Assembly: GCF_038024855.1 (NCBI RefSeq)
Contig: NZ_CP139089.1
Span: 2,142,501-2,206,500 of the forward strand
DNA length: 64,000 nt
Source of the DNA: Methylocella tundrae
Lineage (GTDB): Bacteria > Pseudomonadota > Alphaproteobacteria > Rhizobiales > Beijerinckiaceae
Reading direction: 5' to 3'
Part shown: piece after piece, positions 1 through 64,000 of the stretch
How the letters are laid out: each line of letters starts with the position of its first letter
Numbering within the stretch: position 1 is the first letter of the stretch
Position numbers and translations under genes: made by a program
The notes under the pieces: generated by a model
What the model was told of the DNA's origin: nothing
Databases searched by the model: none
What the model saw: the letters and a program-made list of their open reading frames with translations, nothing else

Positions 1-66
1 TTCGACTTGCATGTGTTAGGCCTGCCGCCAGCGTTCGTTCTGAGCCAGGATCAAACTCTCAAGTTG
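1..66 (-). rRNA. rrs: 16S ribosomal RNA, 5' end (partial)
   Basis: On the minus strand the window begins with the universal start of bacterial 16S rRNA: the 27F primer site (AGAGTTTGATCCTGGCTCAG) followed by the helix containing ACACATGCAAGTCGAA. Aligning by eye with the E. coli 5' end (AAATTGAAGAGTTTGATC) puts the mature first base near 66. Only about 66 nt are inside the window; the rest of the operon continues leftward beyond position 1. The wording AACGAACGCTGGCGGCAGG is the alphaproteobacterial form. Confidence 0.97.
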
Positions 67-310
67 AATATGAGAATTTGCTTGCCCGGCTGGTCACCCG
101 TCTTCCGCGCCCGTTAAGACAGCAAAAGACAGCGCGGCGCATTAATCAAAATGCGCCAGTTTGAGATCGCGCCTCACGACGCAACTCTTTTGACGAGTCC
201 CAAGCACATCTGCCCGCAATCCCTCGCGGGACCGCAAAACACGATGAACTTGAAAACGTGACCGCCAGAGTATCTCATCGGACGCAACCCCTCCTAAGAG
301 GAGGAAGCGT

Positions 311-365
311 CCCGCAAGGACCCCGCCGTCCACGTTTCTCTTTCTTCCGATTCAATTGTCAAACA
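311..365 (-). other. Conserved rrn leader segment
   Basis: Between the rRNA promoter and the 16S gene the minus strand carries a segment reading TTGACAATTGAATCGGAAG followed by AAAGAGAAACGTGGACGG. From memory this wording recurs just upstream of 16S genes in Rhizobiales and probably belongs to the antitermination/processing leader. The rest of 67-838 holds no credible gene. It contains runs of nine G (797-805) and nine T (818-826) near the end of the next gene. Assignment as a leader element is by recognition and position, not by a structure calculation. Confidence 0.55.
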
Positions 366-566
366 ACAGATCGCGTCTTCAAATCCATCGCTTCGTAAAG
401 CAAGGCTTCAACACAGCAGATCGTCAAAACAGCAAGGCCAAAGCCCAAAACGCGGAGAACAATCATCGACCCGGCCAAACAAACCAGGATCCATGACTAC
501 CCGAGAAAGTCCCGAGAAACGAAATCCGCGCCCGCCGCAAACAGCAGCGCCGCTTCCAATGACGCC

Positions 567-596
567 CTTATAGGACCCACCATCCCCCCATGTCAA
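567..596 (-). promoter_or_regulatory. Probable rRNA operon promoter
   Basis: On the minus strand a perfect -35 box TTGACA (591-596) is followed after 18 bases by TATAAG (567-572), or after 17 bases by CTATAA. It points towards the 16S gene about 500 nt away, which would give a long leader as is usual for rrn operons. It is the only near-consensus sigma-70 promoter seen in this 770-base gap. Confidence 0.6.
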
Positions 597-838
597 CACG
601 GCTGTTTTGCAAAACCGCCGAAAAATCGCTGGCGGAAGCCAGGCGGGGCTTCCGTGAAGCAGAAATTGACACTTAAATTCAGGATTTTGCCAAAAACTAT
701 CCCCATTATCCCCAGGGCCGCTCGGACTGCCTCCCCGCGCTGATAGCTGAGCCTCCCCCTTCTGGCGCCAGAGCGCTTCCGCTCGTTGCAGGGCAAGGGG
801 GGGGGCCTCTGGCGATCTTTTTTTTTCGAAGAGAGCCG

Positions 839-1960
839 TCAGGGATATTTGCCGGTCTTGATCCTCACCCATTCGCGCGCGATGAATTTCTGCGTCGCCA
901 AATCGGCGTTTTGAACGGCGAAGAGGCGACCCATCGTCTCGGGGTCGGGGTAGATCGCCTTGTTGTCGAGAATGTCTTTGGCGATCCACGGTTTTGAGGC
1001 GATGACGCCATTGGCGAGTTTGGTGGCGTTCGTGTTGCGCGCGGCAATCTCCGGGCGCAGAAGAAAGTTGATGAAGGACAAGGCTGCGTCGCCATGCGGC
1101 GCGTCCTTCGGCACGACGAGCGCATCAAGCGACAACACCGTCCCCTCCCTCGGAATGGCGTAGCCGACGTCGACGCCGTTGCCTTCCTCTTTCGCCCGCG
1201 CGCGCGCCTGCAGTCCGTCGCTGCTCCAGGCCACCGCAAGGCAGACGTCGCCATTGGCGAGGGCGCCGACATCATCGGATGAAGGAAACTTCTTCACATA
1301 ACGCCGCATGCCGCCAAGCAGCTCCGCCGCTCTGCGCAAATCGTTCAGGCTCTTCGAGGCGGGATTGAGCCGCAGATAGCGCAGAGCGATGGCGAACATC
1401 TCTTCGGGATTATCCGGGACGAAGACGCCGCAATCGGCGAAGGCGGCAAGACGATCCGGCCTGAAGATCAGATCCCACGACGCGGGCTCAAAAGGCGCCG
1501 CGGCGCCGATCTCATTTGCCTTGTCGACGTCAAAGGCAAGGCCTGCGGTAAACCAGAGATACGGAACGGCATATTGATTGCCGGGATCGAAGACTCCGAG
1601 CACCGCCATGACCTCGGGCCAGAGGCCGGTCGCGTTCGGGAGCTTCGCCTTGTCGAGTTTGCGCAAAGCTCCAGCTGCGATCAGCGATTGCAGCGCCGGC
1701 CCCGGCGCGACGACCACATCATAATCGGTTTTGCCGCGCAGCCGCGCCTCCAGCGCCTCTCTGGAAGGATAAACGTCATAGACGATCCTGACGCCCGTCT
1801 CGGCGGTAAACTCCTCGAGACTCCTCGGATCAAAATAATCGCCCCATGCAAGGATATTGACGATCCTTGGTTCGGCCAGCGCATGCGTCGCGAGCGCCGC
1901 GACGCAGAAGCAAACCGCCAGAAGCATCCCGCGCGCGCGCCTCGTATCAGCAAATCTCAT
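839..1960 (-). CDS. Periplasmic polyamine-type substrate-binding protein (PotF/PotD-like)
   Basis: A 373-residue extracellular solute-binding protein. It starts with a Sec signal peptide ending near residue 29 (ATHALA before EPRIV). The mature protein opens with the strand pattern VNILAWGDYFDP that is typical of spermidine/putrescine-binding proteins of the PotD/PotF family (usual length 345-375). It should bind a polyamine or similar cation in the periplasm for an ABC importer. No permease or ATPase gene of such an importer lies nearby: the neighbours are the rrn operon and a divergent GlcG-like gene, so it is an orphan component here. Ligand identity cannot be read from the sequence. No strong ribosome-binding site precedes the ATG. 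Confidence is high for the family and low for the substrate. Confidence 0.85.
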   Translation of the reverse strand: MRFADTRRARGMLLAVCFCVAALATHALAEPRIVNILAWGDYFDPRSLEEFTAETGVRIVYDVYPSREALEARLRGKTDYDVVVAPGPALQSLIAAGALRKLDKAKLPNATGLWPEVMAVLGVFDPGNQYAVPYLWFTAGLAFDVDKANEIGAAAPFEPASWDLIFRPDRLAAFADCGVFVPDNPEEMFAIALRYLRLNPASKSLNDLRRAAELLGGMRRYVKKFPSSDDVGALANGDVCLAVAWSSDGLQARARAKEEGNGVDVGYAIPREGTVLSLDALVVPKDAPHGDAALSFINFLLRPEIAARNTNATKLANGVIASKPWIAKDILDNKAIYPDPETMGRLFAVQNADLATQKFIAREWVRIKTGKYP

Positions 1961-2203
1961 GGTCGCCCGGAACTCTCAGCGTGCTTGCCGTCGAAGCGGC
2001 GCGCCGAAGAATAGGTCAATTCCCGCAGCTCAACAATTCGGAGCCGGACGTCTGGCTTTGGTTCGTCATGATCGCCGCCCCGGCATGTGATAGGGTCGCG
2101 CGCCGAATCGCCGATCGCGCGGCGCCTGCGCGACAGGCCGCGCAAAAGCAACGAGCCGGCGCGTCGGCGCAAACGGAAACGCACCAGAGATCATGAGGAA
2201 ACC

Positions 2204-2638
2204 ATGCACGTCACCATCGCACATGCCGAAGCGGCCATCGAGGCAGCGCGCAAGAAGGCCGTCGAACTGAAAACGCAAATGTGCATCGCAGTCGTCGATT
2301 CGGGCGCGAACCTCAAGGCCTTCTACCGCATGGACGACGCCTGGGTCGGCAGCATCGACATCTCGATCAAGAAGGCGAAGACCGCCCTCTTCTTCGGCAT
2401 GCCGACTGGGGCGATCGGCCAGCTTTCTCAGCCGGGCGGGTCTTTGTTTGGCATCGAGCACTCCAACGACGGGCTGATCACTTTTCCCGGCGGCTTGCCG
2501 ATCGTCGATGAAGAAGGCGTTCTCGTCGGCGCAATCGGCGTCAGCGGCAGCGCCGTCGAGAACGACAACGCGGTGGCGCAGGCGGGCGTCGCGGTCCTCG
2601 GCGTCAGCGAGTTGCCAGAGCACCCCTGGCGGACCTGA
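2204..2638 (+). CDS. GlcG/HbpS family (DUF336) protein
   Basis: The 144-residue product matches the small heme-binding/GlcG family: an N-terminal helix ([19 protein letters not shown]), the strand [19 protein letters not shown], then the glycine-rich segment around [20 protein letters not shown] and a C-terminal [10 protein letters not shown] helix. These are the family's usual landmarks and its usual length (about 135-150). The ATG at 2204 is preferred over an in-frame upstream start at 2087 because a GAGG motif precedes it and the upstream residues are arginine-rich and unlike the family. Members bind heme or sit beside oxidases and dehydrogenases; no such partner is adjacent, so the role here is open. 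It is transcribed away from the PotF-like gene. Confidence 0.85.
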
Positions 2639-2712
2639 AGCTTGCATTCAGTCTTTCGGCCCCTGAGCGCGCTCGCGCCCAAAAGTTCAGCTTCTCGATA
2701 AAAGCCGCCGCG

Positions 2713-3261
2713 ATGTCTGCGCTCCAAATCAGAAGCCTCCTTGTCCTCGGAGGCGCGCGCTCGGGCAAAAGCCGCTATGCTCAAAGCCTTGCGGAAAGCT
2801 CGGCCGTGCGCCCCGTTCTGATCGCGACGGCGCAGGCGCATGACGCCGAAATGACGGCGCGCATCGCCCGCCACGCAGCGGAACGGGGTCCGAACTGGAT
2901 GCTCGTTGAAGAACCCCTCGAGCTCGCCTCCGCGTTACGGCGCGAGGCGGGCGTGGATCGCATCGTCGTCGTCGATTGCGCCACTCTCTGGCTGAGCAAT
3001 CTTCTCCTGCAAGAGGCCGATCTCGCGAAGGAATCCGAAGAGCTGGCGCATAGCGTCCAAAGCCTCCCCGGTCCCGTGATTTTCGTCTCTAACGAAGTTG
3101 GTTCCGGCATTGTGCCGGAAAATGCGCTCGCTCGCGCCTTCAGGGACGCGCAAGGCCGGCTCAATCAGGCGCTCGCCAAGGCCTGTGACTGCGTGGTCCT
3201 CGTCACCGCGGGGCTTGCGCTTCAGCTGAAACCTGCTGAAGAGCCGAAGTTTCGGCTTTAA
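2713..3261 (+). CDS. cobU: Adenosylcobinamide kinase / adenosylcobinamide-phosphate guanylyltransferase
   Basis: The 182-residue protein has the CobU/CobP landmarks. The P-loop GGARSGKS lies at about residues 13-20. IATAQAHDAEMTARIARH follows, a region that contains the guanylylated histidine in this family. Then come VVDCATLWLSNLL and FVSNEVGSGIVPENALAR. It phosphorylates adenosylcobinamide and then transfers GMP to it in the late cobalamin pathway in the cytoplasm. The length is normal. No other cobalamin-assembly gene is adjacent, but a B12-riboswitch-controlled cobalt transporter lies about 6 kb away. The alphaproteobacterial symbol cobP is equally suitable. Confidence 0.93.
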   Translation: MSALQIRSLLVLGGARSGKSRYAQSLAESSAVRPVLIATAQAHDAEMTARIARHAAERGPNWMLVEEPLELASALRREAGVDRIVVVDCATLWLSNLLLQEADLAKESEELAHSVQSLPGPVIFVSNEVGSGIVPENALARAFRDAQGRLNQALAKACDCVVLVTAGLALQLKPAEEPKFRL

Positions 3262-3411
3262 CGCCAACTGAGCGCGGCGCAACCGACGCCGCCGCCAAAA
3301 TTCGGCCAAGCGCATCAGCCAGGCTCCCTCCCCTGTGGTTGCCAAGGGCGAGACGAAGATATAAATGACGTTGCGGGATACGTGAAATATTTTATATTAC
3401 AGGAATAACAT

Positions 3412-4320
3412 GTGAAACAGTCAGCTTCCGCTCACCTGCGCCGCCTTGAAGCGGAGGCGATCTTCATCATGCGCGAGGTCGTCGCGGAATTCGAGCGGCC
3501 GGTGATGCTCTACTCCATCGGCAAGGACTCCGGCGTGATGCTTCACATCGCCCAGAAGGCGTTCTTTCCGTCAAAGCCTCCGTTTCCTTTGCTCCATGTC
3601 GATACGATGTGGAAGTTTCGCGAAATGATCGCATTTCGCGATCAAATGGCGGCGAGGGTCGGGATGGATCTGCTCGTCCACGTCAATGAGGACGGGGTGC
3701 GCCGCGGCATTTCGCCGGTCGCGTCCGGCTCCTCCGTGCATACGCAGGTGATGAAGACGGAAGGGCTCCGCCAGGCGCTCGACAAATGGAAGTTCGACGC
3801 GGCGTTCGGCGGCGCGAGACGCGATGAGGAGAAGAGCCGCGCCAAGGAGCGGATCTTCTCGCATCGTTCCGCCGCGCACGCCTGGGACCCGCGCAATCAA
3901 CGCCCGGAACTGTGGAGCCTCTTCAACACGAGGATCAAACCGGGCGAATCGATGCGGGTTTTCCCATTGTCGAATTGGACGGAGCTCGACATCTGGGATT
4001 ACATCGCCGCCGAAGATGTTCCGATCGTGCCGCTTTATCTCGCCAAGGAGCGGCCCGTCGTCGAGCGCAACGGCGCTCTGATCATGCTCGATGACGACCG
4101 CCTGCCCTTATTGCCCGGCGAAACGCCGCGCATGGAAAAAGTAAGGTTCCGCACGCTCGGCTGCTATCCGCTGACCGGGGCGATGCGCTCCGAGGCGGAG
4201 ACATTGCCCGAAATCATCGCGGAAATGCGCGCTTCGACGATGTCGGAGCGCGAAGGCCGCCTGATCGACCATGATGAATCGGGCTCGATGGAAAAAAAGA
4301 AGCGCGAGGGGTATTTCTGA
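3412..4320 (+). CDS. cysD: Sulfate adenylyltransferase subunit 2
   Basis: This is the 302-residue small subunit of ATP sulfurylase, which makes adenosine 5'-phosphosulfate from sulfate and ATP together with CysN. It shows the PP-loop pyrophosphatase motif SIGKDS at residues 35-40, the family block [11 protein letters not shown], and the C-terminal REGYF ending. The start is GTG at 3412: an ATG two bases earlier is immediately followed by a stop in its frame, and AGGA at 3401-3404 serves as ribosome-binding site. Its stop overlaps the start of cysNC (TGATG), indicating translational coupling. It is homologous to rhizobial NodP. Confidence 0.96.
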
Positions 4321-6248
4321 TGCTTGAGGCCGTTTCCGCCAATCTTCAGGCAAGCCCCCGGTCCGAGCCGTCTCAGCTTGACGCCAGCATGCCGCCGACC
4401 CTGAGGCTGATCACATGCGGCTCCGTCGACGACGGCAAATCGACGCTGATCGGCCGCCTCCTGTTTGAGCAGAGCCTCATCTTCGACGATCAGCTCGCAG
4501 CTCTCGAGCGCGATTCCAAGCGCCACGGCACCACCGGCGATGAGATCGACTTTGCCCTGCTGGTCGACGGTCTCGAGGCCGAGCGCGAGCAGGGCATCAC
4601 CATCGACGTCGCCTATCGCTATGTTTCGACCCCGCGCCGCTCCTTCATTATCGCCGACACGCCCGGCCATGAGCAATATACGCGGAATATGGCGACAGCG
4701 GCGTCGAGCGCCAACCTCGCGATCCTTCTGGTCGACGCGCGCAAGGGACTTTTGACCCAAACCTGCCGCCATGCCACCATCGTATCGCTGATCGGCATCA
4801 AGCATGTCGTGCTCGCGGTCAACAAGATTGATCTCACCGGCTTCGATGAAGCCGGATTCAACGCGATCGTCGCCAAGTTCAAAACCTTCGCCGAACCGCT
4901 CGGCTTCAAGTCGATCACTCCTATTCCGATCTCCGCGCGGCAAGGCGACAATGTCTCGGAAAACAGCGCCAATACGCCCTGGTATCAGGGGCAGCCGCTT
5001 CTCGCCTTTCTCGAAGCCGTGGACGTCGAGGAAGACCAGTCCGGCAAGCCGTTCCGCTTTCCGGTGCAATGGGTCAATCGTCCGCATCTCGATTTTCGCG
5101 GCTTCGCCGGTACGATCGCCAGTGGGACCGTCAGCGAGGGCGATGAAGTCGTCGTCGCCGGCTCCGGCAAATCGTCGCGCGTCGCGCGCATCGTCACCGC
5201 CGACGGAGACCGCGCGAGCGCCGGCGCGGGCGAGGCGGTGACCATCACCTTGACCGACGAGCTCGACATCGCGCGCGGCGATGTCTTGTCCGATCCGAAG
5301 AATCGTCCGGAGGTCTCGGATCAGTTCGCCGCTCATCTCATCTGGATGAGCGAGGAGAAGCTGCTGCCCGGCCGCTCCTATCTCCTGAAGAGCGGAGCCA
5401 AAACAGCGCCCGTCACCATCCGAGAACTCAAGCATAGGCTCGACGTTAACACGCTCGGCGAGATGGCGGCGCGGACCTTGAGCCTCAATGAGGTCGGGTT
5501 CTGCAAACTGAGCGCCACGGCGCCGATCGCTTTCGATCCCTATGAGAGCAATCATTCGACCGGGTCCTTCATCCTGATCGACCGCACCACCAACGCCACG
5601 GCGGCGGCGGGCTTGATCGCTTTCGGGTTGCGCCGGGCGACCAATATTCACACTCAGGACCTCAACGTCCGGAAAGCCGACCGCGCGCGTCTCAATAGTC
5701 ATAAGCCGGGCGTCCTCTGGTTCACCGGGCTTTCCGGCTCCGGCAAATCGACCATCGCCAATCTTGTGGAGTCGCGCCTTTACGCTCACGGCGTGCGCAC
5801 GATCCTGCTCGACGGCGACAATATCCGCCACGGGCTGAACAAGGACCTCGGCTTCACCGAAGTCGACCGCATTGAAAATATCCGCCGCGTCGGCGAAGTG
5901 GCCAGGCTGATGACGCAGGCCGGACTGATCGTCCTGTGCTCGTTCATCTCTCCCTTCGCGGCCGAGCGCGAACTCGTGCGCGAACTCCTTGATGAGGATG
6001 AGTTCATCGAGATCTTTGTCGACACGCCGATCGAGGACTGCATCGCGCGCGATCCCAAAGGGCTCTACAAGAAAGCGCTCGCGGGCGAGATCAAGAATTT
6101 CACGGGTATCGATCAACCCTATGAGACGCCAAAAAATCCCGAGTTGATCGTCGGCCGCGACGGCCAGAGCGCGCGGGAGGCCGCCGCTTTGATCGTCGCG
6201 GCCCTGGTCCAGCGCGGATTCATCGATCGCGACGACTGGTCGATTTAA
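4320..6248 (+). CDS. cysNC: Bifunctional sulfate adenylyltransferase subunit 1 / adenylylsulfate kinase
   Basis: A 642-residue fusion. Residues 25-445 are the CysN GTPase with G1 GSVDDGKST (34-42), G3 DTPGHEQ (113-119) and G4 NKID (168-171), followed by beta-barrel domains. Residues 455-642 are APS kinase (CysC) with the P-loop GLSGSGKST near 471-479 and [15 protein letters not shown]. The GTPase drives ATP sulfurylase; the kinase phosphorylates APS to PAPS, the sulfate donor for assimilation or for sulfotransferases. The fusion is the NodQ-type arrangement common in Rhizobiales. It overlaps cysD by one base. No cysH or sulfotransferase gene is nearby, so whether the PAPS feeds assimilation or sulfation of a surface polymer cannot be decided from this window. 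Confidence 0.96.
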
Positions 6249-6270
6249 AAAAAACTCCCGAAGCCGGGAG
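6247..6270 (-). terminator. Rho-independent terminator (minus strand)
   Basis: Read on the minus strand, a 6-bp stem CTCCCG/CGGGAG with a four-base loop (6255-6270) is followed by eight T residues (6254-6247). It would end leftward transcripts, most simply that of the ModE-type gene 190 bp upstream, and it abuts the stop codon of the converging cysNC. Confidence 0.7.
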
Positions 6271-6284
6271 CCCAGAGCGCTTTC

Positions 6285-6386
6285 CGATCGAATGGAGTCA
6301 TTCGATCGATCAGAAATCCCTCCAGATTCAAAAGCTTGAGCATATCCTTGTCGATCAGATCGAACCGATCGGATCGGAATATGCTC
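6285..6386. repeat. Structured intergenic repeat (two hairpins)
   Basis: Two inverted repeats lie side by side between converging genes. CGATCGAATG/CATTCGATCG, with a four-base loop, spans 6285-6308. GAGCATAT/ATATGCTC spans 6338-6386 and encloses further GATC-rich dyads. The wording resembles short interspersed palindromic elements that I recall from Rhizobiales intergenic regions. A loosely similar GATC-rich hairpin occurs at 53699-53727. No second full copy was seen in the window. Confidence 0.55.
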
Positions 6387-6458
6387 CAGCCAAAAGTCTG
6401 CCGCGCCACACGCGGCCGCGGCTGGATCAACCAGTCTCCTCCAACGAAAGCTGGCGAT

Positions 6459-7262
6459 TCAATCGCTGGCCAGGATCACGTTGCAGTCCTGGAAAATCGC
6501 GCAGACATCGGCGCCCGGCTTGATTCCGGTCGCGTCGGCGCTGTCTTGCGTCATGATCGAGGTCATCGTCTTGCCCGCGCCGATGCCGACGGTGACCTCA
6601 ACGTCGGAGCCGCCGTCGAAGCGTTCAAGCACGCGGCCCATGATCTTGTTGCGGGCGGAAATCCGCGGCATCTGGTCACAAGGCGCCAGCATGACTGAGC
6701 TGGCGTTGACCAGAGCCAGCACGGGGCGGTGATCGACGAGCCCAAGTTCGCTGACGCTGGCGTTGGTGACGAGCGCGGAAATAACCACCTCCGGCGAGAC
6801 CTGCAGCCGAACCTCGACATTGACAGGCGCGGCGAAGATTTCGAGCACTGTGCAGTGAAAGGTGTTGCGGGCGCTGAGCTTCATGCCGATGCCCCAGAAA
6901 ATGAGGTCTTCCTCGCACTCAATGCCTTGCACGGCGATGCTGGAGGAGATCCGGCTGAGCTTTTCTTCGAGGCGGCGGAATGTGACGAGCAGGCGGCGCC
7001 CCTCTTCGGTCACCTCCGCGCCACCGCCGCGAGGGCCGCCCGTGTGCGTAATGAATGCGGGGCGCGGTAGAAGATTGTTGATCGCGTTAACCGCGTCCCA
7101 GGCCGTCTTGTAGCTGAAGCCGGCGACGTCGGCCGCCTTGGTGATGCTGCCGTGCTGGATCACCGCTTCGAGCAGCGTGACGCGCTCGCGGCCGACCAAC
7201 AATTTCCCGTTTGCCCGCAAAGCGAGCAAAGTGTCGATCTCTCCCGGCAATACGCGAGGCAT
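6459..7262 (-). CDS. modE: ModE-type molybdate-responsive regulator (LysR-like HTH plus two Mop domains)
   Basis: The 267-residue protein has an N-terminal winged helix (LLEAVIQHGSITKAADVAGF, then SYKTAWDAVNAINNLL), as in ModE. Two C-terminal Mop/TOBE molybdate-binding repeats follow, each opening with SARN (about residues 130-195 and 200-266). ModE senses molybdate in the cytoplasm and controls molybdate uptake and molybdoenzyme genes. The start at 7262 is chosen because AGAGGAAA precedes that ATG; an upstream ATG at 7280 is possible. No modABC genes lie in the window, so its targets are elsewhere. The stop is followed 190 bp later by a terminator. Confidence 0.85.
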   Translation of the reverse strand: MPRVLPGEIDTLLALRANGKLLVGRERVTLLEAVIQHGSITKAADVAGFSYKTAWDAVNAINNLLPRPAFITHTGGPRGGGAEVTEEGRRLLVTFRRLEEKLSRISSSIAVQGIECEEDLIFWGIGMKLSARNTFHCTVLEIFAAPVNVEVRLQVSPEVVISALVTNASVSELGLVDHRPVLALVNASSVMLAPCDQMPRISARNKIMGRVLERFDGGSDVEVTVGIGAGKTMTSIMTQDSADATGIKPGADVCAIFQDCNVILASD

Positions 7263-7427
7263 TGTTTTTTCCTCTTGCATATTATTTGCCCGAAAATCAC
7301 GTCGTCTACAACCAAAATGAGAATAATCAGGCCGCGCGCCGCAGGATCCTTTGCCCGCTGGAGTTGTGCCGGGAAATTTCCGGACGCGCCTCGGCAGGCG
7401 GCGCCGGAGCCGCAACGCCCGCGACGG

Positions 7428-8525
7428 TCAGACGACTTCGACGGTCGCCGCCGAAAACTGCGCGCCGGCGGCCCGGTGCGCCGCCAAAGCCGCCTCCGGC
7501 AGAGCCTCGACGCGGTGGATGCGCGCCCGTGCGAGCAGAGCCTTGATCCGGGCTTTTGACCGCGCGAGCAGAGCTTCATCAAGTCGCCCCTCCTCGAGCG
7601 CGTCGATGATTCCGGCCGCAAAGCCTCTCGCGCGATCGGCCTCGGTGAAGTGAGCGCAGACCATCAGCATGTCGCAACCGGCGGCGAGAAACCTCGCCGC
7701 TGCGTCCGGCGCGTCAAAGAAGCCCTTCATGGCGCCCATGCCGATATCGTCGGAAATCGTCACGCCCTCGAAGCCGAGCTCGCCGCGCAAGATCTCTGTC
7801 ACGAAGCGGCGCGACAGAGTAACCGGCGCATCGGGATCAATGCGCGGAAAGAGAATATGCGAGGTCATGATCATCGGAACGCCGGCCGCTATCGCCGCGC
7901 TGAAGGGCTTGAGCTCACGGGCGCGCAACGCCTCAATGTCTGAATCCTCGGAGGGCAACCCAAGATGAGAATCGACGCTGGTGTCGCCGTGACCCGGAAA
8001 ATGCTTGCCGCAAGCGATCACGCCCGCGGCCTGCATCGCGCGCATGAAGGGAAGCGCGGCCTCGATCACGTCGTCCGGCGTCGCTCCGAAGGCCCGCTCG
8101 CCGATGACCGGATTGGCCGGATTGGTGTGAATGTCGAGCACGGGAGCGAAGTTGAGGTTGATGCCAAGGCTGGCGAGTTCGCGCCCCATCGCGTCGCCGA
8201 CCGCGGCGGCGTCCTTCGCCCAGCGCGCGGCGTAGGAAAAGCGCGTGATCGGCGCAGGCGTGCGGGTGACGCGGCCTCCCTCATGATCGACCGAGATGAG
8301 AAGATCGGGGCGCCCGGCGGCCGCGCGCACGTCCTCTAGCAGCCGCCGATGACTTTCGAGCCAGCCGTCATAGGCAAGATCATGACGAAAATTACTCTTG
8401 AAGAGAACGACGCCGGCCGGCTTCAGATCCTGAAGCAACGCGCGGTCGCGCTCTCCAAGGACCGGCGATGGCCGCAGGCCGACGAGAAAATGATCGCCTA
8501 CCGCGTCGATGGATTGTGCGCTCAT
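7428..8525 (-). CDS. nagZ: Beta-N-acetylhexosaminidase (GH3)
   Basis: This 365-residue cytoplasmic GH3 enzyme removes N-acetylglucosamine from muropeptides in peptidoglycan recycling. It shows the NagZ signature KHFPGHGDTSVDSH (residues 174-187), which supplies the Asp-His pair, the DHEGGRVTR substrate loop (80-88), and the nucleophile region ISDDIGMGA (257-265). The start at 8525 is preferred because upstream residues are arginine-rich and not family-like; CGAGGCG lies 5' of it. It has no signal peptide. It precedes the ModE-type gene on the same strand with 165 bp between them. Confidence 0.92.
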   Translation of the reverse strand: MSAQSIDAVGDHFLVGLRPSPVLGERDRALLQDLKPAGVVLFKSNFRHDLAYDGWLESHRRLLEDVRAAAGRPDLLISVDHEGGRVTRTPAPITRFSYAARWAKDAAAVGDAMGRELASLGINLNFAPVLDIHTNPANPVIGERAFGATPDDVIEAALPFMRAMQAAGVIACGKHFPGHGDTSVDSHLGLPSEDSDIEALRARELKPFSAAIAAGVPMIMTSHILFPRIDPDAPVTLSRRFVTEILRGELGFEGVTISDDIGMGAMKGFFDAPDAAARFLAAGCDMLMVCAHFTEADRARGFAAGIIDALEEGRLDEALLARSKARIKALLARARIHRVEALPEAALAAHRAAGAQFSAATVEVV

Positions 8526-8614
8526 TTTCTGTTTTCGCCTCGAATCAGCCGGGCGGCAGTTTAGCCCGCAATCAAGGCGGAAGGAAAACGCCGGCGCGCG
8601 CCGCCTACGGAGCG

Positions 8615-9373
8615 CTAGCGCGCCGAAGCATTCGTCGCTTGCAGAGCTCTCGACGCCCGCCCGAAGTCGACCCCTTCGAGCGATTGGGCGAGAACGCCGA
8701 AACCGAGGCCGATGATGCTCCATAACACCGCCTGGGCCCCGAGCGCCGCGAGGCGAAACCGCCACAAGACGTCAGCCGGGAAATTGTCCGGAACCTCATT
8801 GATCGAGGGCAGCACGAGCGCCGCGACGGCAACCGCCGTCAGGAACGCGCCGGCGCTGACGAGCCCCGCGTTCCACCCGCCGAACCGGCGCGCGAGCCGA
8901 CCGCGAAGGAGCGAGGCGAGGATCATCGCCAGCACGGAGAAAAATAGCATGCTAAAGAAAAGCGCCGTGCGCATGCCGATCGTCTCCGGGCGTCCGATAG
9001 CAGGCGGGTTCGGAGGATATTTCAGAGCCGGAATGAGCACCACCGCGATAAAGCCCGCCGCCGCCAGCAAGGCGGCGACGGCGCGGGGTTCGAGCGCGCC
9101 GACGCGGCCATTTGCAAAGGCGAAAGCCAGAGCGAACAGCCCGCCAAGTCCCGCGCCATAAACCACCGCCGCTGTCACGAGACCGGCGCTGCGCTGGACG
9201 GCGCGACTGACGATCTGGGGCTCCTCGGGCTCTCCCGCGGCCCGGGCGGCCGCGCTTTCAAAAGCGATCGCGCGATCGACGGAAGGCTCGCCGGCAAGAA
9301 ACGCGAAACTCGTCGCAAATAATCCCGCGATGATGCCGGCAAGCATCCCGCGCCATAAAAGCTGTCCGACCAT
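8615..9373 (-). CDS. cbtA: Cobalt transporter subunit CbtA
   Basis: A 252-residue integral membrane protein with about six hydrophobic segments. It has the CbtA opening LLWRGMLAGIIAGLFATSFA, the ALKYPPNPPAIG loop after the third segment, and the C-terminal LWRFRLAALGAQAVLW helix. CbtA with CbtB forms a predicted cobalt importer found almost only under cobalamin-riboswitch control. It starts 115 bp after cbtB on the same strand, with GGGAG ahead of the ATG. Transport of cobalt is inferred from the family and the riboswitch. Confidence 0.9.
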   Translation of the reverse strand: MVGQLLWRGMLAGIIAGLFATSFAFLAGEPSVDRAIAFESAAARAAGEPEEPQIVSRAVQRSAGLVTAAVVYGAGLGGLFALAFAFANGRVGALEPRAVAALLAAAGFIAVVLIPALKYPPNPPAIGRPETIGMRTALFFSMLFFSVLAMILASLLRGRLARRFGGWNAGLVSAGAFLTAVAVAALVLPSINEVPDNFPADVLWRFRLAALGAQAVLWSIIGLGFGVLAQSLEGVDFGRASRALQATNASAR

Positions 9374-9488
9374 CTAAGACTCCCGACGGCGATCGCAGCA
9401 GATCACGCGTCAAAGATGAAGAGACAAAGCATTCCGAGGCGAAGCCCGTTCTCGATCGCTCAAAGCGAATCCGAGGAAGCCAAAACCT

Positions 9489-9698
9489 CTAGTGACAGGG
9501 AAAGCCAAGCAGATGGCGGCCGTCATGAACGAATTCATGCACGTAATGGCCGGAGATCAGCGATGTCGCGCCCTGCTCGGCGCCGACGAAATAGATGAGC
9601 AGAAAGCCGAGGACGCCGGCGAAGGCGAGCCATGGCAGGATCTGGCTCACAGGAATGGGGATCGGCCGGGCGGCTGGCGTTAAGGCGATATCGCTCAT
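9489..9698 (-). CDS. cbtB: Cobalt transporter subunit CbtB
   Basis: This 69-residue protein has one membrane segment (about residues 18-40) and a histidine-rich C-terminus (HYVHEFVHDGRHLLGFPCH). That tail is diagnostic of CbtB, the small metal-binding partner of CbtA. GGGAG precedes the ATG at 9698. It is the first gene after the cobalamin riboswitch, so B12 should repress cbtBA. In-frame codons continue upstream through the riboswitch but do not resemble protein. Confidence 0.92.
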   Translation of the reverse strand: MSDIALTPAARPIPIPVSQILPWLAFAGVLGFLLIYFVGAEQGATSLISGHYVHEFVHDGRHLLGFPCH

Positions 9699-9720
9699 GT
9701 CAAAACTCCCTGGGATCACG

Positions 9721-9850
9721 CGTCCCGCGTTCGTTGCGATCCTCGGAGGGAAGGTCTGGCTCGCGCGCGCCTTTCCCTTGGGGGTAAGGCGCGGCGCTGA
9801 CAGTGGCGCGACCGCGGCGGATTTGCACCGCCTTCTTCGCATCCGGGATT
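9721..9850 (-). ncRNA. Cobalamin (B12) riboswitch
   Basis: The minus strand between the promoter and cbtB contains the hallmarks of the B12 element in order: GGTGCAAATCCGCC (9816-9829), the B12 box core GCCACTG (9801-9807), a hairpin around CGCGCCTT/AAGGCGCG, and AGCCAGACC (9753-9761), equivalent to the AGYCAGGAGACC segment. Binding of adenosylcobalamin normally shuts off the downstream gene, here cbtB-cbtA. Boundaries are approximate and no fold was computed. Confidence 0.88.
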
Positions 9851-9855
9851 TTTTG

Positions 9856-9884
9856 ATCGTAGGGTTCCGCCCAAGGCGTGTCAA
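9856..9884 (-). promoter_or_regulatory. Promoter of the riboswitch-cbtBA unit
   Basis: On the minus strand TTGACA (9879-9884), a 17-base spacer and TACGAT (9856-9861) form a good sigma-70-like promoter. Transcription would begin near 9849, just ahead of the cobalamin riboswitch. Confidence 0.65.
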
Positions 9885-10000
9885 CGCGGAGCCGGAACAG
9901 ATCGAATGCTCAGCTTGCCTTGTCCGGAAAGCGCGGCTGTCGCATGATCGCGCCGCCGCGAATCGGCGTTGCGGCGGTCCATTCGAAAGCGAGCGAATCC

Positions 10001-11047
10001 ATGCCGCGTCCAGATCGTCACAAGCTGACCGTTTCCTGCCTGCTGGGCCTCTTTGCCTTCCTTTGCCTCGCTCCCTTTTCCGCGATGGCGCAAGCCGTCG
10101 ATCCCCTGCCCTCATGGAACGATGGCAAGGCAAAGCAATCGATCATCAAATTTGTCGAGGATGTGACGCGCGAGGGTTCGCCCGATTTCGTTCCCAAGGA
10201 GCAGCGCATCGCGACATTCGACAATGACGGCACGCTGTGGGTCGAGCAGCCGATGTATGTCCAGATGGTCTTCGCCATCGACCGCCTGCGCGAACTCCTG
10301 CCGATGCATCCCGAATGGCGCGACCAGCAGCCGTTCAAGGCGGCGCTCGACGGCGACTTCAAGACGCTGCTGAAGGATGGCCAGGGCTCGCGCAATCTCC
10401 AGACGATCGTCGGCGTCACCCACGCGGGCATGACGCCGGAGGAGTTCGAGCAGATCGTCAAGAACTGGCTCGCCACCGCCAAGCACCCGCGCTTCCATCG
10501 GCCCTATACGGAGCTGGTCTATCAGCCGATGCTGGAAGCGCTCGCTTATTTTCGCGCCAACGGATTCAAGGCCTTCATTGTATCCGGCGGCGGCATCGAA
10601 TTTGTGCGCGCCTTCGCGGATCAGACCTATGGCGTGCCGACCGATCAGGTCATCGGGTCGAGCATCGTGACGAAGTTCGAACGCCGCGACGGCCTGCCGC
10701 GGCTGTTCCGCTTTCCTGATGTGAATTTCGTCGATGACGGCCCCGGCAAACCGGTCGGCATCGAGCAGCACGTCGGCCGGCGCCCGATCGCCGCTTTCGG
10801 CAATTCGGATGGCGACCTGCAGATGCTGCAATGGACGACGGAATCAGGCGGGCGGCGCCTCGGCGTCATCGTGCACCACACCGACGCCGTGCGCGAATAC
10901 GCCTATGACAAGGAGTCCCTCGTCGGCCATCTCGATCTCGCCCTTGAGGCGGCAAAGCTGGACAGCTGGACCGTCGTCGACATGAAGACCGATTGGAAGG
11001 TGATTTTTCCGTTCGAGATGAAGGGAGAGCCCTCGCCCAAGCCGTAA
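10001..11047 (+). CDS. Secreted HAD-superfamily phosphatase
   Basis: The 348-residue protein begins with a Sec signal peptide (hydrophobic 11-28, cleavage after SAMA near 30). It carries HAD motif I as DNDGTLW (nucleophile D74, acid/base D76), motif II around IVSGGG, and the acidic motif IV as GNSDGDLQML. HAD phosphatases hydrolyse phosphomonoesters; this type resembles periplasmic serine-phosphatase-like proteins. The start at 10001 follows from the signal peptide; in-frame residues upstream overlap the divergent B12 promoter region. Substrate is unknown. It faces the small membrane protein gene at 11246 tail to tail. Confidence 0.85.
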   Translation: MPRPDRHKLTVSCLLGLFAFLCLAPFSAMAQAVDPLPSWNDGKAKQSIIKFVEDVTREGSPDFVPKEQRIATFDNDGTLWVEQPMYVQMVFAIDRLRELLPMHPEWRDQQPFKAALDGDFKTLLKDGQGSRNLQTIVGVTHAGMTPEEFEQIVKNWLATAKHPRFHRPYTELVYQPMLEALAYFRANGFKAFIVSGGGIEFVRAFADQTYGVPTDQVIGSSIVTKFERRDGLPRLFRFPDVNFVDDGPGKPVGIEQHVGRRPIAAFGNSDGDLQMLQWTTESGGRRLGVIVHHTDAVREYAYDKESLVGHLDLALEAAKLDSWTVVDMKTDWKVIFPFEMKGEPSPKP

Positions 11048-11060
11048 GCTCTGACGGACG

Positions 11061-11246
11061 TCACGGCTGCTGCTGCTGGCGCGGGCGCCACGAAAGGTCC
11101 TCCGACCAGACATAGATCGATATCGCCGCCAGAAAAAGCACGGCGCCGACCCAGAAAAGCGGCGAATGATGAATGCGCCTCCAATCGGGACGACGCGCCT
11201 GCGCCTTCTCAACGCTCGCGTGATGGTGGTGATGGTCTGAGTTCAC
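11061..11246 (-). CDS. Small single-span membrane protein, histidine-rich N-terminus
   Basis: A 61-residue hypothetical protein opening with MNSDHHHHHA, followed by a basic stretch (RRPDWRRIHH) and one membrane helix (about 30-46), then a short polar tail ending in four glutamines. The start is GTG at 11246 with GGAGAG correctly placed upstream, which supports expression. The histidine run could bind metal, but nothing else indicates function. It converges with the HAD phosphatase gene, 14 bp away. The following 270 bp to 11518 show no gene. Confidence 0.6.
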   Translation of the reverse strand: MNSDHHHHHASVEKAQARRPDWRRIHHSPLFWVGAVLFLAAISIYVWSEDLSWRPRQQQQP

Positions 11247-11518
11247 GTTTCTCTCCGCAAGCTGTCGCGGCCGAACCGGCCGCCTCTCTTTATGATTTGT
11301 CTGGCCAAACCGAGCCTATGCCGGTTTTGAAGTCAAGGATCGAAAACCGGCTGCGGCGCCCGCTCGAGCCCGTAATTCAGCATTGCAAGACGCCTTTTGC
11401 GGCGCCATGCGTTGAATGTTTTTCTTAACGCAAGGCCGCGCCCGCGTCCCCGGGCGGGCTTGCGCCGAAGCGGGCAAGAAGCGAGGCTGGCGCGCCCGAC
11501 CGGAAAACTGAGGCTCCC

Positions 11519-12073
11519 ATGTCCTGCGACAAAATCATGCTGATCCGCCATTCGGAACGCCCCGACCCGGATAAAGGCACTCGCGGCGTCTCGCTGGACG
11601 GCCGTAAAGACAAGGAATCGCTTAGCGTGCGGGGCTGGCAGCGCGCCGGGGCGCTCGTACGGTTCTTCGCGCCCGTTGACGATCGCTTCGTCCGCCCCGC
11701 TCTGGCGCGCCCGAGGATTTTGTTCGCCTGCAAGGCGGCGGCGCAAGATCCAAGCCTTCGTCCGCAGCATACGCTTGTTCCGCTGGCGGAGCTGCTCAAG
11801 ATCGAATTCAACCGGGACCATTTTAATGGAGAGGAACAGGCCCTCGTCCAGAAAGTGCTGGCTTCGGACGGGCCGGCGCTCATCGCCTGGAAACATGACG
11901 GCATGCACGCCATCGCAAATGCGATCCTTGGCGATAAAACGACGGCGCCTCAACATTGGCCCTATGAGCGTTATGATCTCGTCTGGATCTTCGACCGCGC
12001 GGGCGAGCATTGGGCGTTTTCGCAAATTCCGCAGCTTCTCCTCGACGGCGACAGCGCCGAGCCGATCGTTTGA
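11519..12073 (+). CDS. Histidine phosphatase (phosphoglycerate mutase-like) family protein
   Basis: The 184-residue protein begins with the RHG-like motif LIRHSERP (about 8-15), which contains the histidine that becomes phosphorylated in this superfamily. A later histidine occurs in AWKHDGMHAI (about 124-133), at the position of the second catalytic histidine. It is probably a cytoplasmic phosphatase of unknown substrate. GAGG precedes the ATG. The spacing is short relative to typical 200-residue members, and the second arginine block is not obvious, so activity is uncertain. Confidence 0.65.
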   Translation: MSCDKIMLIRHSERPDPDKGTRGVSLDGRKDKESLSVRGWQRAGALVRFFAPVDDRFVRPALARPRILFACKAAAQDPSLRPQHTLVPLAELLKIEFNRDHFNGEEQALVQKVLASDGPALIAWKHDGMHAIANAILGDKTTAPQHWPYERYDLVWIFDRAGEHWAFSQIPQLLLDGDSAEPIV

Positions 12074-12168
12074 GGCCTTGCGCTGTTCTGGCGTTGAAGG
12101 AGGCGTCCGGCTTTACGGGCGGGTCCTGTTCCGGCTATGTCAACGCTTTGCCGCTGGAACGATAAGCC

Positions 12169-12960
12169 ATGGCCGCTGGCGCGAAGACAGCCCTTCGCTT
12201 TGAGAAAATCGCTTTCCTGTGCACCCCGACGGTGGAAGGCAGAGCGGCGCGCGAAGCGCTGGTCTCGCGCTATGGCGATGTCGATCCGGAAGAAGCCGAA
12301 ATCGTCGTCGCGCTCGGCGGCGACGGCTTCATGCTGCAGACGCTGCATCGCTTCATGGGAACAAGGAAGCCGATCTATGGCATGAATCGCGGCTCCGTCG
12401 GCTTTCTCATGAATGATTTTTCGGTCTTCAATCTCGAAGGCCGGCTGAGCGTCGCCGAAGCCTCGGTCGTGCATCCCCTCCTGATGGAGGCGACCGACTG
12501 CGAAGGCGCGATCTCCACGGCGCGCGCCATCAATGAAGTCTCACTGCTGCGGCAATCCTATCAGGCCGCCAAGATGCGCATTTCGATCGACGGCAAGGAG
12601 CGCCTCGACGAGCTTGCGGGCGATGGCGTGCTGGTTGCGACGCCTGTCGGCTCGACCGCCTATAATCTTTCCGCACATGGCCCCATCCTGCCGCTCGACG
12701 CCACCATGATGGCGCTGACGCCGATTTCCGCTTTCCGCCCGCGCGGATGGCGCGGCGCGTTGCTGCCGGATCAGGCCAAAGTCACGATCGATATTCTGGA
12801 GGTCGAAAAAAGACCTGTGGCCGCCGTCGCCGACCATTTCGAGCTGCGTAATGTCCGCGAGGTCACCGTCGCCATGGATCACGCGACCGATCTCGTTCTG
12901 CTCCATGATCCGGGGCATTCTCTCAACGAGCGCATCCTGCGCGAACAATTCGGATATTGA
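12169..12960 (+). CDS. nadK: NAD kinase
   Basis: The 263-residue enzyme phosphorylates NAD to NADP. It has the diagnostic GGDGFML (50-56) and the second block [20 protein letters not shown] near 160-180, followed by [16 protein letters not shown]. The length fits alphaproteobacterial NadK (about 255-265). It is followed after 3 bp by the Nudix gene, so the two are probably co-transcribed. Confidence 0.95.
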
Positions 12961-12963
12961 CGC

Positions 12964-13557
12964 ATGAAAGAGCGCGTTCGCATTCTCGCCCGCGACGTGA
13001 TGTCGCGCGGGCACGGGCTGCTCGAGCGGCTGACCATCGAGCTGAAGCGCTTCGACGGCCGCCCGCAGAAGCAGGTTCGCGAGATCTATGACACGGGCGA
13101 CGGCGCCGCGATCCTGCTTTACGATCCAACGCGCTCGACGGTCGTGCTGGTGCGGCAGTTTCGCCTGCCGGCCTACCTCAAAGACGGACGCGACAATCTG
13201 ATCGAGGTCTGCGCCGGCCGGCTCGAAGGGATCGACGCGCAAACGCGGATCGTGCACGAGGCCGAGGAGGAGACTGGCTATAAGGTGCGCCATGCGCGGA
13301 AGGTATGCGAGGGCTATTCCAGCCCCGGCAGTTTCGGGGAGAAGCTGACTTTCTTCGTCGCCGAATATGCCCAATCCGATCGCGTCGGCCCCGGCGGCGG
13401 GCTTGAGCATGAAGGCGAGGACATTGAAGTTCTGGAAGTGAGCCTCGACGAAGCCCTGCTGATGATCGAGCGCGGCGAAATCATCGACACAAAGTCGATT
13501 TTGCTGTTGCAATACGCCAAGCTCAAAGGCCTCATGGAACATAACGGCGGATCTTGA
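12964..13557 (+). CDS. Nudix hydrolase, NudK-like (GDP-mannose/ADP-sugar pyrophosphatase)
   Basis: A 197-residue Nudix protein. The Nudix helix reads AGRLEGIDAQTRIVHEAEEE followed by TGY (about 80-103). It matches the consensus except that H replaces the R/K before the first catalytic E, a tolerated position in NudK-type proteins. The family block VLVRQFRLPAY and the loop FYSSPG-like GYSSPGSFGEKL agree with the GDP-mannose/ADP-ribose pyrophosphatase branch. It probably hydrolyses a nucleotide sugar; the exact substrate cannot be read. It sits 3 bp after nadK. Confidence 0.85.
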   Translation: MKERVRILARDVMSRGHGLLERLTIELKRFDGRPQKQVREIYDTGDGAAILLYDPTRSTVVLVRQFRLPAYLKDGRDNLIEVCAGRLEGIDAQTRIVHEAEEETGYKVRHARKVCEGYSSPGSFGEKLTFFVAEYAQSDRVGPGGGLEHEGEDIEVLEVSLDEALLMIERGEIIDTKSILLLQYAKLKGLMEHNGGS

Positions 13558-13570
13558 CCAAGGCCATAGG

Positions 13571-14926
13571 ATGAGCGAGGCCCCGCATGTCGAAGCCCAT
13601 GCGGCGTTATTGAAAGGCCCAGCGGCCATCTCCGATGGATTCGACGCGGCCGACGTCGCCCGCCGCACCAAGGCCGTTCTGATCGGCTCGGCGGGCAATC
13701 TCATCGAATGGTATGATATTTACGCCTATTCGGCGTTTTCGCTTTATTTCGCCGGCGCCTTCTTTCCGCAGACCGATCCTGTCGCGCAGCAACTGGCGGC
13801 GGCCTCTCTCTTCGCCGCGGCTTTTCTGGTGCGTCCGCTCGGCAGCGCGCTGTTTGGCTATTACGCCGACCGGCACGGACGCCGCAACGCGCTGACCGCC
13901 GCCGTGCTCATGATGTGCTTCGGCTCGCTGATGATCGCGGCGACGCCGGGCTACGCCAGCATCGGCGTCGCGGCGCCGCTCATTCTTGCGCTTGCGCGGG
14001 TTCTGCAAAGTCTCAGTCAGGGCGGCGAATATGGCTCGGGCGCGACCTATCTCAGCGAAGTCGCGCATCCGAACCGGCGGGGCTTTTATTCCGGCGTCTG
14101 GTACATGACCCTGATCGGCGGCCAGCTCTGCGCAATATTGGTGCTGCTGGCGCTGCAGCGGGCCTTTCTCACGCCGGAACAGCTCAAGGCATGGGGCTGG
14201 CGCATCCCTTTCGTGATCGGCGCGCTTTTGTCGATCTTCGCTTATGTCATCCGGCGCGACATGCCCGAGACGGAGCTTTTCATCGCCGCCGAATCGGTCA
14301 TCCGGCGCGAAAACCGGTGGCGCATTCTCGCCCGTGACTGGAAGACCATGGCGCTCGTCGTCGGCATTACGATCGGCGGCACCTCGGCTTTCTATACCTA
14401 TACGACCTATATGCAGAAATTCCTGAAACTCTCGGTCGGATTGAACGACGCGCAGACGACCCTGATCACCGCCGGATCGCTCATTTTCGCGCTGATCCTT
14501 CAGCCGCTCTATGGCGCGCTCTCCGACAAGATCGGCCGCAAGCCGATGCTCGTCGCCTTCGGCGTCCTTGGAACGCTCGGAACGATTCCGCTGCTGACGA
14601 CTCTGCGGCATACGCAAAGCCCGTTCGGCGCCTTTTTGCTAATTTGCGCCGCCTGGGCGATCGTCAGCGGCTATACGTCGATCGCGGCGATCGTGAAGGC
14701 GGAGCTGTTCCCGACCGCCATTCGCGCGATGGGCGTCGGCATTCCTTACGCGCTCACCGTGGCCGTTTTCGGCGGATCGATCGATTCCGTCGCGCTGGCG
14801 TTCAAGAATGCTGGCCTTGAGACCGGCTTCTACTGGTATGCCGCGGGCTGCATCTTCATCTCTCTGATCTGCTACCTCTTCATGCGCGACATGAAAACGC
14901 ACTCCAAAATGAGCCAGGTTCTATGA
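13571..14926 (+). CDS. kgtP: MFS transporter, MHS family, alpha-ketoglutarate permease-like
   Basis: A 451-residue, 12-helix major facilitator. It has the MHS-family opening GNLIEWYDIYAYSAFSLYFA, the loop motif YADRHGRRNAL between helices 2 and 3, the LSQGGEYGSGATYLSEVA segment of helix 4, and the mirrored GALSDKIGRKP loop in the second half. These match KgtP/citrate-proton symporters. It is predicted to import a dicarboxylate such as 2-oxoglutarate across the inner membrane. It is followed after 21 bp by the CitE-like gene. The substrate is inferred from family resemblance only. Confidence 0.85.
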   Translation: MSEAPHVEAHAALLKGPAAISDGFDAADVARRTKAVLIGSAGNLIEWYDIYAYSAFSLYFAGAFFPQTDPVAQQLAAASLFAAAFLVRPLGSALFGYYADRHGRRNALTAAVLMMCFGSLMIAATPGYASIGVAAPLILALARVLQSLSQGGEYGSGATYLSEVAHPNRRGFYSGVWYMTLIGGQLCAILVLLALQRAFLTPEQLKAWGWRIPFVIGALLSIFAYVIRRDMPETELFIAAESVIRRENRWRILARDWKTMALVVGITIGGTSAFYTYTTYMQKFLKLSVGLNDAQTTLITAGSLIFALILQPLYGALSDKIGRKPMLVAFGVLGTLGTIPLLTTLRHTQSPFGAFLLICAAWAIVSGYTSIAAIVKAELFPTAIRAMGVGIPYALTVAVFGGSIDSVALAFKNAGLETGFYWYAAGCIFISLICYLFMRDMKTHSKMSQVL

Positions 14927-14947
14927 CGGCGGCGCGGAGCTGATCCC

Positions 14948-15823
14948 ATGCGCTCACTGCTGTTTGCGCCGGCTGACAACCGGTCAAAGCTCACCGAAGC
15001 TTTGGAGAGCGGGGCCGACGGAGTTTTGCTCGATCTCGCGGGCTCCGTTGCCTCCAGGTCCAAATCCGAGGCGCGGAAACAAGCTTGCGCCTTTATCGCC
15101 GCCGCAAAGGCAAAAGCGCATCATCCGCTGATTTTCGTCCGGCTCAACGAACTCGATACCGAGATGATCGAAGCCGACCTCGACGCAATTCTCCGGGCGC
15201 GACCGGACGGAGTCGTCCTGGCGGACGCCCAGAGTGGACAAGCGGTCCAGCATCTTGGCGCCAAACTCGCAGTGATGGAGGCGGAACTTGGGTTGGCCGA
15301 CGGATCGACCCGCATCATCGCGGCTGTCGCGGGCACGGCGGCCTCGATCTTCAATATGGGGACTTTCGCCGACGCTAGCCCCCGCCTTGCCGGCTTGGTC
15401 TGGAGCGCCGACGACCTTTCGACGTCACTCGGCGCTAGCGCCCATCGAGCGCCGGATGGCTCCTATGCATCACCCCATGCTTTAGCCCGTGACCTGACCT
15501 TATTTGCCGCGCGAGCGGCCGACGTGCCGCTGATCGACGGGCCAACCTTGAATTGTCGCGACGCCGCCTGCTTTCGGCTGGAATGCGAAGCAGCGCAGCG
15601 CGATGGGTTCGACGGCAAAATAGCGCGCGATCGGGAACAGGTCGCGGCCATCAATGCCGTCTTCACGCCGCCGGAGCAAGTTCTGGCGAGGGCGCGCGCA
15701 ATCATCGAAGCCTTCGCCGCTGAACCGGACGCGCGGGTTCTCGCCTTTCAGGGCGAGACGCTGAACCCGGCGCATCTTGCGCAAGCGCGGCGGCTACTGA
15801 GGCGCCTGCCGTCCCGGCGCTGA
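14948..15823 (+). CDS. CitE-like (HpcH/HpaI aldolase family) protein with degenerate active site
   Basis: This 291-residue protein has the CitE fold signature: opening RSLLFAPADNRSKLTEALES, the strand GADGVLLDL, the conserved arginine in FVRLN, and WSADDLSTSLGA. Several residues expected in lyases of this family are changed. LDLEDAV is LDLAGSV. The metal-binding glutamate of the ETA motif is glycine (AVAGTAASIFN). The usual IHP-x-Q after GK is replaced by ARDREQ. CitE-like enzymes cleave or form CoA esters such as malyl- or citramalyl-CoA; this copy may be inactive or act differently. It lies directly behind the dicarboxylate transporter gene. Confidence 0.75.
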   Translation: MRSLLFAPADNRSKLTEALESGADGVLLDLAGSVASRSKSEARKQACAFIAAAKAKAHHPLIFVRLNELDTEMIEADLDAILRARPDGVVLADAQSGQAVQHLGAKLAVMEAELGLADGSTRIIAAVAGTAASIFNMGTFADASPRLAGLVWSADDLSTSLGASAHRAPDGSYASPHALARDLTLFAARAADVPLIDGPTLNCRDAACFRLECEAAQRDGFDGKIARDREQVAAINAVFTPPEQVLARARAIIEAFAAEPDARVLAFQGETLNPAHLAQARRLLRRLPSRR

Positions 15824-15836
15824 ACGGCCTCCGGCT

Positions 15837-16220
15837 TCACCTTACCGCTTTCTCCTCCGCCACCTCGACACGATCAGGATAGAATGCGAGATGGTTCTCA
15901 ATCGCGGCGACAGGCGCAAAGGGGGCCTCATAGGTCCACACGGCATTCACGCAACAGTCCCCGCCAAGGGGAAGGCTATAGTACGCGCAATCGCCCTTAT
16001 AGGGACAATAGGTGCTCTGATCCGTCCGCTCCAACAGCGACATGTCCACGTCCTTGCGCGGAATATACTGCACGGGCGGATATGACGCCTCCCGGAGCGT
16101 CAGGGCCGCGCGCGTGTCGGCGACGACGCGGCCCGCGACGGTGACGAGAATGCGCGCTGGATTCGGCTCAATCGTGATGGGATGGTCGGGTCCTGGACGC
16201 TTGATCGGCCTGTCTGTCAT
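15837..16220 (-). CDS. DUF427 domain protein
   Basis: The 127-residue protein carries the DUF427 hallmark CPYKGDCAYYSLP (about 78-90) and the preceding basic RKDVDMSLLERTDQSTYCPYK region, a small beta-rich domain of unknown function. The start at 16220 is chosen because GAAGGAG lies nine bases ahead of this ATG; the earlier ATG at 16238 has that purine stretch inside its coding sequence. It converges with the CitE-like gene, separated by 13 bp. Function is unknown. Confidence 0.85.
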   Translation of the reverse strand: MTDRPIKRPGPDHPITIEPNPARILVTVAGRVVADTRAALTLREASYPPVQYIPRKDVDMSLLERTDQSTYCPYKGDCAYYSLPLGGDCCVNAVWTYEAPFAPVAAIENHLAFYPDRVEVAEEKAVR

Positions 16221-16391
16221 GGCTTCGAACTCCTTCATCTGGCGAAGCGCCGGAGAGCACAGTCAGAAAAACCCATTCATGCCGCGATACGCAAACAGGT
16301 CTGCTGGCCAACCGGGTTGACGTGAAGCCTGCCCGCCCCTCAAGGCCGAGGGCAAATACGCTCGCGAGCTAGTCTTTTCGGGCGTCAATCG

Positions 16392-16658
16392 CTAGTCAGA
16401 TCGCCGGTCGCGAATCAATCCAAAAGCTTTGAACCCGGCCGCATCAAGAATTGCTCGAACGATCATTCCTAGAAAATAGCCGCATTCGAAAATCACCGCA
16501 GCGACAATCCAGCTTATAAAGGCGCTTGTTGATACAAACCACCACAAGAGCAATATGAGCAATAGCCACAATATTATGATCCAAATCAATACTCTAATAC
16601 CGAACAGGGCGCCGACGAATGCACCAATAAATAGCAGACTTACCATCAAAAATATCAT
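16392..16658 (-). CDS. Small hydrophobic membrane protein
   Basis: A predicted 88-residue protein with three or four hydrophobic stretches (residues 1-20, 23-43, 47-62 and possibly 63-72) and a short basic tail (LIRDRRSD). It is not recognised as a named family. The composition is that of a real membrane protein rather than a shadow, and no competing frame is better, but no clear ribosome-binding site precedes the ATG. It marks the left end of the gene-poor polysaccharide region. Confidence 0.5.
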   Translation of the reverse strand: MIFLMVSLLFIGAFVGALFGIRVLIWIIILWLLLILLLWWFVSTSAFISWIVAAVIFECGYFLGMIVRAILDAAGFKAFGLIRDRRSD

Positions 16659-17223
16659 TGCGAAGCCGGCTTGCTTACCTAAGTGTGTTTTCCGCTGGAT
16701 GGACGACGCGCCCCGGAGGCGCCCGACCCATTGCTATATAGGCGCGGTCGAGTTCAAAAGGAAGATTGGTCAGCTTAACCGCATGCCCATAGGTTCGAGA
16801 GAGCCTCGACGCTTCGATGCCGCTGGACAGACGATCGAGATGGGAGCGAGCCGGTTATGCGCGCGCATCCGCCAATTCCAGAAGTGCTTTGATCAAACCA
16901 AAGACGCGCTCGCGCCGACAGTCCGCGTTTTCACGCAGGACGAAGGCGCGGGCTCGATGATGGCGCTTATTGTGGAGTTGGGGCGGCGGCGCAGGGATGC
17001 CGATGATTGATCGTGTTAGCGGCCCTGTCAGCGGTTCGATTCGCATGACTCAATTTATTTATGGCAAACAAAGGCGCTTTGAGGATTGCCTGTTGGTTTT
17101 ATCCCGCCGTGCTCCGGGACATCCGGTGGAAACGCGCTTTGAATTTTGGCGCCGACGGCTTCAGCGTTCTAGCCCTTGTCGACAGTCTTAATCCACAACT
17201 CCGGCCGAGACGGCACGAGCCTC
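16659..17223 (+). other. Gene-poor gap with a possible glycosyltransferase fragment
   Basis: No intact gene was found. On the plus strand, 17061-17190 encodes MANKGALRIACWFYPAVLRD and then IRWKRALNFGADGFSVLALVDS. It resembles the first strand-helix-strand of a GT4 glycosyltransferase and then loses similarity. It may be a decayed gene start. The remainder holds only short, unconvincing reading frames. Confidence 0.3.
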
Positions 17224-18336
17224 TCAAGATTCAAAAAGAAGATCCCTCGAAAGCTCAACATGTCTCTTGACGTAAGATTGCGAGTTAATGCCCCCTGGCC
17301 CCATCCGGGCCTGGGCGCGCTTCACGACGCCCCATCGCGATTCATCGTCCTTGGCCATTTCGAGAATCGCGCTTCTGATCGCCTCGGCATTCTGAGGCCG
17401 CACATATTTGACCGCGTCGCCGGGAAAGTAGGCCCGAAGGCCGCCGACGTCGCTGCAAATAACCGGAACTCCCCGAAGCGCAGCCTCCTCGAGCACCGTA
17501 ATGCCCGAAGCATGCAAATTTGGCCTGAGCGCGAGAACAAGCACGTCCGCCCATTCATAAAGCTGCAACAGCTCATTGTTTGATTTCGGCTGGACAACGG
17601 CAATGTTTTTCGCGCCCGCGAGCAGCTTAGGGGGCACCTTCTGAGACGCGATGCGAAGTTCGCAACAGGGTAGTCTCCTGACCGCCTGGATCAATGTCGT
17701 CCAGTCCCTATCCTCATCGTTACCGACCGACATCAGCCGTATCGGGTCGCAAAATCTCTTAAACTGCGGCGGCGCCATTCCCTCGGCGTTGATCCCATAA
17801 AGAACCAATTCGCAACGGACGCCCGGAAACAGGCTCCGCGCGACTTTTAGATTTTCAGGGGAGTGGAGAGTCAACATGTCCGCGCGAGACACTAATTTCT
17901 TAAACAGCCAACGGTGGAGGCGCGAAAACTTTGGCCATCTGTCAATGAGCCAGACACTCTGCGCAATCAACTTCGGTCTACGCGTTGGACGCATCGCCCA
18001 AAACAACAGCAAAATCGCCAGGTGCTGCGATTCCGTGTGCGTCCATACGACATCCGCCGTACATATCCCTTTGCGGTTGCGCCAGGCATGAACGAAGTCG
18101 AAGTGCAAAAAATACCGAACGGCCAGGCGGAACAGCCTTTCAATTTTACGTTCTAGCTTATCTTCGGAATAGGTGACCTGACAACCATCTTCCGCCGCCC
18201 TATGATACCCATACGCAAATGGCTCGTTTATTCCTATGATTTGGCCGTTGCGATATTTCTCGTTCCAGTTCCGCGCCCCGAAACCATGCGCCAAATGAAC
18301 AAATACTCTGATTTCGCCCGCATGATCGTGAGACAT
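17224..18336 (-). CDS. GT4-type glycosyltransferase
   Basis: A 370-residue protein whose C-terminal half is a GT-B Rossmann domain. PIRLMSVGNDEDRDWTTLIQ opens it, and the sugar-nucleotide site reads SGITVLEEAALRGVPVICSD (about 298-317), the E-x7-E-like motif of GT4 enzymes. It should add a sugar to the lipid-linked repeat unit of a surface polysaccharide on the cytoplasmic side. The start at 18336 (GGAAG just upstream) is preferred to an in-frame ATG at 18450, whose product would begin with an atypical alanine-rich stretch. Donor and acceptor are unknown. Confidence 0.8.
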   Translation of the reverse strand: MSHDHAGEIRVFVHLAHGFGARNWNEKYRNGQIIGINEPFAYGYHRAAEDGCQVTYSEDKLERKIERLFRLAVRYFLHFDFVHAWRNRKGICTADVVWTHTESQHLAILLLFWAMRPTRRPKLIAQSVWLIDRWPKFSRLHRWLFKKLVSRADMLTLHSPENLKVARSLFPGVRCELVLYGINAEGMAPPQFKRFCDPIRLMSVGNDEDRDWTTLIQAVRRLPCCELRIASQKVPPKLLAGAKNIAVVQPKSNNELLQLYEWADVLVLALRPNLHASGITVLEEAALRGVPVICSDVGGLRAYFPGDAVKYVRPQNAEAIRSAILEMAKDDESRWGVVKRAQARMGPGGINSQSYVKRHVELSRDLLFES

Positions 18337-19005
18337 CACTTCCGCTTCGAGACCTGCCTCGACACCGGCGATCATTGGCGCGTTGCGGCCGTTGCTAGAA
18401 CCGAGCGGCGCTGCGGGCGCGTGCATTTCAGGGCTTCCCATCACACACATGGAAACGCTGGTCCGGGCGAGATCAACTTTCGATCGCCGTCAAGCCAGCG
18501 ATACGCGAACGGCGCATCACCGCCCGACTGTCCCCAAACGCGGTTGCCGGGGCAAGCCTCGGAAAACACGGATAAGGCGCGACATCGCTCCCGACGCGTT
18601 GAGCGCCTTAGGAACGAATGATCGCGCTCGTCGCAGGAAATGGCGACAATTTCACAGGACGGACGGCGCAACCCGAATCAAGGTGAAGCTGCCGCCAGCG
18701 ATTCCCGGCTGAAATCCCCCTCCGACGAATCGCAACCGTGGGCGCTCAGAGCGTGCCGGCAGCCGAACAATTATGGATATGGTCCGGCGAGCCGATCCAC
18801 TGAGTGCCTCTCACCGGCGACGGTCATCATGCGAATGGCACGCAGGAGGCCGCGCTACAGCACGGCCTCCGCTCTACGATTCCTGCCCTCGAACGCGGTC
18901 AACGAGGATGTAGGCGATCAAGGACCTTCAGCAACCAACCAGAGGGAGGGAGGATGGCCAGATCGCATTCCGCCGCGCTGGCGACTGCCGAGCTAGGGAC
19001 AGCGG
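18337..19005. other. Gap without a recognised gene
   Basis: About 670 bp between a glycosyltransferase gene start and the end of the secreted hydrolase-like gene, both on the minus strand. Reading frames are short and have no family resemblance. It should contain the promoter of the glycosyltransferase gene, but no convincing promoter was seen. Confidence 0.4.
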
Positions 19006-21045
19006 CTAATTTACCACTTCGATAATGATCGGATGATCGCTCAACGTCAAAGGGACCGAACTCACATTGGAGAGGGTCTGAGTCGCCGTCACGCCCACAG
19101 TCGGATCATACAGATTCACTGTGCCGTGCGTTCCTCCCAGATTTACGTTGACTTTGTCCGTTGCCTCTCCTACCGGCCGCTCATCCCAAACGACCAATTC
19201 GAACGCGCCAGTGCTCTTTTGCATTAACAAATCGTGCACAGTGGCGGGCTCGGATGCGATCGAGTAATTAAGAGACCCCGGCGCTATTCCTACAGCCTTG
19301 TTATCATTCAAGATGGTCGTAAGATTGTGAATGTAGACCGCGGCCGGCTTATAGGAATAATCCGGCCGTACAATGCCGAACGTATTGTTGAATCCGCCCT
19401 CATTATCTCTCAGCTGGTAGAGGAATGTGTATTTATAACCCCTCTTATATTGAGATAGATACACGTTGAGGAGAACTTTTGCTTGATTATCCTCCCCTCC
19501 GTTGCTGCTGACCCATCCAGTCTCAGTTGTCACACGCGGAAGCGTCTGGAGCTGTGCGTCATTGCTTCCAGCATAATGGTGCTTCCATGTTGTTCCGTAG
19601 TCATCCACGAGTGGGTTTTGAGCAGGGGCAACCTTTCCTGTTGGGGCCGCAACGTTCCACGCAATATTATCGACGGGAGTTGGTGCTCCTTCCCAGATAA
19701 CGTAATTATGCATATTCGCATAATCCGCGTATTTCGTGCCATCCGGCATGGAAAGGCCTGAGCCATTCGGAATGGTCAGAAATTGCAATCCGACATTATC
19801 CGTCTCCGCGCCGTTGTGCGAAATATGAAACACAGGGTAGTTTTTCAAAACGGAGTCGGCCTTGACCGCCGCGTACAGGTCCGCTTGCAGTTTCGCCACC
19901 GGAAGCCATGAATAAGAACCGCCGCCAACCTGGCCTTGGTAATTCAGCGTCCAATTGTCTGGTTCATTCGCGCCTGCGACAGCCAACAATGCGCCAGCCG
20001 TCGCAAGCGCCTTGGCTGCGCTGATATTGCTGGCGACGCTGGACCCTGAGAACCCACTGTCCAGCGCCCAGAGAATTTTAGTGTTTGTCAGCTGGGCGAG
20101 TTCGATCGAGTTAGCCGCGCTGCCGCCGCCCTCGAGGCTCCCGCCGCTGACGTTGCGGACCCCTATGTATTTGATCAAAGGCGCATAGGTGGCGTTAGGT
20201 GAACCGTTCGCGGGAGAGGCAATGCATATGCCAAGGGAATTCAAGAAATCATTGGCGCTCACGGCGACCACACCGGAGCCCGAGGAGGGCATGGAGGCGG
20301 GCGGCGAGCTGGGAGGCGGAGGCTGGGTTACGGGCGGCGAAGACGCAACGTTTGTTGCCGCCGGCTTGATTGTCACCCCAATTGCGTCCCAATAGTTCGG
20401 CGCGCCCGACACCTTAGCAGTTTGCGCCGCCACGTTGGTATTCCCGGATGCCGACAATAGCTTATCGCCGGTAAACATTGAGCGTTGCGTAAGATCTCTT
20501 GAAACATTGCCAAGATCGCCAGGCCCGGATATCGGAGCGGATACAAGGTTAAAATCCCAGAAACCCACATATCGTTCGCCAGCTACCGCCGTTTCAGCGA
20601 AGGCCGGGATTTGACATGATGTCGCATAATCAGATCCACACCCCGCAGTGCGGCCGATTGGCGCCGTGGCGTCGACATTGCGATAAGCCTTGATGATCGC
20701 CGCGCCGTAGGAGGCGCCGCTCCACGAGTAGGAGGCCGGCTCATTATGCGCAATGCGCCAGAAAAGTTGAGCGCCTTGGATTGCGTTGAATGTCTTGGTC
20801 ACCTGGGTCCAGCCCGACGGCGCCGTCAACCATGCGCCGTTCGTTGTCTGCGTTGCGATGTATGCAAGCATCAGGTCGCCATTCTGCGTCCCCGCCGGCG
20901 TCTTGACTTGAACGGGACCCGACCAGTTGTTCGAGGACCCATAGGCCACGCCTACATATGTTACGGACGCCGCGGCGTGCCCAACTGTGGGCGCTGCAAT
21001 TGTTGCGCTCAGAGCTACGCCCCAAGCGAATATCGAATATTTCAC
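19006..21045 (-). CDS. Secreted two-domain protein with glycoside-hydrolase-like (clan GH-A type) C-terminus
   Basis: A 679-residue protein with a Sec signal peptide (cleavage near 25, VGHA/AASV). Residues 27-230 form a beta-rich domain with the pattern WSGPVQVKTPAGTQNGDLML, similar to carbohydrate-binding or tail-type sandwiches. Residues 233-257 are a proline-rich linker. Residues 262-679 look like a TIM-barrel hydrolase: GANEPDNW places an acid/base candidate at E361 and VTTETGW a nucleophile candidate at E508, the two-glutamate arrangement of retaining clan A enzymes. The start is GTG at 21045 with GGAGAAAC upstream. Within a polysaccharide locus it probably trims or remodels the polymer outside the cell. 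The exact GH family is not assigned. Confidence 0.7.
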   Translation of the reverse strand: MKYSIFAWGVALSATIAAPTVGHAAASVTYVGVAYGSSNNWSGPVQVKTPAGTQNGDLMLAYIATQTTNGAWLTAPSGWTQVTKTFNAIQGAQLFWRIAHNEPASYSWSGASYGAAIIKAYRNVDATAPIGRTAGCGSDYATSCQIPAFAETAVAGERYVGFWDFNLVSAPISGPGDLGNVSRDLTQRSMFTGDKLLSASGNTNVAAQTAKVSGAPNYWDAIGVTIKPAATNVASSPPVTQPPPPSSPPASMPSSGSGVVAVSANDFLNSLGICIASPANGSPNATYAPLIKYIGVRNVSGGSLEGGGSAANSIELAQLTNTKILWALDSGFSGSSVASNISAAKALATAGALLAVAGANEPDNWTLNYQGQVGGGSYSWLPVAKLQADLYAAVKADSVLKNYPVFHISHNGAETDNVGLQFLTIPNGSGLSMPDGTKYADYANMHNYVIWEGAPTPVDNIAWNVAAPTGKVAPAQNPLVDDYGTTWKHHYAGSNDAQLQTLPRVTTETGWVSSNGGEDNQAKVLLNVYLSQYKRGYKYTFLYQLRDNEGGFNNTFGIVRPDYSYKPAAVYIHNLTTILNDNKAVGIAPGSLNYSIASEPATVHDLLMQKSTGAFELVVWDERPVGEATDKVNVNLGGTHGTVNLYDPTVGVTATQTLSNVSSVPLTLSDHPIIIEVVN

Positions 21046-21954
21046 ACAGTTTCTCCGCTAGATGACATTTGGCCAAGCTTCAGCCCTCCCGCAATCGAGG
21101 TTCGACGCGACTGACAGCAAGCTTGAACTGTGCAGTAACACGCTCTTTATGGCGAGAGTGCGTCCAATAACGATCCACGGTTTGAGGCATCAGCGCGCCG
21201 CACAGCAGTTTGGTAGGATGAAGAGAAACGCTTGATCGAGCTGGATCGATGCAATCTGTACGTTATGAGAACACGGACATGCGTCTCGCCTTCATGAAGC
21301 GGCACAACTGCACCTTCATGCTCCCGACACACACTATTCTCTCGGCTCATTTTTCTACAGATCGTTCACGTCTAATCCTCGATTTCACCAGCTTCACTTG
21401 TTTCTCGATCAACGCCACAATCTGCGCTAAGCCACAGCGTAACAATGCCGAATCAATTCTCTAGGCTTTGAAATAGTACACTGTTGTTAGTGTACATTTA
21501 TTATTCATCACTTATCATTTACTCTTAGCACAATGTTTGTTCTACACAATAGGAATCTCGGAGCGCCTGATCTGCGCCGCCTCCGAGCGATCGCGGTTCA
21601 GAACCTTCAGGCGGCTCGATAGTTGATTTGCAGCTTTTTAAGCGAGCAACTCGAGATGGAATATCGGCGCGCTTTCATGGAGCGCAGCTCGGGTCGACGA
21701 ATTGAATGGTGCAATCGGAAGCGTGATGCGCGACGATCTGCGTGGGCACGATGAGAAAGCCGTGCATTTTGCTGCGGCTCCACGAAGATCAGATGAGCGG
21801 CGACGCTACAGGCAACCACAAAGGGCGCGCGGTCTATGACCGGCTTCCGGCTCCGGCCACAGTCGAGAGGCTCAACAAAGGCTATGAAGCCCGAGACTTC
21901 AACGACAGGCCGCTTGATTATTCCGTCTGTTGGCCACCGCCGTTAGCGGAACCA
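21046..21954. other. Gap of about 900 bp without a recognised gene
   Basis: AT-richer than its surroundings. It holds only short frames without family resemblance, and a small inverted repeat at 21476-21495. It separates the secreted hydrolase-like gene from the next glycosyltransferase gene, both leftward, so it should contain the former's promoter. Confidence 0.4.
21476..21495. promoter_or_regulatory. Inverted repeat, possible operator
   Basis: GTACACT and AGTGTAC form a perfect 7-bp inverted repeat around a six-base centre, in an AT-rich stretch. The size fits a dimeric regulator site. It lies about 430 bp upstream of the secreted hydrolase-like gene. No T-run follows, so it is unlikely to be a terminator. 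Confidence 0.35.
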
Positions 21955-23091
21955 TCAACTGTCGATCCCCTCCACTAAGCTCTCAACTCCCCTCGGGCCC
22001 CGGCGCGTCGAGGCTAGCGTAGAGGCGAGACGCTCATATAAGGCGTTGATCTGGCCTAACATCATCTCTAGCCGAAACGCTTCATGATAAACAGCCAGGG
22101 CGTTCGCCCCCATTTTGCGCAGTTCGTTACGGTCGCAGCATTGTAGAGCGCGCCTCAAGCCGCAGGGGTCATCCAAATTAAACACGAGCCCATTGAATCC
22201 ATGGATCAGCATTTCAGGCAACGCCCCTCTGTCCGAGACAATCAAAGGTTTGCCGTTCCGCATTGCTTCAATTCCGACTAAGCCGAAACCTTCCCATCGG
22301 GAGGGGATCACGACTGCGTCCAAATCGGAAATAAAATCGTCTATTCTATCCGCGCCGAGCCAGCCGACGAAACTCACATTGTCCGCCACCCGCGGCTGAA
22401 CGCCCCGATCACGATCACAGGCCCCGGCTACCCAGAGATGAACGGCTGGGTCCTGGCATTTCGCTGTCGCATCCAATAGAATTTCCAAGCCCTTCTGCCG
22501 GTCAAACCGGCCAATGAAACCAAGATTGAGTCTATCGGTCCTTGGCTCGATCACATGTTTGCCGGTCGCGCGTGAGGGCGCGACGCCATTGCGAATGACG
22601 ACTTGGTCACCGGCAAGTCCCCATTTCATCGCCGCGCGCCCCTCAAAATGAGAGATATTTACGGTAACATCGGTCTTGCTGCTCAACAGTCTTTCTACAC
22701 CGGCGTATAATGCCTTCTTGATCCACGGCACATCCTGGCAGAATGCCCATCCGTGAGCGCAATGTACGACCTTATAGGATGACGATCGGAGTACCCGAAC
22801 GTAAAAGCCGGGAAACGTGCCGTGCAGGTGAACGATATCGGGCGCGAGCGCCGATAGCAGCTTTGTCACGCTACGCGATGCGTTAAATATTCCAGGTAGT
22901 CGTCTTGTTGCGTTATAGTGGTATTTGGCGATGCCGATGTCCTTCAGCCCTGCCGTCAGCAGCCTTTCGTCGCCGAGAAGCGATACTCGATATCCATTTT
23001 CGAGGTTATTCTTGATAAGTTCCTCGACATAGGTCGAGGTGCCTCCTCGCACAGACTCAGTCACGTGCACGATGTGCAAATTCCGCGTCAT
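21955..23091 (-). CDS. GT4-type glycosyltransferase
   Basis: A 378-residue GT-B enzyme. The N-terminal domain opens with LHIVHVTESVRGGTSTYVEE, including the glycine-rich donor loop, and has IVHLHGTFPGFY. The C-terminal domain has LNLGFIGRFDRQKGLEILLD and the GT4 motif SRWEGFGLVGIEAMRNGKPL. It is expected to transfer a sugar from a nucleotide donor to a lipid-linked intermediate in the cytoplasm. The start at 23091 has AGGCGACGA ahead of it; 35 in-frame residues upstream are not family-like. Neighbours are a methyltransferase gene (143 bp upstream, same strand) and the gene-poor gap. Confidence 0.88.
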   Translation of the reverse strand: MTRNLHIVHVTESVRGGTSTYVEELIKNNLENGYRVSLLGDERLLTAGLKDIGIAKYHYNATRRLPGIFNASRSVTKLLSALAPDIVHLHGTFPGFYVRVLRSSSYKVVHCAHGWAFCQDVPWIKKALYAGVERLLSSKTDVTVNISHFEGRAAMKWGLAGDQVVIRNGVAPSRATGKHVIEPRTDRLNLGFIGRFDRQKGLEILLDATAKCQDPAVHLWVAGACDRDRGVQPRVADNVSFVGWLGADRIDDFISDLDAVVIPSRWEGFGLVGIEAMRNGKPLIVSDRGALPEMLIHGFNGLVFNLDDPCGLRRALQCCDRNELRKMGANALAVYHEAFRLEMMLGQINALYERLASTLASTRRGPRGVESLVEGIDS

Positions 23092-23233
23092 TCGTCGCCT
23101 GTTGCTGTTCTCTCTTACCAACAGACCGCCGCCCGCGGTCGTCGGATGCGGGGCGACGCGCCGCCTATCCGTCGAGGACGCGCGTCCAGTCACCAATCCT
23201 CGCGCGGCGCGTCCTCGACCCTTTGCTTACGCC

Positions 23234-24433
23234 TTACGCTAAAACAAGTTCCGCGGTGGGTGCGCATGCAGCCACAACGCGCGAAATTTCATCACAATAG
23301 ACAGGGTTCATGATAATAATGGATTTTGGCTGTTCCGTGCTCAGGTCATCAGGACAAACAACGGGCGTTCCATGTAAAGGCGCGAAGCGGCCCTGCTTGC
23401 GTGGATTGAGGTCCACCAAGGCGCGAAGCTGCTCGGCGCCAGGCACCGCGTTGACGAAAGTTATCCCTTTCGACCCAGCGCCCCAGACAACCGTCTCCCG
23501 GGCATCATGGCGAGATACAAATTGAGCCCAGCGCTTTATTTTTTGCTGATAGATTTCGCCGAACGACTGCATGAGCCGCTTTATACCTTCGTGATTTCGG
23601 ACGATATCTGAGGTCCTGCTGGGGCTCGGTCTGGCCTCAACGTAAATGTATTGCTCGCTGAATGAGGTGCCGACATCCAGCAACTCGAATCCTGCGCGCT
23701 CGAACGCCATGCTTAGAGACGCTTCCGTGAAATACGACACGTGTTCGTAGATGAGATCCCAGATTCCATGATCGCGAAATGTGTAGAGGCCGTTCGGCAT
23801 TTCAAAATAGAAGATCGTGTCCGGTTTGATGCTCGGATGCCTGCGCAATGATTCCAAGAACTGAACGGGCTCGGCAATATGTTCCAGAACATGTCTGCCG
23901 ATGAGGAGATCAGGACGCACGTCTGTGTAAGTCTCGTTAAAATAGTCACGAATGAAGCGTACGTTGGACGTATTTGGCATGCGCCGGTCGTCCGCACTTG
24001 TGTCGAAGCCCACACCTTGAGCGTCAGCCACGCCGCACAGCCGATCAAGAAATTCCCCTTTGCCACAGCCGATCTCTACAACGGTCTTCCCTAGCAGCTT
24101 GTAGGATCTATTGAGGCGTTCCGCTAACGCCGCGGCGAAAGCCCTGAAGTGTGCCGAATGCTCAAGCGATGAATTGTAATTGGGCGTATAGCAGACCTTA
24201 TCTTCTTCAAAGGTGCTGTTGAACACGTGAGAGCACCTTTGGCAGTAAGCGAGCGTCAAGCGCCCTCGATCTGCGTCTCGCGCAGTTTGCCGCTCAGAGA
24301 ACAGCACATTGCACATCACAGGCGTCTCGAATGACAACATTTCGAACAGGTCACGGCTACCGCAAAGAGGACAGTCGCTGCGGGCCTCGCGCAGCGTATA
24401 ATCGGGGGTAGCACTCGCGCTCGATTGATCCAT
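23234..24433 (-). CDS. SAM-dependent methyltransferase, C-methyltransferase architecture (copy 1)
   Basis: A 399-residue protein in three parts. An N-terminal zinc ribbon has C21, C24, C64 and C67. A class I SAM domain has VVEIGCGKGEFLDRL near 118 and RHVLEHIAEPVQFL. The C-terminal domain has VVWGAGSKGITFVNA and LVDLNPRKQGRF. This is the layout of NDP-sugar C-methyltransferases such as TylC3. Copy 3 at 42923-44164 is clearly its paralogue (same motifs throughout); copy 2 at 31783-33030 is more distant. AGGAG lies nine bases ahead of the ATG. It likely modifies a nucleotide sugar for the polysaccharide, though the acceptor atom cannot be deduced. Confidence 0.82.
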   Translation of the reverse strand: MDQSSASATPDYTLREARSDCPLCGSRDLFEMLSFETPVMCNVLFSERQTARDADRGRLTLAYCQRCSHVFNSTFEEDKVCYTPNYNSSLEHSAHFRAFAAALAERLNRSYKLLGKTVVEIGCGKGEFLDRLCGVADAQGVGFDTSADDRRMPNTSNVRFIRDYFNETYTDVRPDLLIGRHVLEHIAEPVQFLESLRRHPSIKPDTIFYFEMPNGLYTFRDHGIWDLIYEHVSYFTEASLSMAFERAGFELLDVGTSFSEQYIYVEARPSPSRTSDIVRNHEGIKRLMQSFGEIYQQKIKRWAQFVSRHDARETVVWGAGSKGITFVNAVPGAEQLRALVDLNPRKQGRFAPLHGTPVVCPDDLSTEQPKSIIIMNPVYCDEISRVVAACAPTAELVLA

Positions 24434-24658
24434 TATATAAGCTCCTGTCCGCGCTTCTGCTCACGCCTTGGTTGACCCCTTGGCCGATGCCCCCGATTGA
24501 CGCTTGTTTCTTATTATGAGCAGCTCCGTGCACACTTTTTAATTAACCGGGGCACGGCAATGTGATGGTTGCGCCCTGGTCTCACTATGTCGGCGCGAAC
24601 GTCCAGTCCGGCCTCATCACCAATCTAGCTGTGCGGACACCGTCAAGTCTGGCGGGCG

Positions 24659-25585
24659 CTAGGCGGTGACCGGCGGCTTGAATACGAGCATTGCCCCTTC
24701 GGGCTTATCGCCGCTGTCGTATCGGGCGACGATATCGTCCGGCATGGGCGCTCCATCCGACCCACGCACAAAATCGCGCAGACTCGTTCCTTGCGAGAAC
24801 GTGTCCACGTTTGGGGCGCCGCTCCCAACTTCCAGATCAGTGCGGGCTACCGTACGAAAGTCGATGCTGAATCGTGTACGCCCGGATGTATTTGGTACAG
24901 TCGAATGCATTTGAGCGCCCGAAAACAGAATGACCCCGCCGATGGGACAAACGATGCGTATTTGTGGGTCGAGCTCCATCGGCTGGCGAGGACCTGGCTG
25001 TTTGCGAAGGTCGGCGGTGATGTATTTCGCCGCATCCTTACGACCGCTGGAATTATATTCATAGTAGTTGAATTCCTCCGACCCATTGCTGATGGGCGTC
25101 GTCCAGTATCCCGGATGAAAAGCCATCGTCGACTCCGAGGCGAGCGTCGTGATCGGAAGCCACCAGTTTAGCTGAGCCATCGGCGCCGCCCACCAGGTAT
25201 CGCGATGCGCGGGGAACGCGTAACCGACGCCAGCCGTCAGATATTTATCGCTCGTTACGCCGCGCAGCCGTGGAACATCGAGATGCGTCTCATCAAGATC
25301 GCAGCCAAGGGCGGCAACCACATTGCGCAGAAGGGCCTTTGTTTTTGGATGATGAATGAACCGCGGCTTCAGTGGCGCGAAGATTTCGACGAACTTATCC
25401 ACCGACATCTCGTATTGCGCCGTTTCCGCGTCGTGCGGAGCAAATCCTTCATCAATGAGTTCGCGCGCAAAATCGATAAGGGCCAATGTAGAAGGCCGCG
25501 GTGAATAGACGAAGATATCCCCGGCGTAAAGCAGCGCGCGGCGCGTGGTCTCGTTCACCGCGGAATCGAAGTAGACCGTAGTCAT
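24659..25585 (-). CDS. Phytanoyl-CoA-hydroxylase-like 2-oxoglutarate/Fe(II) oxygenase
   Basis: The 308-residue protein shows a facial-triad pattern: H127 and D129 in AFPAHRDTWW, H227 in GAQMHSTVPN, and R236/R238 in SGRTRFSIDFRTV as candidate 2-oxoglutarate ligand. GGVILFSGAQMHST has the usual strand-turn before the second histidine. Such enzymes hydroxylate small or bound substrates using oxygen and 2-oxoglutarate. GAGGAGG precedes the ATG at 25585. It lies between a methyltransferase gene and the polymerase-like gene, suggesting an oxidative modification of a sugar or other precursor of the polymer. No close named relative is recognised. Confidence 0.65.
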   Translation of the reverse strand: MTTVYFDSAVNETTRRALLYAGDIFVYSPRPSTLALIDFARELIDEGFAPHDAETAQYEMSVDKFVEIFAPLKPRFIHHPKTKALLRNVVAALGCDLDETHLDVPRLRGVTSDKYLTAGVGYAFPAHRDTWWAAPMAQLNWWLPITTLASESTMAFHPGYWTTPISNGSEEFNYYEYNSSGRKDAAKYITADLRKQPGPRQPMELDPQIRIVCPIGGVILFSGAQMHSTVPNTSGRTRFSIDFRTVARTDLEVGSGAPNVDTFSQGTSLRDFVRGSDGAPMPDDIVARYDSGDKPEGAMLVFKPPVTA

Positions 25586-26099
25586 GATCAGGCCCTCCTC
25601 GGATCGACGCCTGGGCCGCATATCCATCATTCGATGCTGTTAGCGCTCATAGGTAGGAGCGTAATCTCATTTTGCGCGCAGCATCCCGTCTGGATAGGTC
25701 CAATTATCAGTATGGATGGAGAGCCACCAATACCTTGAAACTCTGTCAGGAGCGGACCGCGGCGGCGCGCGCCGACATCATTGCCTCAACGGACAGCCCG
25801 CCATAAACACGCGTCTCGCGCCGGCTACCGCCCAAATGAAAGCCGCCAGCACAACGGCGGCGCTGTACACAGGGCCCTTCTTTGTCGCTCGAAGGGGGCG
25901 TCGCGACAAGACTCGGAAAATACGGTCGGATACAAAAGTGGCGATGGCCGAACGCGCCAAGCGCTTTCGCAGCGAACCATTAACGCGCGCCCTTTCCTCA
26001 CTCGTTATTTGGCTTCAATGAGCGTCTTCCGAGCTCAACGGCGTCAGGCGGTATGCGTCGGCAAAACCGATTCTGGCCTTTGCAGCGGTCGTCATTCAA
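25586..26099. other. Gap without a recognised gene
   Basis: About 510 bp upstream of the oxygenase-like gene and downstream of the polymerase-like gene. Only short frames without resemblance to known proteins are seen, and no clear terminator or promoter. Confidence 0.4.
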
Positions 26100-27695
26100 C
26101 TAGCCCGCGCCCTCCGGCGGAGTGAATTCCTTTTCCCATGCTTTTCTTTGCAGGTCGCTCGTCCGCTCAGGCGCCAGAACCACAGCCCGGCAATCGCCAC
26201 TCGATCTTTGCGCTGACGCATAGATGAGCCTCGTCATCCGTGCAGATTTCGCTTGGCCAGATCCTTGTCTCGCACGCGCCCCATTCGCAGCCGTCAAACC
26301 GATGATCACCCCGAAAATCGCGCCGACATTGGGTCCGAAGTCGACCCCCCCTGTCGTCGCCCAGGGCAGGAAGAGGGATAGGAGGGTTAATTTCAAGCCG
26401 GTGATAATTGAACTTGTCGCCGCGTCACGCGCCTTGGTCATGAAGATCTGAATCATGAAAAGCCCGAACAGGATCGCGCCGACGACGCCTGTGCTGCTGA
26501 GCAAACCGATATAGGTGCTGGAGGTCCGGGTTCCTCCGACGCCTACGCCAAGGCCCCACGATGAGATAAAGGCTGCGAACGATGTGCTATTCCAAAAGCT
26601 TCGGCCATAAAACGACTCGCTCGCATTCTTCTTGAATATGATCGCATCGAGCATTTCATACGCGCGATCATATACTCCATCTCCAAACGCGAGCACTGTG
26701 GCGCCAATGATAATCAAAATTGCCAGGGCAAAAAGTTCGCCGCCAAACGCCGCGCTCTGAGTTCTGTTGGGAGTTGGCCTCAATCCACGAATTGCCAGAT
26801 CAATCATATAACACGCAGCAAGAGACGCTAGCCATAAATAGGCGGTGGATGAGGTCGAGAGCAGAGCCATGATAATGAGTGCCGAGGTCACGACGACTGT
26901 CGCGAGGCGAACGGATGAGCGCGTCACCGCCGGGCGCAAAAAGAGCAGCATGGCGGCCATATATACGCAAATCCAGCCATATGCCGAGGCCTCGGGCGTC
27001 AATCCGATCACTCTTCTCGTTCCACCGAATTCGATGGCAGACTCGAGCGCTGGGAAGGAGGTGTTGCGAAACGGAGCAAGAGCTCCCGAGTCTGCAAAAA
27101 TCATGTCGGCGATCCCAGACACGACCACAACGATCCCGCCAAAAAGAAGCGACGCGACAAAGTTATTGATAAAATTCGGGCGCATTGCTAGCAGCGCGAA
27201 GGTCAGCGCGGTCAAGATAGATACCGCGAGATAAACACATTGTGAGAGGTTCGTCCCCGTCGGCGACAGTAAGGCGGTTTGAAAGTCCCCTTCAAGGCGT
27301 ACCGGAACGATTGTTATTGTGCTGGCAAATAGATTTGGCGAGATGATTGACACCAAGATACTGACAACAAGGAAGAAGAATAAAAGTCCGAGCCTGTTCA
27401 TGTCATCGATAAGCCGGATCGCATGTCTGACTGCGCCGGGTCTCTGGATGGTCTTTGCAAATAGGCCAAGGGCGGCAAGAGTCTGGGCTTGAACGTTGAA
27501 GCCGCCGAAGTGATCTGGCGGCAGCAAGGACAATGATGTGAACGCACTCAATGCGAAAAAGAGATAAAACAGGAGTCGGCCCCTGGAGATGAAGCCAATC
27601 AGCAGAATGATGAGCATGACTATGCTAGGATAGCCCATGGCCTCGGTCTCGCTGGAGCGAAAGGGGCGTTTCGCTTTTCCATGGTCTAAGCTCAT
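26100..27695 (-). CDS. O-antigen polymerase/ligase-like membrane protein (Wzy-type)
   Basis: A 531-residue protein with about eleven or twelve hydrophobic segments and a large periplasmic-type loop (about residues 360-400, with GRSFWNSTSFAAF followed by WGLGVGVGG). The latter resembles the G-x-G-x-G region after the catalytic loop in Wzy/WaaL-type proteins. Such proteins polymerise or ligate lipid-linked repeat units at the periplasmic face. Sequence conservation in this class is poor, so the call rests on topology and context. The start is uncertain: ATG at 27695 or at 27638. The C-terminal 60 residues are polar and atypical. Confidence 0.65.
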   Translation of the reverse strand: MSLDHGKAKRPFRSSETEAMGYPSIVMLIILLIGFISRGRLLFYLFFALSAFTSLSLLPPDHFGGFNVQAQTLAALGLFAKTIQRPGAVRHAIRLIDDMNRLGLLFFFLVVSILVSIISPNLFASTITIVPVRLEGDFQTALLSPTGTNLSQCVYLAVSILTALTFALLAMRPNFINNFVASLLFGGIVVVVSGIADMIFADSGALAPFRNTSFPALESAIEFGGTRRVIGLTPEASAYGWICVYMAAMLLFLRPAVTRSSVRLATVVVTSALIIMALLSTSSTAYLWLASLAACYMIDLAIRGLRPTPNRTQSAAFGGELFALAILIIIGATVLAFGDGVYDRAYEMLDAIIFKKNASESFYGRSFWNSTSFAAFISSWGLGVGVGGTRTSSTYIGLLSSTGVVGAILFGLFMIQIFMTKARDAATSSIITGLKLTLLSLFLPWATTGGVDFGPNVGAIFGVIIGLTAANGARARQGSGQAKSARMTRLIYASAQRSSGDCRAVVLAPERTSDLQRKAWEKEFTPPEGAG

Positions 27696-28021
27696 CCGCG
27701 ACGAGCCGAGTTTGACCGCACGCTGACCTTAAGGCGGCCATGCGAAGACGCCAGCCTGCCAGCCTCGGCACATGACGTGCGAAGGCCGCAATCAACGTTA
27801 TCGCGCCAGGATGCGAGGGGATTTCGCCCGCTCCAACCGATGAGTGAGGATCAACAATACCCGCGGCTTTTGTCTGGTCGGTCGCATTCATCTTATATAT
27901 CGGGAAGGCATTTGCCATGGCCTGCGGCCGAATTGCGCCTGTCTGATCCAACAACGAGGCGATCTCACCCCAGGATCTACCGACGTTCGTCAAAGCCGCC
28001 ACCCTTCTGTTCGATTTGGAT
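27696..28021. other. Gap without a recognised gene
   Basis: About 325 bp between the polymerase-like gene and the end of a GT2 gene. No gene, terminator or promoter could be supported. Confidence 0.35.
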
Positions 28022-28927
28022 TCAGCTGAGATAGAGAACGCGACGCGGATCGAGGCGCCCCCGCATGAGGTCGATCAGGGCAAGCACATTACCGCGCACT
28101 CGCCCGCGCCGGTCGATCCAAGGTTCCGGCCGAAGGACCTTGCCGAAATTCGCGGCGAGATTCATTCCCATCTGGCGCAAGGCAAGATCAAGCCTGAATG
28201 TCCCCTTGCGCCAAAGGTAAATTGGATTCGCGATCTGAGAATATCCGAGCCGCAGCCCCGTCGAGCGACCGCCTTTATGGCCAAGATGAACGCCGATCAT
28301 ATGTTCATTCTTGATGATGCGGCCACGGCACGCCAGCCGCCGGCAGAAATCAACGTCTTCTAGCCAACCATACAGCGGCAAATTCTCATCAAACCGCAAG
28401 TTTAGGGCGTGGACCGCCGCAAGCCGCACGGCCATATTGCAACCGTAAGCGTTGTACTGCTCCACGGATCCCGCGCCGGAGCGTAGACTCTCGTGGGACG
28501 CGAGCGCGGCGTGCGCCGCGGCGACGTCAAGGCCTGGTCCCTTAATGCCATCAGCTATCACCCGCCCGCTCGCCGCAACCGTGGTCGGCTGTCTCAGGAA
28601 GCAACGCTCAACCTCCGCGAGGAAGTCGCGAGAAGCGAAAAAGTCATCGTCAAAGAAGACCAGAACATCAAACCCTTTCGATACGTCGATAATCGCATTT
28701 CGCTGGGCGCACGATCCGCGCAGCCCGCGCACGCGTTGAATCGGATAAGGCAGCGTGGCCGCCTGCGTCATATCGAAATCCTGATCGGAGGCAGGACAAA
28801 CGAACACCTTGTCGGGCTGGCGCGCCTGACGAGCGAGCCCGCGCAGCATATCATTCAAAATGGCGGTGCGCCCCGCCGTCGCAATTCCCACCGCAAGCCT
28901 CAAAGAACACGTCATAAAGATGTCCAT
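28022..28927 (-). CDS. GT2-type glycosyltransferase
   Basis: A GT-A fold protein of about 301 residues. It opens with SLRLAVGIATAGRTAILNDM and has FVCPAS. The metal-binding DDD lies in VLVFFDDDFFASRDFL (near 93-95 from this start), and the acceptor-side motif is GWLEDVDFCRRLACRG, corresponding to the ED base motif of GT2 enzymes. It should extend the lipid-linked oligosaccharide. Starts at 28927 (ATG) or 28915 (ATG) are possible; an in-frame TTG lies at 28936. Linkage and sugar are unknown. Confidence 0.82.
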   Translation of the reverse strand: MDIFMTCSLRLAVGIATAGRTAILNDMLRGLARQARQPDKVFVCPASDQDFDMTQAATLPYPIQRVRGLRGSCAQRNAIIDVSKGFDVLVFFDDDFFASRDFLAEVERCFLRQPTTVAASGRVIADGIKGPGLDVAAAHAALASHESLRSGAGSVEQYNAYGCNMAVRLAAVHALNLRFDENLPLYGWLEDVDFCRRLACRGRIIKNEHMIGVHLGHKGGRSTGLRLGYSQIANPIYLWRKGTFRLDLALRQMGMNLAANFGKVLRPEPWIDRRGRVRGNVLALIDLMRGRLDPRRVLYLS

Positions 28928-29817
28928 GCCGAACAACGAACTACAATTTGTTTACGCAAGAATAGCAGTGCCTGAGCGCGCCCGGCGCCACGATAATGCG
29001 TTTTCCTCCGGCATGGCCTCCCATGTCCGGCGCTTGCATATTCCGGAGACCGTCTTGGCGCGATGAGGAGACCAGCAAGACAATGCGAGCCGCACTATGA
29101 GAACTCCATGACCGGTCACCTTCCCGTCTGTTCTGTTGCTTCGCGCCTTCAGCCCATTGAGGACCGGCGGCTTGGCCGCGGCGCAGGCCCAGCATGCGGC
29201 TCGATTATCTCGCCATCCTGCGTGGACTCAGACAAGCGCCGGAAAGTACGGACACATCCTTCTTCGCGGGCAGCCGCGCCGTCTGCGCAGCTTTGGCATA
29301 GAGATTCCCGCTGAACGCTTCAAGTCGACAACACCAACAGATGGCCTGCCTGGATGAGCCGCATTAGCTGCTTAGACTCCAGAGTCATGTTTACACTCGC
29401 GCCGGCGGTAATCCGCGCCTTGAGGGACTACCGCCAGCTCGCCGCAGAGACGCCAAAGGCGCGCCATCAGCTCACGATTGCATGGAAAGGGCAGCTATAT
29501 GTCCTCACCTGACCTCATCGAACTCGAGAATGGCGCAGCATGCGTGTTTTCCGCCACTTGCATCCCCCGACGCGTTTCGCGACATTCGGATCGTTCGATT
29601 GGACTTCTTGATCGGTTTAGATCTTGATCCTTATCACCGTGGAGTCGCGCATAATGCTTTTACGATGTCTGCCGCTCCTGATGATCTTGCCAGAGCGAAC
29701 GCACGCTCGTGCGTAACACCGCCGCCGATCATCGACATCGTTCGAAGGGCGTAGATCCATATATCATATTCGAGATATTGGTCGGATACCCAGGGACGGC
29801 GCACCGCGGGGCATGAG
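28928..29817. other. Gap of about 890 bp without a recognised gene
   Basis: It lies between divergently transcribed glycosyltransferase genes, so both promoters should be here. Only short, unconvincing frames were found and none resembles a known protein. Confidence 0.4.
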
Positions 29818-30948
29818 GTGACGCAGACATCCGAGATCGTCTACATCAACGGTCGATTCCTGACCCAGCGTATGTCCGGAGTGCAGAGATTCGCGCGCGA
29901 ACTGGTGATGGCTCTCGACGCCGAATTGAGCAAAACGCACGCCGGTCGTCAGTGGGTGCTCCTGGCTCCGAAGATGGCCGCGGATGATTTACCGCTGCAC
30001 ACAATCGAGCTTCGCCGGGTTGGGGCGGGAGATGGTCATCTCTGGGATCAGCTTGTTTTCCCAGTGTTCGCTCGTTCAGGACTCGCGGTCAGTTTGGCGA
30101 ATAATGGCGCTGTGCTTCATAGGAGATCGCTCACCATTCTTCATGACGCAATGGTGTTCCGGACGCCAAATAACTTTTCCCCGGCCTATCGTCTATTCCA
30201 CCGGGCGCTCGACCGTATGCTCGCCAAGCGCTCACAGATTGGGACGGTCTCGGAATTTTCGCGGCGTGAACTCGCCGAAGTGCTTGGCCTCGATCAAGGC
30301 CGCATTTTTCTCATCCCCAACGGATGCGAACACCTCGGCCGGGTCGAGGCCGATCCCAACGCCCTCCTCCGCCTCGGCGTCCAGCCCCGACAGTATTTTC
30401 TCTTTGTGGGATCGCCATCACCAAATAAAAATCTCACACGCGCTATTCAGGCCTTTGCATCACTTCCTGACGATCGTCGTCTGCTGGTGATAGTCGGAGC
30501 GTCAAAAGCAACTGTTTTTGCGGAAGGCCTGGGCGATATTCCCGCAAGGGTCATACTGGCCGGCTATCTTTCAGACGCGGAACTTTCAACGCTTTACCGT
30601 GAAGCCATCGCGCTTATCTTCCCCAGCATTTACGAAGGCTTTGGCATTCCGCCGCTCGAAGCGATGTTTCACGGATGCCCCGTTCTAGCCGCCGATATTC
30701 CGGCCGTTCGCGAGGTCTGCGGAGACTCGGCGATCTATTTCAATCCCCTCGACGTCGCGTCTATCGCCCAAGCCTTTTCCCGCGCCTCGGACAGCGCTCC
30801 CCCTCTCTCGTCGATAAAGCGAGACATAATGATGCGCTGCGCCCGCTATAGCTGGTCGGCTAGCGCCCGCACTCTCATCGCTGCGGTCGACGCCCTTGCG
30901 CACAGCGCGAAACGTTGGGAACAGGGCTCTTCATTCTCCGGCCTTTGA
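29818..30948 (+). CDS. GT4-type glycosyltransferase
   Basis: A 376-residue GT-B enzyme. It has the N-terminal INGRFLTQRMSGVQRFAREL (mannosyltransferase-like opening with the GVQR donor loop), the hinge YFLFVGSPSPNKNLTRAIQA, and the donor-site motif PSIYEGFGIPPLEAMFHGCP with both glutamates. It resembles mannosyl/rhamnosyl transferases of exopolysaccharide loci. The start is GTG at 29818. It is the only rightward gene in the left half of the locus and converges with the sugar-phosphate transferase gene 90 bp away. Donor sugar unknown. Confidence 0.88.
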   Translation: MTQTSEIVYINGRFLTQRMSGVQRFARELVMALDAELSKTHAGRQWVLLAPKMAADDLPLHTIELRRVGAGDGHLWDQLVFPVFARSGLAVSLANNGAVLHRRSLTILHDAMVFRTPNNFSPAYRLFHRALDRMLAKRSQIGTVSEFSRRELAEVLGLDQGRIFLIPNGCEHLGRVEADPNALLRLGVQPRQYFLFVGSPSPNKNLTRAIQAFASLPDDRRLLVIVGASKATVFAEGLGDIPARVILAGYLSDAELSTLYREAIALIFPSIYEGFGIPPLEAMFHGCPVLAADIPAVREVCGDSAIYFNPLDVASIAQAFSRASDSAPPLSSIKRDIMMRCARYSWSASARTLIAAVDALAHSAKRWEQGSSFSGL

Positions 30949-30951
30949 TAC

Positions 30952-30970
30952 TGGCGCTTCGAAAGCGCCA
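30952..30970. terminator. Possible bidirectional terminator hairpin
   Basis: TGGCGCTT and AAGCGCCA form a perfect 8-bp stem with a three-base loop, starting 3 bp after the glycosyltransferase stop codon and between converging genes. No T-run follows on either strand, so termination is only a possibility. Confidence 0.35.
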
Positions 30971-31038
30971 TAGCACAAGCGGATCAATTCGCTCGCCGCG
31001 CGGCGGCTGGCAGGCTGATCATAGATATGCAATTGATA

Positions 31039-31713
31039 TTAGTATGCGCCGCTCGAACCAAAAACAACGGGCAGGGTGCGTATCAGTATCTGTGCGTCCA
31101 ACGCAAGCGACCAATGCTTCGCATAACAAGCATCGCAAGCCACGCGTCTCCGATAGGTTGTGTTGCTTCTCCCGCTGATCTGCCAAAGCCCGGTGATTCC
31201 CGGGCGGCAAATCAGATAGGCTTGGCGCCGGACGCCATATTTCGTGAGCTCTTGTTCGACAATCGGCCGTGGTCCGATAATGCTCATCTCCCCCTTCAGG
31301 ACATTGATGAGTTGAGGCAATTCATCGACACTGGTCTTTCGCAGCACTTTTCCAAAGGCGGTGACCCGCGGGTCGTTACGCAGCTTCCGCGTCGACTCCC
31401 ATTCAGCGCGCGCCTCGGGATGCGTTTCCAGATAGTCACGAAGCACGCGATCTCCGTCACGTACCATCGTCTGAAATTTGAGACAATCGAATGATTCACC
31501 ATGAAGACCCAGTCGACGATGGCGGAAGAGAATCTTGTCGCGCGACACTGCCAGTATAGTGATTGCACACAGCAGCAATATCGGAGACAGCAGAATAAGT
31601 CCTATCGTCGCCAGGAAAATATCCAGGCCACGCTTCCCCGCTCCGCCGACCGGGCGCTGTTCGACGGTGAGGGAAAGTTCGATCAATCCGCGTGAACTCG
31701 TTCCGCTCGACAT
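31039..31713 (-). CDS. Initiating sugar-phosphate (polyprenyl-phosphate) transferase, ExoY/WbaP type
   Basis: The 224-residue protein starts polysaccharide assembly by moving a sugar-1-phosphate to undecaprenyl phosphate at the inner membrane. It has one membrane helix (about 31-55), FDCLKFQTMVRDGD (75-88), the catalytic pair D130-E131 in TSVDELPQLINVLKGEMS, IGPRP (146-150) and RPGITGLWQISGR (170-182), all hallmarks of the family. Its short size fits the ExoY/PssA class without the large N-terminal domain. It is the last gene of the leftward operon rfbF-SDR-methyltransferase. Whether glucose, galactose or another sugar is transferred cannot be read. Confidence 0.93.
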   Translation of the reverse strand: MSSGTSSRGLIELSLTVEQRPVGGAGKRGLDIFLATIGLILLSPILLLCAITILAVSRDKILFRHRRLGLHGESFDCLKFQTMVRDGDRVLRDYLETHPEARAEWESTRKLRNDPRVTAFGKVLRKTSVDELPQLINVLKGEMSIIGPRPIVEQELTKYGVRRQAYLICRPGITGLWQISGRSNTTYRRRVACDACYAKHWSLALDAQILIRTLPVVFGSSGAY

Positions 31714-31782
31714 CGATTCACCAGCTCGTTCTTCCTACCGTCTGGAATATGCCCGTCGCAATGGACCGTTCGAGCCGACGGC

Positions 31783-33030
31783 TTACACGATTCGCGGTGT
31801 GGGGATTGGGATAATGAATTTGCCCCCGAGCGAGCGATAAGCCTTCTGTTGAGAGAGGATCTCGTCGGCAAAGTTCCAGGCGAGCAACAACACGTAGTCG
31901 GGGCGAAGTTCCGTAAGGGCTTCCACCGGCTTGATCGGCAGCCATTGCCCCGGCATATATTTTCCATGTTTATGGATGTTTCGGTCTACCACGAAGTCGA
32001 CGAGATTTCGTCCGATGCCGACGGTATTTATCAGGGTCGCGCCCTTGGCCGCGGCGCCATACGCAGCGATCGTGGCGCCCTTCGACTTTACATCATTCAG
32101 AAGCGCCAGAAGATCGCGTTTCAACACGTCGACCTTGTTCGAAAATCCGCGAAAATAGTCGACTGAATCGACGCCGCGGTTTTTTTCGTACGTCAGTTGC
32201 CCGCGCACCGATTGCCCTACACGCTCCTCCTTTTCCACGTAAAGGCGCAATGAGCCGCCATGAATTGCAAGCTGCTTTACTTCGTTAAGATAAAGCCCGT
32301 GGCGGCGGAACAGCCGGTCCAGCGCCGTGACGGAGAAGTAACACAGATGCTCATGGTAGATAGTGTCGAACTCACAATGCTCGGTCAGCGACCAGACATA
32401 AGGCACTTCGATAACGGCGACGCCATCTTCCTTGAGCAGCCGAGCCATCGCCGCGACGAAGCCATTGGTGTCGGCGACATGGGCAAGCACGTTATTGGCG
32501 TGGATCACATCCGCTTGCACGCCCTCTTGCCGCAGAGCGTCCGCCAGATCCCGGGTGAAGAATGCGCAACGCGTAGGCACGCCGATCTTCTCCGCGGCGG
32601 CGGCCGGGCCGTCAGCGGGATCGATTCCAAGGACCGGAATGCCCGCCTCGACATAGTTCCTCAACAAATAGCCATCATTGCTCGCCAATTCGAGAACGAA
32701 GTTGTCCGGTCCGAGGGAACGGCTTTGGATCAGATCGGCGGCGTTCTGGCGAGAATGCTCCAGCAGCGCCGGCGAGAATGAAGAATAGTAAGGATAGGAA
32801 TCGGCGAAAAGAATTGCGGGGTCGACGGTTTCGGTAATTTGCACGAGGCTGCAATCCTCGCAAAATGCCACGGACAGCGGGAAATAAAGCTCGGGCCGAT
32901 CTTGATCCGCCTTCGTAAGGAGACGATCCGCGAGCGGCGTTTCGCCGAGGTCGAGAAATGTCTCAAGTTTATTTCCGCCGCAAGATCGGCAGGCATGCTC
33001 GGTCAGCGAGCGCTGGCTCACGTCGGTCAT
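31783..33030 (-). CDS. NDP-sugar C-methyltransferase-like protein (copy 2)
   Basis: A 415-residue protein with an N-terminal zinc site (C14, C17, C57, C60), SAM motif [15 protein letters not shown], a YEHLCYF-like [15 protein letters not shown] segment, and the C-terminal [15 protein letters not shown] domain. This is the full signature of TylC3/NovU-type C-methyltransferases that methylate C-3 or C-5 of keto-deoxy-sugar nucleotides. GGAG precedes the ATG. It sits 23 bp after the SDR gene in the rfbF operon, so its substrate is probably the CDP-sugar made there. Confidence 0.88.
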
Positions 33031-33053
33031 TACCGCTCCATTTCGGTATGAGT

Positions 33054-34100
33054 TCAGGCAATCGCGCGCGACATAGCGGGCAAGCGGCGGAGATCTTCGC
33101 CCAGTTCGCCGACGCGGATCAGTTTTTTGACATGTGCGATTCGTTTAAAGCGCTCTCCTTCGAAATCATCCAGGCTGAGGCCCGACGAGCAATAGGCGTC
33201 GTAGAGCTGTTCGACGCCGCGCCGCGCCGTCCATTGCGGTTTGAACGAATGCAAATGCCTGGCAATGTGGTTGCAATCGACGCGATAGCACCGCGTGTCC
33301 GGCCCCGCGCCCGGCGCAAATTCAACCTGGCAATTGGGAACCACCGAGCTCACTATATCCGCTATTTCGACCATCTGGTAGTTTTCGGTTGTCGAGCCGA
33401 CATTGAACGCCTTGTTGTGGATCAGCGAACGGTCAGCCTCGAGCGCGGCAGTGTAGGCCGCCGCGATATCCTCAACATGAACTATCGGACGCCACGGCGT
33501 GCCGTCGCTCTTCAGATAAACTTGGCCGGTGGTGAAAGCCCACGCCGTCAGGTTGTTAAGGACAAGATCGAAGCGCAGGCGCGGCGACAGGCCGTAAGCG
33601 GTCGACGCCCGCAAGAAGGTCGGGCTGAACGCCTCGTCGGCCATGAGGGAGACGGCGCGCTCGACGTTTACCTTTGACGCGCCATAGGGCGTCACCGGAT
33701 TGAACGGCGCGCTTTCGTCCAAAAACTCGGAGCCGGAAGCCCCATATGTGCTGCAAGACGAAGCGTAGAGAAAACGCGGCACGCCAGCCTGCTTGGCGAG
33801 CGCGGCCAGATCGACGGACGCCTTGAAATTGATCTCATTGGTCAGTTCGGGACGGTAGTCGCCGAGGGGATCGTTGGAAAGACCGGCGAGATGAATGATC
33901 GCGTCAAAACCGATCATATCGTCTTTACCGACGTCGCGAATATCCTTCTCGATCGTGGGGATTTCCGCGAGATCGCCGGCGAAGGTGCAGGCGCGATAGA
34001 TATCGCTGTCTAGCCCGGTCACGTCGTGACCCCGCTCGAGCAGGTATGGAGTCAACACGGCTCCGATGTAGCCTCGATGGCCAGAGAGCAGGACCTTCAT
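33054..34100 (-). CDS. NAD-dependent epimerase/dehydratase (extended SDR)
   Basis: A 348-residue extended short-chain dehydrogenase. The NAD loop GHRGYIG lies at residues 7-13, HLAGLSNDP and SSCSTYG follow, and the catalytic Y-x3-K is YGASK near 139-143. [13 protein letters not shown] and the C-terminal ALNVG-like [13 protein letters not shown] are also present. It should oxidise, dehydrate or epimerise a nucleotide sugar. Its start overlaps the rfbF stop by four bases (ATGA). Position between rfbF and a C-methyltransferase suggests it makes the keto sugar that is then methylated; dehydratase versus epimerase cannot be decided by eye. Confidence 0.85.
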
Positions 34101-34873
34101 CGCTCACTCCACATTTTCCAGGGCGCCTGCCCGCTGTCCCAAATCTTTTGCAAAATGTGTTTTTCCCTCAGCGTGTCCATGCACTGCCAGAACGACTCGT
34201 GACGGAACGCCATCAGTTGTCCATCCGCCGCGAGCCGCTGGAGCGGCGCATGCTCGAACATGACATCGTCGCCATCAATGTAATCGTCGACGCCCGGTTC
34301 GAGAACGAAGAAGGCGCCGTTGATCCAACCCTCCGCCGTCTGTGGTTTTTCGGTGAATTCCACCACGCGGTCGCCATCGAACTCGATATGCCCGTAACGC
34401 GCGGGGGGCCGCACCGCGGTCATTGTCGCAAGCTTGCCGTGAGACTTATGGAAGGCGAGAAGCTTGTGGAGGTTGACGTCCGAAAGGCCGTCTCCCCAGG
34501 TGAGCATGAAAGGCCCGCCGCCCATCCAGGCAATCAGCCTCTTGATGCGGCCGCCGGTAAGCGTAGCCTGCCCCGTTTCCACGAGATCGACTGACCAGGG
34601 AGGCGCGGAGGTGTCATGCCGCTTTACGCCGCCCGTCTGAACATGCAGGGTCATGCTGCCGTTCAGCGAACAATAGTCTGCGAACCACCGCTTGATGTAC
34701 TCACCCTTGTAGCCAAGAGCGATGGCGAACTCGCGATGGCCATAGTGATAGTAGTGCATCATAATGTGCCACAAAATCGGCATCCCGCCGATTTCGACCA
34801 TGGGTTTCGGTCGAACATCCGTTTCTTCAGCTAATCGGGTTCCGGCCCCGCCCGCGAGAATTGCGACCTTCAC
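34097..34873 (-). CDS. rfbF: Glucose-1-phosphate cytidylyltransferase
   Basis: The 258-residue nucleotidyltransferase makes CDP-glucose from CTP and glucose 1-phosphate. It has the opening AILAGGAGTRLAEETDVRPK (4-23), the PMVEIGG continuation, and FMLTWGDGLSDVN with its metal-binding aspartate. GHIEFDGDRVVEFTEKP and NGAFFVLEPGV also match RfbF and its normal length (about 257). The start is GTG at 34873 with GAGAGGTG upstream. It heads the leftward operon rfbF-SDR-C-methyltransferase-sugar-phosphate transferase. No gene of the CDP-glucose 4,6-dehydratase (RfbG) name could be recognised separately. Confidence 0.92.
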   Translation of the reverse strand: MKVAILAGGAGTRLAEETDVRPKPMVEIGGMPILWHIMMHYYHYGHREFAIALGYKGEYIKRWFADYCSLNGSMTLHVQTGGVKRHDTSAPPWSVDLVETGQATLTGGRIKRLIAWMGGGPFMLTWGDGLSDVNLHKLLAFHKSHGKLATMTAVRPPARYGHIEFDGDRVVEFTEKPQTAEGWINGAFFVLEPGVDDYIDGDDVMFEHAPLQRLAADGQLMAFRHESFWQCMDTLREKHILQKIWDSGQAPWKMWSER

Positions 34874-35269
34874 GCGTTCACCTCTCGGTTGTCGCTCAAA
34901 GCGCGGGCAAAAAGCTTACCCGCCAATGCTACGTTCAAGATGTTTTGGCATGGCTTATGTCGTCGGATAACGCCGCTTTAATCAAGTGTCGGAATATGCT
35001 GAGTTCTGTAGGCCGGCGAGCCATCCGGAAGATACGTATTGATACAGACAATACTGGCGCTCCCGCTCCGATTAGTACTTACCGATATTATCCGTATTTT
35101 CCGGCAGACGGCAGAACGCGCCCCGCCTAAATAATTGGCTAGCGGTGAATACGAATTTTGTGTACAAATTGCATATTGCATAGCAGCAAAAATAATAATT
35201 ATTGAAAGTTATCAGTACTGATAACTTTCATGGCAAGTCTTCAGTTACAGATGGAGGGCGTCGATTAAG
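34874..35269. other. Divergent intergenic region
   Basis: About 395 bp between the rfbF operon and the hybrid sensory gene, which diverge, so both promoters should lie here. It is AT-rich towards the right, contains the tandem 7-mer ATTGCAT at about 35169-35182, and carries the 28-bp palindrome. No gene is seen. Confidence 0.5.
35203..35230. promoter_or_regulatory. Perfect 28-bp palindrome, candidate operator
   Basis: TGAAAGTTATCAGT is followed directly by its exact reverse complement, ACTGATAACTTTCA, with no spacer. The right arm ends 39 bp before the start codon of the hybrid kinase. A spacerless, AT-rich dyad without a following T-run is more like a binding site for a dimeric regulator than a terminator. 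The LuxR-type output domain of the gene next to it is an obvious but untested candidate binder. Confidence 0.6.
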
Positions 35270-38200
35270 ATGGAGCCCTTACGGACGAATGTAACGTTGC
35301 CGCTTATTTCTGTGGCGCCGGCGGAGGCAGAGGAGGGCCTGATTGTAGTCGGCGTTGGCGCGGGCGTCGGCGATCTCGACGCACTCCTGCATCTTCTCTC
35401 CGTCGCGCCGAACATAGACGGAATGTGCTTCGTGCTGATCCATCGTTACGAGAGGAGCGACGACATCATCGCCCTTCTCGAGCGGCGCGTCTCGACCCCG
35501 GTGGTTGAAATCGCAGATGATATGCTGCTTCGGAGCAATCACATTTATGTCGCTCCGGCTGACGTCTATGTGGGACTCCGCCACGCGGCATTTCGTGTCG
35601 AGCCCCGCGATCCGTCGCATAAGCTCGGTTCGCCGTTTGACTATTTCCTTGGCGCCCTCGCCAGTGAATATGGCGTGCGCTCGATTGCCGTCATTCTGAG
35701 CGGCATGAGCGATGACACAGACGCCGGATCAAGCACGGTCAGCGAGAGAGGCTGCCTCGTCGTCTCCCAGGATCATTGTCGCCTTGGGAACAATGGGCCG
35801 TCTCATCGCACAGACGCCGGGTGCGCAGCGGATCTGGTGTTGCCAGTCGAGCGAATTCCCGACCTTCTTCTCTGGCTGAGCGTGGCGAACAAACGCCGCG
35901 GCCTCGGCCCTTCGGCCGTCGGGACGCATCCCCTTGCGCAGATCTTCCGCCATTTGAGCGGGACCACCCGGCGCAATATTCAGTCCTACAAGGACGCCAT
36001 TTTATTGCGCCGTGTGTTTCGGCGCATGACAACGCTCGGCATCACGGATCTGACCCGCTATCTCGGGTCCCTTAAAGGGCCGTCAGACGAACTGCATCTG
36101 TTGGCGAAGGACATGCTGATCCACGTCACCAGTTTCTTCCGCGATCCCATATCGTACGACTTCCTGGCGAAAACGGTCATTCCAAAGCTTGTCCGCCAGC
36201 ATCCGCGAACCGACCCTATTCGGATCTGGGTCGCCGGCTGCAGCACGGGCGAGGAAGCTTACTCCATCGCCATTCTTTTTTTCGAGGAGATATTGCGAAC
36301 GAAGCGGGATTTGAAATTGCAGATATTCGCTTCTGACGCCAGTGAGGAGGCTATCGCCCGCGGCCGCGCCGGTTTTTACTCTCACTCCATACGACATCAG
36401 GTATCGGGTCCGCGCCTCAGGCGCTTCTTCAGCAAGGAAGCCGAGGGCTATCGCGTGATCCCGCGGCTTCGCGAATCGATCCTCTTCACTGTTCACGATC
36501 TGATGACCGACGCGCCGTTCTCGCGGCTCGACATGGTTATTTGCCGCAATGTGCTGATCTACATGCGGAGGGAAATACAGGAAACGATTTTATCGCTGTT
36601 CCATTTCGGGCTGAGGGAGCGAGGGATTTTTTTCGTGGGAGTTGCCGATACGATCGGCGCCTACGGCAGCGGTTTCAAGCCCGTCTCCTACGCCCATCGG
36701 ATCTTTGAGCGCACTGGCGGTCAGCAAAGGCGCCCCCTGCTGTTGCCGCTTAGACGCACCATGGAGGGCTCTCAGATAATGCCGGCGAGACTCGAACGCG
36801 AGATTTCCACAACTGTTCTTCGTGAAACGACGCAACAGCTATTGCTTCAGACCTACGCCCCGGCTTCGATTATGGTCAACCACCGATACGAGATCCTTGA
36901 CTATACCGGACCGATCGAGCGGTACTTGAAAATCCGCCATCCCGAGGCGGGCTGCGAACTGGCCTCCGTGCTGCAGGACGGCGTCCTCCCAAATGTCCAG
37001 GCCGCCCTGCGGCGCGCGGTCCACCAGGGAGGCGCCTCGACTCTTCTCGGCGCAAAAGTGGAACGGGACGGGCGATCGGTCTCGGTCGTTATATCGGCGC
37101 AACCGGTCCCAATAGACGACAAGGAATTGCTCCTCGTCACTTTCAGCGACAAATCAGACGAGCAATGCGGCGATCAACTCGCGCCAGCAGAGGAGCAACA
37201 GTCCCTTCTGAACATCCAGCTTGAAGAAGAGCTCGTTTCGACACGCAAAAGGCTTGAGATAACGATCCGCGATCTGGAACTCGCGAACGAAGAGCTGCTC
37301 ATTGCAAACCAGGAGGCGATGTCCGTCAACGAGGAGCTCCAGTCGATGAACGAGGAGCTCGAGGCGTCCAAGGAAGAAATGCAATCGCTCAACGAGGAGC
37401 TGATGATCCTCAATCAGCAGCTCCAGGACACAGCGGAGCAGCAGAGAAACAGCGCGATCGATCTGCGCAACATATTGAATAGCTCCGATGTCGCGACGCT
37501 TTTCCTCGATGGCAAATTCAATATTCGCTTCTTCACCCCTCCCGCGAAGGCGCTCTTCGGCCTGATCGCTTCCGACCTCGGACGGCCGCTCGCGGATCTT
37601 GCGCGCCGCTTCACCGACGACCGCCTTCTTGACAACGCGCGATCCGTGCTCGCCAATTTGCTGCCAAGCAAACGCGAGATTCTCACAGAGGACGGTCACT
37701 GGTATCTACGAAAGATTACACCTTACCGCACCGACGAAGGTCGAGCGGAGGGCGTCGTGATCACCTTCGCCGACATCACCGAAGTTAAGCTCGTCGAGCG
37801 CGATATCCGCGCCGCTCACGCCTTCGCCGAAAGCGTGGTCGAGACCGTGCGCGAACCACTGATCGTGCTCGACAAAATGCTCGCCGTGAGCGTTGTCAAC
37901 AAGGCTCTTCGCGACCTATTTGGCGCGGACGCTCGGCAATTCATCGGCCTCGCTTTGGCTGATACGCCGGCGCGCCAGCTCGCGCCGCTCATGCAAAATA
38001 TCCTTGACGCCGAACGTGATGGCTATGGGCATGTCGAGAATTACCGCATCGAGATCGACATTCCGTCGAGAGGTCGCCTGACGCTCAGGATGACGACGCG
38101 CGGAATCGGCGGCAACACGTCGGCTGCGGGAATGATCCTCCTCGTTTTAGAAGATGTCACGGAAAAGGAACGGGTCGAACATGGGTTGATGGCCGCCAAA

Positions 38201-39994
38201 GAGGGATCGGAGCAAGCCAATCTGATCAAATCCCAATTTCTGGCCGCGGCGAGTCACGATCTGCGCCAACCGCTTCAGAGTCTGCGCCTGCTGTCCGCGA
38301 TCCTCCAGCGCAAGCTGGATGACGAAGAAGCTCTCAAGCTAAATGCAAAATGCGGCGAGACGATTGACTCGATGATCGGCGTCGTCAATGCGATCCTCGA
38401 CATCAATCAGCTGGAAGCGGGCGCCATTCGACCGATAATGCAGAGCTTTCCCGCGAATATGCTGCTCAATAAGCTTCACTCTGAATTCAACGTTCTGGTG
38501 CAGGCAAAAGGGCTGAGGTGGTGGGTCGCGAGTTGCAATCGTAACCTGCGAAGCGATCCACGATTGCTCATGCAGATTCTGCGCAATTTAGTCAACAATG
38601 CAATCAAGTTCACCGCTTCCGGCAAACTCGTCGTTGGCTGCCGGCGACGCGGCGACAAAGTCAGCTTGGAAGTGTGGGATTCAGGGCCCGGCATTCCGGA
38701 CGCCGATATTGAGAAAATGTTTGATTTTTTCCATAAGGGCGAAGCGACTCCGCCGGGGACTGATGAAGGATTGGGTCTTGGCCTCGCCATTGTGAGAAAC
38801 CTGTCGGAGATCCTCGGACATGAAATCAAGGTCGTCTCGCATGTGGGCAAGGGCTCATGCTTCTCCGTTCTCGTGCCGATTGGCGCTCAATCAAATGGAG
38901 ACCCTGTTGCGCTGGACGGCGGCCATAGGGCTGTCGCCAGGCAGCGCGGCGTCCGTATCCTCGTCGTTGAAGACGAACCCTGCGTCCGTGAAAGCCTGGA
39001 GCTGCTCTTTGCCGACGAGGGACATTTTATTGCTTCCGCCACGAGCGGCGGGGAGGCAGTGAGATTGGTCAGTTACGGCACGTTTCGACCGGAGATCATC
39101 GTTGTTGATTATAGCATCCCGGGCGGTATGTCGGGCCTCGACGTCATTGACGAAGTTCGCGCCATCCTCGGTCAGCAAATCCCCGCCGTGGTGTTGACAG
39201 GTGATATTTCTTCCGCGACCTTCGCCAAGATCGCGACGCGCTCCGCCATCCATCTCGCCAAACCTGTGCGAGCCGACGAACTCTTGGACACAATCCATCG
39301 ATTGCAGACAAGGACGCCGCCTGCCCGGCCGATATCGCCGCCGGGCTCGGAGCTCGACACGCCGGCAGATAGCGCATCCGCTGAAACCATTGTCGTCGTT
39401 GATGACGATGCCTGCGTGCGCGACTCTATTCAGCAGCTTTTAGAAAGCTACGGTCACAGGGTCGCGACCTATGCAAGCGGTCAGCTCTTTATCGACTCCA
39501 AAGGCGCAAATTCGGGCAGATGTCTCATTCTCGACGCGCGCATGCCAAGCATGGACGGTTTTGCAGTCCTTGCCAACATCACGAAGAGGGGCATTCATCC
39601 ACCGGCGATAATGATCACGGGTCATGGCGACGTCCAAACAGCAGTGAGAGCTATGAAAGCCGGCGCATTCGACTTCATCGAGAAGCCCGTGGACGCCGAC
39701 GCGTTGCGCGCCAGCGTCGAACGCGCTCTTCGGGCGGCTACGAATTCTCAAGATCATATTTCGCAGTGCGCCACCGCGGCCAGGAATGTCGCCCGTCTGT
39801 CCAAGAGGCAACGCGCGGTGATGGATCTCGTCGTATCCGGACACGCCAACAAGGTTATCGCCAATCGTCTCGGGATTGGCCAGCGTACGGTTGAAAGTCA
39901 CCGCGCGGCTGTCATGAAAAAGCTGGGGGCGAAGACATTCGCCGATTTGATACGTTTCGCCCTTGCCGCGCCTCAGAGCCCTGACACGAACTGA
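35270..39994 (+). CDS. CheB-CheR-PAS-histidine kinase-REC-REC-LuxR hybrid sensory protein
   Basis: A 1574-residue cytoplasmic protein containing a complete phosphorelay. Approximate order: CheB-like domain 23-205; CheR methyltransferase 225-480 with its SAM loop at 321-329 (VAGCSTGEE); PAS-like 515-620; long coiled coil 645-720 rich in NEEL repeats; PAS 733-840; PAS 845-960; HisKA with H996 in ASHDLRQP; HATPase 1085-1205; receiver 1 with D1280; receiver 2 with D1422 (LILDARMPSMDG); FixJ/LuxR helix-turn-helix 1509-1570. In the CheB part the catalytic serine of the GASAGG motif is glycine (GAGVGD, G32), while H58 and D149 remain, so methylesterase activity is doubtful. There are no membrane segments. 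It probably controls transcription directly, plausibly of the surrounding polysaccharide genes. Confidence 0.92.
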   Translation: MEPLRTNVTLPLISVAPAEAEEGLIVVGVGAGVGDLDALLHLLSVAPNIDGMCFVLIHRYERSDDIIALLERRVSTPVVEIADDMLLRSNHIYVAPADVYVGLRHAAFRVEPRDPSHKLGSPFDYFLGALASEYGVRSIAVILSGMSDDTDAGSSTVSERGCLVVSQDHCRLGNNGPSHRTDAGCAADLVLPVERIPDLLLWLSVANKRRGLGPSAVGTHPLAQIFRHLSGTTRRNIQSYKDAILLRRVFRRMTTLGITDLTRYLGSLKGPSDELHLLAKDMLIHVTSFFRDPISYDFLAKTVIPKLVRQHPRTDPIRIWVAGCSTGEEAYSIAILFFEEILRTKRDLKLQIFASDASEEAIARGRAGFYSHSIRHQVSGPRLRRFFSKEAEGYRVIPRLRESILFTVHDLMTDAPFSRLDMVICRNVLIYMRREIQETILSLFHFGLRERGIFFVGVADTIGAYGSGFKPVSYAHRIFERTGGQQRRPLLLPLRRTMEGSQIMPARLEREISTTVLRETTQQLLLQTYAPASIMVNHRYEILDYTGPIERYLKIRHPEAGCELASVLQDGVLPNVQAALRRAVHQGGASTLLGAKVERDGRSVSVVISAQPVPIDDKELLLVTFSDKSDEQCGDQLAPAEEQQSLLNIQLEEELVSTRKRLEITIRDLELANEELLIANQEAMSVNEELQSMNEELEASKEEMQSLNEELMILNQQLQDTAEQQRNSAIDLRNILNSSDVATLFLDGKFNIRFFTPPAKALFGLIASDLGRPLADLARRFTDDRLLDNARSVLANLLPSKREILTEDGHWYLRKITPYRTDEGRAEGVVITFADITEVKLVERDIRAAHAFAESVVETVREPLIVLDKMLAVSVVNKALRDLFGADARQFIGLALADTPARQLAPLMQNILDAERDGYGHVENYRIEIDIPSRGRLTLRMTTRGIGGNTSAAGMILLVLEDVTEKERVEHGLMAAKEGSEQANLIKSQFLAAASHDLRQPLQSLRLLSAILQRKLDDEEALKLNAKCGETIDSMIGVVNAILDINQLEAGAIRPIMQSFPANMLLNKLHSEFNVLVQAKGLRWWVASCNRNLRSDPRLLMQILRNLVNNAIKFTASGKLVVGCRRRGDKVSLEVWDSGPGIPDADIEKMFDFFHKGEATPPGTDEGLGLGLAIVRNLSEILGHEIKVVSHVGKGSCFSVLVPIGAQSNGDPVALDGGHRAVARQRGVRILVVEDEPCVRESLELLFADEGHFIASATSGGEAVRLVSYGTFRPEIIVVDYSIPGGMSGLDVIDEVRAILGQQIPAVVLTGDISSATFAKIATRSAIHLAKPVRADELLDTIHRLQTRTPPARPISPPGSELDTPADSASAETIVVVDDDACVRDSIQQLLESYGHRVATYASGQLFIDSKGANSGRCLILDARMPSMDGFAVLANITKRGIHPPAIMITGHGDVQTAVRAMKAGAFDFIEKPVDADALRASVERALRAATNSQDHISQCATAARNVARLSKRQRAVMDLVVSGHANKVIANRLGIGQRTVESHRAAVMKKLGAKTFADLIRFALAAPQSPDTN

Positions 39995-40158
39995 TTCATC
40001 CGCAATCGTTTCTCGGGCCGCCCACAAGCAGGCGCTGATGAGATCTGGACGGAGCAGCTTTCGCGATTTTCTACGCAGATCGTCGGCGTTGAGACCGCTC
40101 CAGAGGCTCATGCGTCTCGGAGATCGAAGGAGCGCGGGCGAGGCGAGGCATTGAAAAT

Positions 40159-41361
40159 TCAATGCGATTTCAGCATCGATTGACAGATGCGCAGAATCTG
40201 CGCAGTCCATTCGTCGAAAGATGGAGAAATCATTGCATGGGCCCGCGACGCCCGCCGGCTCAGCTCCCCGGTCCGGCCATCGTCAGCGTAGAGATCGTCG
40301 ACCGCCTTGAGGATAGAGGCCTTGTCGACGGCCGGCAGGACCACTCCGCATTGATGGGTTCTGATGTCGGCGGCCACCTGAGCCTGACTGCTTATAACGA
40401 CAGGGACGCCAGCGCCCAGCGCCTCCAAGGCCGACAGTCCGAAGGTTTCGCGGACCCTTGACGGCATGATAAGCAGGCGAGATCTCTCCGCCGCCCGGCC
40501 GATTGTTTCGTGGGACTGGAACCCGTGCGCGATGATGTTCGGCGCCGGCGGAAAACGGATCTCCCCCTCGCCGAACATATTCAAAGTCCATGGGCGCTCG
40601 CGAAGAGCGTCTACAAGGACATCGACGCCCTTCTCGGTCGTCAAGGTTCCTACATAGAGAATCTCGCGATTATGTTCGGCTTTGACCGGGACCGCTGTGA
40701 ACGGCTTGGAAGGGTTGCGCACAACGCTGATGGATTGCTCAGCTATGCCCCCCCTGGCCAGATATTTGACCATTCCTTCATGGACGACGATGATGCGGGA
40801 GCCGTTGAGGTCAACGTTCCAATTCAACCGCCGCATCGCGCCCATGCCGGTTCGCCAGATTTTTTGCATATAATTTCTTTTGTCGCATTGCGTTGCGAAG
40901 CAAGACAGCGAAAGCGGCGCGCGCTCGCAGGGTTCTCCATGGCCAAAATCGAAATAGCCTCCATTTGGGCAGGCGAGAAAATAGTCGTGAGCATAGACGA
41001 GGACGCGTCTCGATACTCGTCGAAGCGCCGCAAAAATTGAAGGTGAAAGGATTTGAGACCACGAGTTAATAATATAAACGGTGTCTGGCGTGTCAGTTTG
41101 GTCGATCAGTTTGGTGACCGCGGCATGCGCCGCCGTATTAAACAACCCGCGGAAGACGCCTATCCTCGGATCGGTGAGAAGAAGCTTTTGTTGATTCAGG
41201 GAAACGACAGAAATGTCATCCGCTAAACCGCCTTCGTACGGTTCCCCTGCAAGAACTTTAACGGGAATGCTTTGCGCCGCCAGCAACTGAACAAGATCAA
41301 CGCCAACCCTAGCGGCGCCGCCTTTTGGGGCGATAAAATCGCACATAAAAACGATTCGCAT
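40159..41361 (-). CDS. GT4-type glycosyltransferase
   Basis: A 400-residue GT-B enzyme. The opening RIVFMCDFIAPKGGAARVGV contains the donor-site glycine loop. REILYVGTLTTEKGVDVLVD starts the C-terminal domain, and the motif PSRVRETFGLSALEALGAGV carries the two conserved glutamates. A cysteine-bearing insertion (CPNGGYFDFGHGEPCERAPL, then CFATQC) near 130-160 recurs in some exopolysaccharide glycosyltransferases. It is the only leftward gene right of the hybrid kinase, ending 164 bp after the kinase stop. Donor sugar unknown. Confidence 0.88.
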   Translation of the reverse strand: MRIVFMCDFIAPKGGAARVGVDLVQLLAAQSIPVKVLAGEPYEGGLADDISVVSLNQQKLLLTDPRIGVFRGLFNTAAHAAVTKLIDQTDTPDTVYIINSWSQILSPSIFAALRRVSRRVLVYAHDYFLACPNGGYFDFGHGEPCERAPLSLSCFATQCDKRNYMQKIWRTGMGAMRRLNWNVDLNGSRIIVVHEGMVKYLARGGIAEQSISVVRNPSKPFTAVPVKAEHNREILYVGTLTTEKGVDVLVDALRERPWTLNMFGEGEIRFPPAPNIIAHGFQSHETIGRAAERSRLLIMPSRVRETFGLSALEALGAGVPVVISSQAQVAADIRTHQCGVVLPAVDKASILKAVDDLYADDGRTGELSRRASRAHAMISPSFDEWTAQILRICQSMLKSH

Positions 41362-41821
41362 CCGCTACCCCCAATAAATATTTTTTTATAATATGCTTGG
41401 CAATCCGATTATAATTCGGGATTAGAAAGGCGCCACGCGGAATGTTAATCAAGTACCGGAGACTACGCACCCGGCGTCCATCGATTATATTCCGTCTGCG
41501 CTGCACACAAGGCGCGGCTACGTTTGTCATTACATCTAGGTCTGTCACGCCTAAGCTTCTATCCGCTTACAAAATGAGAGTAACCTTTTCTGATTATAAT
41601 TTCTGATAATTAGCCACCCGAAATAATGCAACGTTCACGTTAATATTCGACTTTGCCGAGTTGCCCTGATAAATTTTCTTTGCTTTAGCTTGACGTTCGG
41701 GGGGATGCCCTGACACGTATAATGATCGCACAAAACAACTAGAGATCCAAAGCCCTTTACGCGAAGGGCGGGCGCATGCGCCCGAAATTTGGCGCGCAAA
41801 ATCCTTATGAGGAGCAATCGC
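41362..41821. other. AT-rich divergent intergenic region
   Basis: About 460 bp between divergent glycosyltransferase and deacetylase genes. It holds an 8-bp direct repeat TTTCTGAT (41587-41594 and 41600-41607). The second copy continues as CTGATAA, the same seven bases found in each arm of the 28-bp palindrome at 35203. No gene or clear promoter could be supported. Confidence 0.4.
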
Positions 41822-42850
41822 GTGAATTATTCCGTCTTAAGAGGCGCCTCGGAGGCTCTTCATAAAATAGGCGCTGATGCGTTAATCGGCCGCCAATACA
41901 AGGGAGTCGGAGCAATTATCATGGGCCACAGCGTGGTCCAAGACGTAGCGGATCTGGTCGATCCGGGCATTCAAATAAGTAGGGGCTTTCTCGAACGCAT
42001 TATTAAATATTACATCGAAAATGACATTGATATAATTTCACTGGATGCAGCGATTGAGCGCCTCAGCACAGGAAATACAAAACAATTCGTTTGCTTCACT
42101 TTCGATGATGGTTATCGCAATAATTTGATGGTAGCGCTTCCATTATTCAGGAAATACAATAAGCCGTTGACGATTTACGTCACCACCGCATTTCTGGAAC
42201 GCCGAATAGATCATTGGTTGGGGGCCTTGAGAGAGATTATTCGCGGCCATGACCAGGACCGTCTTGGGCTGGGCGGAAAGGTTTTCCGCACCTCGACATC
42301 CAAGCACAAAACCGTCGCGTTTCGGCACATCCTTCGATGTATCGAAAAAGGCGAAATCGATGTCGAAGAAATCCATCAGCTTGCGCGTCATAAAAATATT
42401 AGCGCTCAGCAGGTGTTGGACGCAGATGCATTAAACAGCGCGGAGTTGCAGGAGCTAAGCGCGGAGCCCCTGGTTGAAATTGGCGGCCATACGGATAGCC
42501 ACCCACACCTCGCACAACTAAGCCTTGACGCCGCCCGCGCCGAAATCCTGGCGAACGCTTCCTATCTTGCGGATATTACCAACAGTGCGGTGCGCCATTT
42601 TGCTTATCCGTATGGCGACGTCAAAAGCTGTGGCGCACGCGAGTTCGCTCTTTGCAAAGAATTGGGCTTTCGCAGCGCAACGACGACGCGACTTGGCGGG
42701 TTATTTCCAGCGCACCTTGAGCACAACACAAGCCTGCCTCGGATCCGTCTCAACGGCGCGTGTGAGAGTATCGGATTTATGGAATGCCAACGAAATGGCG
42801 CGATCGCCGCGATTCAAACCCGCTTTGGCGATCCCGTCGTTATCGCCTGA
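41822..42850 (+). CDS. Polysaccharide deacetylase family protein (NodB-type, CE4)
   Basis: A 342-residue protein with the NodB motifs TFDDGY (catalytic/metal aspartates near 95-96) and H-x3-H in GGHTDSHPHL (223 and 227), then FAYPYGD. CE4 enzymes remove acetyl groups from N-acetyl sugars. The GTG at 41822 is preferred because GAGGAG lies seven bases ahead; an in-frame ATG at 41807 and a TTG at 41789 are weaker. No signal peptide is evident, so it may act on a cytoplasmic lipid-linked intermediate. The insertion between the two motifs (about 125 residues) is long for the family. Confidence 0.85.
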   Translation: MNYSVLRGASEALHKIGADALIGRQYKGVGAIIMGHSVVQDVADLVDPGIQISRGFLERIIKYYIENDIDIISLDAAIERLSTGNTKQFVCFTFDDGYRNNLMVALPLFRKYNKPLTIYVTTAFLERRIDHWLGALREIIRGHDQDRLGLGGKVFRTSTSKHKTVAFRHILRCIEKGEIDVEEIHQLARHKNISAQQVLDADALNSAELQELSAEPLVEIGGHTDSHPHLAQLSLDAARAEILANASYLADITNSAVRHFAYPYGDVKSCGAREFALCKELGFRSATTTRLGGLFPAHLEHNTSLPRIRLNGACESIGFMECQRNGAIAAIQTRFGDPVVIA

Positions 42851-42922
42851 TCGCCGCCCGCTCTTTGACGGCGATTATTGCGGTTAGACAGCCTGTAGCC
42901 GCCTGCATCAACCGGCGCAGCC

Positions 42923-44164
42923 TCATCCTACCGCGGAGATCTCCGGCTTCAGTCCCAGCGCATTGAGCGTCTTCGTAATCTCCGCAACGTAAATCGGATT
43001 CATGACGATCACGAGGTCTGGCGGCTCGGCGACAAGAGCGCTCGGCGCTATCACCCGGTGCCCTGCGCCGGGCATAAACTTCCCCTGCTTATACGGGTTG
43101 ACATCGACAACCGCTGATATCTCTGTGTCGAGACCCAGCGTCGTAAGGAAGGAGACGCCCTTCGATCCACCCCCCCAGACCACGATGCGCTTGCCTTCGG
43201 CCGAGGCCGAACGAACGCGCTCACGCCATTCGTCTTGGACGATCCTGACTCTGGACGGGAAGCTTTTCGCGAGACCCTGCATTTCCGCGAGGTCGTCTTC
43301 AAGATCCAGGTGCGGCCGCGAGAGTCCCGTTGATATAGGCCTCGCATATTGAACGATATATTGATCTCCATATCGCAGACGGAGGTCTGTGACGTCGAAT
43401 CCTTCCGCCCGGAACAGGCGCGCGTGCGCGCCTGGACTGAAGTAGGAACAATGCTCATAATAGATGTCCCAAAAGGCGCCTTCGGCGAGCACTCGCTTTG
43501 CATCCGGGGTTTCAAAAACAACCCAGGGATCGGTGCGAGACCCAATGCCCTCACGGATCGATCGGACGAATTTCTGAACCGACGCGATATGCTCCAGCGT
43601 ATGACGGCAGAGAATGATATCCGCATCAAATTGGCCGCTTGGCTTGTAGAAGTCAGTTATGAACTGAACCCTGTCGTCTTCTTCGTCGCGTCCGGCGTCT
43701 GTTCGATAGCCAGGATCGATGCCAAGTCCCGTGGCGCTGCTGATCCGGCAAAGCTCACGAAGAAACTCGCCTTTGCCACAGCCGATCTCGAGGACATGCT
43801 TTCCATGAGCCGAGCACGCCTGCGCGATCTCGCGAGCTAATTCCTTGGCGAACGCGGAAAACGTATCAGAAAAATGCTGCGACTCCTCGAAGTTGCCAGA
43901 ATAGCTCATCACCCCTTCGTCAAAAATCTGATTGAATAGAAATCCACATGAATCGCAAAAAGCCAGCTGCAGATCGCGGCGAGGAAATGCGCGGGCTTCT
44001 TCGGCGGAATTCAGAAGGACGCAGCTATGCACCGGTATTGACGGCACATGGTAGAGAGCTGTCGTAGATCCGCCGCCACAACATGGGCATGGCACAGCTT
44101 TGGCGGCGTCCGCTTCATCGGGTTTTCGCCCTTCGAAATCAGTTGGGAAAGTGGGAGAGTTCAT
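42923..44164 (-). CDS. SAM-dependent methyltransferase, C-methyltransferase architecture (copy 3)
   Basis: A 413-residue paralogue of the protein at 23234-24433. It shows N-terminal cysteines (C26/C28/C29, C70, C73), SAM motif HVLEIGCGKGEFLRELC, CRHTLEHIASVQKFV, FWDIYYEHCSYFSPGA and the C-terminal VVWGGGSKGVSFLTT and VVDVNPYKQGKF. The two copies correspond block for block, pointing to duplication or related acceptors. It converges with the deacetylase gene, 72 bp apart. It is predicted to methylate a nucleotide sugar or a sugar of the repeat unit; the position is unknown. Confidence 0.82.
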   Translation of the reverse strand: MNSPTFPTDFEGRKPDEADAAKAVPCPCCGGGSTTALYHVPSIPVHSCVLLNSAEEARAFPRRDLQLAFCDSCGFLFNQIFDEGVMSYSGNFEESQHFSDTFSAFAKELAREIAQACSAHGKHVLEIGCGKGEFLRELCRISSATGLGIDPGYRTDAGRDEEDDRVQFITDFYKPSGQFDADIILCRHTLEHIASVQKFVRSIREGIGSRTDPWVVFETPDAKRVLAEGAFWDIYYEHCSYFSPGAHARLFRAEGFDVTDLRLRYGDQYIVQYARPISTGLSRPHLDLEDDLAEMQGLAKSFPSRVRIVQDEWRERVRSASAEGKRIVVWGGGSKGVSFLTTLGLDTEISAVVDVNPYKQGKFMPGAGHRVIAPSALVAEPPDLVIVMNPIYVAEITKTLNALGLKPEISAVG

Positions 44165-44287
44165 GAGCGCACCAGACCTCGGCTGTGATCAAAAAAAATG
44201 ACGGTTTCCGCCGATTGAAAGCCGCCGCCATTTCGATTGCGGTGTTTGATGCAACAAAATCAATTGCCCCGCTACGGCTCGGCTGCA

Positions 44288-44695
44288 TCAATTCAAGCTC
44301 CTCTTATCGGCATGCAATATAGGGGCTGGCGAAGCCCCCACGGACGTTTCGTTGGTGTCGTCTCGGCCGCTTGATGTGTCTTTGGAGACGACTGCCGGCG
44401 GCCGCGTTCGCAGACGATAAAGCAGACACATTCGCCTGCGTGAGTTGCTACCTGGAACCTCCCGCCAAAATCTACAAATTGTAGGAATATCGGTGGACGC
44501 TAAGCCGATGGCGTAGGCCAGTTGCAGGATAACGATCAGCGCAACGGCCCTCAGCGCAGAATCGAGCATGGGTAGCGGTGTTCCAGCTAGTGTGAAGACA
44601 ACGATGAGAAAACTGGTCGGAAACAACGATGAAGCTTTGAAAAAGCGTCCGAGGAATACTCCCAGAAGGGCTGCGGCAGCCATCAGAATGATCAT
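44288..44695 (-). CDS. Small membrane protein with polar C-terminal tail
   Basis: A predicted 135-residue protein. Residues 1-70 form two or three hydrophobic segments with the pattern AALLGVFLGRFFKASSLFP and LRAVALIVILQLAYAIGLA. It resembles a small integral membrane protein that I recall as frequent in Rhizobiales but unnamed. The C-terminal 65 residues are polar and may be unrelated. GGAAAG precedes the ATG at 44695; in-frame sequence upstream of it does not look like protein. Function unknown. Confidence 0.5.
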   Translation of the reverse strand: MIILMAAAALLGVFLGRFFKASSLFPTSFLIVVFTLAGTPLPMLDSALRAVALIVILQLAYAIGLASTDIPTICRFWREVPGSNSRRRMCLLYRLRTRPPAVVSKDTSSGRDDTNETSVGASPAPILHADKRSLN

Positions 44696-45294
44696 TGTGG
44701 ATCTTTCCAGGCTTGTTGATCCTAAGATGGTATGGTTGCACTTTGAACCGCCGCCACAATGCCTTTTATGCGCTCCATAATCGTTGCCTTGACAGAACCA
44801 TAGTTTGTTTTGCCCTAGAGCTGGAAGCGAGGCAAGGCACGGAAAATACGAAGCCCGACGGTGGTGGTTTCGTTGACAGTCGAATGAGCGTCCGAAAGAC
44901 CAGTCGAACGGGCGGCGCTCCCGGCGCTCTGTCGGCTCAAAGGTCGAGTTCGGCGCTTTCTTTTGTGCGGATCTACACTGTAGCGGCGATTTGGCTGGTC
45001 TTCGATCCATGCGCACGCGATCTATCGCTGACACGCCACAGGCTGGGTTGTCCCGGCGCGGCGGTCGAAGATAGAAGCTTCCTGGCTCGAGCAGCGTGAC
45101 GGGCGCGCGCTTCGTTTATTGTCCGTATTTGCCGAGTCTTGCGAGATTTCTGTGACTCAACCATCCAAGAGATGCCGCCGTAGATTGTTCCGGGTCCGAC
45201 CCGGTGATTGATGCGACGGATGAACTCGCGGGGCTGAGCCTTCAGCTGACGGCGAGGTATTCTGGAGCGGGGCTTCATAGCCAAGGAGAACCGT
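44696..45294. other. Gap without a recognised gene
   Basis: About 600 bp between a leftward small membrane protein gene and a rightward GT2 gene. No credible gene. The promoter of the GT2 gene should lie here; none stands out. AAGGAG sits just before the GT2 start. Confidence 0.4.
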
Positions 45295-46245
45295 ATGAGT
45301 CCAAGATCCACGACGCCTCGCGTTTCACTGGCTCTCCCGGTGTATAATGGCGCGAGGTATGTCGCCAAAGCGGTGGAGTCAATCCTCGATCAAGGATACG
45401 AGGACTTTCGACTTACCATCACCGACAATGCATCAACGGATGGAACGGAGGGGATATGTCGTAAATTTGCCGAGCTTGACAGCCGCGTGAATTATGTCCG
45501 CAATCCGCGCAATCTTGGCGCAGGCCCAAACTACAACCTTGGCTTCGAATTGAGCACCGGCGAATATTTCAAGTGGTGCGCCTGCGACGACTACCTCAGT
45601 CCAAATTTTCTGGAAAGCTGCGTGGCGGCGCTCGACCGGCGCCCAGACGCCGCCGTCGCTTACGCCACAACGAGGAGCGTCGACGAGGACGGCGCCCAGA
45701 TCGATTTGGTCGGTTCCATGGCGCCTGACATGACCGGGGCAGGACCCGCCCTCCGATTCTACAAAGTGCTCACCGAAGTCGGAACATGTTATGAAATCTT
45801 CGGCCTCTTTCGGAGAGACGTCCTTAAACGCAGCACTTTGCAACGCGGTTACTACGGATCTGACCACGCCCTCCTCGCGGAAATTGCGCTTCTCGGATCT
45901 TATGTCCATGTGCCGGAAGCCACTTTATACAATCGGGAGCATAAGGACCGCTCCATCAATATGAGCGACACTCTCGCCCGCGTAGCTTGGCAGGATACGA
46001 GCGCCAGCAAAAAATATTCCTTAGAGCATATCCGCCATCTCAATCATTTGATCGAAATTGCGCTTAGACACAGGCGGGCAGTCTCTCCGGCTCAAACCTT
46101 GAGCTATCTTTTTCTTTCAGAAACAAGACCGCTGCAGTTGATGAGATTCGGGCTGGACCTCGTTGGCCTTGCGTCACCTCCGGTCCGGAGACGGTTGAGA
46201 GACGCCGGATGGAAGTGTCTGCGCAGCCTCCAGATTCAACTTTGA
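45295..46245 (+). CDS. GT2-type glycosyltransferase
   Basis: A 316-residue GT-A enzyme with the classic opening VSLALPVYNGARYVAKAVES, ILDQ, ITDNASTDGT (about 42-51), and the DxD-type metal site in WCACDDYLSPNFL (about 94-106). The acceptor region reads YYGSDHALLAEIAL. A strong AAGGAG lies seven bases ahead of the ATG. It is predicted to add a sugar to the growing lipid-linked unit. The linkage is unknown. It reads towards the flippase gene. Confidence 0.9.
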   Translation: MSPRSTTPRVSLALPVYNGARYVAKAVESILDQGYEDFRLTITDNASTDGTEGICRKFAELDSRVNYVRNPRNLGAGPNYNLGFELSTGEYFKWCACDDYLSPNFLESCVAALDRRPDAAVAYATTRSVDEDGAQIDLVGSMAPDMTGAGPALRFYKVLTEVGTCYEIFGLFRRDVLKRSTLQRGYYGSDHALLAEIALLGSYVHVPEATLYNREHKDRSINMSDTLARVAWQDTSASKKYSLEHIRHLNHLIEIALRHRRAVSPAQTLSYLFLSETRPLQLMRFGLDLVGLASPPVRRRLRDAGWKCLRSLQIQL

Positions 46246-46501
46246 TAGGGCTGCATTTCAAAAGGCCGTCCGTTTTTCGCGGACCGAATAAGGTCGCCGC
46301 CGCCCATGCCGAATGCCGTTCTGCATGCTGAAGCTTTGAAATTATTGATTGATCTTATTACCAACCGTCGAGCCAACCCGTAAGCGAAAGACGGCGTCTG
46401 CTGGTCCACATTCGCAAATCGCGCCCGCGGCTTGAGCTTGGTTGTCGCGGCCTGGCATTGCGCGGCCGAATATTCAGCGCGACAAGCACGAGACAACAAT
46501 A

Positions 46502-46797
46502 ATGAGTCAGAGAAAGATGAAGATAGCGTTCGTCAATGAGCCTTTCGCTCATATGCTGCCGCCCTATCAGTCGTCTGTTGGAGGATGCGGCTATCGGGCG
46601 GCTCGTTGCCTGGGGAAATTCTCGCACGTGACTGTCTACGGACTGCATGATCTCGATCGCCAGGCTAACACATGCAACGACGTCGACGCCGCGGCTTCTC
46701 CTCACAAGGGACTTCACGCACTGGCCGCCGCATCAGCGGCGGCGCGTCTATCGCTCGAGACCAGACTTCTCGCCGCCCGCCGACATGGTCCGCGCCA
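46502..46797 (+). pseudogene. Truncated GT4 glycosyltransferase remnant
   Basis: From the ATG at 46502 the frame encodes MKIAFVNEPFAHMLPPYQSS followed by VGGCGYRAARCLGKFSHVTVYGL, a typical N-terminal strand-loop-helix-strand of a GT4 glycosyltransferase. Similarity then stops and the frame ends near 46801, just where the flippase begins. No downstream piece of the enzyme was found. It therefore looks like the stump of a gene lost by deletion, possibly in an event that joined it to the flippase. Confidence 0.5.
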
Positions 46798-48063
46798 TTG
46801 AAGAAAGCATTTTTCGCCCTCTATTGCGCCTATGCGGCGCGTTACCTGACCTCATTTTTCTCGCTGCCCTTTCTGGCGCGAGAGCTGGGTCCGGTGGGGC
46901 TCGGAGACCTCGCCGTTGCGACATCTATGGTGATGGTGGTCTCGATCTGGGTTGAATATGGGTTCAGCGTATCGGCGTTGCGGGAGATTTCCGCGGCCAA
47001 ACCTGACGATCGCGGTGGAATTGTCATCGGCGTCACGACGGCAAAGCTTGTGTTATGGGGCGTGGCGGGGCTCACGCTCGGCGCGCTAAAGCTCTTTTTC
47101 CCTCCGATCTCCCATTTTCCCGCTGATCTCGGCTTGGTCGTCTTGCTGGGCGGAGTGCAGGCCTTCAATCTCGGCTGGTATTTTCTCGGCGTTGGCCGCG
47201 CGTCGGTGTCTGCCGTCATAGACGGACTCGGGGCGTTAATGTGGTTCATCCCCGCGTTTTTTCTGGTGCGCTCCCCCTCAGACGTCAATCTGGTCCTGAT
47301 TTGCCAACTCGGTTCTCAAGCCGTTCTCGTCCTTATCGCGCACGGAATCATCTTCACGAGCCTTAAGCGTTTCTCGGTCGACTGGGTCAAAGTGATTGAG
47401 CAGGTAAAATCAGGCGGCCCTTTGTTCTTCAAGAAGATAGCGATGGCCGCCCATTCCGCGGCGATCGTGTTGATCCTCGGAGCGATGGCTGGTCCGGTTC
47501 AGGTTGGATATTTCAACGCCGCGGATAGGTTCGCTGGAGCAATCGTCGCATCGTTCTATCCCGCCGCACAAGCGGTCATGCCTTATTTGTTCAATCGAGC
47601 GGCTACGGACGGTTCAGATTCCATATTTACTGCTTCGCGTTATATGTCAATAATACTTCTTATCGCCAGCATCATCATTACGACATCGATATACTTTACG
47701 GCTCATATTCTTATAGCCGTATTGGCCGGCCCGCAATATACGCCCTCCATTCAGATCTTGCAGATTCTTGCATTTACTTTCCCGTTGGTGGCGATCAACC
47801 AGGCGCTCGGACTCTATATCATGTTGCCTTTGAGGCTCGACGTCGGCTTCCTCGCGGGCGTCATCTTAGGCGAATGCGCTAGTTTGATTTTGACATATAT
47901 TTGGGCTTCCTCTCTGGGAGCGGTCGGCGTCGCCTCTTTTCGCGTGATTGAGGCAGCAATTTCGGCCATCGTATTCAGCATCGTGCTGTATAAGAAACGC
48001 TACATCCAAAAGCTTCTCTTCGGCAGATCGGGCAGCAAGGCCATTCCCGCAGCGCACAGGTAG
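46798..48063 (+). CDS. Polysaccharide flippase (Wzx/RfbX-type, MOP superfamily)
   Basis: From this start, 421 residues with about twelve to fourteen membrane segments. It shows the Wzx opening AFFALYCAYAARYLTSFFSL and PFLARELGPVGLGDLAVA, the helix with VEYGFSVSALREIS, GWYFLGVGR, and VGYFNAADRFAGAIVASFYP. It flips the finished lipid-linked repeat unit to the periplasm. The family's first helix begins right after the TTG at 46798, but no ribosome-binding site precedes it. The nearest ATG (46672) would add 42 arginine-rich residues that read through the glycosyltransferase remnant. The true start is therefore unsettled. Confidence 0.88.
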   Translation: MKKAFFALYCAYAARYLTSFFSLPFLARELGPVGLGDLAVATSMVMVVSIWVEYGFSVSALREISAAKPDDRGGIVIGVTTAKLVLWGVAGLTLGALKLFFPPISHFPADLGLVVLLGGVQAFNLGWYFLGVGRASVSAVIDGLGALMWFIPAFFLVRSPSDVNLVLICQLGSQAVLVLIAHGIIFTSLKRFSVDWVKVIEQVKSGGPLFFKKIAMAAHSAAIVLILGAMAGPVQVGYFNAADRFAGAIVASFYPAAQAVMPYLFNRAATDGSDSIFTASRYMSIILLIASIIITTSIYFTAHILIAVLAGPQYTPSIQILQILAFTFPLVAINQALGLYIMLPLRLDVGFLAGVILGECASLILTYIWASSLGAVGVASFRVIEAAISAIVFSIVLYKKRYIQKLLFGRSGSKAIPAAHR

Positions 48064-48287
48064 CGCTTTTGGTTTAATTGACAAAGCGGCCACGCCGGCG
48101 CTCGACATTTGTTGCGAGCCCTCTTTGCAGCAGCGCCGCTCACCTCTGGCGTAGATCCGGAATTGCCCGAGAGACGAGCGCGCGTTCCCGGGAAAGGCGC
48201 TGACAGATAAGTGACATGCGCGCGCCGTGCAGCTGTGCGAAGCTTGGGTGTCAGCGTCTCCCCGCGTAACAATCAAGATCGGCGCGC

Positions 48288-48908
48288 ATGCTCTTTCGTT
48301 TTGTGATGCACGCCAACAAACGAGCGGCCCTCGCGGCAGGACATTTGCGATGGGTGATCGCCGCGCTGCCGCTGGTCCCCATGATCGCCGCCCCCGGCGC
48401 CGCGGGGGTCAACAAATGGTTGATTGATCCGGCTCAGACTCACATCTCCTTTTCCGTCGATGCGGTCGGCTTTCCCCGCACTGAAGGCGAGTTCCGCGCT
48501 TTTGACGGACGCATCGCGATCGACTTCGAGCATCCCGCGCTGAGCAGCGTCAGCTTCCATGTGCAGGCTCAGTCGGTCGACGCTGGATCCCCCTTACTCA
48601 GCGACGTCCTGCGCAGCGACGCCTTCTTCGACGCCCCGCGCTTCGCCATGATCGACTTCGTGTCGAAGAGGATTGAAAAGATCGACGAGCATCGGGTCCG
48701 CGTCGCGGGCGAATTGACGATGCATGGCGTCACAAGGCCGCTGGCTGTTGAGGTTGCCGTCCGCCCGCAGCCCGCAAAGCCGCGCGCGCGCATCGCCTTC
48801 ACTGCGAAGGCGACCATAGATCGGCTGGCGTTTGGAATGACGGCCGGCTATCCAGCCGTTTCCCGAGAGGTTGCGCTCACCGTCGAAAGCGAAGCCGTCG
48901 AACATTGA
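48288..48908 (+). CDS. YceI family periplasmic protein
   Basis: A 206-residue protein with a signal-peptide-like N-terminus (hydrophobic 20-37) followed by the YceI lipocalin-like barrel: WLIDPAQTHISFSVDAVGFP, the repeated LRSDAFFDAPRFAMIDF, and GELTMHGVTRPLAVEV. Members bind isoprenoid-type lipids or quinones in the periplasm. The start is ATG at 48288 or at 48306; neither has a strong ribosome-binding site. It stands just right of the polysaccharide locus and is not obviously part of it. Confidence 0.88.
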   Translation: MLFRFVMHANKRAALAAGHLRWVIAALPLVPMIAAPGAAGVNKWLIDPAQTHISFSVDAVGFPRTEGEFRAFDGRIAIDFEHPALSSVSFHVQAQSVDAGSPLLSDVLRSDAFFDAPRFAMIDFVSKRIEKIDEHRVRVAGELTMHGVTRPLAVEVAVRPQPAKPRARIAFTAKATIDRLAFGMTAGYPAVSREVALTVESEAVEH

Positions 48909-49035
48909 ATTCCTGGCATTGAATTCTTGGCATTGACGCCAATGCGCCGGGCCATCGACCAGGATGATTGCGCTCGCTTTTGCGCCTGCGGCAGGCCGCA
49001 GAGCCCTCGCCGGAGGACGCGGACGTGCGGCGCTT

Positions 49036-49287
49036 TCATGCGCGCATGTCGGCGCCGCTGAGGCCGATGGAAATTCCCTGACGCTTCGCGATTTCGAGCT
49101 TCACCCTCGTCCAATAGCGCGCCGAGCCGGCGCCGTCGACGCAGCGGCCCCTCACCCGATCTCGCGCCTCGTAATAGGCGCGATCGCGATATGTCGCAAT
49201 GAGCCGCTCGGCCTCCGCCGCAGCGATGGCGCGCCTTTCGGCGCGTTCGCGGATGGATGCGAAAAGGCGATTCATTATTCCGTGCAT
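49036..49287 (-). CDS. Conserved-looking small hypothetical protein
   Basis: A predicted 83-residue basic protein: a helical, alanine/glutamate/arginine-rich first half and a second half with AYYEARDRVRGRCVDGAGSA and RYWTRVKLEIAKRQG. The second half gives the impression of a conserved small Rhizobiales protein, but no function is known to me. ATG at 49287 or 49275. No membrane segment. Confidence 0.5.
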   Translation of the reverse strand: MHGIMNRLFASIRERAERRAIAAAEAERLIATYRDRAYYEARDRVRGRCVDGAGSARYWTRVKLEIAKRQGISIGLSGADMRA

Positions 49288-49365
49288 CTTTGCGAATCAC
49301 TCTACCTATACGAGCGCAACCAATCTGGATTATTTTTGAATCGGGCGCAACCTGCAAGGAGTCCT

Positions 49366-49500
49366 ATGAACAAGTTTTCCCTGCGGAACCGTCACCGATC
49401 CGCATTTGTTCACACTATGTTCGATCATGCAAGAACATTCGAACGCAAGCCACGGGCAGCCGGCGGACAGTTGCCCCTTTCCTTGAAAGCGAAGAAGTAA
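49366..49500 (+). CDS. Small basic hypothetical protein
   Basis: A 44-residue open frame starting MNKFSLRNRHRSAFVHTMFD and ending in LSLKAKK. It is supported mainly by a strong AAGGAG seven bases ahead of the ATG and by a strong hairpin with a T-rich tail about 75 bp after the stop. No family is recognised. Confidence 0.5.
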   Translation: MNKFSLRNRHRSAFVHTMFDHARTFERKPRAAGGQLPLSLKAKK

Positions 49501-49575
49501 TGGGCGACGCCCGCCAAGCGGCTTGGCGGCTTCGATCCTCGCAGTGGGAAAGGGTGATCGCTGAAGCCGCGTTCC

Positions 49576-49618
49576 GCCCGCGGCGCGGGCGCTCACCTGC
49601 GCGCCGCGGGCCTATTTT
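49576..49618 (+). terminator. Probable rho-independent terminator
   Basis: GCCCGCGGCGCG and CGCGCCGCGGGC form a perfect 12-bp GC stem with a 12-base loop (49576-49611), followed on the plus strand by CTATTTT. It would end the transcript of the small gene at 49366-49500 and separate it from the converging rnj gene. Confidence 0.65.
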
Positions 49619-49691
49619 CAGTCAAGGAGGCGGCGTTACCGCGAATGGCGACCCGACTCGCCCGGTTTGGATCAAATCTCTTTTTGACGGC

Positions 49692-51362
49692 TCACACTTC
49701 AACCACGAGAACATGGACGGCGGGGCGCTTTCCCCAAGCCGCGGCGACGGCGTTACGCACCGCCTTTTCGATCGCGGTCGATACGACATCGGCGTCGCGG
49801 CGCTTCTGCCGCGGCAAATGGTCAAAGGTTTGGAACATCGCATCATCGACGATCGCATCCATCGCCGCGCCGTCCCGGACGCGCGCCGGAATGCCCGCCG
49901 TCATCACGTCGGGAACGCCGGCCAGATCGCCCTTTGAAGTCACCGCGAGCGCGATAGTGATGATGCCTGAGACCGCCAGCTTCTGGCGCATCCGCGGCGC
50001 TTCGTCCGCTTGGGACAAGAAGATATTTCCGTCCTTCACCAAACGCCCATGGGGCGCCTGCCCGACGATTCCCGGCTGGCCTGGGGCGAGGACGACGATA
50101 TCCCCGTTTCGGGCGCTGAGCACATGCGGCACGCCCTGTGCTTTGGCAAAGGCCGCATGTTCGGCGAGATGCAGGTCCTCGCCATGCGCCGGGATTGCGA
50201 TCTGCGGCCGCGTCCAGGCGTAAAGTTGAGAAACCTCCCCCCGGCGCGGATGGCCGGAGGCATGGACGAGCGCCGTCCGATCGGTGACGACGTCGATCCC
50301 CGAACGGATGAGATTGTTGATGATGCGGCCAACTTCCCGTTCATTGCCCGGAATCGTGCGGGAAGAAAAAATGACCTTGTCGCCGGCGCTGAGCGTCACG
50401 GCCGGATGTTCGCCTTCCGAGATGCGTGCGATCGCCGCGCGGCTTTCGCCCTGACTGCCTGTCGCCACGAGAACAACCCTGTCGCGCGGCAAATGGGCGA
50501 AAGCATCGACTCCCAGAAAGTCTGGAATGCCGTCGAGATAACCGCATTCACGCGCGACGGCGACGACCCGCTCCATAGCGCGCCCAGCCAGCACGACGCT
50601 GCGCCCCGCCGCGCTGGCGGCTTCGGCGACGGCGCGGATGCGGGCGACGTTCGAGGCGAATGTCGTGACGATGACCCGCCCCGACGCTTCGGCGATGATG
50701 TCGCGCAGATTCCTTGCGACCTCGCCCTCCGACGGACTTATTCCCTCGCGCAGAATGTTGGTCGAATCGCAAATCAGCGCCAGAACGCCTTCGTCTCCGA
50801 TCGCGGCGAGCCGCCTTTCATCTGTCGGCGCGCCAAGGCCCGGCTCCGCGTCGATTTTCCAGTCGCCGGAATGAACGATGACGCCGAGTGGCGTCCTTAT
50901 GGCGAGGGCGCAGCTCTCCGGGATGGAATGCGCCATGGCTATGAATTCGACCGAGAACGGACCGGCCTCGATCTTGCCGCCCTGGGGGACGACCTTGATC
51001 GGCACCTCGGGCGCTCCAGGCTCGGAAAGCCGCTTGGTCAGCAACAGCTCAGCGGCGAAACGCGTGGCGTAGAGCTGGCACCCAAGTTTTGGCCAGACAT
51101 CGGCGACGGCGCCGATATGGTCCTCATGCGCATGCGTGATGACGAGTCCGACCAGATCCTGACGCATTTTTTCGATGAAGCTGATGTCGGGGATGATCAC
51201 GTCAATCCCGACGAGCTCCGGCCCGGCGAAAGCGATGCCGCAATCGACCATCAGCCATTTCATGCGCCCTTTCGGGCCGAAACCGTAAAGGGCGAGGTTC
51301 ATCCCGATCTCGCCCAAGCCTCCGAGCGGCACGAAGACGAGCTCGTCATTTGCCGCGTTCAT
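49692..51362 (-). CDS. rnj: Ribonuclease J
   Basis: The 556-residue metallo-beta-lactamase/beta-CASP nuclease acts in mRNA decay and rRNA maturation. It has the metal motif HAHEDH (residues 77-82), the opening FVPLGGLGEIGMNLALYGF, HSGDWKID, the beta-CASP blocks TTFASNVARI and VLVATGSQGE, and HASGHPRRGE. The start at 51362 has AAAGG upstream; an in-frame ATG at 51443 would add 27 atypical residues. It is the last gene of the leftward run behind nuoN and birA, a common Rhizobiales order. Confidence 0.95.
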   Translation of the reverse strand: MNAANDELVFVPLGGLGEIGMNLALYGFGPKGRMKWLMVDCGIAFAGPELVGIDVIIPDISFIEKMRQDLVGLVITHAHEDHIGAVADVWPKLGCQLYATRFAAELLLTKRLSEPGAPEVPIKVVPQGGKIEAGPFSVEFIAMAHSIPESCALAIRTPLGVIVHSGDWKIDAEPGLGAPTDERRLAAIGDEGVLALICDSTNILREGISPSEGEVARNLRDIIAEASGRVIVTTFASNVARIRAVAEAASAAGRSVVLAGRAMERVVAVARECGYLDGIPDFLGVDAFAHLPRDRVVLVATGSQGESRAAIARISEGEHPAVTLSAGDKVIFSSRTIPGNEREVGRIINNLIRSGIDVVTDRTALVHASGHPRRGEVSQLYAWTRPQIAIPAHGEDLHLAEHAAFAKAQGVPHVLSARNGDIVVLAPGQPGIVGQAPHGRLVKDGNIFLSQADEAPRMRQKLAVSGIITIALAVTSKGDLAGVPDVMTAGIPARVRDGAAMDAIVDDAMFQTFDHLPRQKRRDADVVSTAIEKAVRNAVAAAWGKRPAVHVLVVEV

Positions 51363-51405
51363 ATATATGGACCTTTCTGTTTCTTTTCCGGTTAGTTCGT
51401 TCTCA

Positions 51406-52143
51406 TCAATTGGGGCGCTGCGCCGGGGGGAGCAAAAACACATCCCCCGCGTCTATTGCAATTTCGTTCAGGTCCTGCTGGAGGAGCAGACGGCCGGTGG
51501 CGTCGATGGTCTTGAAAACGCCCTCAACAACGTCCTTTGGCCGCGTCACTCTGATTTTCTCGCCCTGACCGGCGGCGAGCGTGAGCCATTCCGCGCGGAT
51601 CGTCTCAAATCCCGCCGGTTGCGACCAGACGCCGAGCCAGTGCGCCATAAACGCCGCCAGCGGCTCAAGAACCATGCCGGGCGTCACTTCGCGCCCGGCG
51701 ATCGCGCTGAGATCATTCGTTTTGTAAAGCAGCGGTCCATCGGGGTGGGAGGCGCAATTGACGCCAATTCCGGCGACGCAGGCAAGGCCCTGCGCCACAG
51801 GCGCGCTCTCGAGAAGAATGCCTGCGACCTTGGCGCCGTTACCGAGAATATCGTTCGGCCATTTTATTTTGACGGCCGGACCGTCGCCGAGAACCTCGCG
51901 CAAGGCCTGAGCAAGCGCAATGCTGGCGACAAAGCCGAGCTCCGGCGCACGGCGTGGCGGCGCGGGATCGATCAGCAAAAGGCTCGCGAAGAGATTGCCG
52001 GGGTGAGACGTCCAACTGCGTCCGTTGCGGCCCCGCCCGCCGGTCTGGCTCGCGGCAGTAATCCAGAGCCGGCCAGGATCGCCGGCGCGCGCGCTGTCTA
52101 AAGCCGTATCATTGGTCGAAACCAGTTCGCCGTGCTCGGCCAA
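51406..52143 (-). CDS. birA: Biotin-[acetyl-CoA carboxylase] ligase
   Basis: The 245-residue enzyme activates biotin and attaches it to the carboxylase carrier protein. It has STND (9-12), the adenylate loop GGRGRNGRSW (35-44), KWPNDIL and GIGVNC, with no N-terminal DNA-binding domain, so it is the short, non-repressor form. The start is odd: the only conventional in-frame start is TTG at 52143. Family-like residues (QGFRL) continue upstream in frame without ATG or GTG until the nuoN stop region. A CTG start further up is possible. It lies between nuoN and rnj. Confidence 0.88.
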   Translation of the reverse strand: MAEHGELVSTNDTALDSARAGDPGRLWITAASQTGGRGRNGRSWTSHPGNLFASLLLIDPAPPRRAPELGFVASIALAQALREVLGDGPAVKIKWPNDILGNGAKVAGILLESAPVAQGLACVAGIGVNCASHPDGPLLYKTNDLSAIAGREVTPGMVLEPLAAFMAHWLGVWSQPAGFETIRAEWLTLAAGQGEKIRVTRPKDVVEGVFKTIDATGRLLLQQDLNEIAIDAGDVFLLPPAQRPN

Positions 52144-52209
52144 CCGGAATCCTTGAGCTTGAAGCGATCCTGCAAGTTGCGCCAGGGGACAACCACCATT
52201 CGGAGTTTC

Positions 52210-53643
52210 TTAGAACAGGGACTTCGCCGCCGCCGTCGTGGCGTCGATGAAAAAGCCCGGATAGGCGAACAAGAACAGCACAAGAAGGCTTGTCACTGCA
52301 AGCACAAGGCGCAAAGCCGGGGCGGGTTTATCGAAAGCGGGCGCCGCCTCGTCAAAATACATGACTTTGACGATGCGCAAATAGTAATAGGCCGCCACGG
52401 CGCTGGAAAGCACGCCGATGACCGCCAGCGGATAGAGATGGGCCTGAATGGCGGCGTTAAAGACGTACCATTTGGCGAAGAAACCCGCCAGCGGCGGAAT
52501 GCCCGCCAGCGAAAACATCAGCATCGCGAAACAGAAAGCCATGAAAGGATCGGTCTTGCCAAGCCCCGCGAGATCTGAAATCTGCTCGACGGCGTGGCCT
52601 GCGACCCTCATTGACAGGATTACGGCGAAAGCGCCGAGGGTCATGACGAGATAGATCGACATATAGGCGAGGACGCCAAAAACGCCTGCTTCCGTGCCAG
52701 CGGCGAGCCCTACGAGGGCGAAACCGACATGGCCAATGGCGGAATAGGCCATCAGCCGTTTGATGTTTGACTGGCCGATCGCGGCAAAAGCGCCGAGCGC
52801 CATCGAGAGAATGGAAATAAAGACAATGATCTGCCGCCATTGCGGCGCGACGCCGGGAAATGCCGTCATCACCACGCGAACCGTGATCGCCACGGCCGCC
52901 ATCTTCACGGCAGAGGCGAAGAAGGCGGTGACGGGCGTCGGCGCGCCTTCATAGACGTCCGGCGTCCACATATGGAACGGCGCCGCCGACATCTTGAATG
53001 CAAGGCCCGTCATCAGGAAGACTAGGCCGAACACAATCCCGATCGAAGCTTTGCCGTGCACGGCTCCAGCGATGCCGGCGAAGGATACGGTTCCGGCAAA
53101 GCCGTAGATCAGCGAGGCGCCGTAAAGCAGCATCCCGGACGAAAGCGCGCCCAGCACGAAATATTTGAGGCCGGCCTCGGAGGCCCGCACATTGTCGCGA
53201 TTGAAGGCGGCGATGACATAGAGCGCCAGCGACATCAATTCGAGCCCGAGATAAAGCGCGATGAGGTTTTGCGCCGAAATCAGGACCAGCATCCCGATCG
53301 TCGCGAGAATGACGAGAATCGGAAACTCGAACTTGTCGATGCGTTCACGTGCGAGAAAATCCTGACCCATCACCAGCGTCGCGAGCGACCCCAGCAACGC
53401 CAGAACCTTCATGAAGCGGCCAAAGCCATCATCAATGACGGCGCCGTCAAAGACCACCGCCTGCGTCTTGGCCCCGAGAAGAATCACGAGAATTGCCGCG
53501 CCGAGCAGGCCGACGGCGATCTCGGTGACGGGGCCATCCGAATCCTTGCCGCGGAGGGCGCCGATGAGCACGAGGACCAGAACGCCGACGGCCAGAATCA
53601 ATTCCGGCAGGGTATGCGCGAGGGCGAAGGACAACGGCGCCAT
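52210..53643 (-). CDS. nuoN: NADH-quinone oxidoreductase subunit N
   Basis: A 477-residue, roughly 14-helix antiporter-like subunit of complex I in the inner membrane. It has the family blocks YLGLELMSLALYVIAAFNRD and SAEAGLKYF-like ASEAGLKYFVLGALSSGMLL, FKMSAAPFHMWTPDVYEGAP (with the proton-path lysine/glutamate pairs), and IKRLMAYSAIGHVGFALVGL. It couples quinone reduction to proton pumping together with NuoL and NuoM. It is the last nuo gene here and is followed by birA. Confidence 0.96.
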   Translation of the reverse strand: MAPLSFALAHTLPELILAVGVLVLVLIGALRGKDSDGPVTEIAVGLLGAAILVILLGAKTQAVVFDGAVIDDGFGRFMKVLALLGSLATLVMGQDFLARERIDKFEFPILVILATIGMLVLISAQNLIALYLGLELMSLALYVIAAFNRDNVRASEAGLKYFVLGALSSGMLLYGASLIYGFAGTVSFAGIAGAVHGKASIGIVFGLVFLMTGLAFKMSAAPFHMWTPDVYEGAPTPVTAFFASAVKMAAVAITVRVVMTAFPGVAPQWRQIIVFISILSMALGAFAAIGQSNIKRLMAYSAIGHVGFALVGLAAGTEAGVFGVLAYMSIYLVMTLGAFAVILSMRVAGHAVEQISDLAGLGKTDPFMAFCFAMLMFSLAGIPPLAGFFAKWYVFNAAIQAHLYPLAVIGVLSSAVAAYYYLRIVKVMYFDEAAPAFDKPAPALRLVLAVTSLLVLFLFAYPGFFIDATTAAAKSLF

Positions 53644-53698
53644 GTAAATCAGCCTTTAAAGCGCGGATCCAAGCGGATCATGCATAGGAACGATCTTG

Positions 53699-53727
53699 AG
53701 AGCGCGATCGTGATCCGATCGCGCTCT
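53699..53727. repeat. Intergenic palindrome between nuoM and nuoN
   Basis: AGAGCGCGATCG and CGATCGCGCTCT form a perfect 12-bp stem with a five-base loop, ending inside the nuoM stop codon region. There is no T-run, and it sits within an operon, so it is more likely an interspersed palindromic element or an mRNA-stability hairpin than a terminator. Confidence 0.55.
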
Positions 53728-55237
53728 AGTGGAAAGCGAGCGCGGCGGTTTTGGTCGCCGCCAGCGCCGAATCATAATCCTTGATCAGCGCCGCGATAGA
53801 GGCCGAGGAGCTGTCGAGGACGGGGCCGGGATGAAAGCCGAAGTAGATCGTCAGCACGACGAGAGGAGCAAGGATTGCGACCTCCCGGCCGGAGAGATCG
53901 AGGATGTTCTGGAGGCTCGGCTTGTCGAGAACGCCGAATATCACGCGGCGGTAGAGATAGAGCGCATAGGCCGCGGACAGAATGACGCCCGTCGTCGCAA
54001 AGAATCCAACCCAGCTGTTCACGCGGAATCCGCCGAGCAGGCTGAGGAATTCGCCGATGAAGCCGGACGTCCCTGGCAGGCCCACATTCGCCATGGTGAA
54101 AATCATGAACGCCACGGCATAGAGCGGCATGCGGGCGACGAGGCCGCCATAGGCTGCGATATCGCGCGTATGCATGCGGTCATAGACGACGCCGACGCAA
54201 AGGAAGAGCGCGCCGGACACAAGTCCATGCGAGATCATCTGGAACATTGCGCCCTGCACGCCCTGCTCGGTCATGCTGAAAAGCCCCATGGTGACGAAGC
54301 CCATATGCGCCACGGATGAATAGGCGATCAGCTTCTTCATGTCCTCCTGCACCAGCGCGACCAGCGATGTGTAGATGATCGCGATAATGGAAAGCGCGAA
54401 GACCAGAGGGGCGAAATAGGCCGAGGCGTCGGGGAACATCGGCAAGGAGAAACGGATGAAGCCGTACCCTCCCATCTTCAGCAAAATGCCGGCAAGAATG
54501 ACCGAGCCCGCGGTCGGCGCTTCAACGTGCGCGTCCGGCAGCCATGTATGAACCGGCCACATCGGCATCTTGACCGCGAGCGAGGCGAAGAAGGCGAGGA
54601 ACAGCCATTTCTGCATCGAGGCGGGGAAGTCGGTCTTGAGAAGGACGGTGATGTCCGTTGTGCCAGCGACCCCATACATCGCCATGATGGCGAGCAGCAT
54701 CAGGAGCGAGCCGACGAGCGTGTAAAGGAAGAATTTGAAGCTCGCATAGACGCGCCGCTTGCCGCCCCAGATGCCGATGATGAGAAACATCGGAATGAGG
54801 CCGCCCTCGAAGAACAGATAGAAAAGCACGAGGTCGAGCGCCGAGAAGACGCCAAGCATCAAGGTCTCGAGCACCAGGAAGGCGATCATATAATCCTTGA
54901 CGCGATAGGTGATCGATTTCCACGAGGCGGCGATGCAGAACGGCATCAGGAAAGCGGTGAGAAGCAGGAAAGGCATCGACATGCCGTCGACGCCGAGCTT
55001 GTAGACAAGCCCCGAGCCGAACCAGCTTTTCTGTTCGACGAGCTGGAAAGCCGCCGACGAGGCGTCAAATTGGACGTAGGCGTAAACCGACAGCGCGAAG
55101 ACGATCAGCGTCGTCGCCAGCGCCGCCCAGCGCGCATTGTTCAACGTGGCTTCATCATCGCCGCGCAGCGCAAGAATAAACGCCACGCCGACGAGCGGCA
55201 AAAACACGATGCCTGACAGGATGCCGAAGCCAAACAT
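53726..55237 (-). CDS. nuoM: NADH-quinone oxidoreductase subunit M
   Basis: A 503-residue antiporter-like membrane subunit of complex I. It has [40 protein letters not shown], the conserved helix region [20 protein letters not shown], and [19 protein letters not shown]. The length is typical (about 495-510). It shares one base with the nuoL stop, and 82 bp including a palindrome separate it from nuoN. It contributes one of the proton channels. Confidence 0.96.
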
Positions 55238-57261
55238 CAGCGCAGCCCCCCGACGAGATACCAGGTTGTGATGGCGGCGAGGCCGATCAGCATGGCGAAA
55301 GCATAATGATAAATGTAGCCGCTCTGCAGTTTCACGACTCTTCCCGTTACGTCAACGACCCACGCTGCGACGCCGTCCGGCCCCAGCCGGTCGATAATGG
55401 CGCCATCGCCGCCCTTCCAGAACAATCGGCCGAGCCAGAACGCTGGCCGAACGAAAATCTTGTCATAGAGTTCGTCGAAGTACCATTTGTTGAGGAGGAA
55501 TCGGTAGAGCGCAGGCATCGCCTCGGCGAGGCGCGCCGCCGTTCCCGGCGCCAGAATGTAGATGTAGAGCGCGACGAGAAATCCGAGGACCATCATGACG
55601 GTCGGCGCGATCGAGGCGATGAAGGGAACTTCCTCCATCTGCGCCAGTATATGATTGTTTGCGCCGAAGTAGAGCGCGTTCTTCCAGAACTCGGCGACGC
55701 CCTCCCCGATGAAATCGGCGCGGAAATAAGCGCCTGCGAACAGAGCGCCGACAGCGAGCGCGGCAAGAGGGATCAGCATGACGACCGGCGCCTCGTGCGG
55801 ATCAAGCTGATGATCGCCGTGACCATGGGTGTCATGATCATCATCCGCGTGACCGGCCGCGTGGGCGTCGACGCCGTGGCCGTGGCCCGCCGCGCCATGC
55901 GCGTCCGCGGCCCATTGAGCCTTGCCGAAGAAAGTCAGAAACACCAGCCGCCAGGAATAAAAGGAGGTCAATGCGGCGGCTATGACGGTCATCAGATATC
56001 CGTAAAAGGCCATCGGCCGATGCGAGGCGAAGGCGGCGTCGATGATGGCGTCCTTGGAGAAATAGCCGGACGTCAGCGGAAAGCCCGTCAGCGCCAGGGT
56101 GCCGACCGTCATCATGGCGAATGTGAATGGAATCTTGCGCCACAGACCGCCCATGCGGCGCATGTCCTGCTCGTGATGCATGGCGACGATGACGGCGCCC
56201 GCCCCCAGGAACAGAAGCGCCTTGAAAAAGGCGTGCGTGAAAAGATGGAAGATGCCGATGGAATAGCCGCCGACGCCGAGCGCGACGAACATATAGCCGA
56301 GCTGCGAGCAGGTCGAATAGGCGATGACGCGCTTGATGTCGTTCTGGACGAGACCAACGGTCGCGGCGAAAAAGGCCGTGGTCGCGCCGATGAAAATGAC
56401 AAATGAGAGAGCAACCGGCGCCTGTTCGAACAGCGGCGACAGGCGAGCCACCATGAAGACGCCGGCCGTGACCATCGTCGCCGCATGGATGAGGGCGGAA
56501 ACCGGGGTCGGGCCCTCCATGGCGTCAGGCAGCCAGGTGTGGAGCAGGAACTGCGCCGACTTGCCCATTGCGCCCATGAAGAGCAGCAGGCAAGTGATCG
56601 TCATCGCGTCGAAATCGGCGCCAAACACATGGATCCTTGTGTTTGCGAGACCAGGCGCCGCGGCGAAGATCTGATCGAAGCCGATCGACCGCGTGAGCAG
56701 GAACACCATGAAGATGCCGAGCAGGAAGCCGAAGTCGCCGACACGGTTGACGACGAAGGCCTTGATCGCGGCGGCGTTGGCGGACGGCTTTTGGTACCAG
56801 AAGCCGATCAGGAGATAGGAGGCGAGGCCGACGCCTTCCCAACCGAAGAACATCTGCAAGAGATTATCCGCCGTCACCAGCGCCAGCATGGCGAAGGTGA
56901 ACAGGGACAGATAGGAAAAGAAGCGCGACTGCGAGGGGTCGTCTTCCATATAGCCGATCGAGTAGAGGTGGACGAGCGCCGAGACCGTCGTCACGACGAT
57001 CAGCATGACGGCGGTCAGACTGTCGATCCGCAGTGACCATTCCGCCTTGAGCGCGCCCGATGAGAACCACTCGCCGAGAAGCGAGACGGTCGCCGGCGCA
57101 TCGCCCATCGCGACATTGATGAACGTAACCCAGGACAGCGCCGCGGCCACGAACAGGAGGCTCGTCGTGACGAGTTCAGACGCGCGCGCGCCGATCAGCC
57201 GCCCGAACAGTCCCGCGATCAAAAATCCGAGGAGCGGTAGGAAGACGATTGCCGCATACAT
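55237..57261 (-). CDS. nuoL: NADH-quinone oxidoreductase subunit L
   Basis: A 674-residue antiporter-like subunit, the distal proton channel with the long lateral helix. It has [60 protein letters not shown] and HALFKALLFL-like [15 protein letters not shown]. Between about residues 447 and 490 there is a strikingly histidine- and aspartate-rich loop (alternating H, G, D and A) before [11 protein letters not shown]. It is longer than E. coli NuoL (613) mainly through such loops. nuoK precedes it by 6 bp. Confidence 0.96.
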
Positions 57262-57267
57262 GTCGGC

Positions 57268-57576
57268 TCAACCCTTCATCATGTTGATGTCTTCGACCGC
57301 GATCGAGCCGCGGTTGCGATAATAAGCGACGAGGATCGCAAGGCCGATGGCGGCTTCGGCGGCGGCCACGGTCAGAATGAAAAGCGAGAACACCTGGCCG
57401 GTCAGGTCGCCGAGAAAGTTCGAGAATGCGACGAGGTTGATGTTGACCGAGAGCAGGATGAGTTCGACCGACATCAAAACCACGATGATGTTCTTGCGAT
57501 TGAGGATGATGCCGGCGAGCCCGATGGTGAAAAGGATCGCCGCGACAACCAGAAAATGGGTGAGCGAAAGCGTCAT
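57268..57576 (-). CDS. nuoK: NADH-quinone oxidoreductase subunit K
   Basis: A 102-residue, three-helix subunit of complex I. It has [40 protein letters not shown] with the functionally important buried glutamate, and [20 protein letters not shown] with the second conserved glutamate. Normal length. It links the NuoH/J/A region to the antiporter subunits. nuoL follows after 6 bp and nuoJ precedes by 51 bp. Confidence 0.97.
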
Positions 57577-57627
57577 GGATTTTTCCCGGCCGCGGAGAGG
57601 TGCAAATGTTTCATTCGAGCCTTCGCC

Positions 57628-58242
57628 TCATACGCCCTGGCGGAACGGCTTCTTGCGAAGCTCGACCGCCTCAGCGGGCGTTCGGGCGTTTTGCGCGGCG
57701 ACGTCCTGGCGTTTGACGCCGACCTTATGATGCAGGGTGAGAATGATCGCGCCGATCATGGCGGTGAGGAGCACAAAGCCCGCGCCGATAAAGAGATAGG
57801 CGTATTGCGTGTAGAGCACGCGGCCGAGCGCGAGGGTGTTGCTCATGCCGGGCGGCGCCGGCGTCGCCACATTGGCGAGCGTGGCGGCGTCGATCTTCCA
57901 GCCGCCGACGACGAGGATCAGCTCGAGCAGGACGATGGCGCCGATCGTTCCGCCAATCGGCAGATATTTCAGGAATCCCTGCTTGAATTCAGCGAAATCG
58001 ACGTCGAGCATCATGACGACGAAAAGGAACAGCACCGCCACCGCGCCAACGTAAACGACAACGAGCAGCATCGCCAGAAACTCAGCCCCGAGCAGAAGGA
58101 AAAGACCCGCTGCGTTGAAAAAGGCGAGGATCAGGAAGAGCACCGAATGGACCGGATTGCGCGACGAGATCACTGAGAAGGCCGAACCGATCAAGACCGC
58201 CGAGAAGAGGTAGAAGAACAGCGCCGGGACAATCATTGCCAA
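57628..58242 (-). CDS. nuoJ: NADH-quinone oxidoreductase subunit J
   Basis: A 204-residue, five-helix subunit. It has FSVISSRNPVHSVLFLILAF, LLLGAEFLAMLLVVVYVGAV and AVLFLFVVMMLDVDFAE, the pattern of TM3 that undergoes a pi-bulge change in complex I. The C-terminal tail is long and polar, as in alphaproteobacteria. The start may be at 58242 or two codons later. A 127-bp spacer without features separates it from nuoI. Confidence 0.96.
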   Translation of the reverse strand: MAMIVPALFFYLFSAVLIGSAFSVISSRNPVHSVLFLILAFFNAAGLFLLLGAEFLAMLLVVVYVGAVAVLFLFVVMMLDVDFAEFKQGFLKYLPIGGTIGAIVLLELILVVGGWKIDAATLANVATPAPPGMSNTLALGRVLYTQYAYLFIGAGFVLLTAMIGAIILTLHHKVGVKRQDVAAQNARTPAEAVELRKKPFRQGV

Positions 58243-58369
58243 ACCCCATCGATGATCTGCGCCGCTTCTGAAAGCTGCTTTATGGCGTTACGTGATCTTC
58301 CGACCGTCTCGGTCTTGCCCGCAGGCGCGATGACGCAGGGGCAGCTCAACGATATCGTCAACTCGGACC

Positions 58370-58858
58370 TCACCGGTAGGGCGCGTCGAGCGCAAGATTG
58401 CGAGCAATCTCGCGCTCCCAGCGATCGCCATTCTCAAGCAGACGGTTCTTGTCGTAATAGAGTTCTTCGCGCGTCTCCACCGCGAATTCGGCGTTCGGCC
58501 CTTCGACGATGGCGTCGACCGGGCACGCCTCCTGGCAGAAACCGCAATAGATGCACTTCACCATATCGATGTCGTAGCGCGTGGTGCGGCGCGTGCCGTC
58601 GTTGCGGCGCGGACCTGCTTCGATGGTGATCGCCTGCGCCGGACAGATCGCCTCGCAGAGCTTGCAGGCGATGCAGCGCTCTTCACCGTTCGGATAGCGG
58701 CGCAGCGCATGTTCGCCGCGATAGCGCGGCGACTGCGGGTTTTTCTCATGCGGGTAGTTCAGCGTCGGCTTCGGTTTGAAGAAATAACGCATCGACAGCA
58801 CGAAGGCGCCGACAAACTCTGTCAGGAACAGCGCCTTGGCGCCCTGGTCGAGTTTCAT
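58370..58858 (-). CDS. nuoI: NADH-quinone oxidoreductase subunit I
   Basis: The 162-residue ferredoxin-like subunit carries clusters N6a and N6b. It has two eight-cysteine-type motifs, [16 protein letters not shown] and [16 protein letters not shown], each with C-x2-C-x2-C-x3-CP. They pass electrons from NuoG to the quinone-proximal NuoB. The start at 58858 gives the standard N-terminus ([20 protein letters not shown]) and normal length; an upstream in-frame ATG at 58903 runs into the nuoH end and is unlikely. Confidence 0.97.
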
Positions 58859-58907
58859 GCTTTGCCCTTTCGAACCAAGATCTGCCGCAGGATTTTCTGG
58901 CATAACG

Positions 58908-59936
58908 TCATTGCGCCATCCCCGCGCCCCAGCCCGTCAACTGCAGCACGACGGCGACAAGGACGACCATGAAAAGGGAGATCGGCAGAAACACCTTCCA
59001 GCCGAGCCGCATCAGCTGATCGTAGCGATAGCGCGGCACGAAGGCTTTCACCATGGCGATCATGAAGAAGACCGCGCAGACCTTCAGAACGAACCAGATC
59101 ACGCCGGGAACCAGCGTGAACGGCGCGAAGGGGATCGGCGACAGCCAGCCGCCAAGGAACAGAATGGTCATCAGCGCGCACATGGTGATGATCGCCACAT
59201 ATTCGGCGAGCATGAACAGCATGTAGGGGGTTGACGAATATTCGACCATGAAGCCGGCGACGAGTTCTGATTCCGCTTCGACGAGATCGAAGGGCGGACG
59301 GTTCGTCTCGGCAAGCGCCGAGATGAAGAAAATGACAAACATCGGGAACAGCGGCAGCCAGTACCAGCCGAGCATGCCAAAGCGCGTATCCTGCGCCATC
59401 ACGATGTCGGTCAGGTTGAGCGAGCCGACGCAGAGCAGCACGGTGATGATGACGAAGCCGATCGAGACTTCATAGGAAATCATCTGCGCTGCGGAGCGGA
59501 GCGCCGAAAGGAACGGATATTTCGAGTTCGACGCCCAGCCGCCCATGATGATGCCATAGACGCTGAGGGAGGAGATCGCGAGAATATAGAGAATGCCGAC
59601 GTTGATGTCGGCGATCGCCCAGCCCTTGGCGACCGGAATCACCGCCCAGGCCGCGAGCGACAAAAGGCCCATGACGAAAGGCGCAAGGAGAAAGATCCCC
59701 TTGTTCGATCCGTCGGGAATGATCGGCTCCTTGAAGACGAACTTCAGCATGTCTGCGAAGCTCTGGAACAGCCCCCAGGGACCGACGACGTTCGGACCGC
59801 GCCGTAGCTGCACCGCCGCCCAGATCTTGCGATCGGCGTAGAGAATGTAGGCGATGAAGATCAGCAAAACGACGAGCAGCACGACGCTCTTCACGAGCGT
59901 CAGAAGCAAGGGCAGGAACCAGCCAGTCTCTTCCAT
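58908..59936 (-). CDS. nuoH: NADH-quinone oxidoreductase subunit H
   Basis: A 342-residue, eight-helix subunit that forms part of the quinone chamber. It has [20 protein letters not shown] and [60 protein letters not shown] and the C-terminal [20 protein letters not shown], all highly conserved. The ATG at 59936 lies 4 bp after the nuoG stop with GGAG overlapping it; an upstream in-frame start at 59969 would overlap nuoG by 29 bases. Confidence 0.97.
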
Positions 59937-59940
59937 GGCC

Positions 59941-62004
59941 TTACTCCGCAGCCTGCCGCGCGAGATCAAGGCGCATGGCGGAACATTCCGCCATCACCGC
60001 CGACGCGCGGGCGATTGGATTTGTCAGATAAAAATCGGCGACGGGCGAGACGAAGGGCGCATTGCCGCAGGCGCCGCCGGCGGCGATGAGCTGCCCTGCG
60101 TCGAGCGAAGCGCCGGCTGCGATTTCGTCGATGGCGCCGAAGTGCGGATGGGCGGCGATGAGGCGCGCGCGCAAAGCTTTCAGCGAGTCAAACGGCAGGC
60201 GGTGGCCAAGCACGTCCGAAAGCGCGCGAATGATGGCCCAATCCTCGCGCGCGTCGCCCGGCGGGAAATTGGCGCGATCCGACAGCTGCGCGCGCCCTTC
60301 GGTGTTCACGTAAATCCCGGATTTTTCCGTGTAGGCCGCGCCCGGCAGGATGACATCGGCGCGGGCGGCGCCGCGATCGCCGTGCGAGCCCTGATAGACG
60401 ACGAAAGCGCCGGGCGCGATGTCGATCTCGTCAGCGCCGAGATTGAAGAGAACGTCAAGCGCGCCAGCCTTCGACATGGCGAGGGCGTCAAGCCCACCCT
60501 GTCGCGGCACAAAGCCGAGGTCGAGTCCTCCGACGCGGGCCGCCGCGGTATGGAGAACCGCAAAGCCGTTCCAGCCATCCTTGATGACGCCGAGCGAGCC
60601 CGCCGCTTTGGCCGCGAGCGCCAGCACGGCGAGGCCGTCCTCGCGCGCCAGCGCGCCCTGTCCGATGATGAACATCGGCTTTTCCATCTTGGCCTTCTGG
60701 TGCTCGGAGAAGCTCGCGAGCGTGTCGGGCCCCGCGCCGAGATAGGCGTAGTCGTAGGTCAGGTCGGCTTTCTCGCCGATGACGCCGATCTTGAAGCCGC
60801 CCTTCAGCCAGCGCTTGCGGATGCGCGCGTTGAGGACGGGAGCCTCCCGGCGCGGATTGGAGCCGATGATCATGAGGCCGTCGGCCTCCTCAATGGCGGC
60901 GATGCTCGGATTGAAGATATAGCTGGCGCGGCCGAATTTCGGATCGAGCTTGACGCCATCCTGCCGGCAATCGAGCGAGACGGAGCCGAGGCTCTCGACC
61001 AGCGATTGCAGCGCGAACATCTCCTCGACGGCGGCGAGATCGCCGGCGATAGCTCCGATGCGCGCGGGAGTCGTCGCCTTGATCTTGGCGGCGATCAGCG
61101 CGAAGGCCTCGCGCCAGGACGCTGGGCGCAACTTGCCGCCGTCGCGCACATAGGGGCGATCAAGCCGCTTCGTCTTCAGGCCGTCGACGATCTGCCGGGC
61201 CTTGTCGGAGATCCACTCTTCATTCACGCGGTCATTGGTGCGCGGCAGGATGCGCATCACTTCGCGTCCGCGCGTATCTATGCGAATGGCTGAACCCAGC
61301 GCATCCATGACGTCGATCGATTCGGTCTTGACCAGCTCCCAGGACCGCGCCTTGAAGGAATAGGGCTTCGGCAGCAGCGCGCCGACAGGGCAGAGATCCG
61401 CGACATTGCCCTGCAGCTCGGAGCTCATCGCCGTCTCGAGATAGGTCGTGATCTCCATATCTTCGCCGCGTCCGATCGCGCCCATGTCGCCCGTGCCGGC
61501 GACCTCAGCGGTGAAGCGGACGCAGCGCGTGCAATGAATGCAGCGGTTCATCGAGGTCCGCACCAGCGGGCCGATATATTTATCTTCGACGGCGCGCTTG
61601 TTCTCGGCGTAGCGGGAGGAGGCGAAGCCAAAAGCCATCGCCTGATCCTGCAGATCGCATTCGCCGCCCTGATCGCAGATCGGGCAATCGAGCGGATGGT
61701 TGATCAGTAGGAATTCCATGACGCCTTCGCGCGCCTTTTTCACCATCGGCGAATTGGTGAGCACCACCGGCGGCTCGCCATTGGGGCCGGGACGCAGATC
61801 GCGCACCGCGACGGCGCAGGACGCCGAAGGCTTCGGCGGACCGCCCTTGACCTCGACGAGGCACATGCGGCAATTGCCGGCGATCGACAGCCGCTCATGG
61901 AAGCAAAAGCGCGGAATCTCGGCGCCCGCCTGCTCGCAAGCCTGCAGCAGAGTGTATTCGGGCGGAACGTCGATTTCGACTCCGTCAACAATCAGCTTGC
62001 TCAT
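59941..62004 (-). CDS. nuoG: NADH-quinone oxidoreductase subunit G
   Basis: The 687-residue largest peripheral subunit. The N-terminal [2Fe-2S] ferredoxin domain has the cysteines of [20 protein letters not shown]. The NuoG-type 4Fe-4S region is [21 protein letters not shown] ferredoxin-like pair of clusters follows in [11 protein letters not shown] and the later [15 protein letters not shown]. The remainder is a molybdopterin-oxidoreductase-like domain without cofactor. It relays electrons from NuoF to NuoI. Length is typical of alphaproteobacteria. nuoF ends 78 bp upstream. Confidence 0.97.
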
Positions 62005-62082
62005 GCCCTGTCCTCAATGCGGCGGTCCGAAATGCGGCGACCTGACGCGATCGCGGCCTTTTCCCAAGCGCTCATCGCCGCC

Positions 62083-63393
62083 CTACTCCGCCGCGACATG
62101 ATAGCCGCTCGCCGGCTCGGAATGCGGGTTCGCGGCATATTGGTCAATGCGCTTTTCGATCTCCGGACGAAAATGTCGAATAAGGCCCTGCACCGGCCAG
62201 GCCGCCGCGTCGCCAAGCGCGCAGATGGTGTGGCCCTCGATTTGCGTCGTCACTTCAAGCAGCATGTCAATTTCGCGCTTTTGCGCGCGCCCTTCGGCCA
62301 TGCGCGAGACGACGCGCCAAAGCCAGCCCGTGCCCTCGCGGCAGGGCGTACATTGGCCGCAGCTCTCATGCTTGTAGAAATAGCTGAGCCGCGCGATGGC
62401 GCGGATAATGTCCGTCGATTTATCCATGACGATGACAGCGGCCGTGCCGAGACCCGACTTCAGATCGCGCAGCGTGTCGAAATCCATCGCGGCGTCGATG
62501 ATCTGATGCGCCGGCACGCAGGGAACCGACGAGCCGCCGGGAATCACCGCAAGCAGGTTGTCGGAGCCGCCGCGCACGCCGCCGCAATGCTTGTCGATGA
62601 GCTCCCGGAACGGAATCGACATCGCCTCTTCGACATTGCACGGCTTGTTGACATGGCCGGAGATGCAGAACAGCTTGGTGCCGGAATTGTTTTTCGCGCC
62701 AAAGCTTGAAAACCACGCCGCGCCGCGCCGCAGAATGGTCGGCGCGACCGCGATTGATTCGACATTGTTGACCGTCGTGGGGCAGCCGTAGAGCCCCATA
62801 TTGGCGGGGAACGGCGGCTTCAGCCGGGGCATTCCCTTCTTGCCTTCGAGCGATTCGAGAAGCGCCGTTTCTTCGCCGCAGATATAGGCGCCGGCGCCGC
62901 GATGGACATAGATGTCGAAGGGCCAGCCGTGAACATTGTCCTTGCCGACGAGGTTCGCCTCATAGGCCTGCGCGATCGCGGCGTCGAGCCGATCCGCTTC
63001 GAGGATGTATTCGCCGCGCACATAGATATAGCAGGCGTGCGCCTCCATCGCCACGCAAGCAATGAGGCATCCCTCGATCAAAAGATGCGGATCATTGCGC
63101 ATGATCTCGCGATCCTTGCAGGTGCCGGGCTCCGATTCATCCGCATTGACGACGAGATAGGAGGGCCGCGCCTCATCCGCTTTCGGCATGAAGGACCATT
63201 TGAGGCCGGTCGGAAAACCCGCGCCGCCCCGTCCGCGCAGGCCGGAAGCCTTCATCTCGGAAAGGATCCAGTCCTTGCCTTTCTCGATGAGCCCTTTCGT
63301 ATTGTCCCAGGCGCCGCGCGCGCGGGCGCCCTTGAGGCCCCAGTCGCCGAAGCCGTAAAGATTGGTGAAGATGCGATCCTTGTCTTCAAGCAT
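62083..63393 (-). CDS. nuoF: NADH-quinone oxidoreductase subunit F
   Basis: The 436-residue NADH-oxidising subunit. It has the FMN-binding [18 protein letters not shown] (about 51-68), the NADH loop [39 protein letters not shown], and the N3 cluster motif [15 protein letters not shown] with the later cysteine in [13 protein letters not shown]. It receives hydride from NADH with NuoE. 11 bp separate it from nuoE. Confidence 0.97.
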
Positions 63394-63404
63394 CTGCTTT
63401 AACC

Positions 63405-64000
63405 TTACGATTGCTTCGGATCAGAACCGGCCGACTTGGCGTCGGGCCGCGCAGCTTTGGAGCAAAAGGGGCCGCTATGGCCATCTTGTCCGTAGAACGA
63501 CGTCAGCGTCGTCAGGCCGCCGAAGGGCTCGGAGGTGACGCGCCCCGTCTGCGAGCCGACGCGGACCGGTTTTCCCGCCGCCAGATCATCGAGCAATTTA
63601 GCGAAATTCTCAGGCGTCAGATCCTCGAAGTAATCGTCGTTGATCTGCACCATCGGTGCATTGCAGCAGGCGCCGAGACATTCGACCTCGGTCCAGGAGA
63701 ATTTGCCGTCCGGCGTCACGACGCCCGGCTCGCCGACCCGCTCCTTGAGCACCGCCTTGATCCCGTCCGATCCGGCGAGCAGGCAGGGCGTCGTGCCGCA
63801 GAGCTGGACATAGTGCTCGCCAACAGGGGAGAGGTTGAACATCGTGTAGAAGGTCGCGATTTCGAGCACGCGGATAAAGGGCATGCCGAGCTTTTCTGCG
63901 ACGGCCTCGATCGCCTTGCGCGGCAGCCAATAATTATTCTGTTTCTGCGCGCGCCACAGCAGCGAGATCACAGCCGAGGCTTGCCGCCCTTCCGGGTATT
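63405..64000 (-). CDS. nuoE: NADH-quinone oxidoreductase subunit E (5' end outside window)
   Basis: The C-terminal about 198 residues of the thioredoxin-like [2Fe-2S] subunit. Cluster N1a ligands are visible in CGTTPC (C-x4-C) and CLGAC (C-x3-C), with [19 protein letters not shown] ahead of them. The frame continues unbroken to the window edge ([18 protein letters not shown]), so the true start lies beyond 64000. A GTG at 63971 is internal. The C-terminal extension after the domain (about 50 residues, ending SDPKQS) is longer than in E. coli, as usual in alphaproteobacteria. Confidence 0.95.

Follow-up and report, generated by a model that had tools for sequence, protein, structure and literature searches.

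A one-chain CheB-CheR-PAS-histidine kinase-FixJ fusion of Methylocella tundrae with a degenerate CheB domain and a candidate built-in methylation helix

What does a protein that joins chemotaxis-type adaptation domains to a histidine kinase and a DNA-binding output do within a polysaccharide locus of a methanotroph? The question arises from a single open frame (35270-39994, + strand, ATG start; product of 1574 amino acids) in the stretch of 64,000 nucleotides of Methylocella tundrae analysed here and called the window (GCF_038024855.1, contig NZ_CP139089.1, positions 2,142,501 to 2,206,500). A second M. tundrae genome carries a protein 98% identical, and 24.7 kb around the gene in the named M. 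tundrae contig are colinear with the window, with DNA identity of 95-98%. The dN/dS ratio between the two copies was 0.11 for the whole gene, indicating that the gene is maintained. By domain, and with few changes behind each value, the ratio was 0.16 for CheB and 0.30 for receiver 2, and the kinase, receiver 1 and the helix-turn-helix (HTH) had no amino-acid changes.

Pfam placed CheB, CheR, PAS_10, a second PAS, HisKA, HATPase_c, two Response_reg and GerE in this order, which bears out the string of CheB, CheR, PAS, coiled coil, histidine kinase, two receivers and FixJ-type HTH claimed in an earlier note on this DNA. The whole gene (35270..39994, + strand, as are all its parts) is best described as CheB(pseudo)-CheR-PAS-methylation-type helix-PAS-PAS-HK-REC-REC-FixJ HTH. 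The CheB-fold domain (aa 27-199; 35348..35866) and the CheR methyltransferase (aa 223-470; 35936..36679) were delimited by Pfam, alignment and model, the CheR match itself covering aa 286-470 and CheR_N (aa 223-269) scoring under its Pfam cut-off. A weak PAS-like domain at aa ~514-627 (36809..37150), missed in the earlier note, is indicated by predicted secondary structure, by a sub-cut-off match to PAS_10 (E=0.0022, 19.1 bits, cut-off 22.1) and by the model, which matches tandem-PAS folds in this segment. One predicted helix (aa 649-738; 37214..37483; H629-718 in model numbering, +20) is followed by PAS_10 (aa 732-837; 37463..37780) and by the second Pfam PAS (aa 854-965; 37829..38164), which the protein has in common, in alignment A1, only with L001-L004. 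The NahK/ErcS-like histidine kinase (38228..38881), with HisKA at aa 987-1051 (H996) and HATPase_c at aa 1096-1204, receiver 1 (D1280; 38960..39304) and the FixJ-like receiver 2 (D1422; 39389..39718) were identified by Pfam, NCBIfam and alignment, the better of the two Response_reg stretches being aa 1374-1483, and a GerE/LuxR HTH (Pfam, aa 1509-1564; 39794..39961) ends the chain. H996, D1280 and D1422 had been placed rightly, since all three lie inside the aligned conserved H-box and receiver motifs. In an AlphaFold2 model covering residues 21-850 and built from 26 sequences (mean pLDDT 75.7, pTM 0.49), both the CheB and the CheR fold are retained and a helix of 90 residues runs between PAS-like folds; at so low a pTM the model does not give the relative placement of the domains.

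In the model the CheB domain keeps its fold, with a TM-score to 3sft of 0.82 (by target length); its nucleophile is lost, which the earlier note had missed. In both M. tundrae copies the GASxGG motif reads GAGVGD, with Gly32 in place of the serine. The catalytic-His column is occupied by Arg59 in the alignment with relatives, with His58 one residue before, and phmmer against distant solved CheB domains pairs His58 with the catalytic His; Asp149 is kept. The catalytic histidine is thus ambiguous but the lost serine is not, the Ser-His-Asp set of a CheB methylesterase is incomplete, and the domain is very probably inactive in the M. tundrae protein, judging from its sequence. Among 37 aligned sequences Ser and His each occupy their column in 34, the exceptions being the M. 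tundrae pair and L029, a Salipiger fusion whose CheB likewise departs from both columns in the alignment. Both residues are kept in the aligned full-string relatives whose N-terminus is present.

The CheR domain has intact SAM-binding and CRNxxIY-type motifs and a CheR fold in the model (TM-score 0.87 by target length to 5ftw), as expected of a methyltransferase. Behind it, the coiled coil carries three tandem chemoreceptor-type methylation consensus sites (aa 685-706; 37322..37387, + strand), found by pattern match and alignment and also missed before. The pattern [ASTG]xx[EQ][EQ]xx[ASTG], a degenerate one, starts at aa 685, 692 and 699, in exact 7-residue register, with E689, E696 and E703 as candidate methyl acceptors. 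Methylation sites in E. coli receptors are likewise spaced by 7 residues. The heptad-spaced Glx-Glx consensus of methyl-accepting chemotaxis proteins (MCPs) is therefore present; the MCPsignal domain of those proteins is absent from the Pfam scan, and the kinase here lies in the same chain rather than being CheA. The site comparison with chemoreceptors draws on PMC8396549.

Chance and composition were considered in turn. Shuffling the 96-residue segment gave three tandem copies in 8 of 200,000 shuffles, and among 105 Glu/Gln-rich non-fusion open reading frames (ORFs) none had three tandem sites and one had two. When 2578 stop-to-stop ORFs of at least 250 aa from the loci collected were divided by CheR signature, three or more tandem sites occurred in 147 of the 150 ORFs with the signature versus 4 of the 2428 without it; three of these four match the fusion and the fourth begins at a locus edge. 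A search of 60 family genomes, the source genome included, gave 20 helix matches, 19 of them behind CheR in the same gene and the remaining one cut by a contig start. The helix thus accompanies CheR wherever the gene is complete in the sets tested. L175, a relative without CheB and CheR (G350:C69:8554-11064; 900 aa, PAS-PAS-HK-REC-REC-HTH), is also without the methylation-type helix.

Most of the 37 aligned sequences are from Pseudomonadota; going by record titles, Planctomycetota, Verrucomicrobiota and Bacteroidota contribute one apiece. The Glu pairs and the Ser beside them hardly vary across the set: E689, S692, E702, E703, E709 and E710 are found in all 37. The number of tandem sites is at least four in 34 of the 37, two in L170 and three in the M. 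tundrae pair, in which Ile stands for a small residue. The helix is shorter by exactly 7 residues in L072 and by exactly 14 in L008, the pattern expected of indels in whole heptads. Since these counts come from homologous fusions, they express how well the sites are conserved and how regularly they accompany CheR, and are not independent trials. We infer that the helix would be the substrate of the attached CheR, and methylation of the protein's own helix has, in our estimation, somewhat less than an even chance of being correct.

The earlier note held it unusual to find the kinase, both receivers and the transcription factor on one CheB-CheR chain, which the genome survey contradicts. With the source genome included in each set and no more than the 2 to 5 best candidates scored in any genome, so that the counts are lower bounds, one frame of more than 1400 aa with both halves was found in at least 8 of 99 genomes of the family, at least 6 of 199 of the order (the CheB of G167 being shown by alignment) and at least 4 of 240 of the class, and at least nine of the 79 genome-contig loci listed are full-length or nearly so. 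On plasmids, 16 of 136 matching records cover at least 80% of the query, one of them with the string divided between two genes, and Betaproteobacteria are among them (Caballeronia, together with a record labelled Roseateles); thirteen of the 16, all except H3, H10 and H12, were read record by record. In a Methylocapsa polymorpha plasmid (L161, 8917-13197) two genes share the string, one for CheB and the other for everything from CheR to the HTH. G089 carries, 8.9 kb from its full-string copy, a second CheB-CheR fusion of 1344 aa and other architecture (L135, 15592-19626). The architecture is a recurrent type, not a rare one.

Full-string relatives in Xanthobacter, Rhodomicrobium, Methylocystis, Methylocapsa, Caballeronia, Rhizobium and others are 37-44% identical to the M. 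tundrae protein and differ from it in keeping the CheB Ser and His wherever the N-terminus is aligned, and several have a CheY-like regulator nearby. CheB-CheR-PAS fusions at large, which plasmid records name 'chemotaxis protein CheB' or 'CheR family methyltransferase', share CheB, CheR, the Glu-rich helix and PAS_10 in the same order, identity over this portion being 30-44%; many have a length of about 1000-1200 aa and end before or within the kinase, whereas here a histidine kinase, two receivers and a FixJ HTH are added and the CheB nucleophile is lost. Our searches of the open-access PMC literature gave no paper listed as describing this domain string or a substrate for a CheB-CheR fusion, and an earlier description is possible. 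The available portions of PMC8396549, PMC2577667, PMC4618731, PMC9239204, PMC10767990 and PMC3447774 state no methylation substrate for such fusions; in those portions PMC8396549 counts cheBR fusions in Geobacter, and PMC4618731 tabulates Azospirillum histidine kinases with CheB and methyltransferase domains, neither giving a mechanism.

The kinase half has the H-box, N and G boxes and receiver Asp of a hybrid histidine kinase. Against the NCBIfam model NF041832 (NahK/ErcS), aa 981-1343 scored 331.7 bits, under the cut-off of 400, and NF041831 gave 269 against a cut-off of 1500; the FixJ model NF006900 gave 234.9 bits for aa 1371-1567 (cut-off 255), although the REC and GerE domains each pass Pfam. 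Kinase and receiver at 981-1343 thus resemble NahK/ErcS hybrid kinases, from which the protein differs in its N-terminal half and in the added FixJ output. FixL-FixJ systems share the PAS-kinase input and the REC-HTH end, with the difference that here kinase and regulator are on one chain. A His-Asp-His-Asp relay requires an HPt domain between the receivers. The Pfam scan detected none in the 1574-aa protein, and the family search of the genome returned one match, in a 741-aa frame of a che cluster that is presumably CheA. Beside that frame, about 180 kb from the gene, lie the one MCP match of the genome and CheR- and CheB-like matches. The description of the protein as a complete phosphorelay, which overlooked the missing HPt, therefore does not stand; that the usual chemotaxis genes are missing from the surroundings does, as no further match to CheB, CheR, MCP or HPt turned up in the window when the genome was searched with the protein and with the MCP and HPt families. 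By analogy with FixL-FixJ, direct transfer from H996 to D1422 would be the simpler reading, and a phosphate route from kinase to receiver 2 to DNA is probable.

The gene was correctly reported to lie between leftward polysaccharide operons, such genes being present on both sides. A divergent CDP-sugar operon (31039-34873, - strand) adjoins it and comprises, all on the - strand, genes for a glucose-1-phosphate cytidylyltransferase (34097-34873), an epimerase/dehydratase (33054-34100), a C-methyltransferase (31783-33030) and a sugar transferase (31039-31713), and a glycosyltransferase gene (40159..41361, - strand) is convergent. Polysaccharide genes span about 17-48 kb of the window, with a GC content of 0.54-0.59 versus 0.59-0.65 outside, and the fusion gene has the same low GC. 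The congeners G040 and G076 keep the RNase J/biotin ligase/nuo side with 66-90% identity; of the window genes tested to the left of RNase J, none matched the stretches read of their RNase J-side flanks (about 9 kb to the contig end in G040, about 34 kb in G076). In G040 a cytidylyltransferase and a C-methyltransferase are present elsewhere, and its own full-string relative, about 42-44% identical, adjoins genes for a CheY-like protein, a FabI-like enzyme and an acetate kinase. At 1e-100 G076 yielded no match.

Between the cytidylyltransferase gene and the fusion gene lies a perfect 28-bp palindrome (35203..35230), identical in the other strain and ending 39 bp before the ATG, a candidate operator. 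About 0.02 such palindromes would be expected in 4.4 Mb (single-base arithmetic, equal bases). A genome search that allowed up to three mismatches found its 18-bp core a single time, and no repeat of the palindrome was found at other island promoters. It could be an operator of the fusion protein or of another protein, or a leader hairpin (z = -2.9), and, should the fusion protein itself bind there, it would point to self-regulation rather than to control of the island. Sites resembling AATACGnAT occur in the same divergent intergenic region at 35032, 35090 and 35147, spaced by about 57-58 bp; the pattern was rejected as a motif, being not enriched in the window (9 found versus 12.6 expected). 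A search for a common motif upstream of 29 family loci was equally unproductive, no inverted repeat clearly exceeding 20 shuffles (the best, with 4-base arms, in 5 of 29 loci; shuffle maximum 4).

Relatives of the protein do not always sit in polysaccharide loci, a point that the earlier note, which suggested a dedicated regulator of the polymer, had proposed to check. Probing with 13 proteins from the polysaccharide region of the window, which detect only relatives of window proteins, gave one glycosyltransferase match in each of 2 of 22 other loci and a cluster in 3 of 13 plasmid loci, so that 3 of the 35 other loci had a polysaccharide cluster and 32 had none by these probes; the counts are lower bounds, several loci ending close to the gene and some sharing a genome. 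Control CheB-CheR fusions without the full string had one polysaccharide-type match in 22 of 54 loci versus 2 of 22 for the full string, a control set that is mostly Mesorhizobium and hence not used as a base rate. Pfam on 134 of the 138 called genes of at least 150 aa within 5 kb (four long ones omitted; the caller may include false genes) matched three to a glycosyltransferase family. The full string is not enriched near polysaccharide genes.

In 7 of the 13 plasmid records the surroundings of the gene hold P-type ATPase, Dps, CsbD, universal stress protein, acetate kinase, phosphoketolase, oleate hydratase or PRC-barrel genes. Stress or energy neighbours are less clear in an eighth, one record places the gene among transposases, three place it in polysaccharide loci and one is unannotated; neighbours of the stress and energy type also recur around the gene in other genomes. 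A CheY-like regulator is near the gene in several plasmid records and in six loci of five further genomes. In L135, L136, L137, L138, L141, L162, L163, L164 and L166 a gene for a single CheY-like receiver lies a short way from the fusion gene and on the other strand; in M. tundrae the cytidylyltransferase gene takes its place.

The three polysaccharide-linked plasmid records are those of Rhizobium sp. Y9, Agrobacterium pusense and Roseateles sp. XES5, in which the leftward side holds genes for a response-regulator transcription factor and for cytidylyltransferase-type, methyltransferase (C-methyltransferase-like) and epimerase-like proteins. In a tree of 1194 columns covering CheR, PAS, kinase, receivers and HTH (the CheB part and the long, cut or incomplete L188, L197, L196, L174, L118, L120, L170, L146 and L180 being omitted), these three form a group apart from M. 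tundrae with support of 89/98. A single clade of all polysaccharide-linked members was rejected on these columns (AU p = 1.5e-9; p = 0.0003 without Roseateles) and not on the kinase-to-HTH part alone (p = 0.55). The kinase part did not reject a grouping of M. tundrae with L002-L004, the relatives with two PAS domains (p = 0.80); the branch leading to Methylocella is long and its exact sister is not fixed by the tree. If the longer alignment is trusted, the association with polysaccharide genes would have arisen at least twice, since one origin is rejected, and two separate associations, taken as a raw count, would favour a link between gene and polysaccharide. The shared cytidylyltransferase, methyltransferase and epimerase set is no proof of common origin, because the M. 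tundrae epimerase-like protein is closer to Sinorhizobium meliloti plasmid genes (77-79% identity) than to the Agrobacterium one (55%); the identity to the plasmid genes suggests transfer.

These observations admit other readings of the helix and of the phosphate path. The helix may be an ordinary, unmethylated coiled coil between PAS domains, with CheR and CheB acting in trans on chemoreceptors or persisting as relics and the protein working as a large FixLJ-like one-chain regulator, an alternative that we consider quite possible. Glu-rich helices and coiled coils are common linkers that often join PAS domains to kinases, the one MCP of the genome could be a client of CheR, and CheB is already degenerate in M. 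tundrae. That MCP, however, has CheR- and CheB-like matches of its own beside it, and a mere linker would not readily explain exact heptad Glu pairs flanked by small residues and kept across Pseudomonadota and three sequences of other phyla, their presence with CheR wherever the gene is complete, or the outcome of the chance and composition controls. A true four-step relay, from H996 through D1280 and the histidine of a partner HPt to D1422, is improbable: both receivers keep their Asp, and Pseudomonas NahK-type kinases do work with a separate HPt, yet here the protein has none and the only match in the genome is in the CheA-like frame.

As to the locus, the protein may be a general regulator of stress or energy state that entered the island by insertion or hitch-hiking and does not control it, for which we would allow roughly one chance in three. 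The stress and energy neighbours of relatives, the low GC that the gene shares with the island and the lack of matches between tested genes left of RNase J and the RNase J-side flanks read in two congeners agree with this reading, whereas the divergent arrangement with the CDP-sugar operon and the separate group of the same family in polysaccharide loci with cytidylyltransferase-type, C-methyltransferase-like and epimerase-like genes speak against it. Control of the adjacent polysaccharide operon by the fusion protein is, on balance, an even question.

The reading that we prefer is that of a sensor, kinase and transcription factor on one chain with built-in chemoreceptor-style adaptation parts, in which CheR would tune the protein's own signalling helix; we hold it with a confidence that stops a little short of even. 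The PAS domains flanking the long helix would receive a signal, probably cytoplasmic, redox or metabolic, and the NahK-like kinase would autophosphorylate at H996 and pass the phosphate directly to D1422 of the FixJ-type receiver 2, which, once phosphorylated, would activate the HTH. Receiver 1 (D1280) may be a modulator or phosphate sink and not a relay step, given that the only HPt found is CheA-like. CheR would methylate E689, E696 and E703 on its own helix or on that of a dimer partner, setting the kinase gain, and relatives with an intact CheB would reverse this methylation. In M. tundrae, with the nucleophile lost, the CheB domain may be structural or regulatory, and resetting would be lacking or depend on another source. 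The protein's own promoter and the divergent CDP-sugar/polysaccharide operon would be the likeliest targets.

The more interesting part of the M. tundrae protein is the pair of CheR and helix together with the decayed CheB. Kinase-bearing CheB-CheR fusions are common and are labelled as chemotaxis proteins. We propose, tentatively and with the odds against us, that CheB-CheR-PAS fusions are one-chain 'receptors with memory', in which CheR (and CheB) would reversibly methylate an in-protein chemoreceptor-like helix, so that adaptation would tune a histidine kinase and gene expression without chemoreceptor, CheA or CheW, and that the M. tundrae version has lost the eraser CheB and been taken into a polysaccharide island. 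If the built-in helix is the substrate, methylation adaptation would be a portable unit fit to be joined to a histidine kinase, and a role open to testing would replace the label 'chemotaxis protein'. The version with a dead CheB would make it possible to examine what adaptation does when it is write-only.
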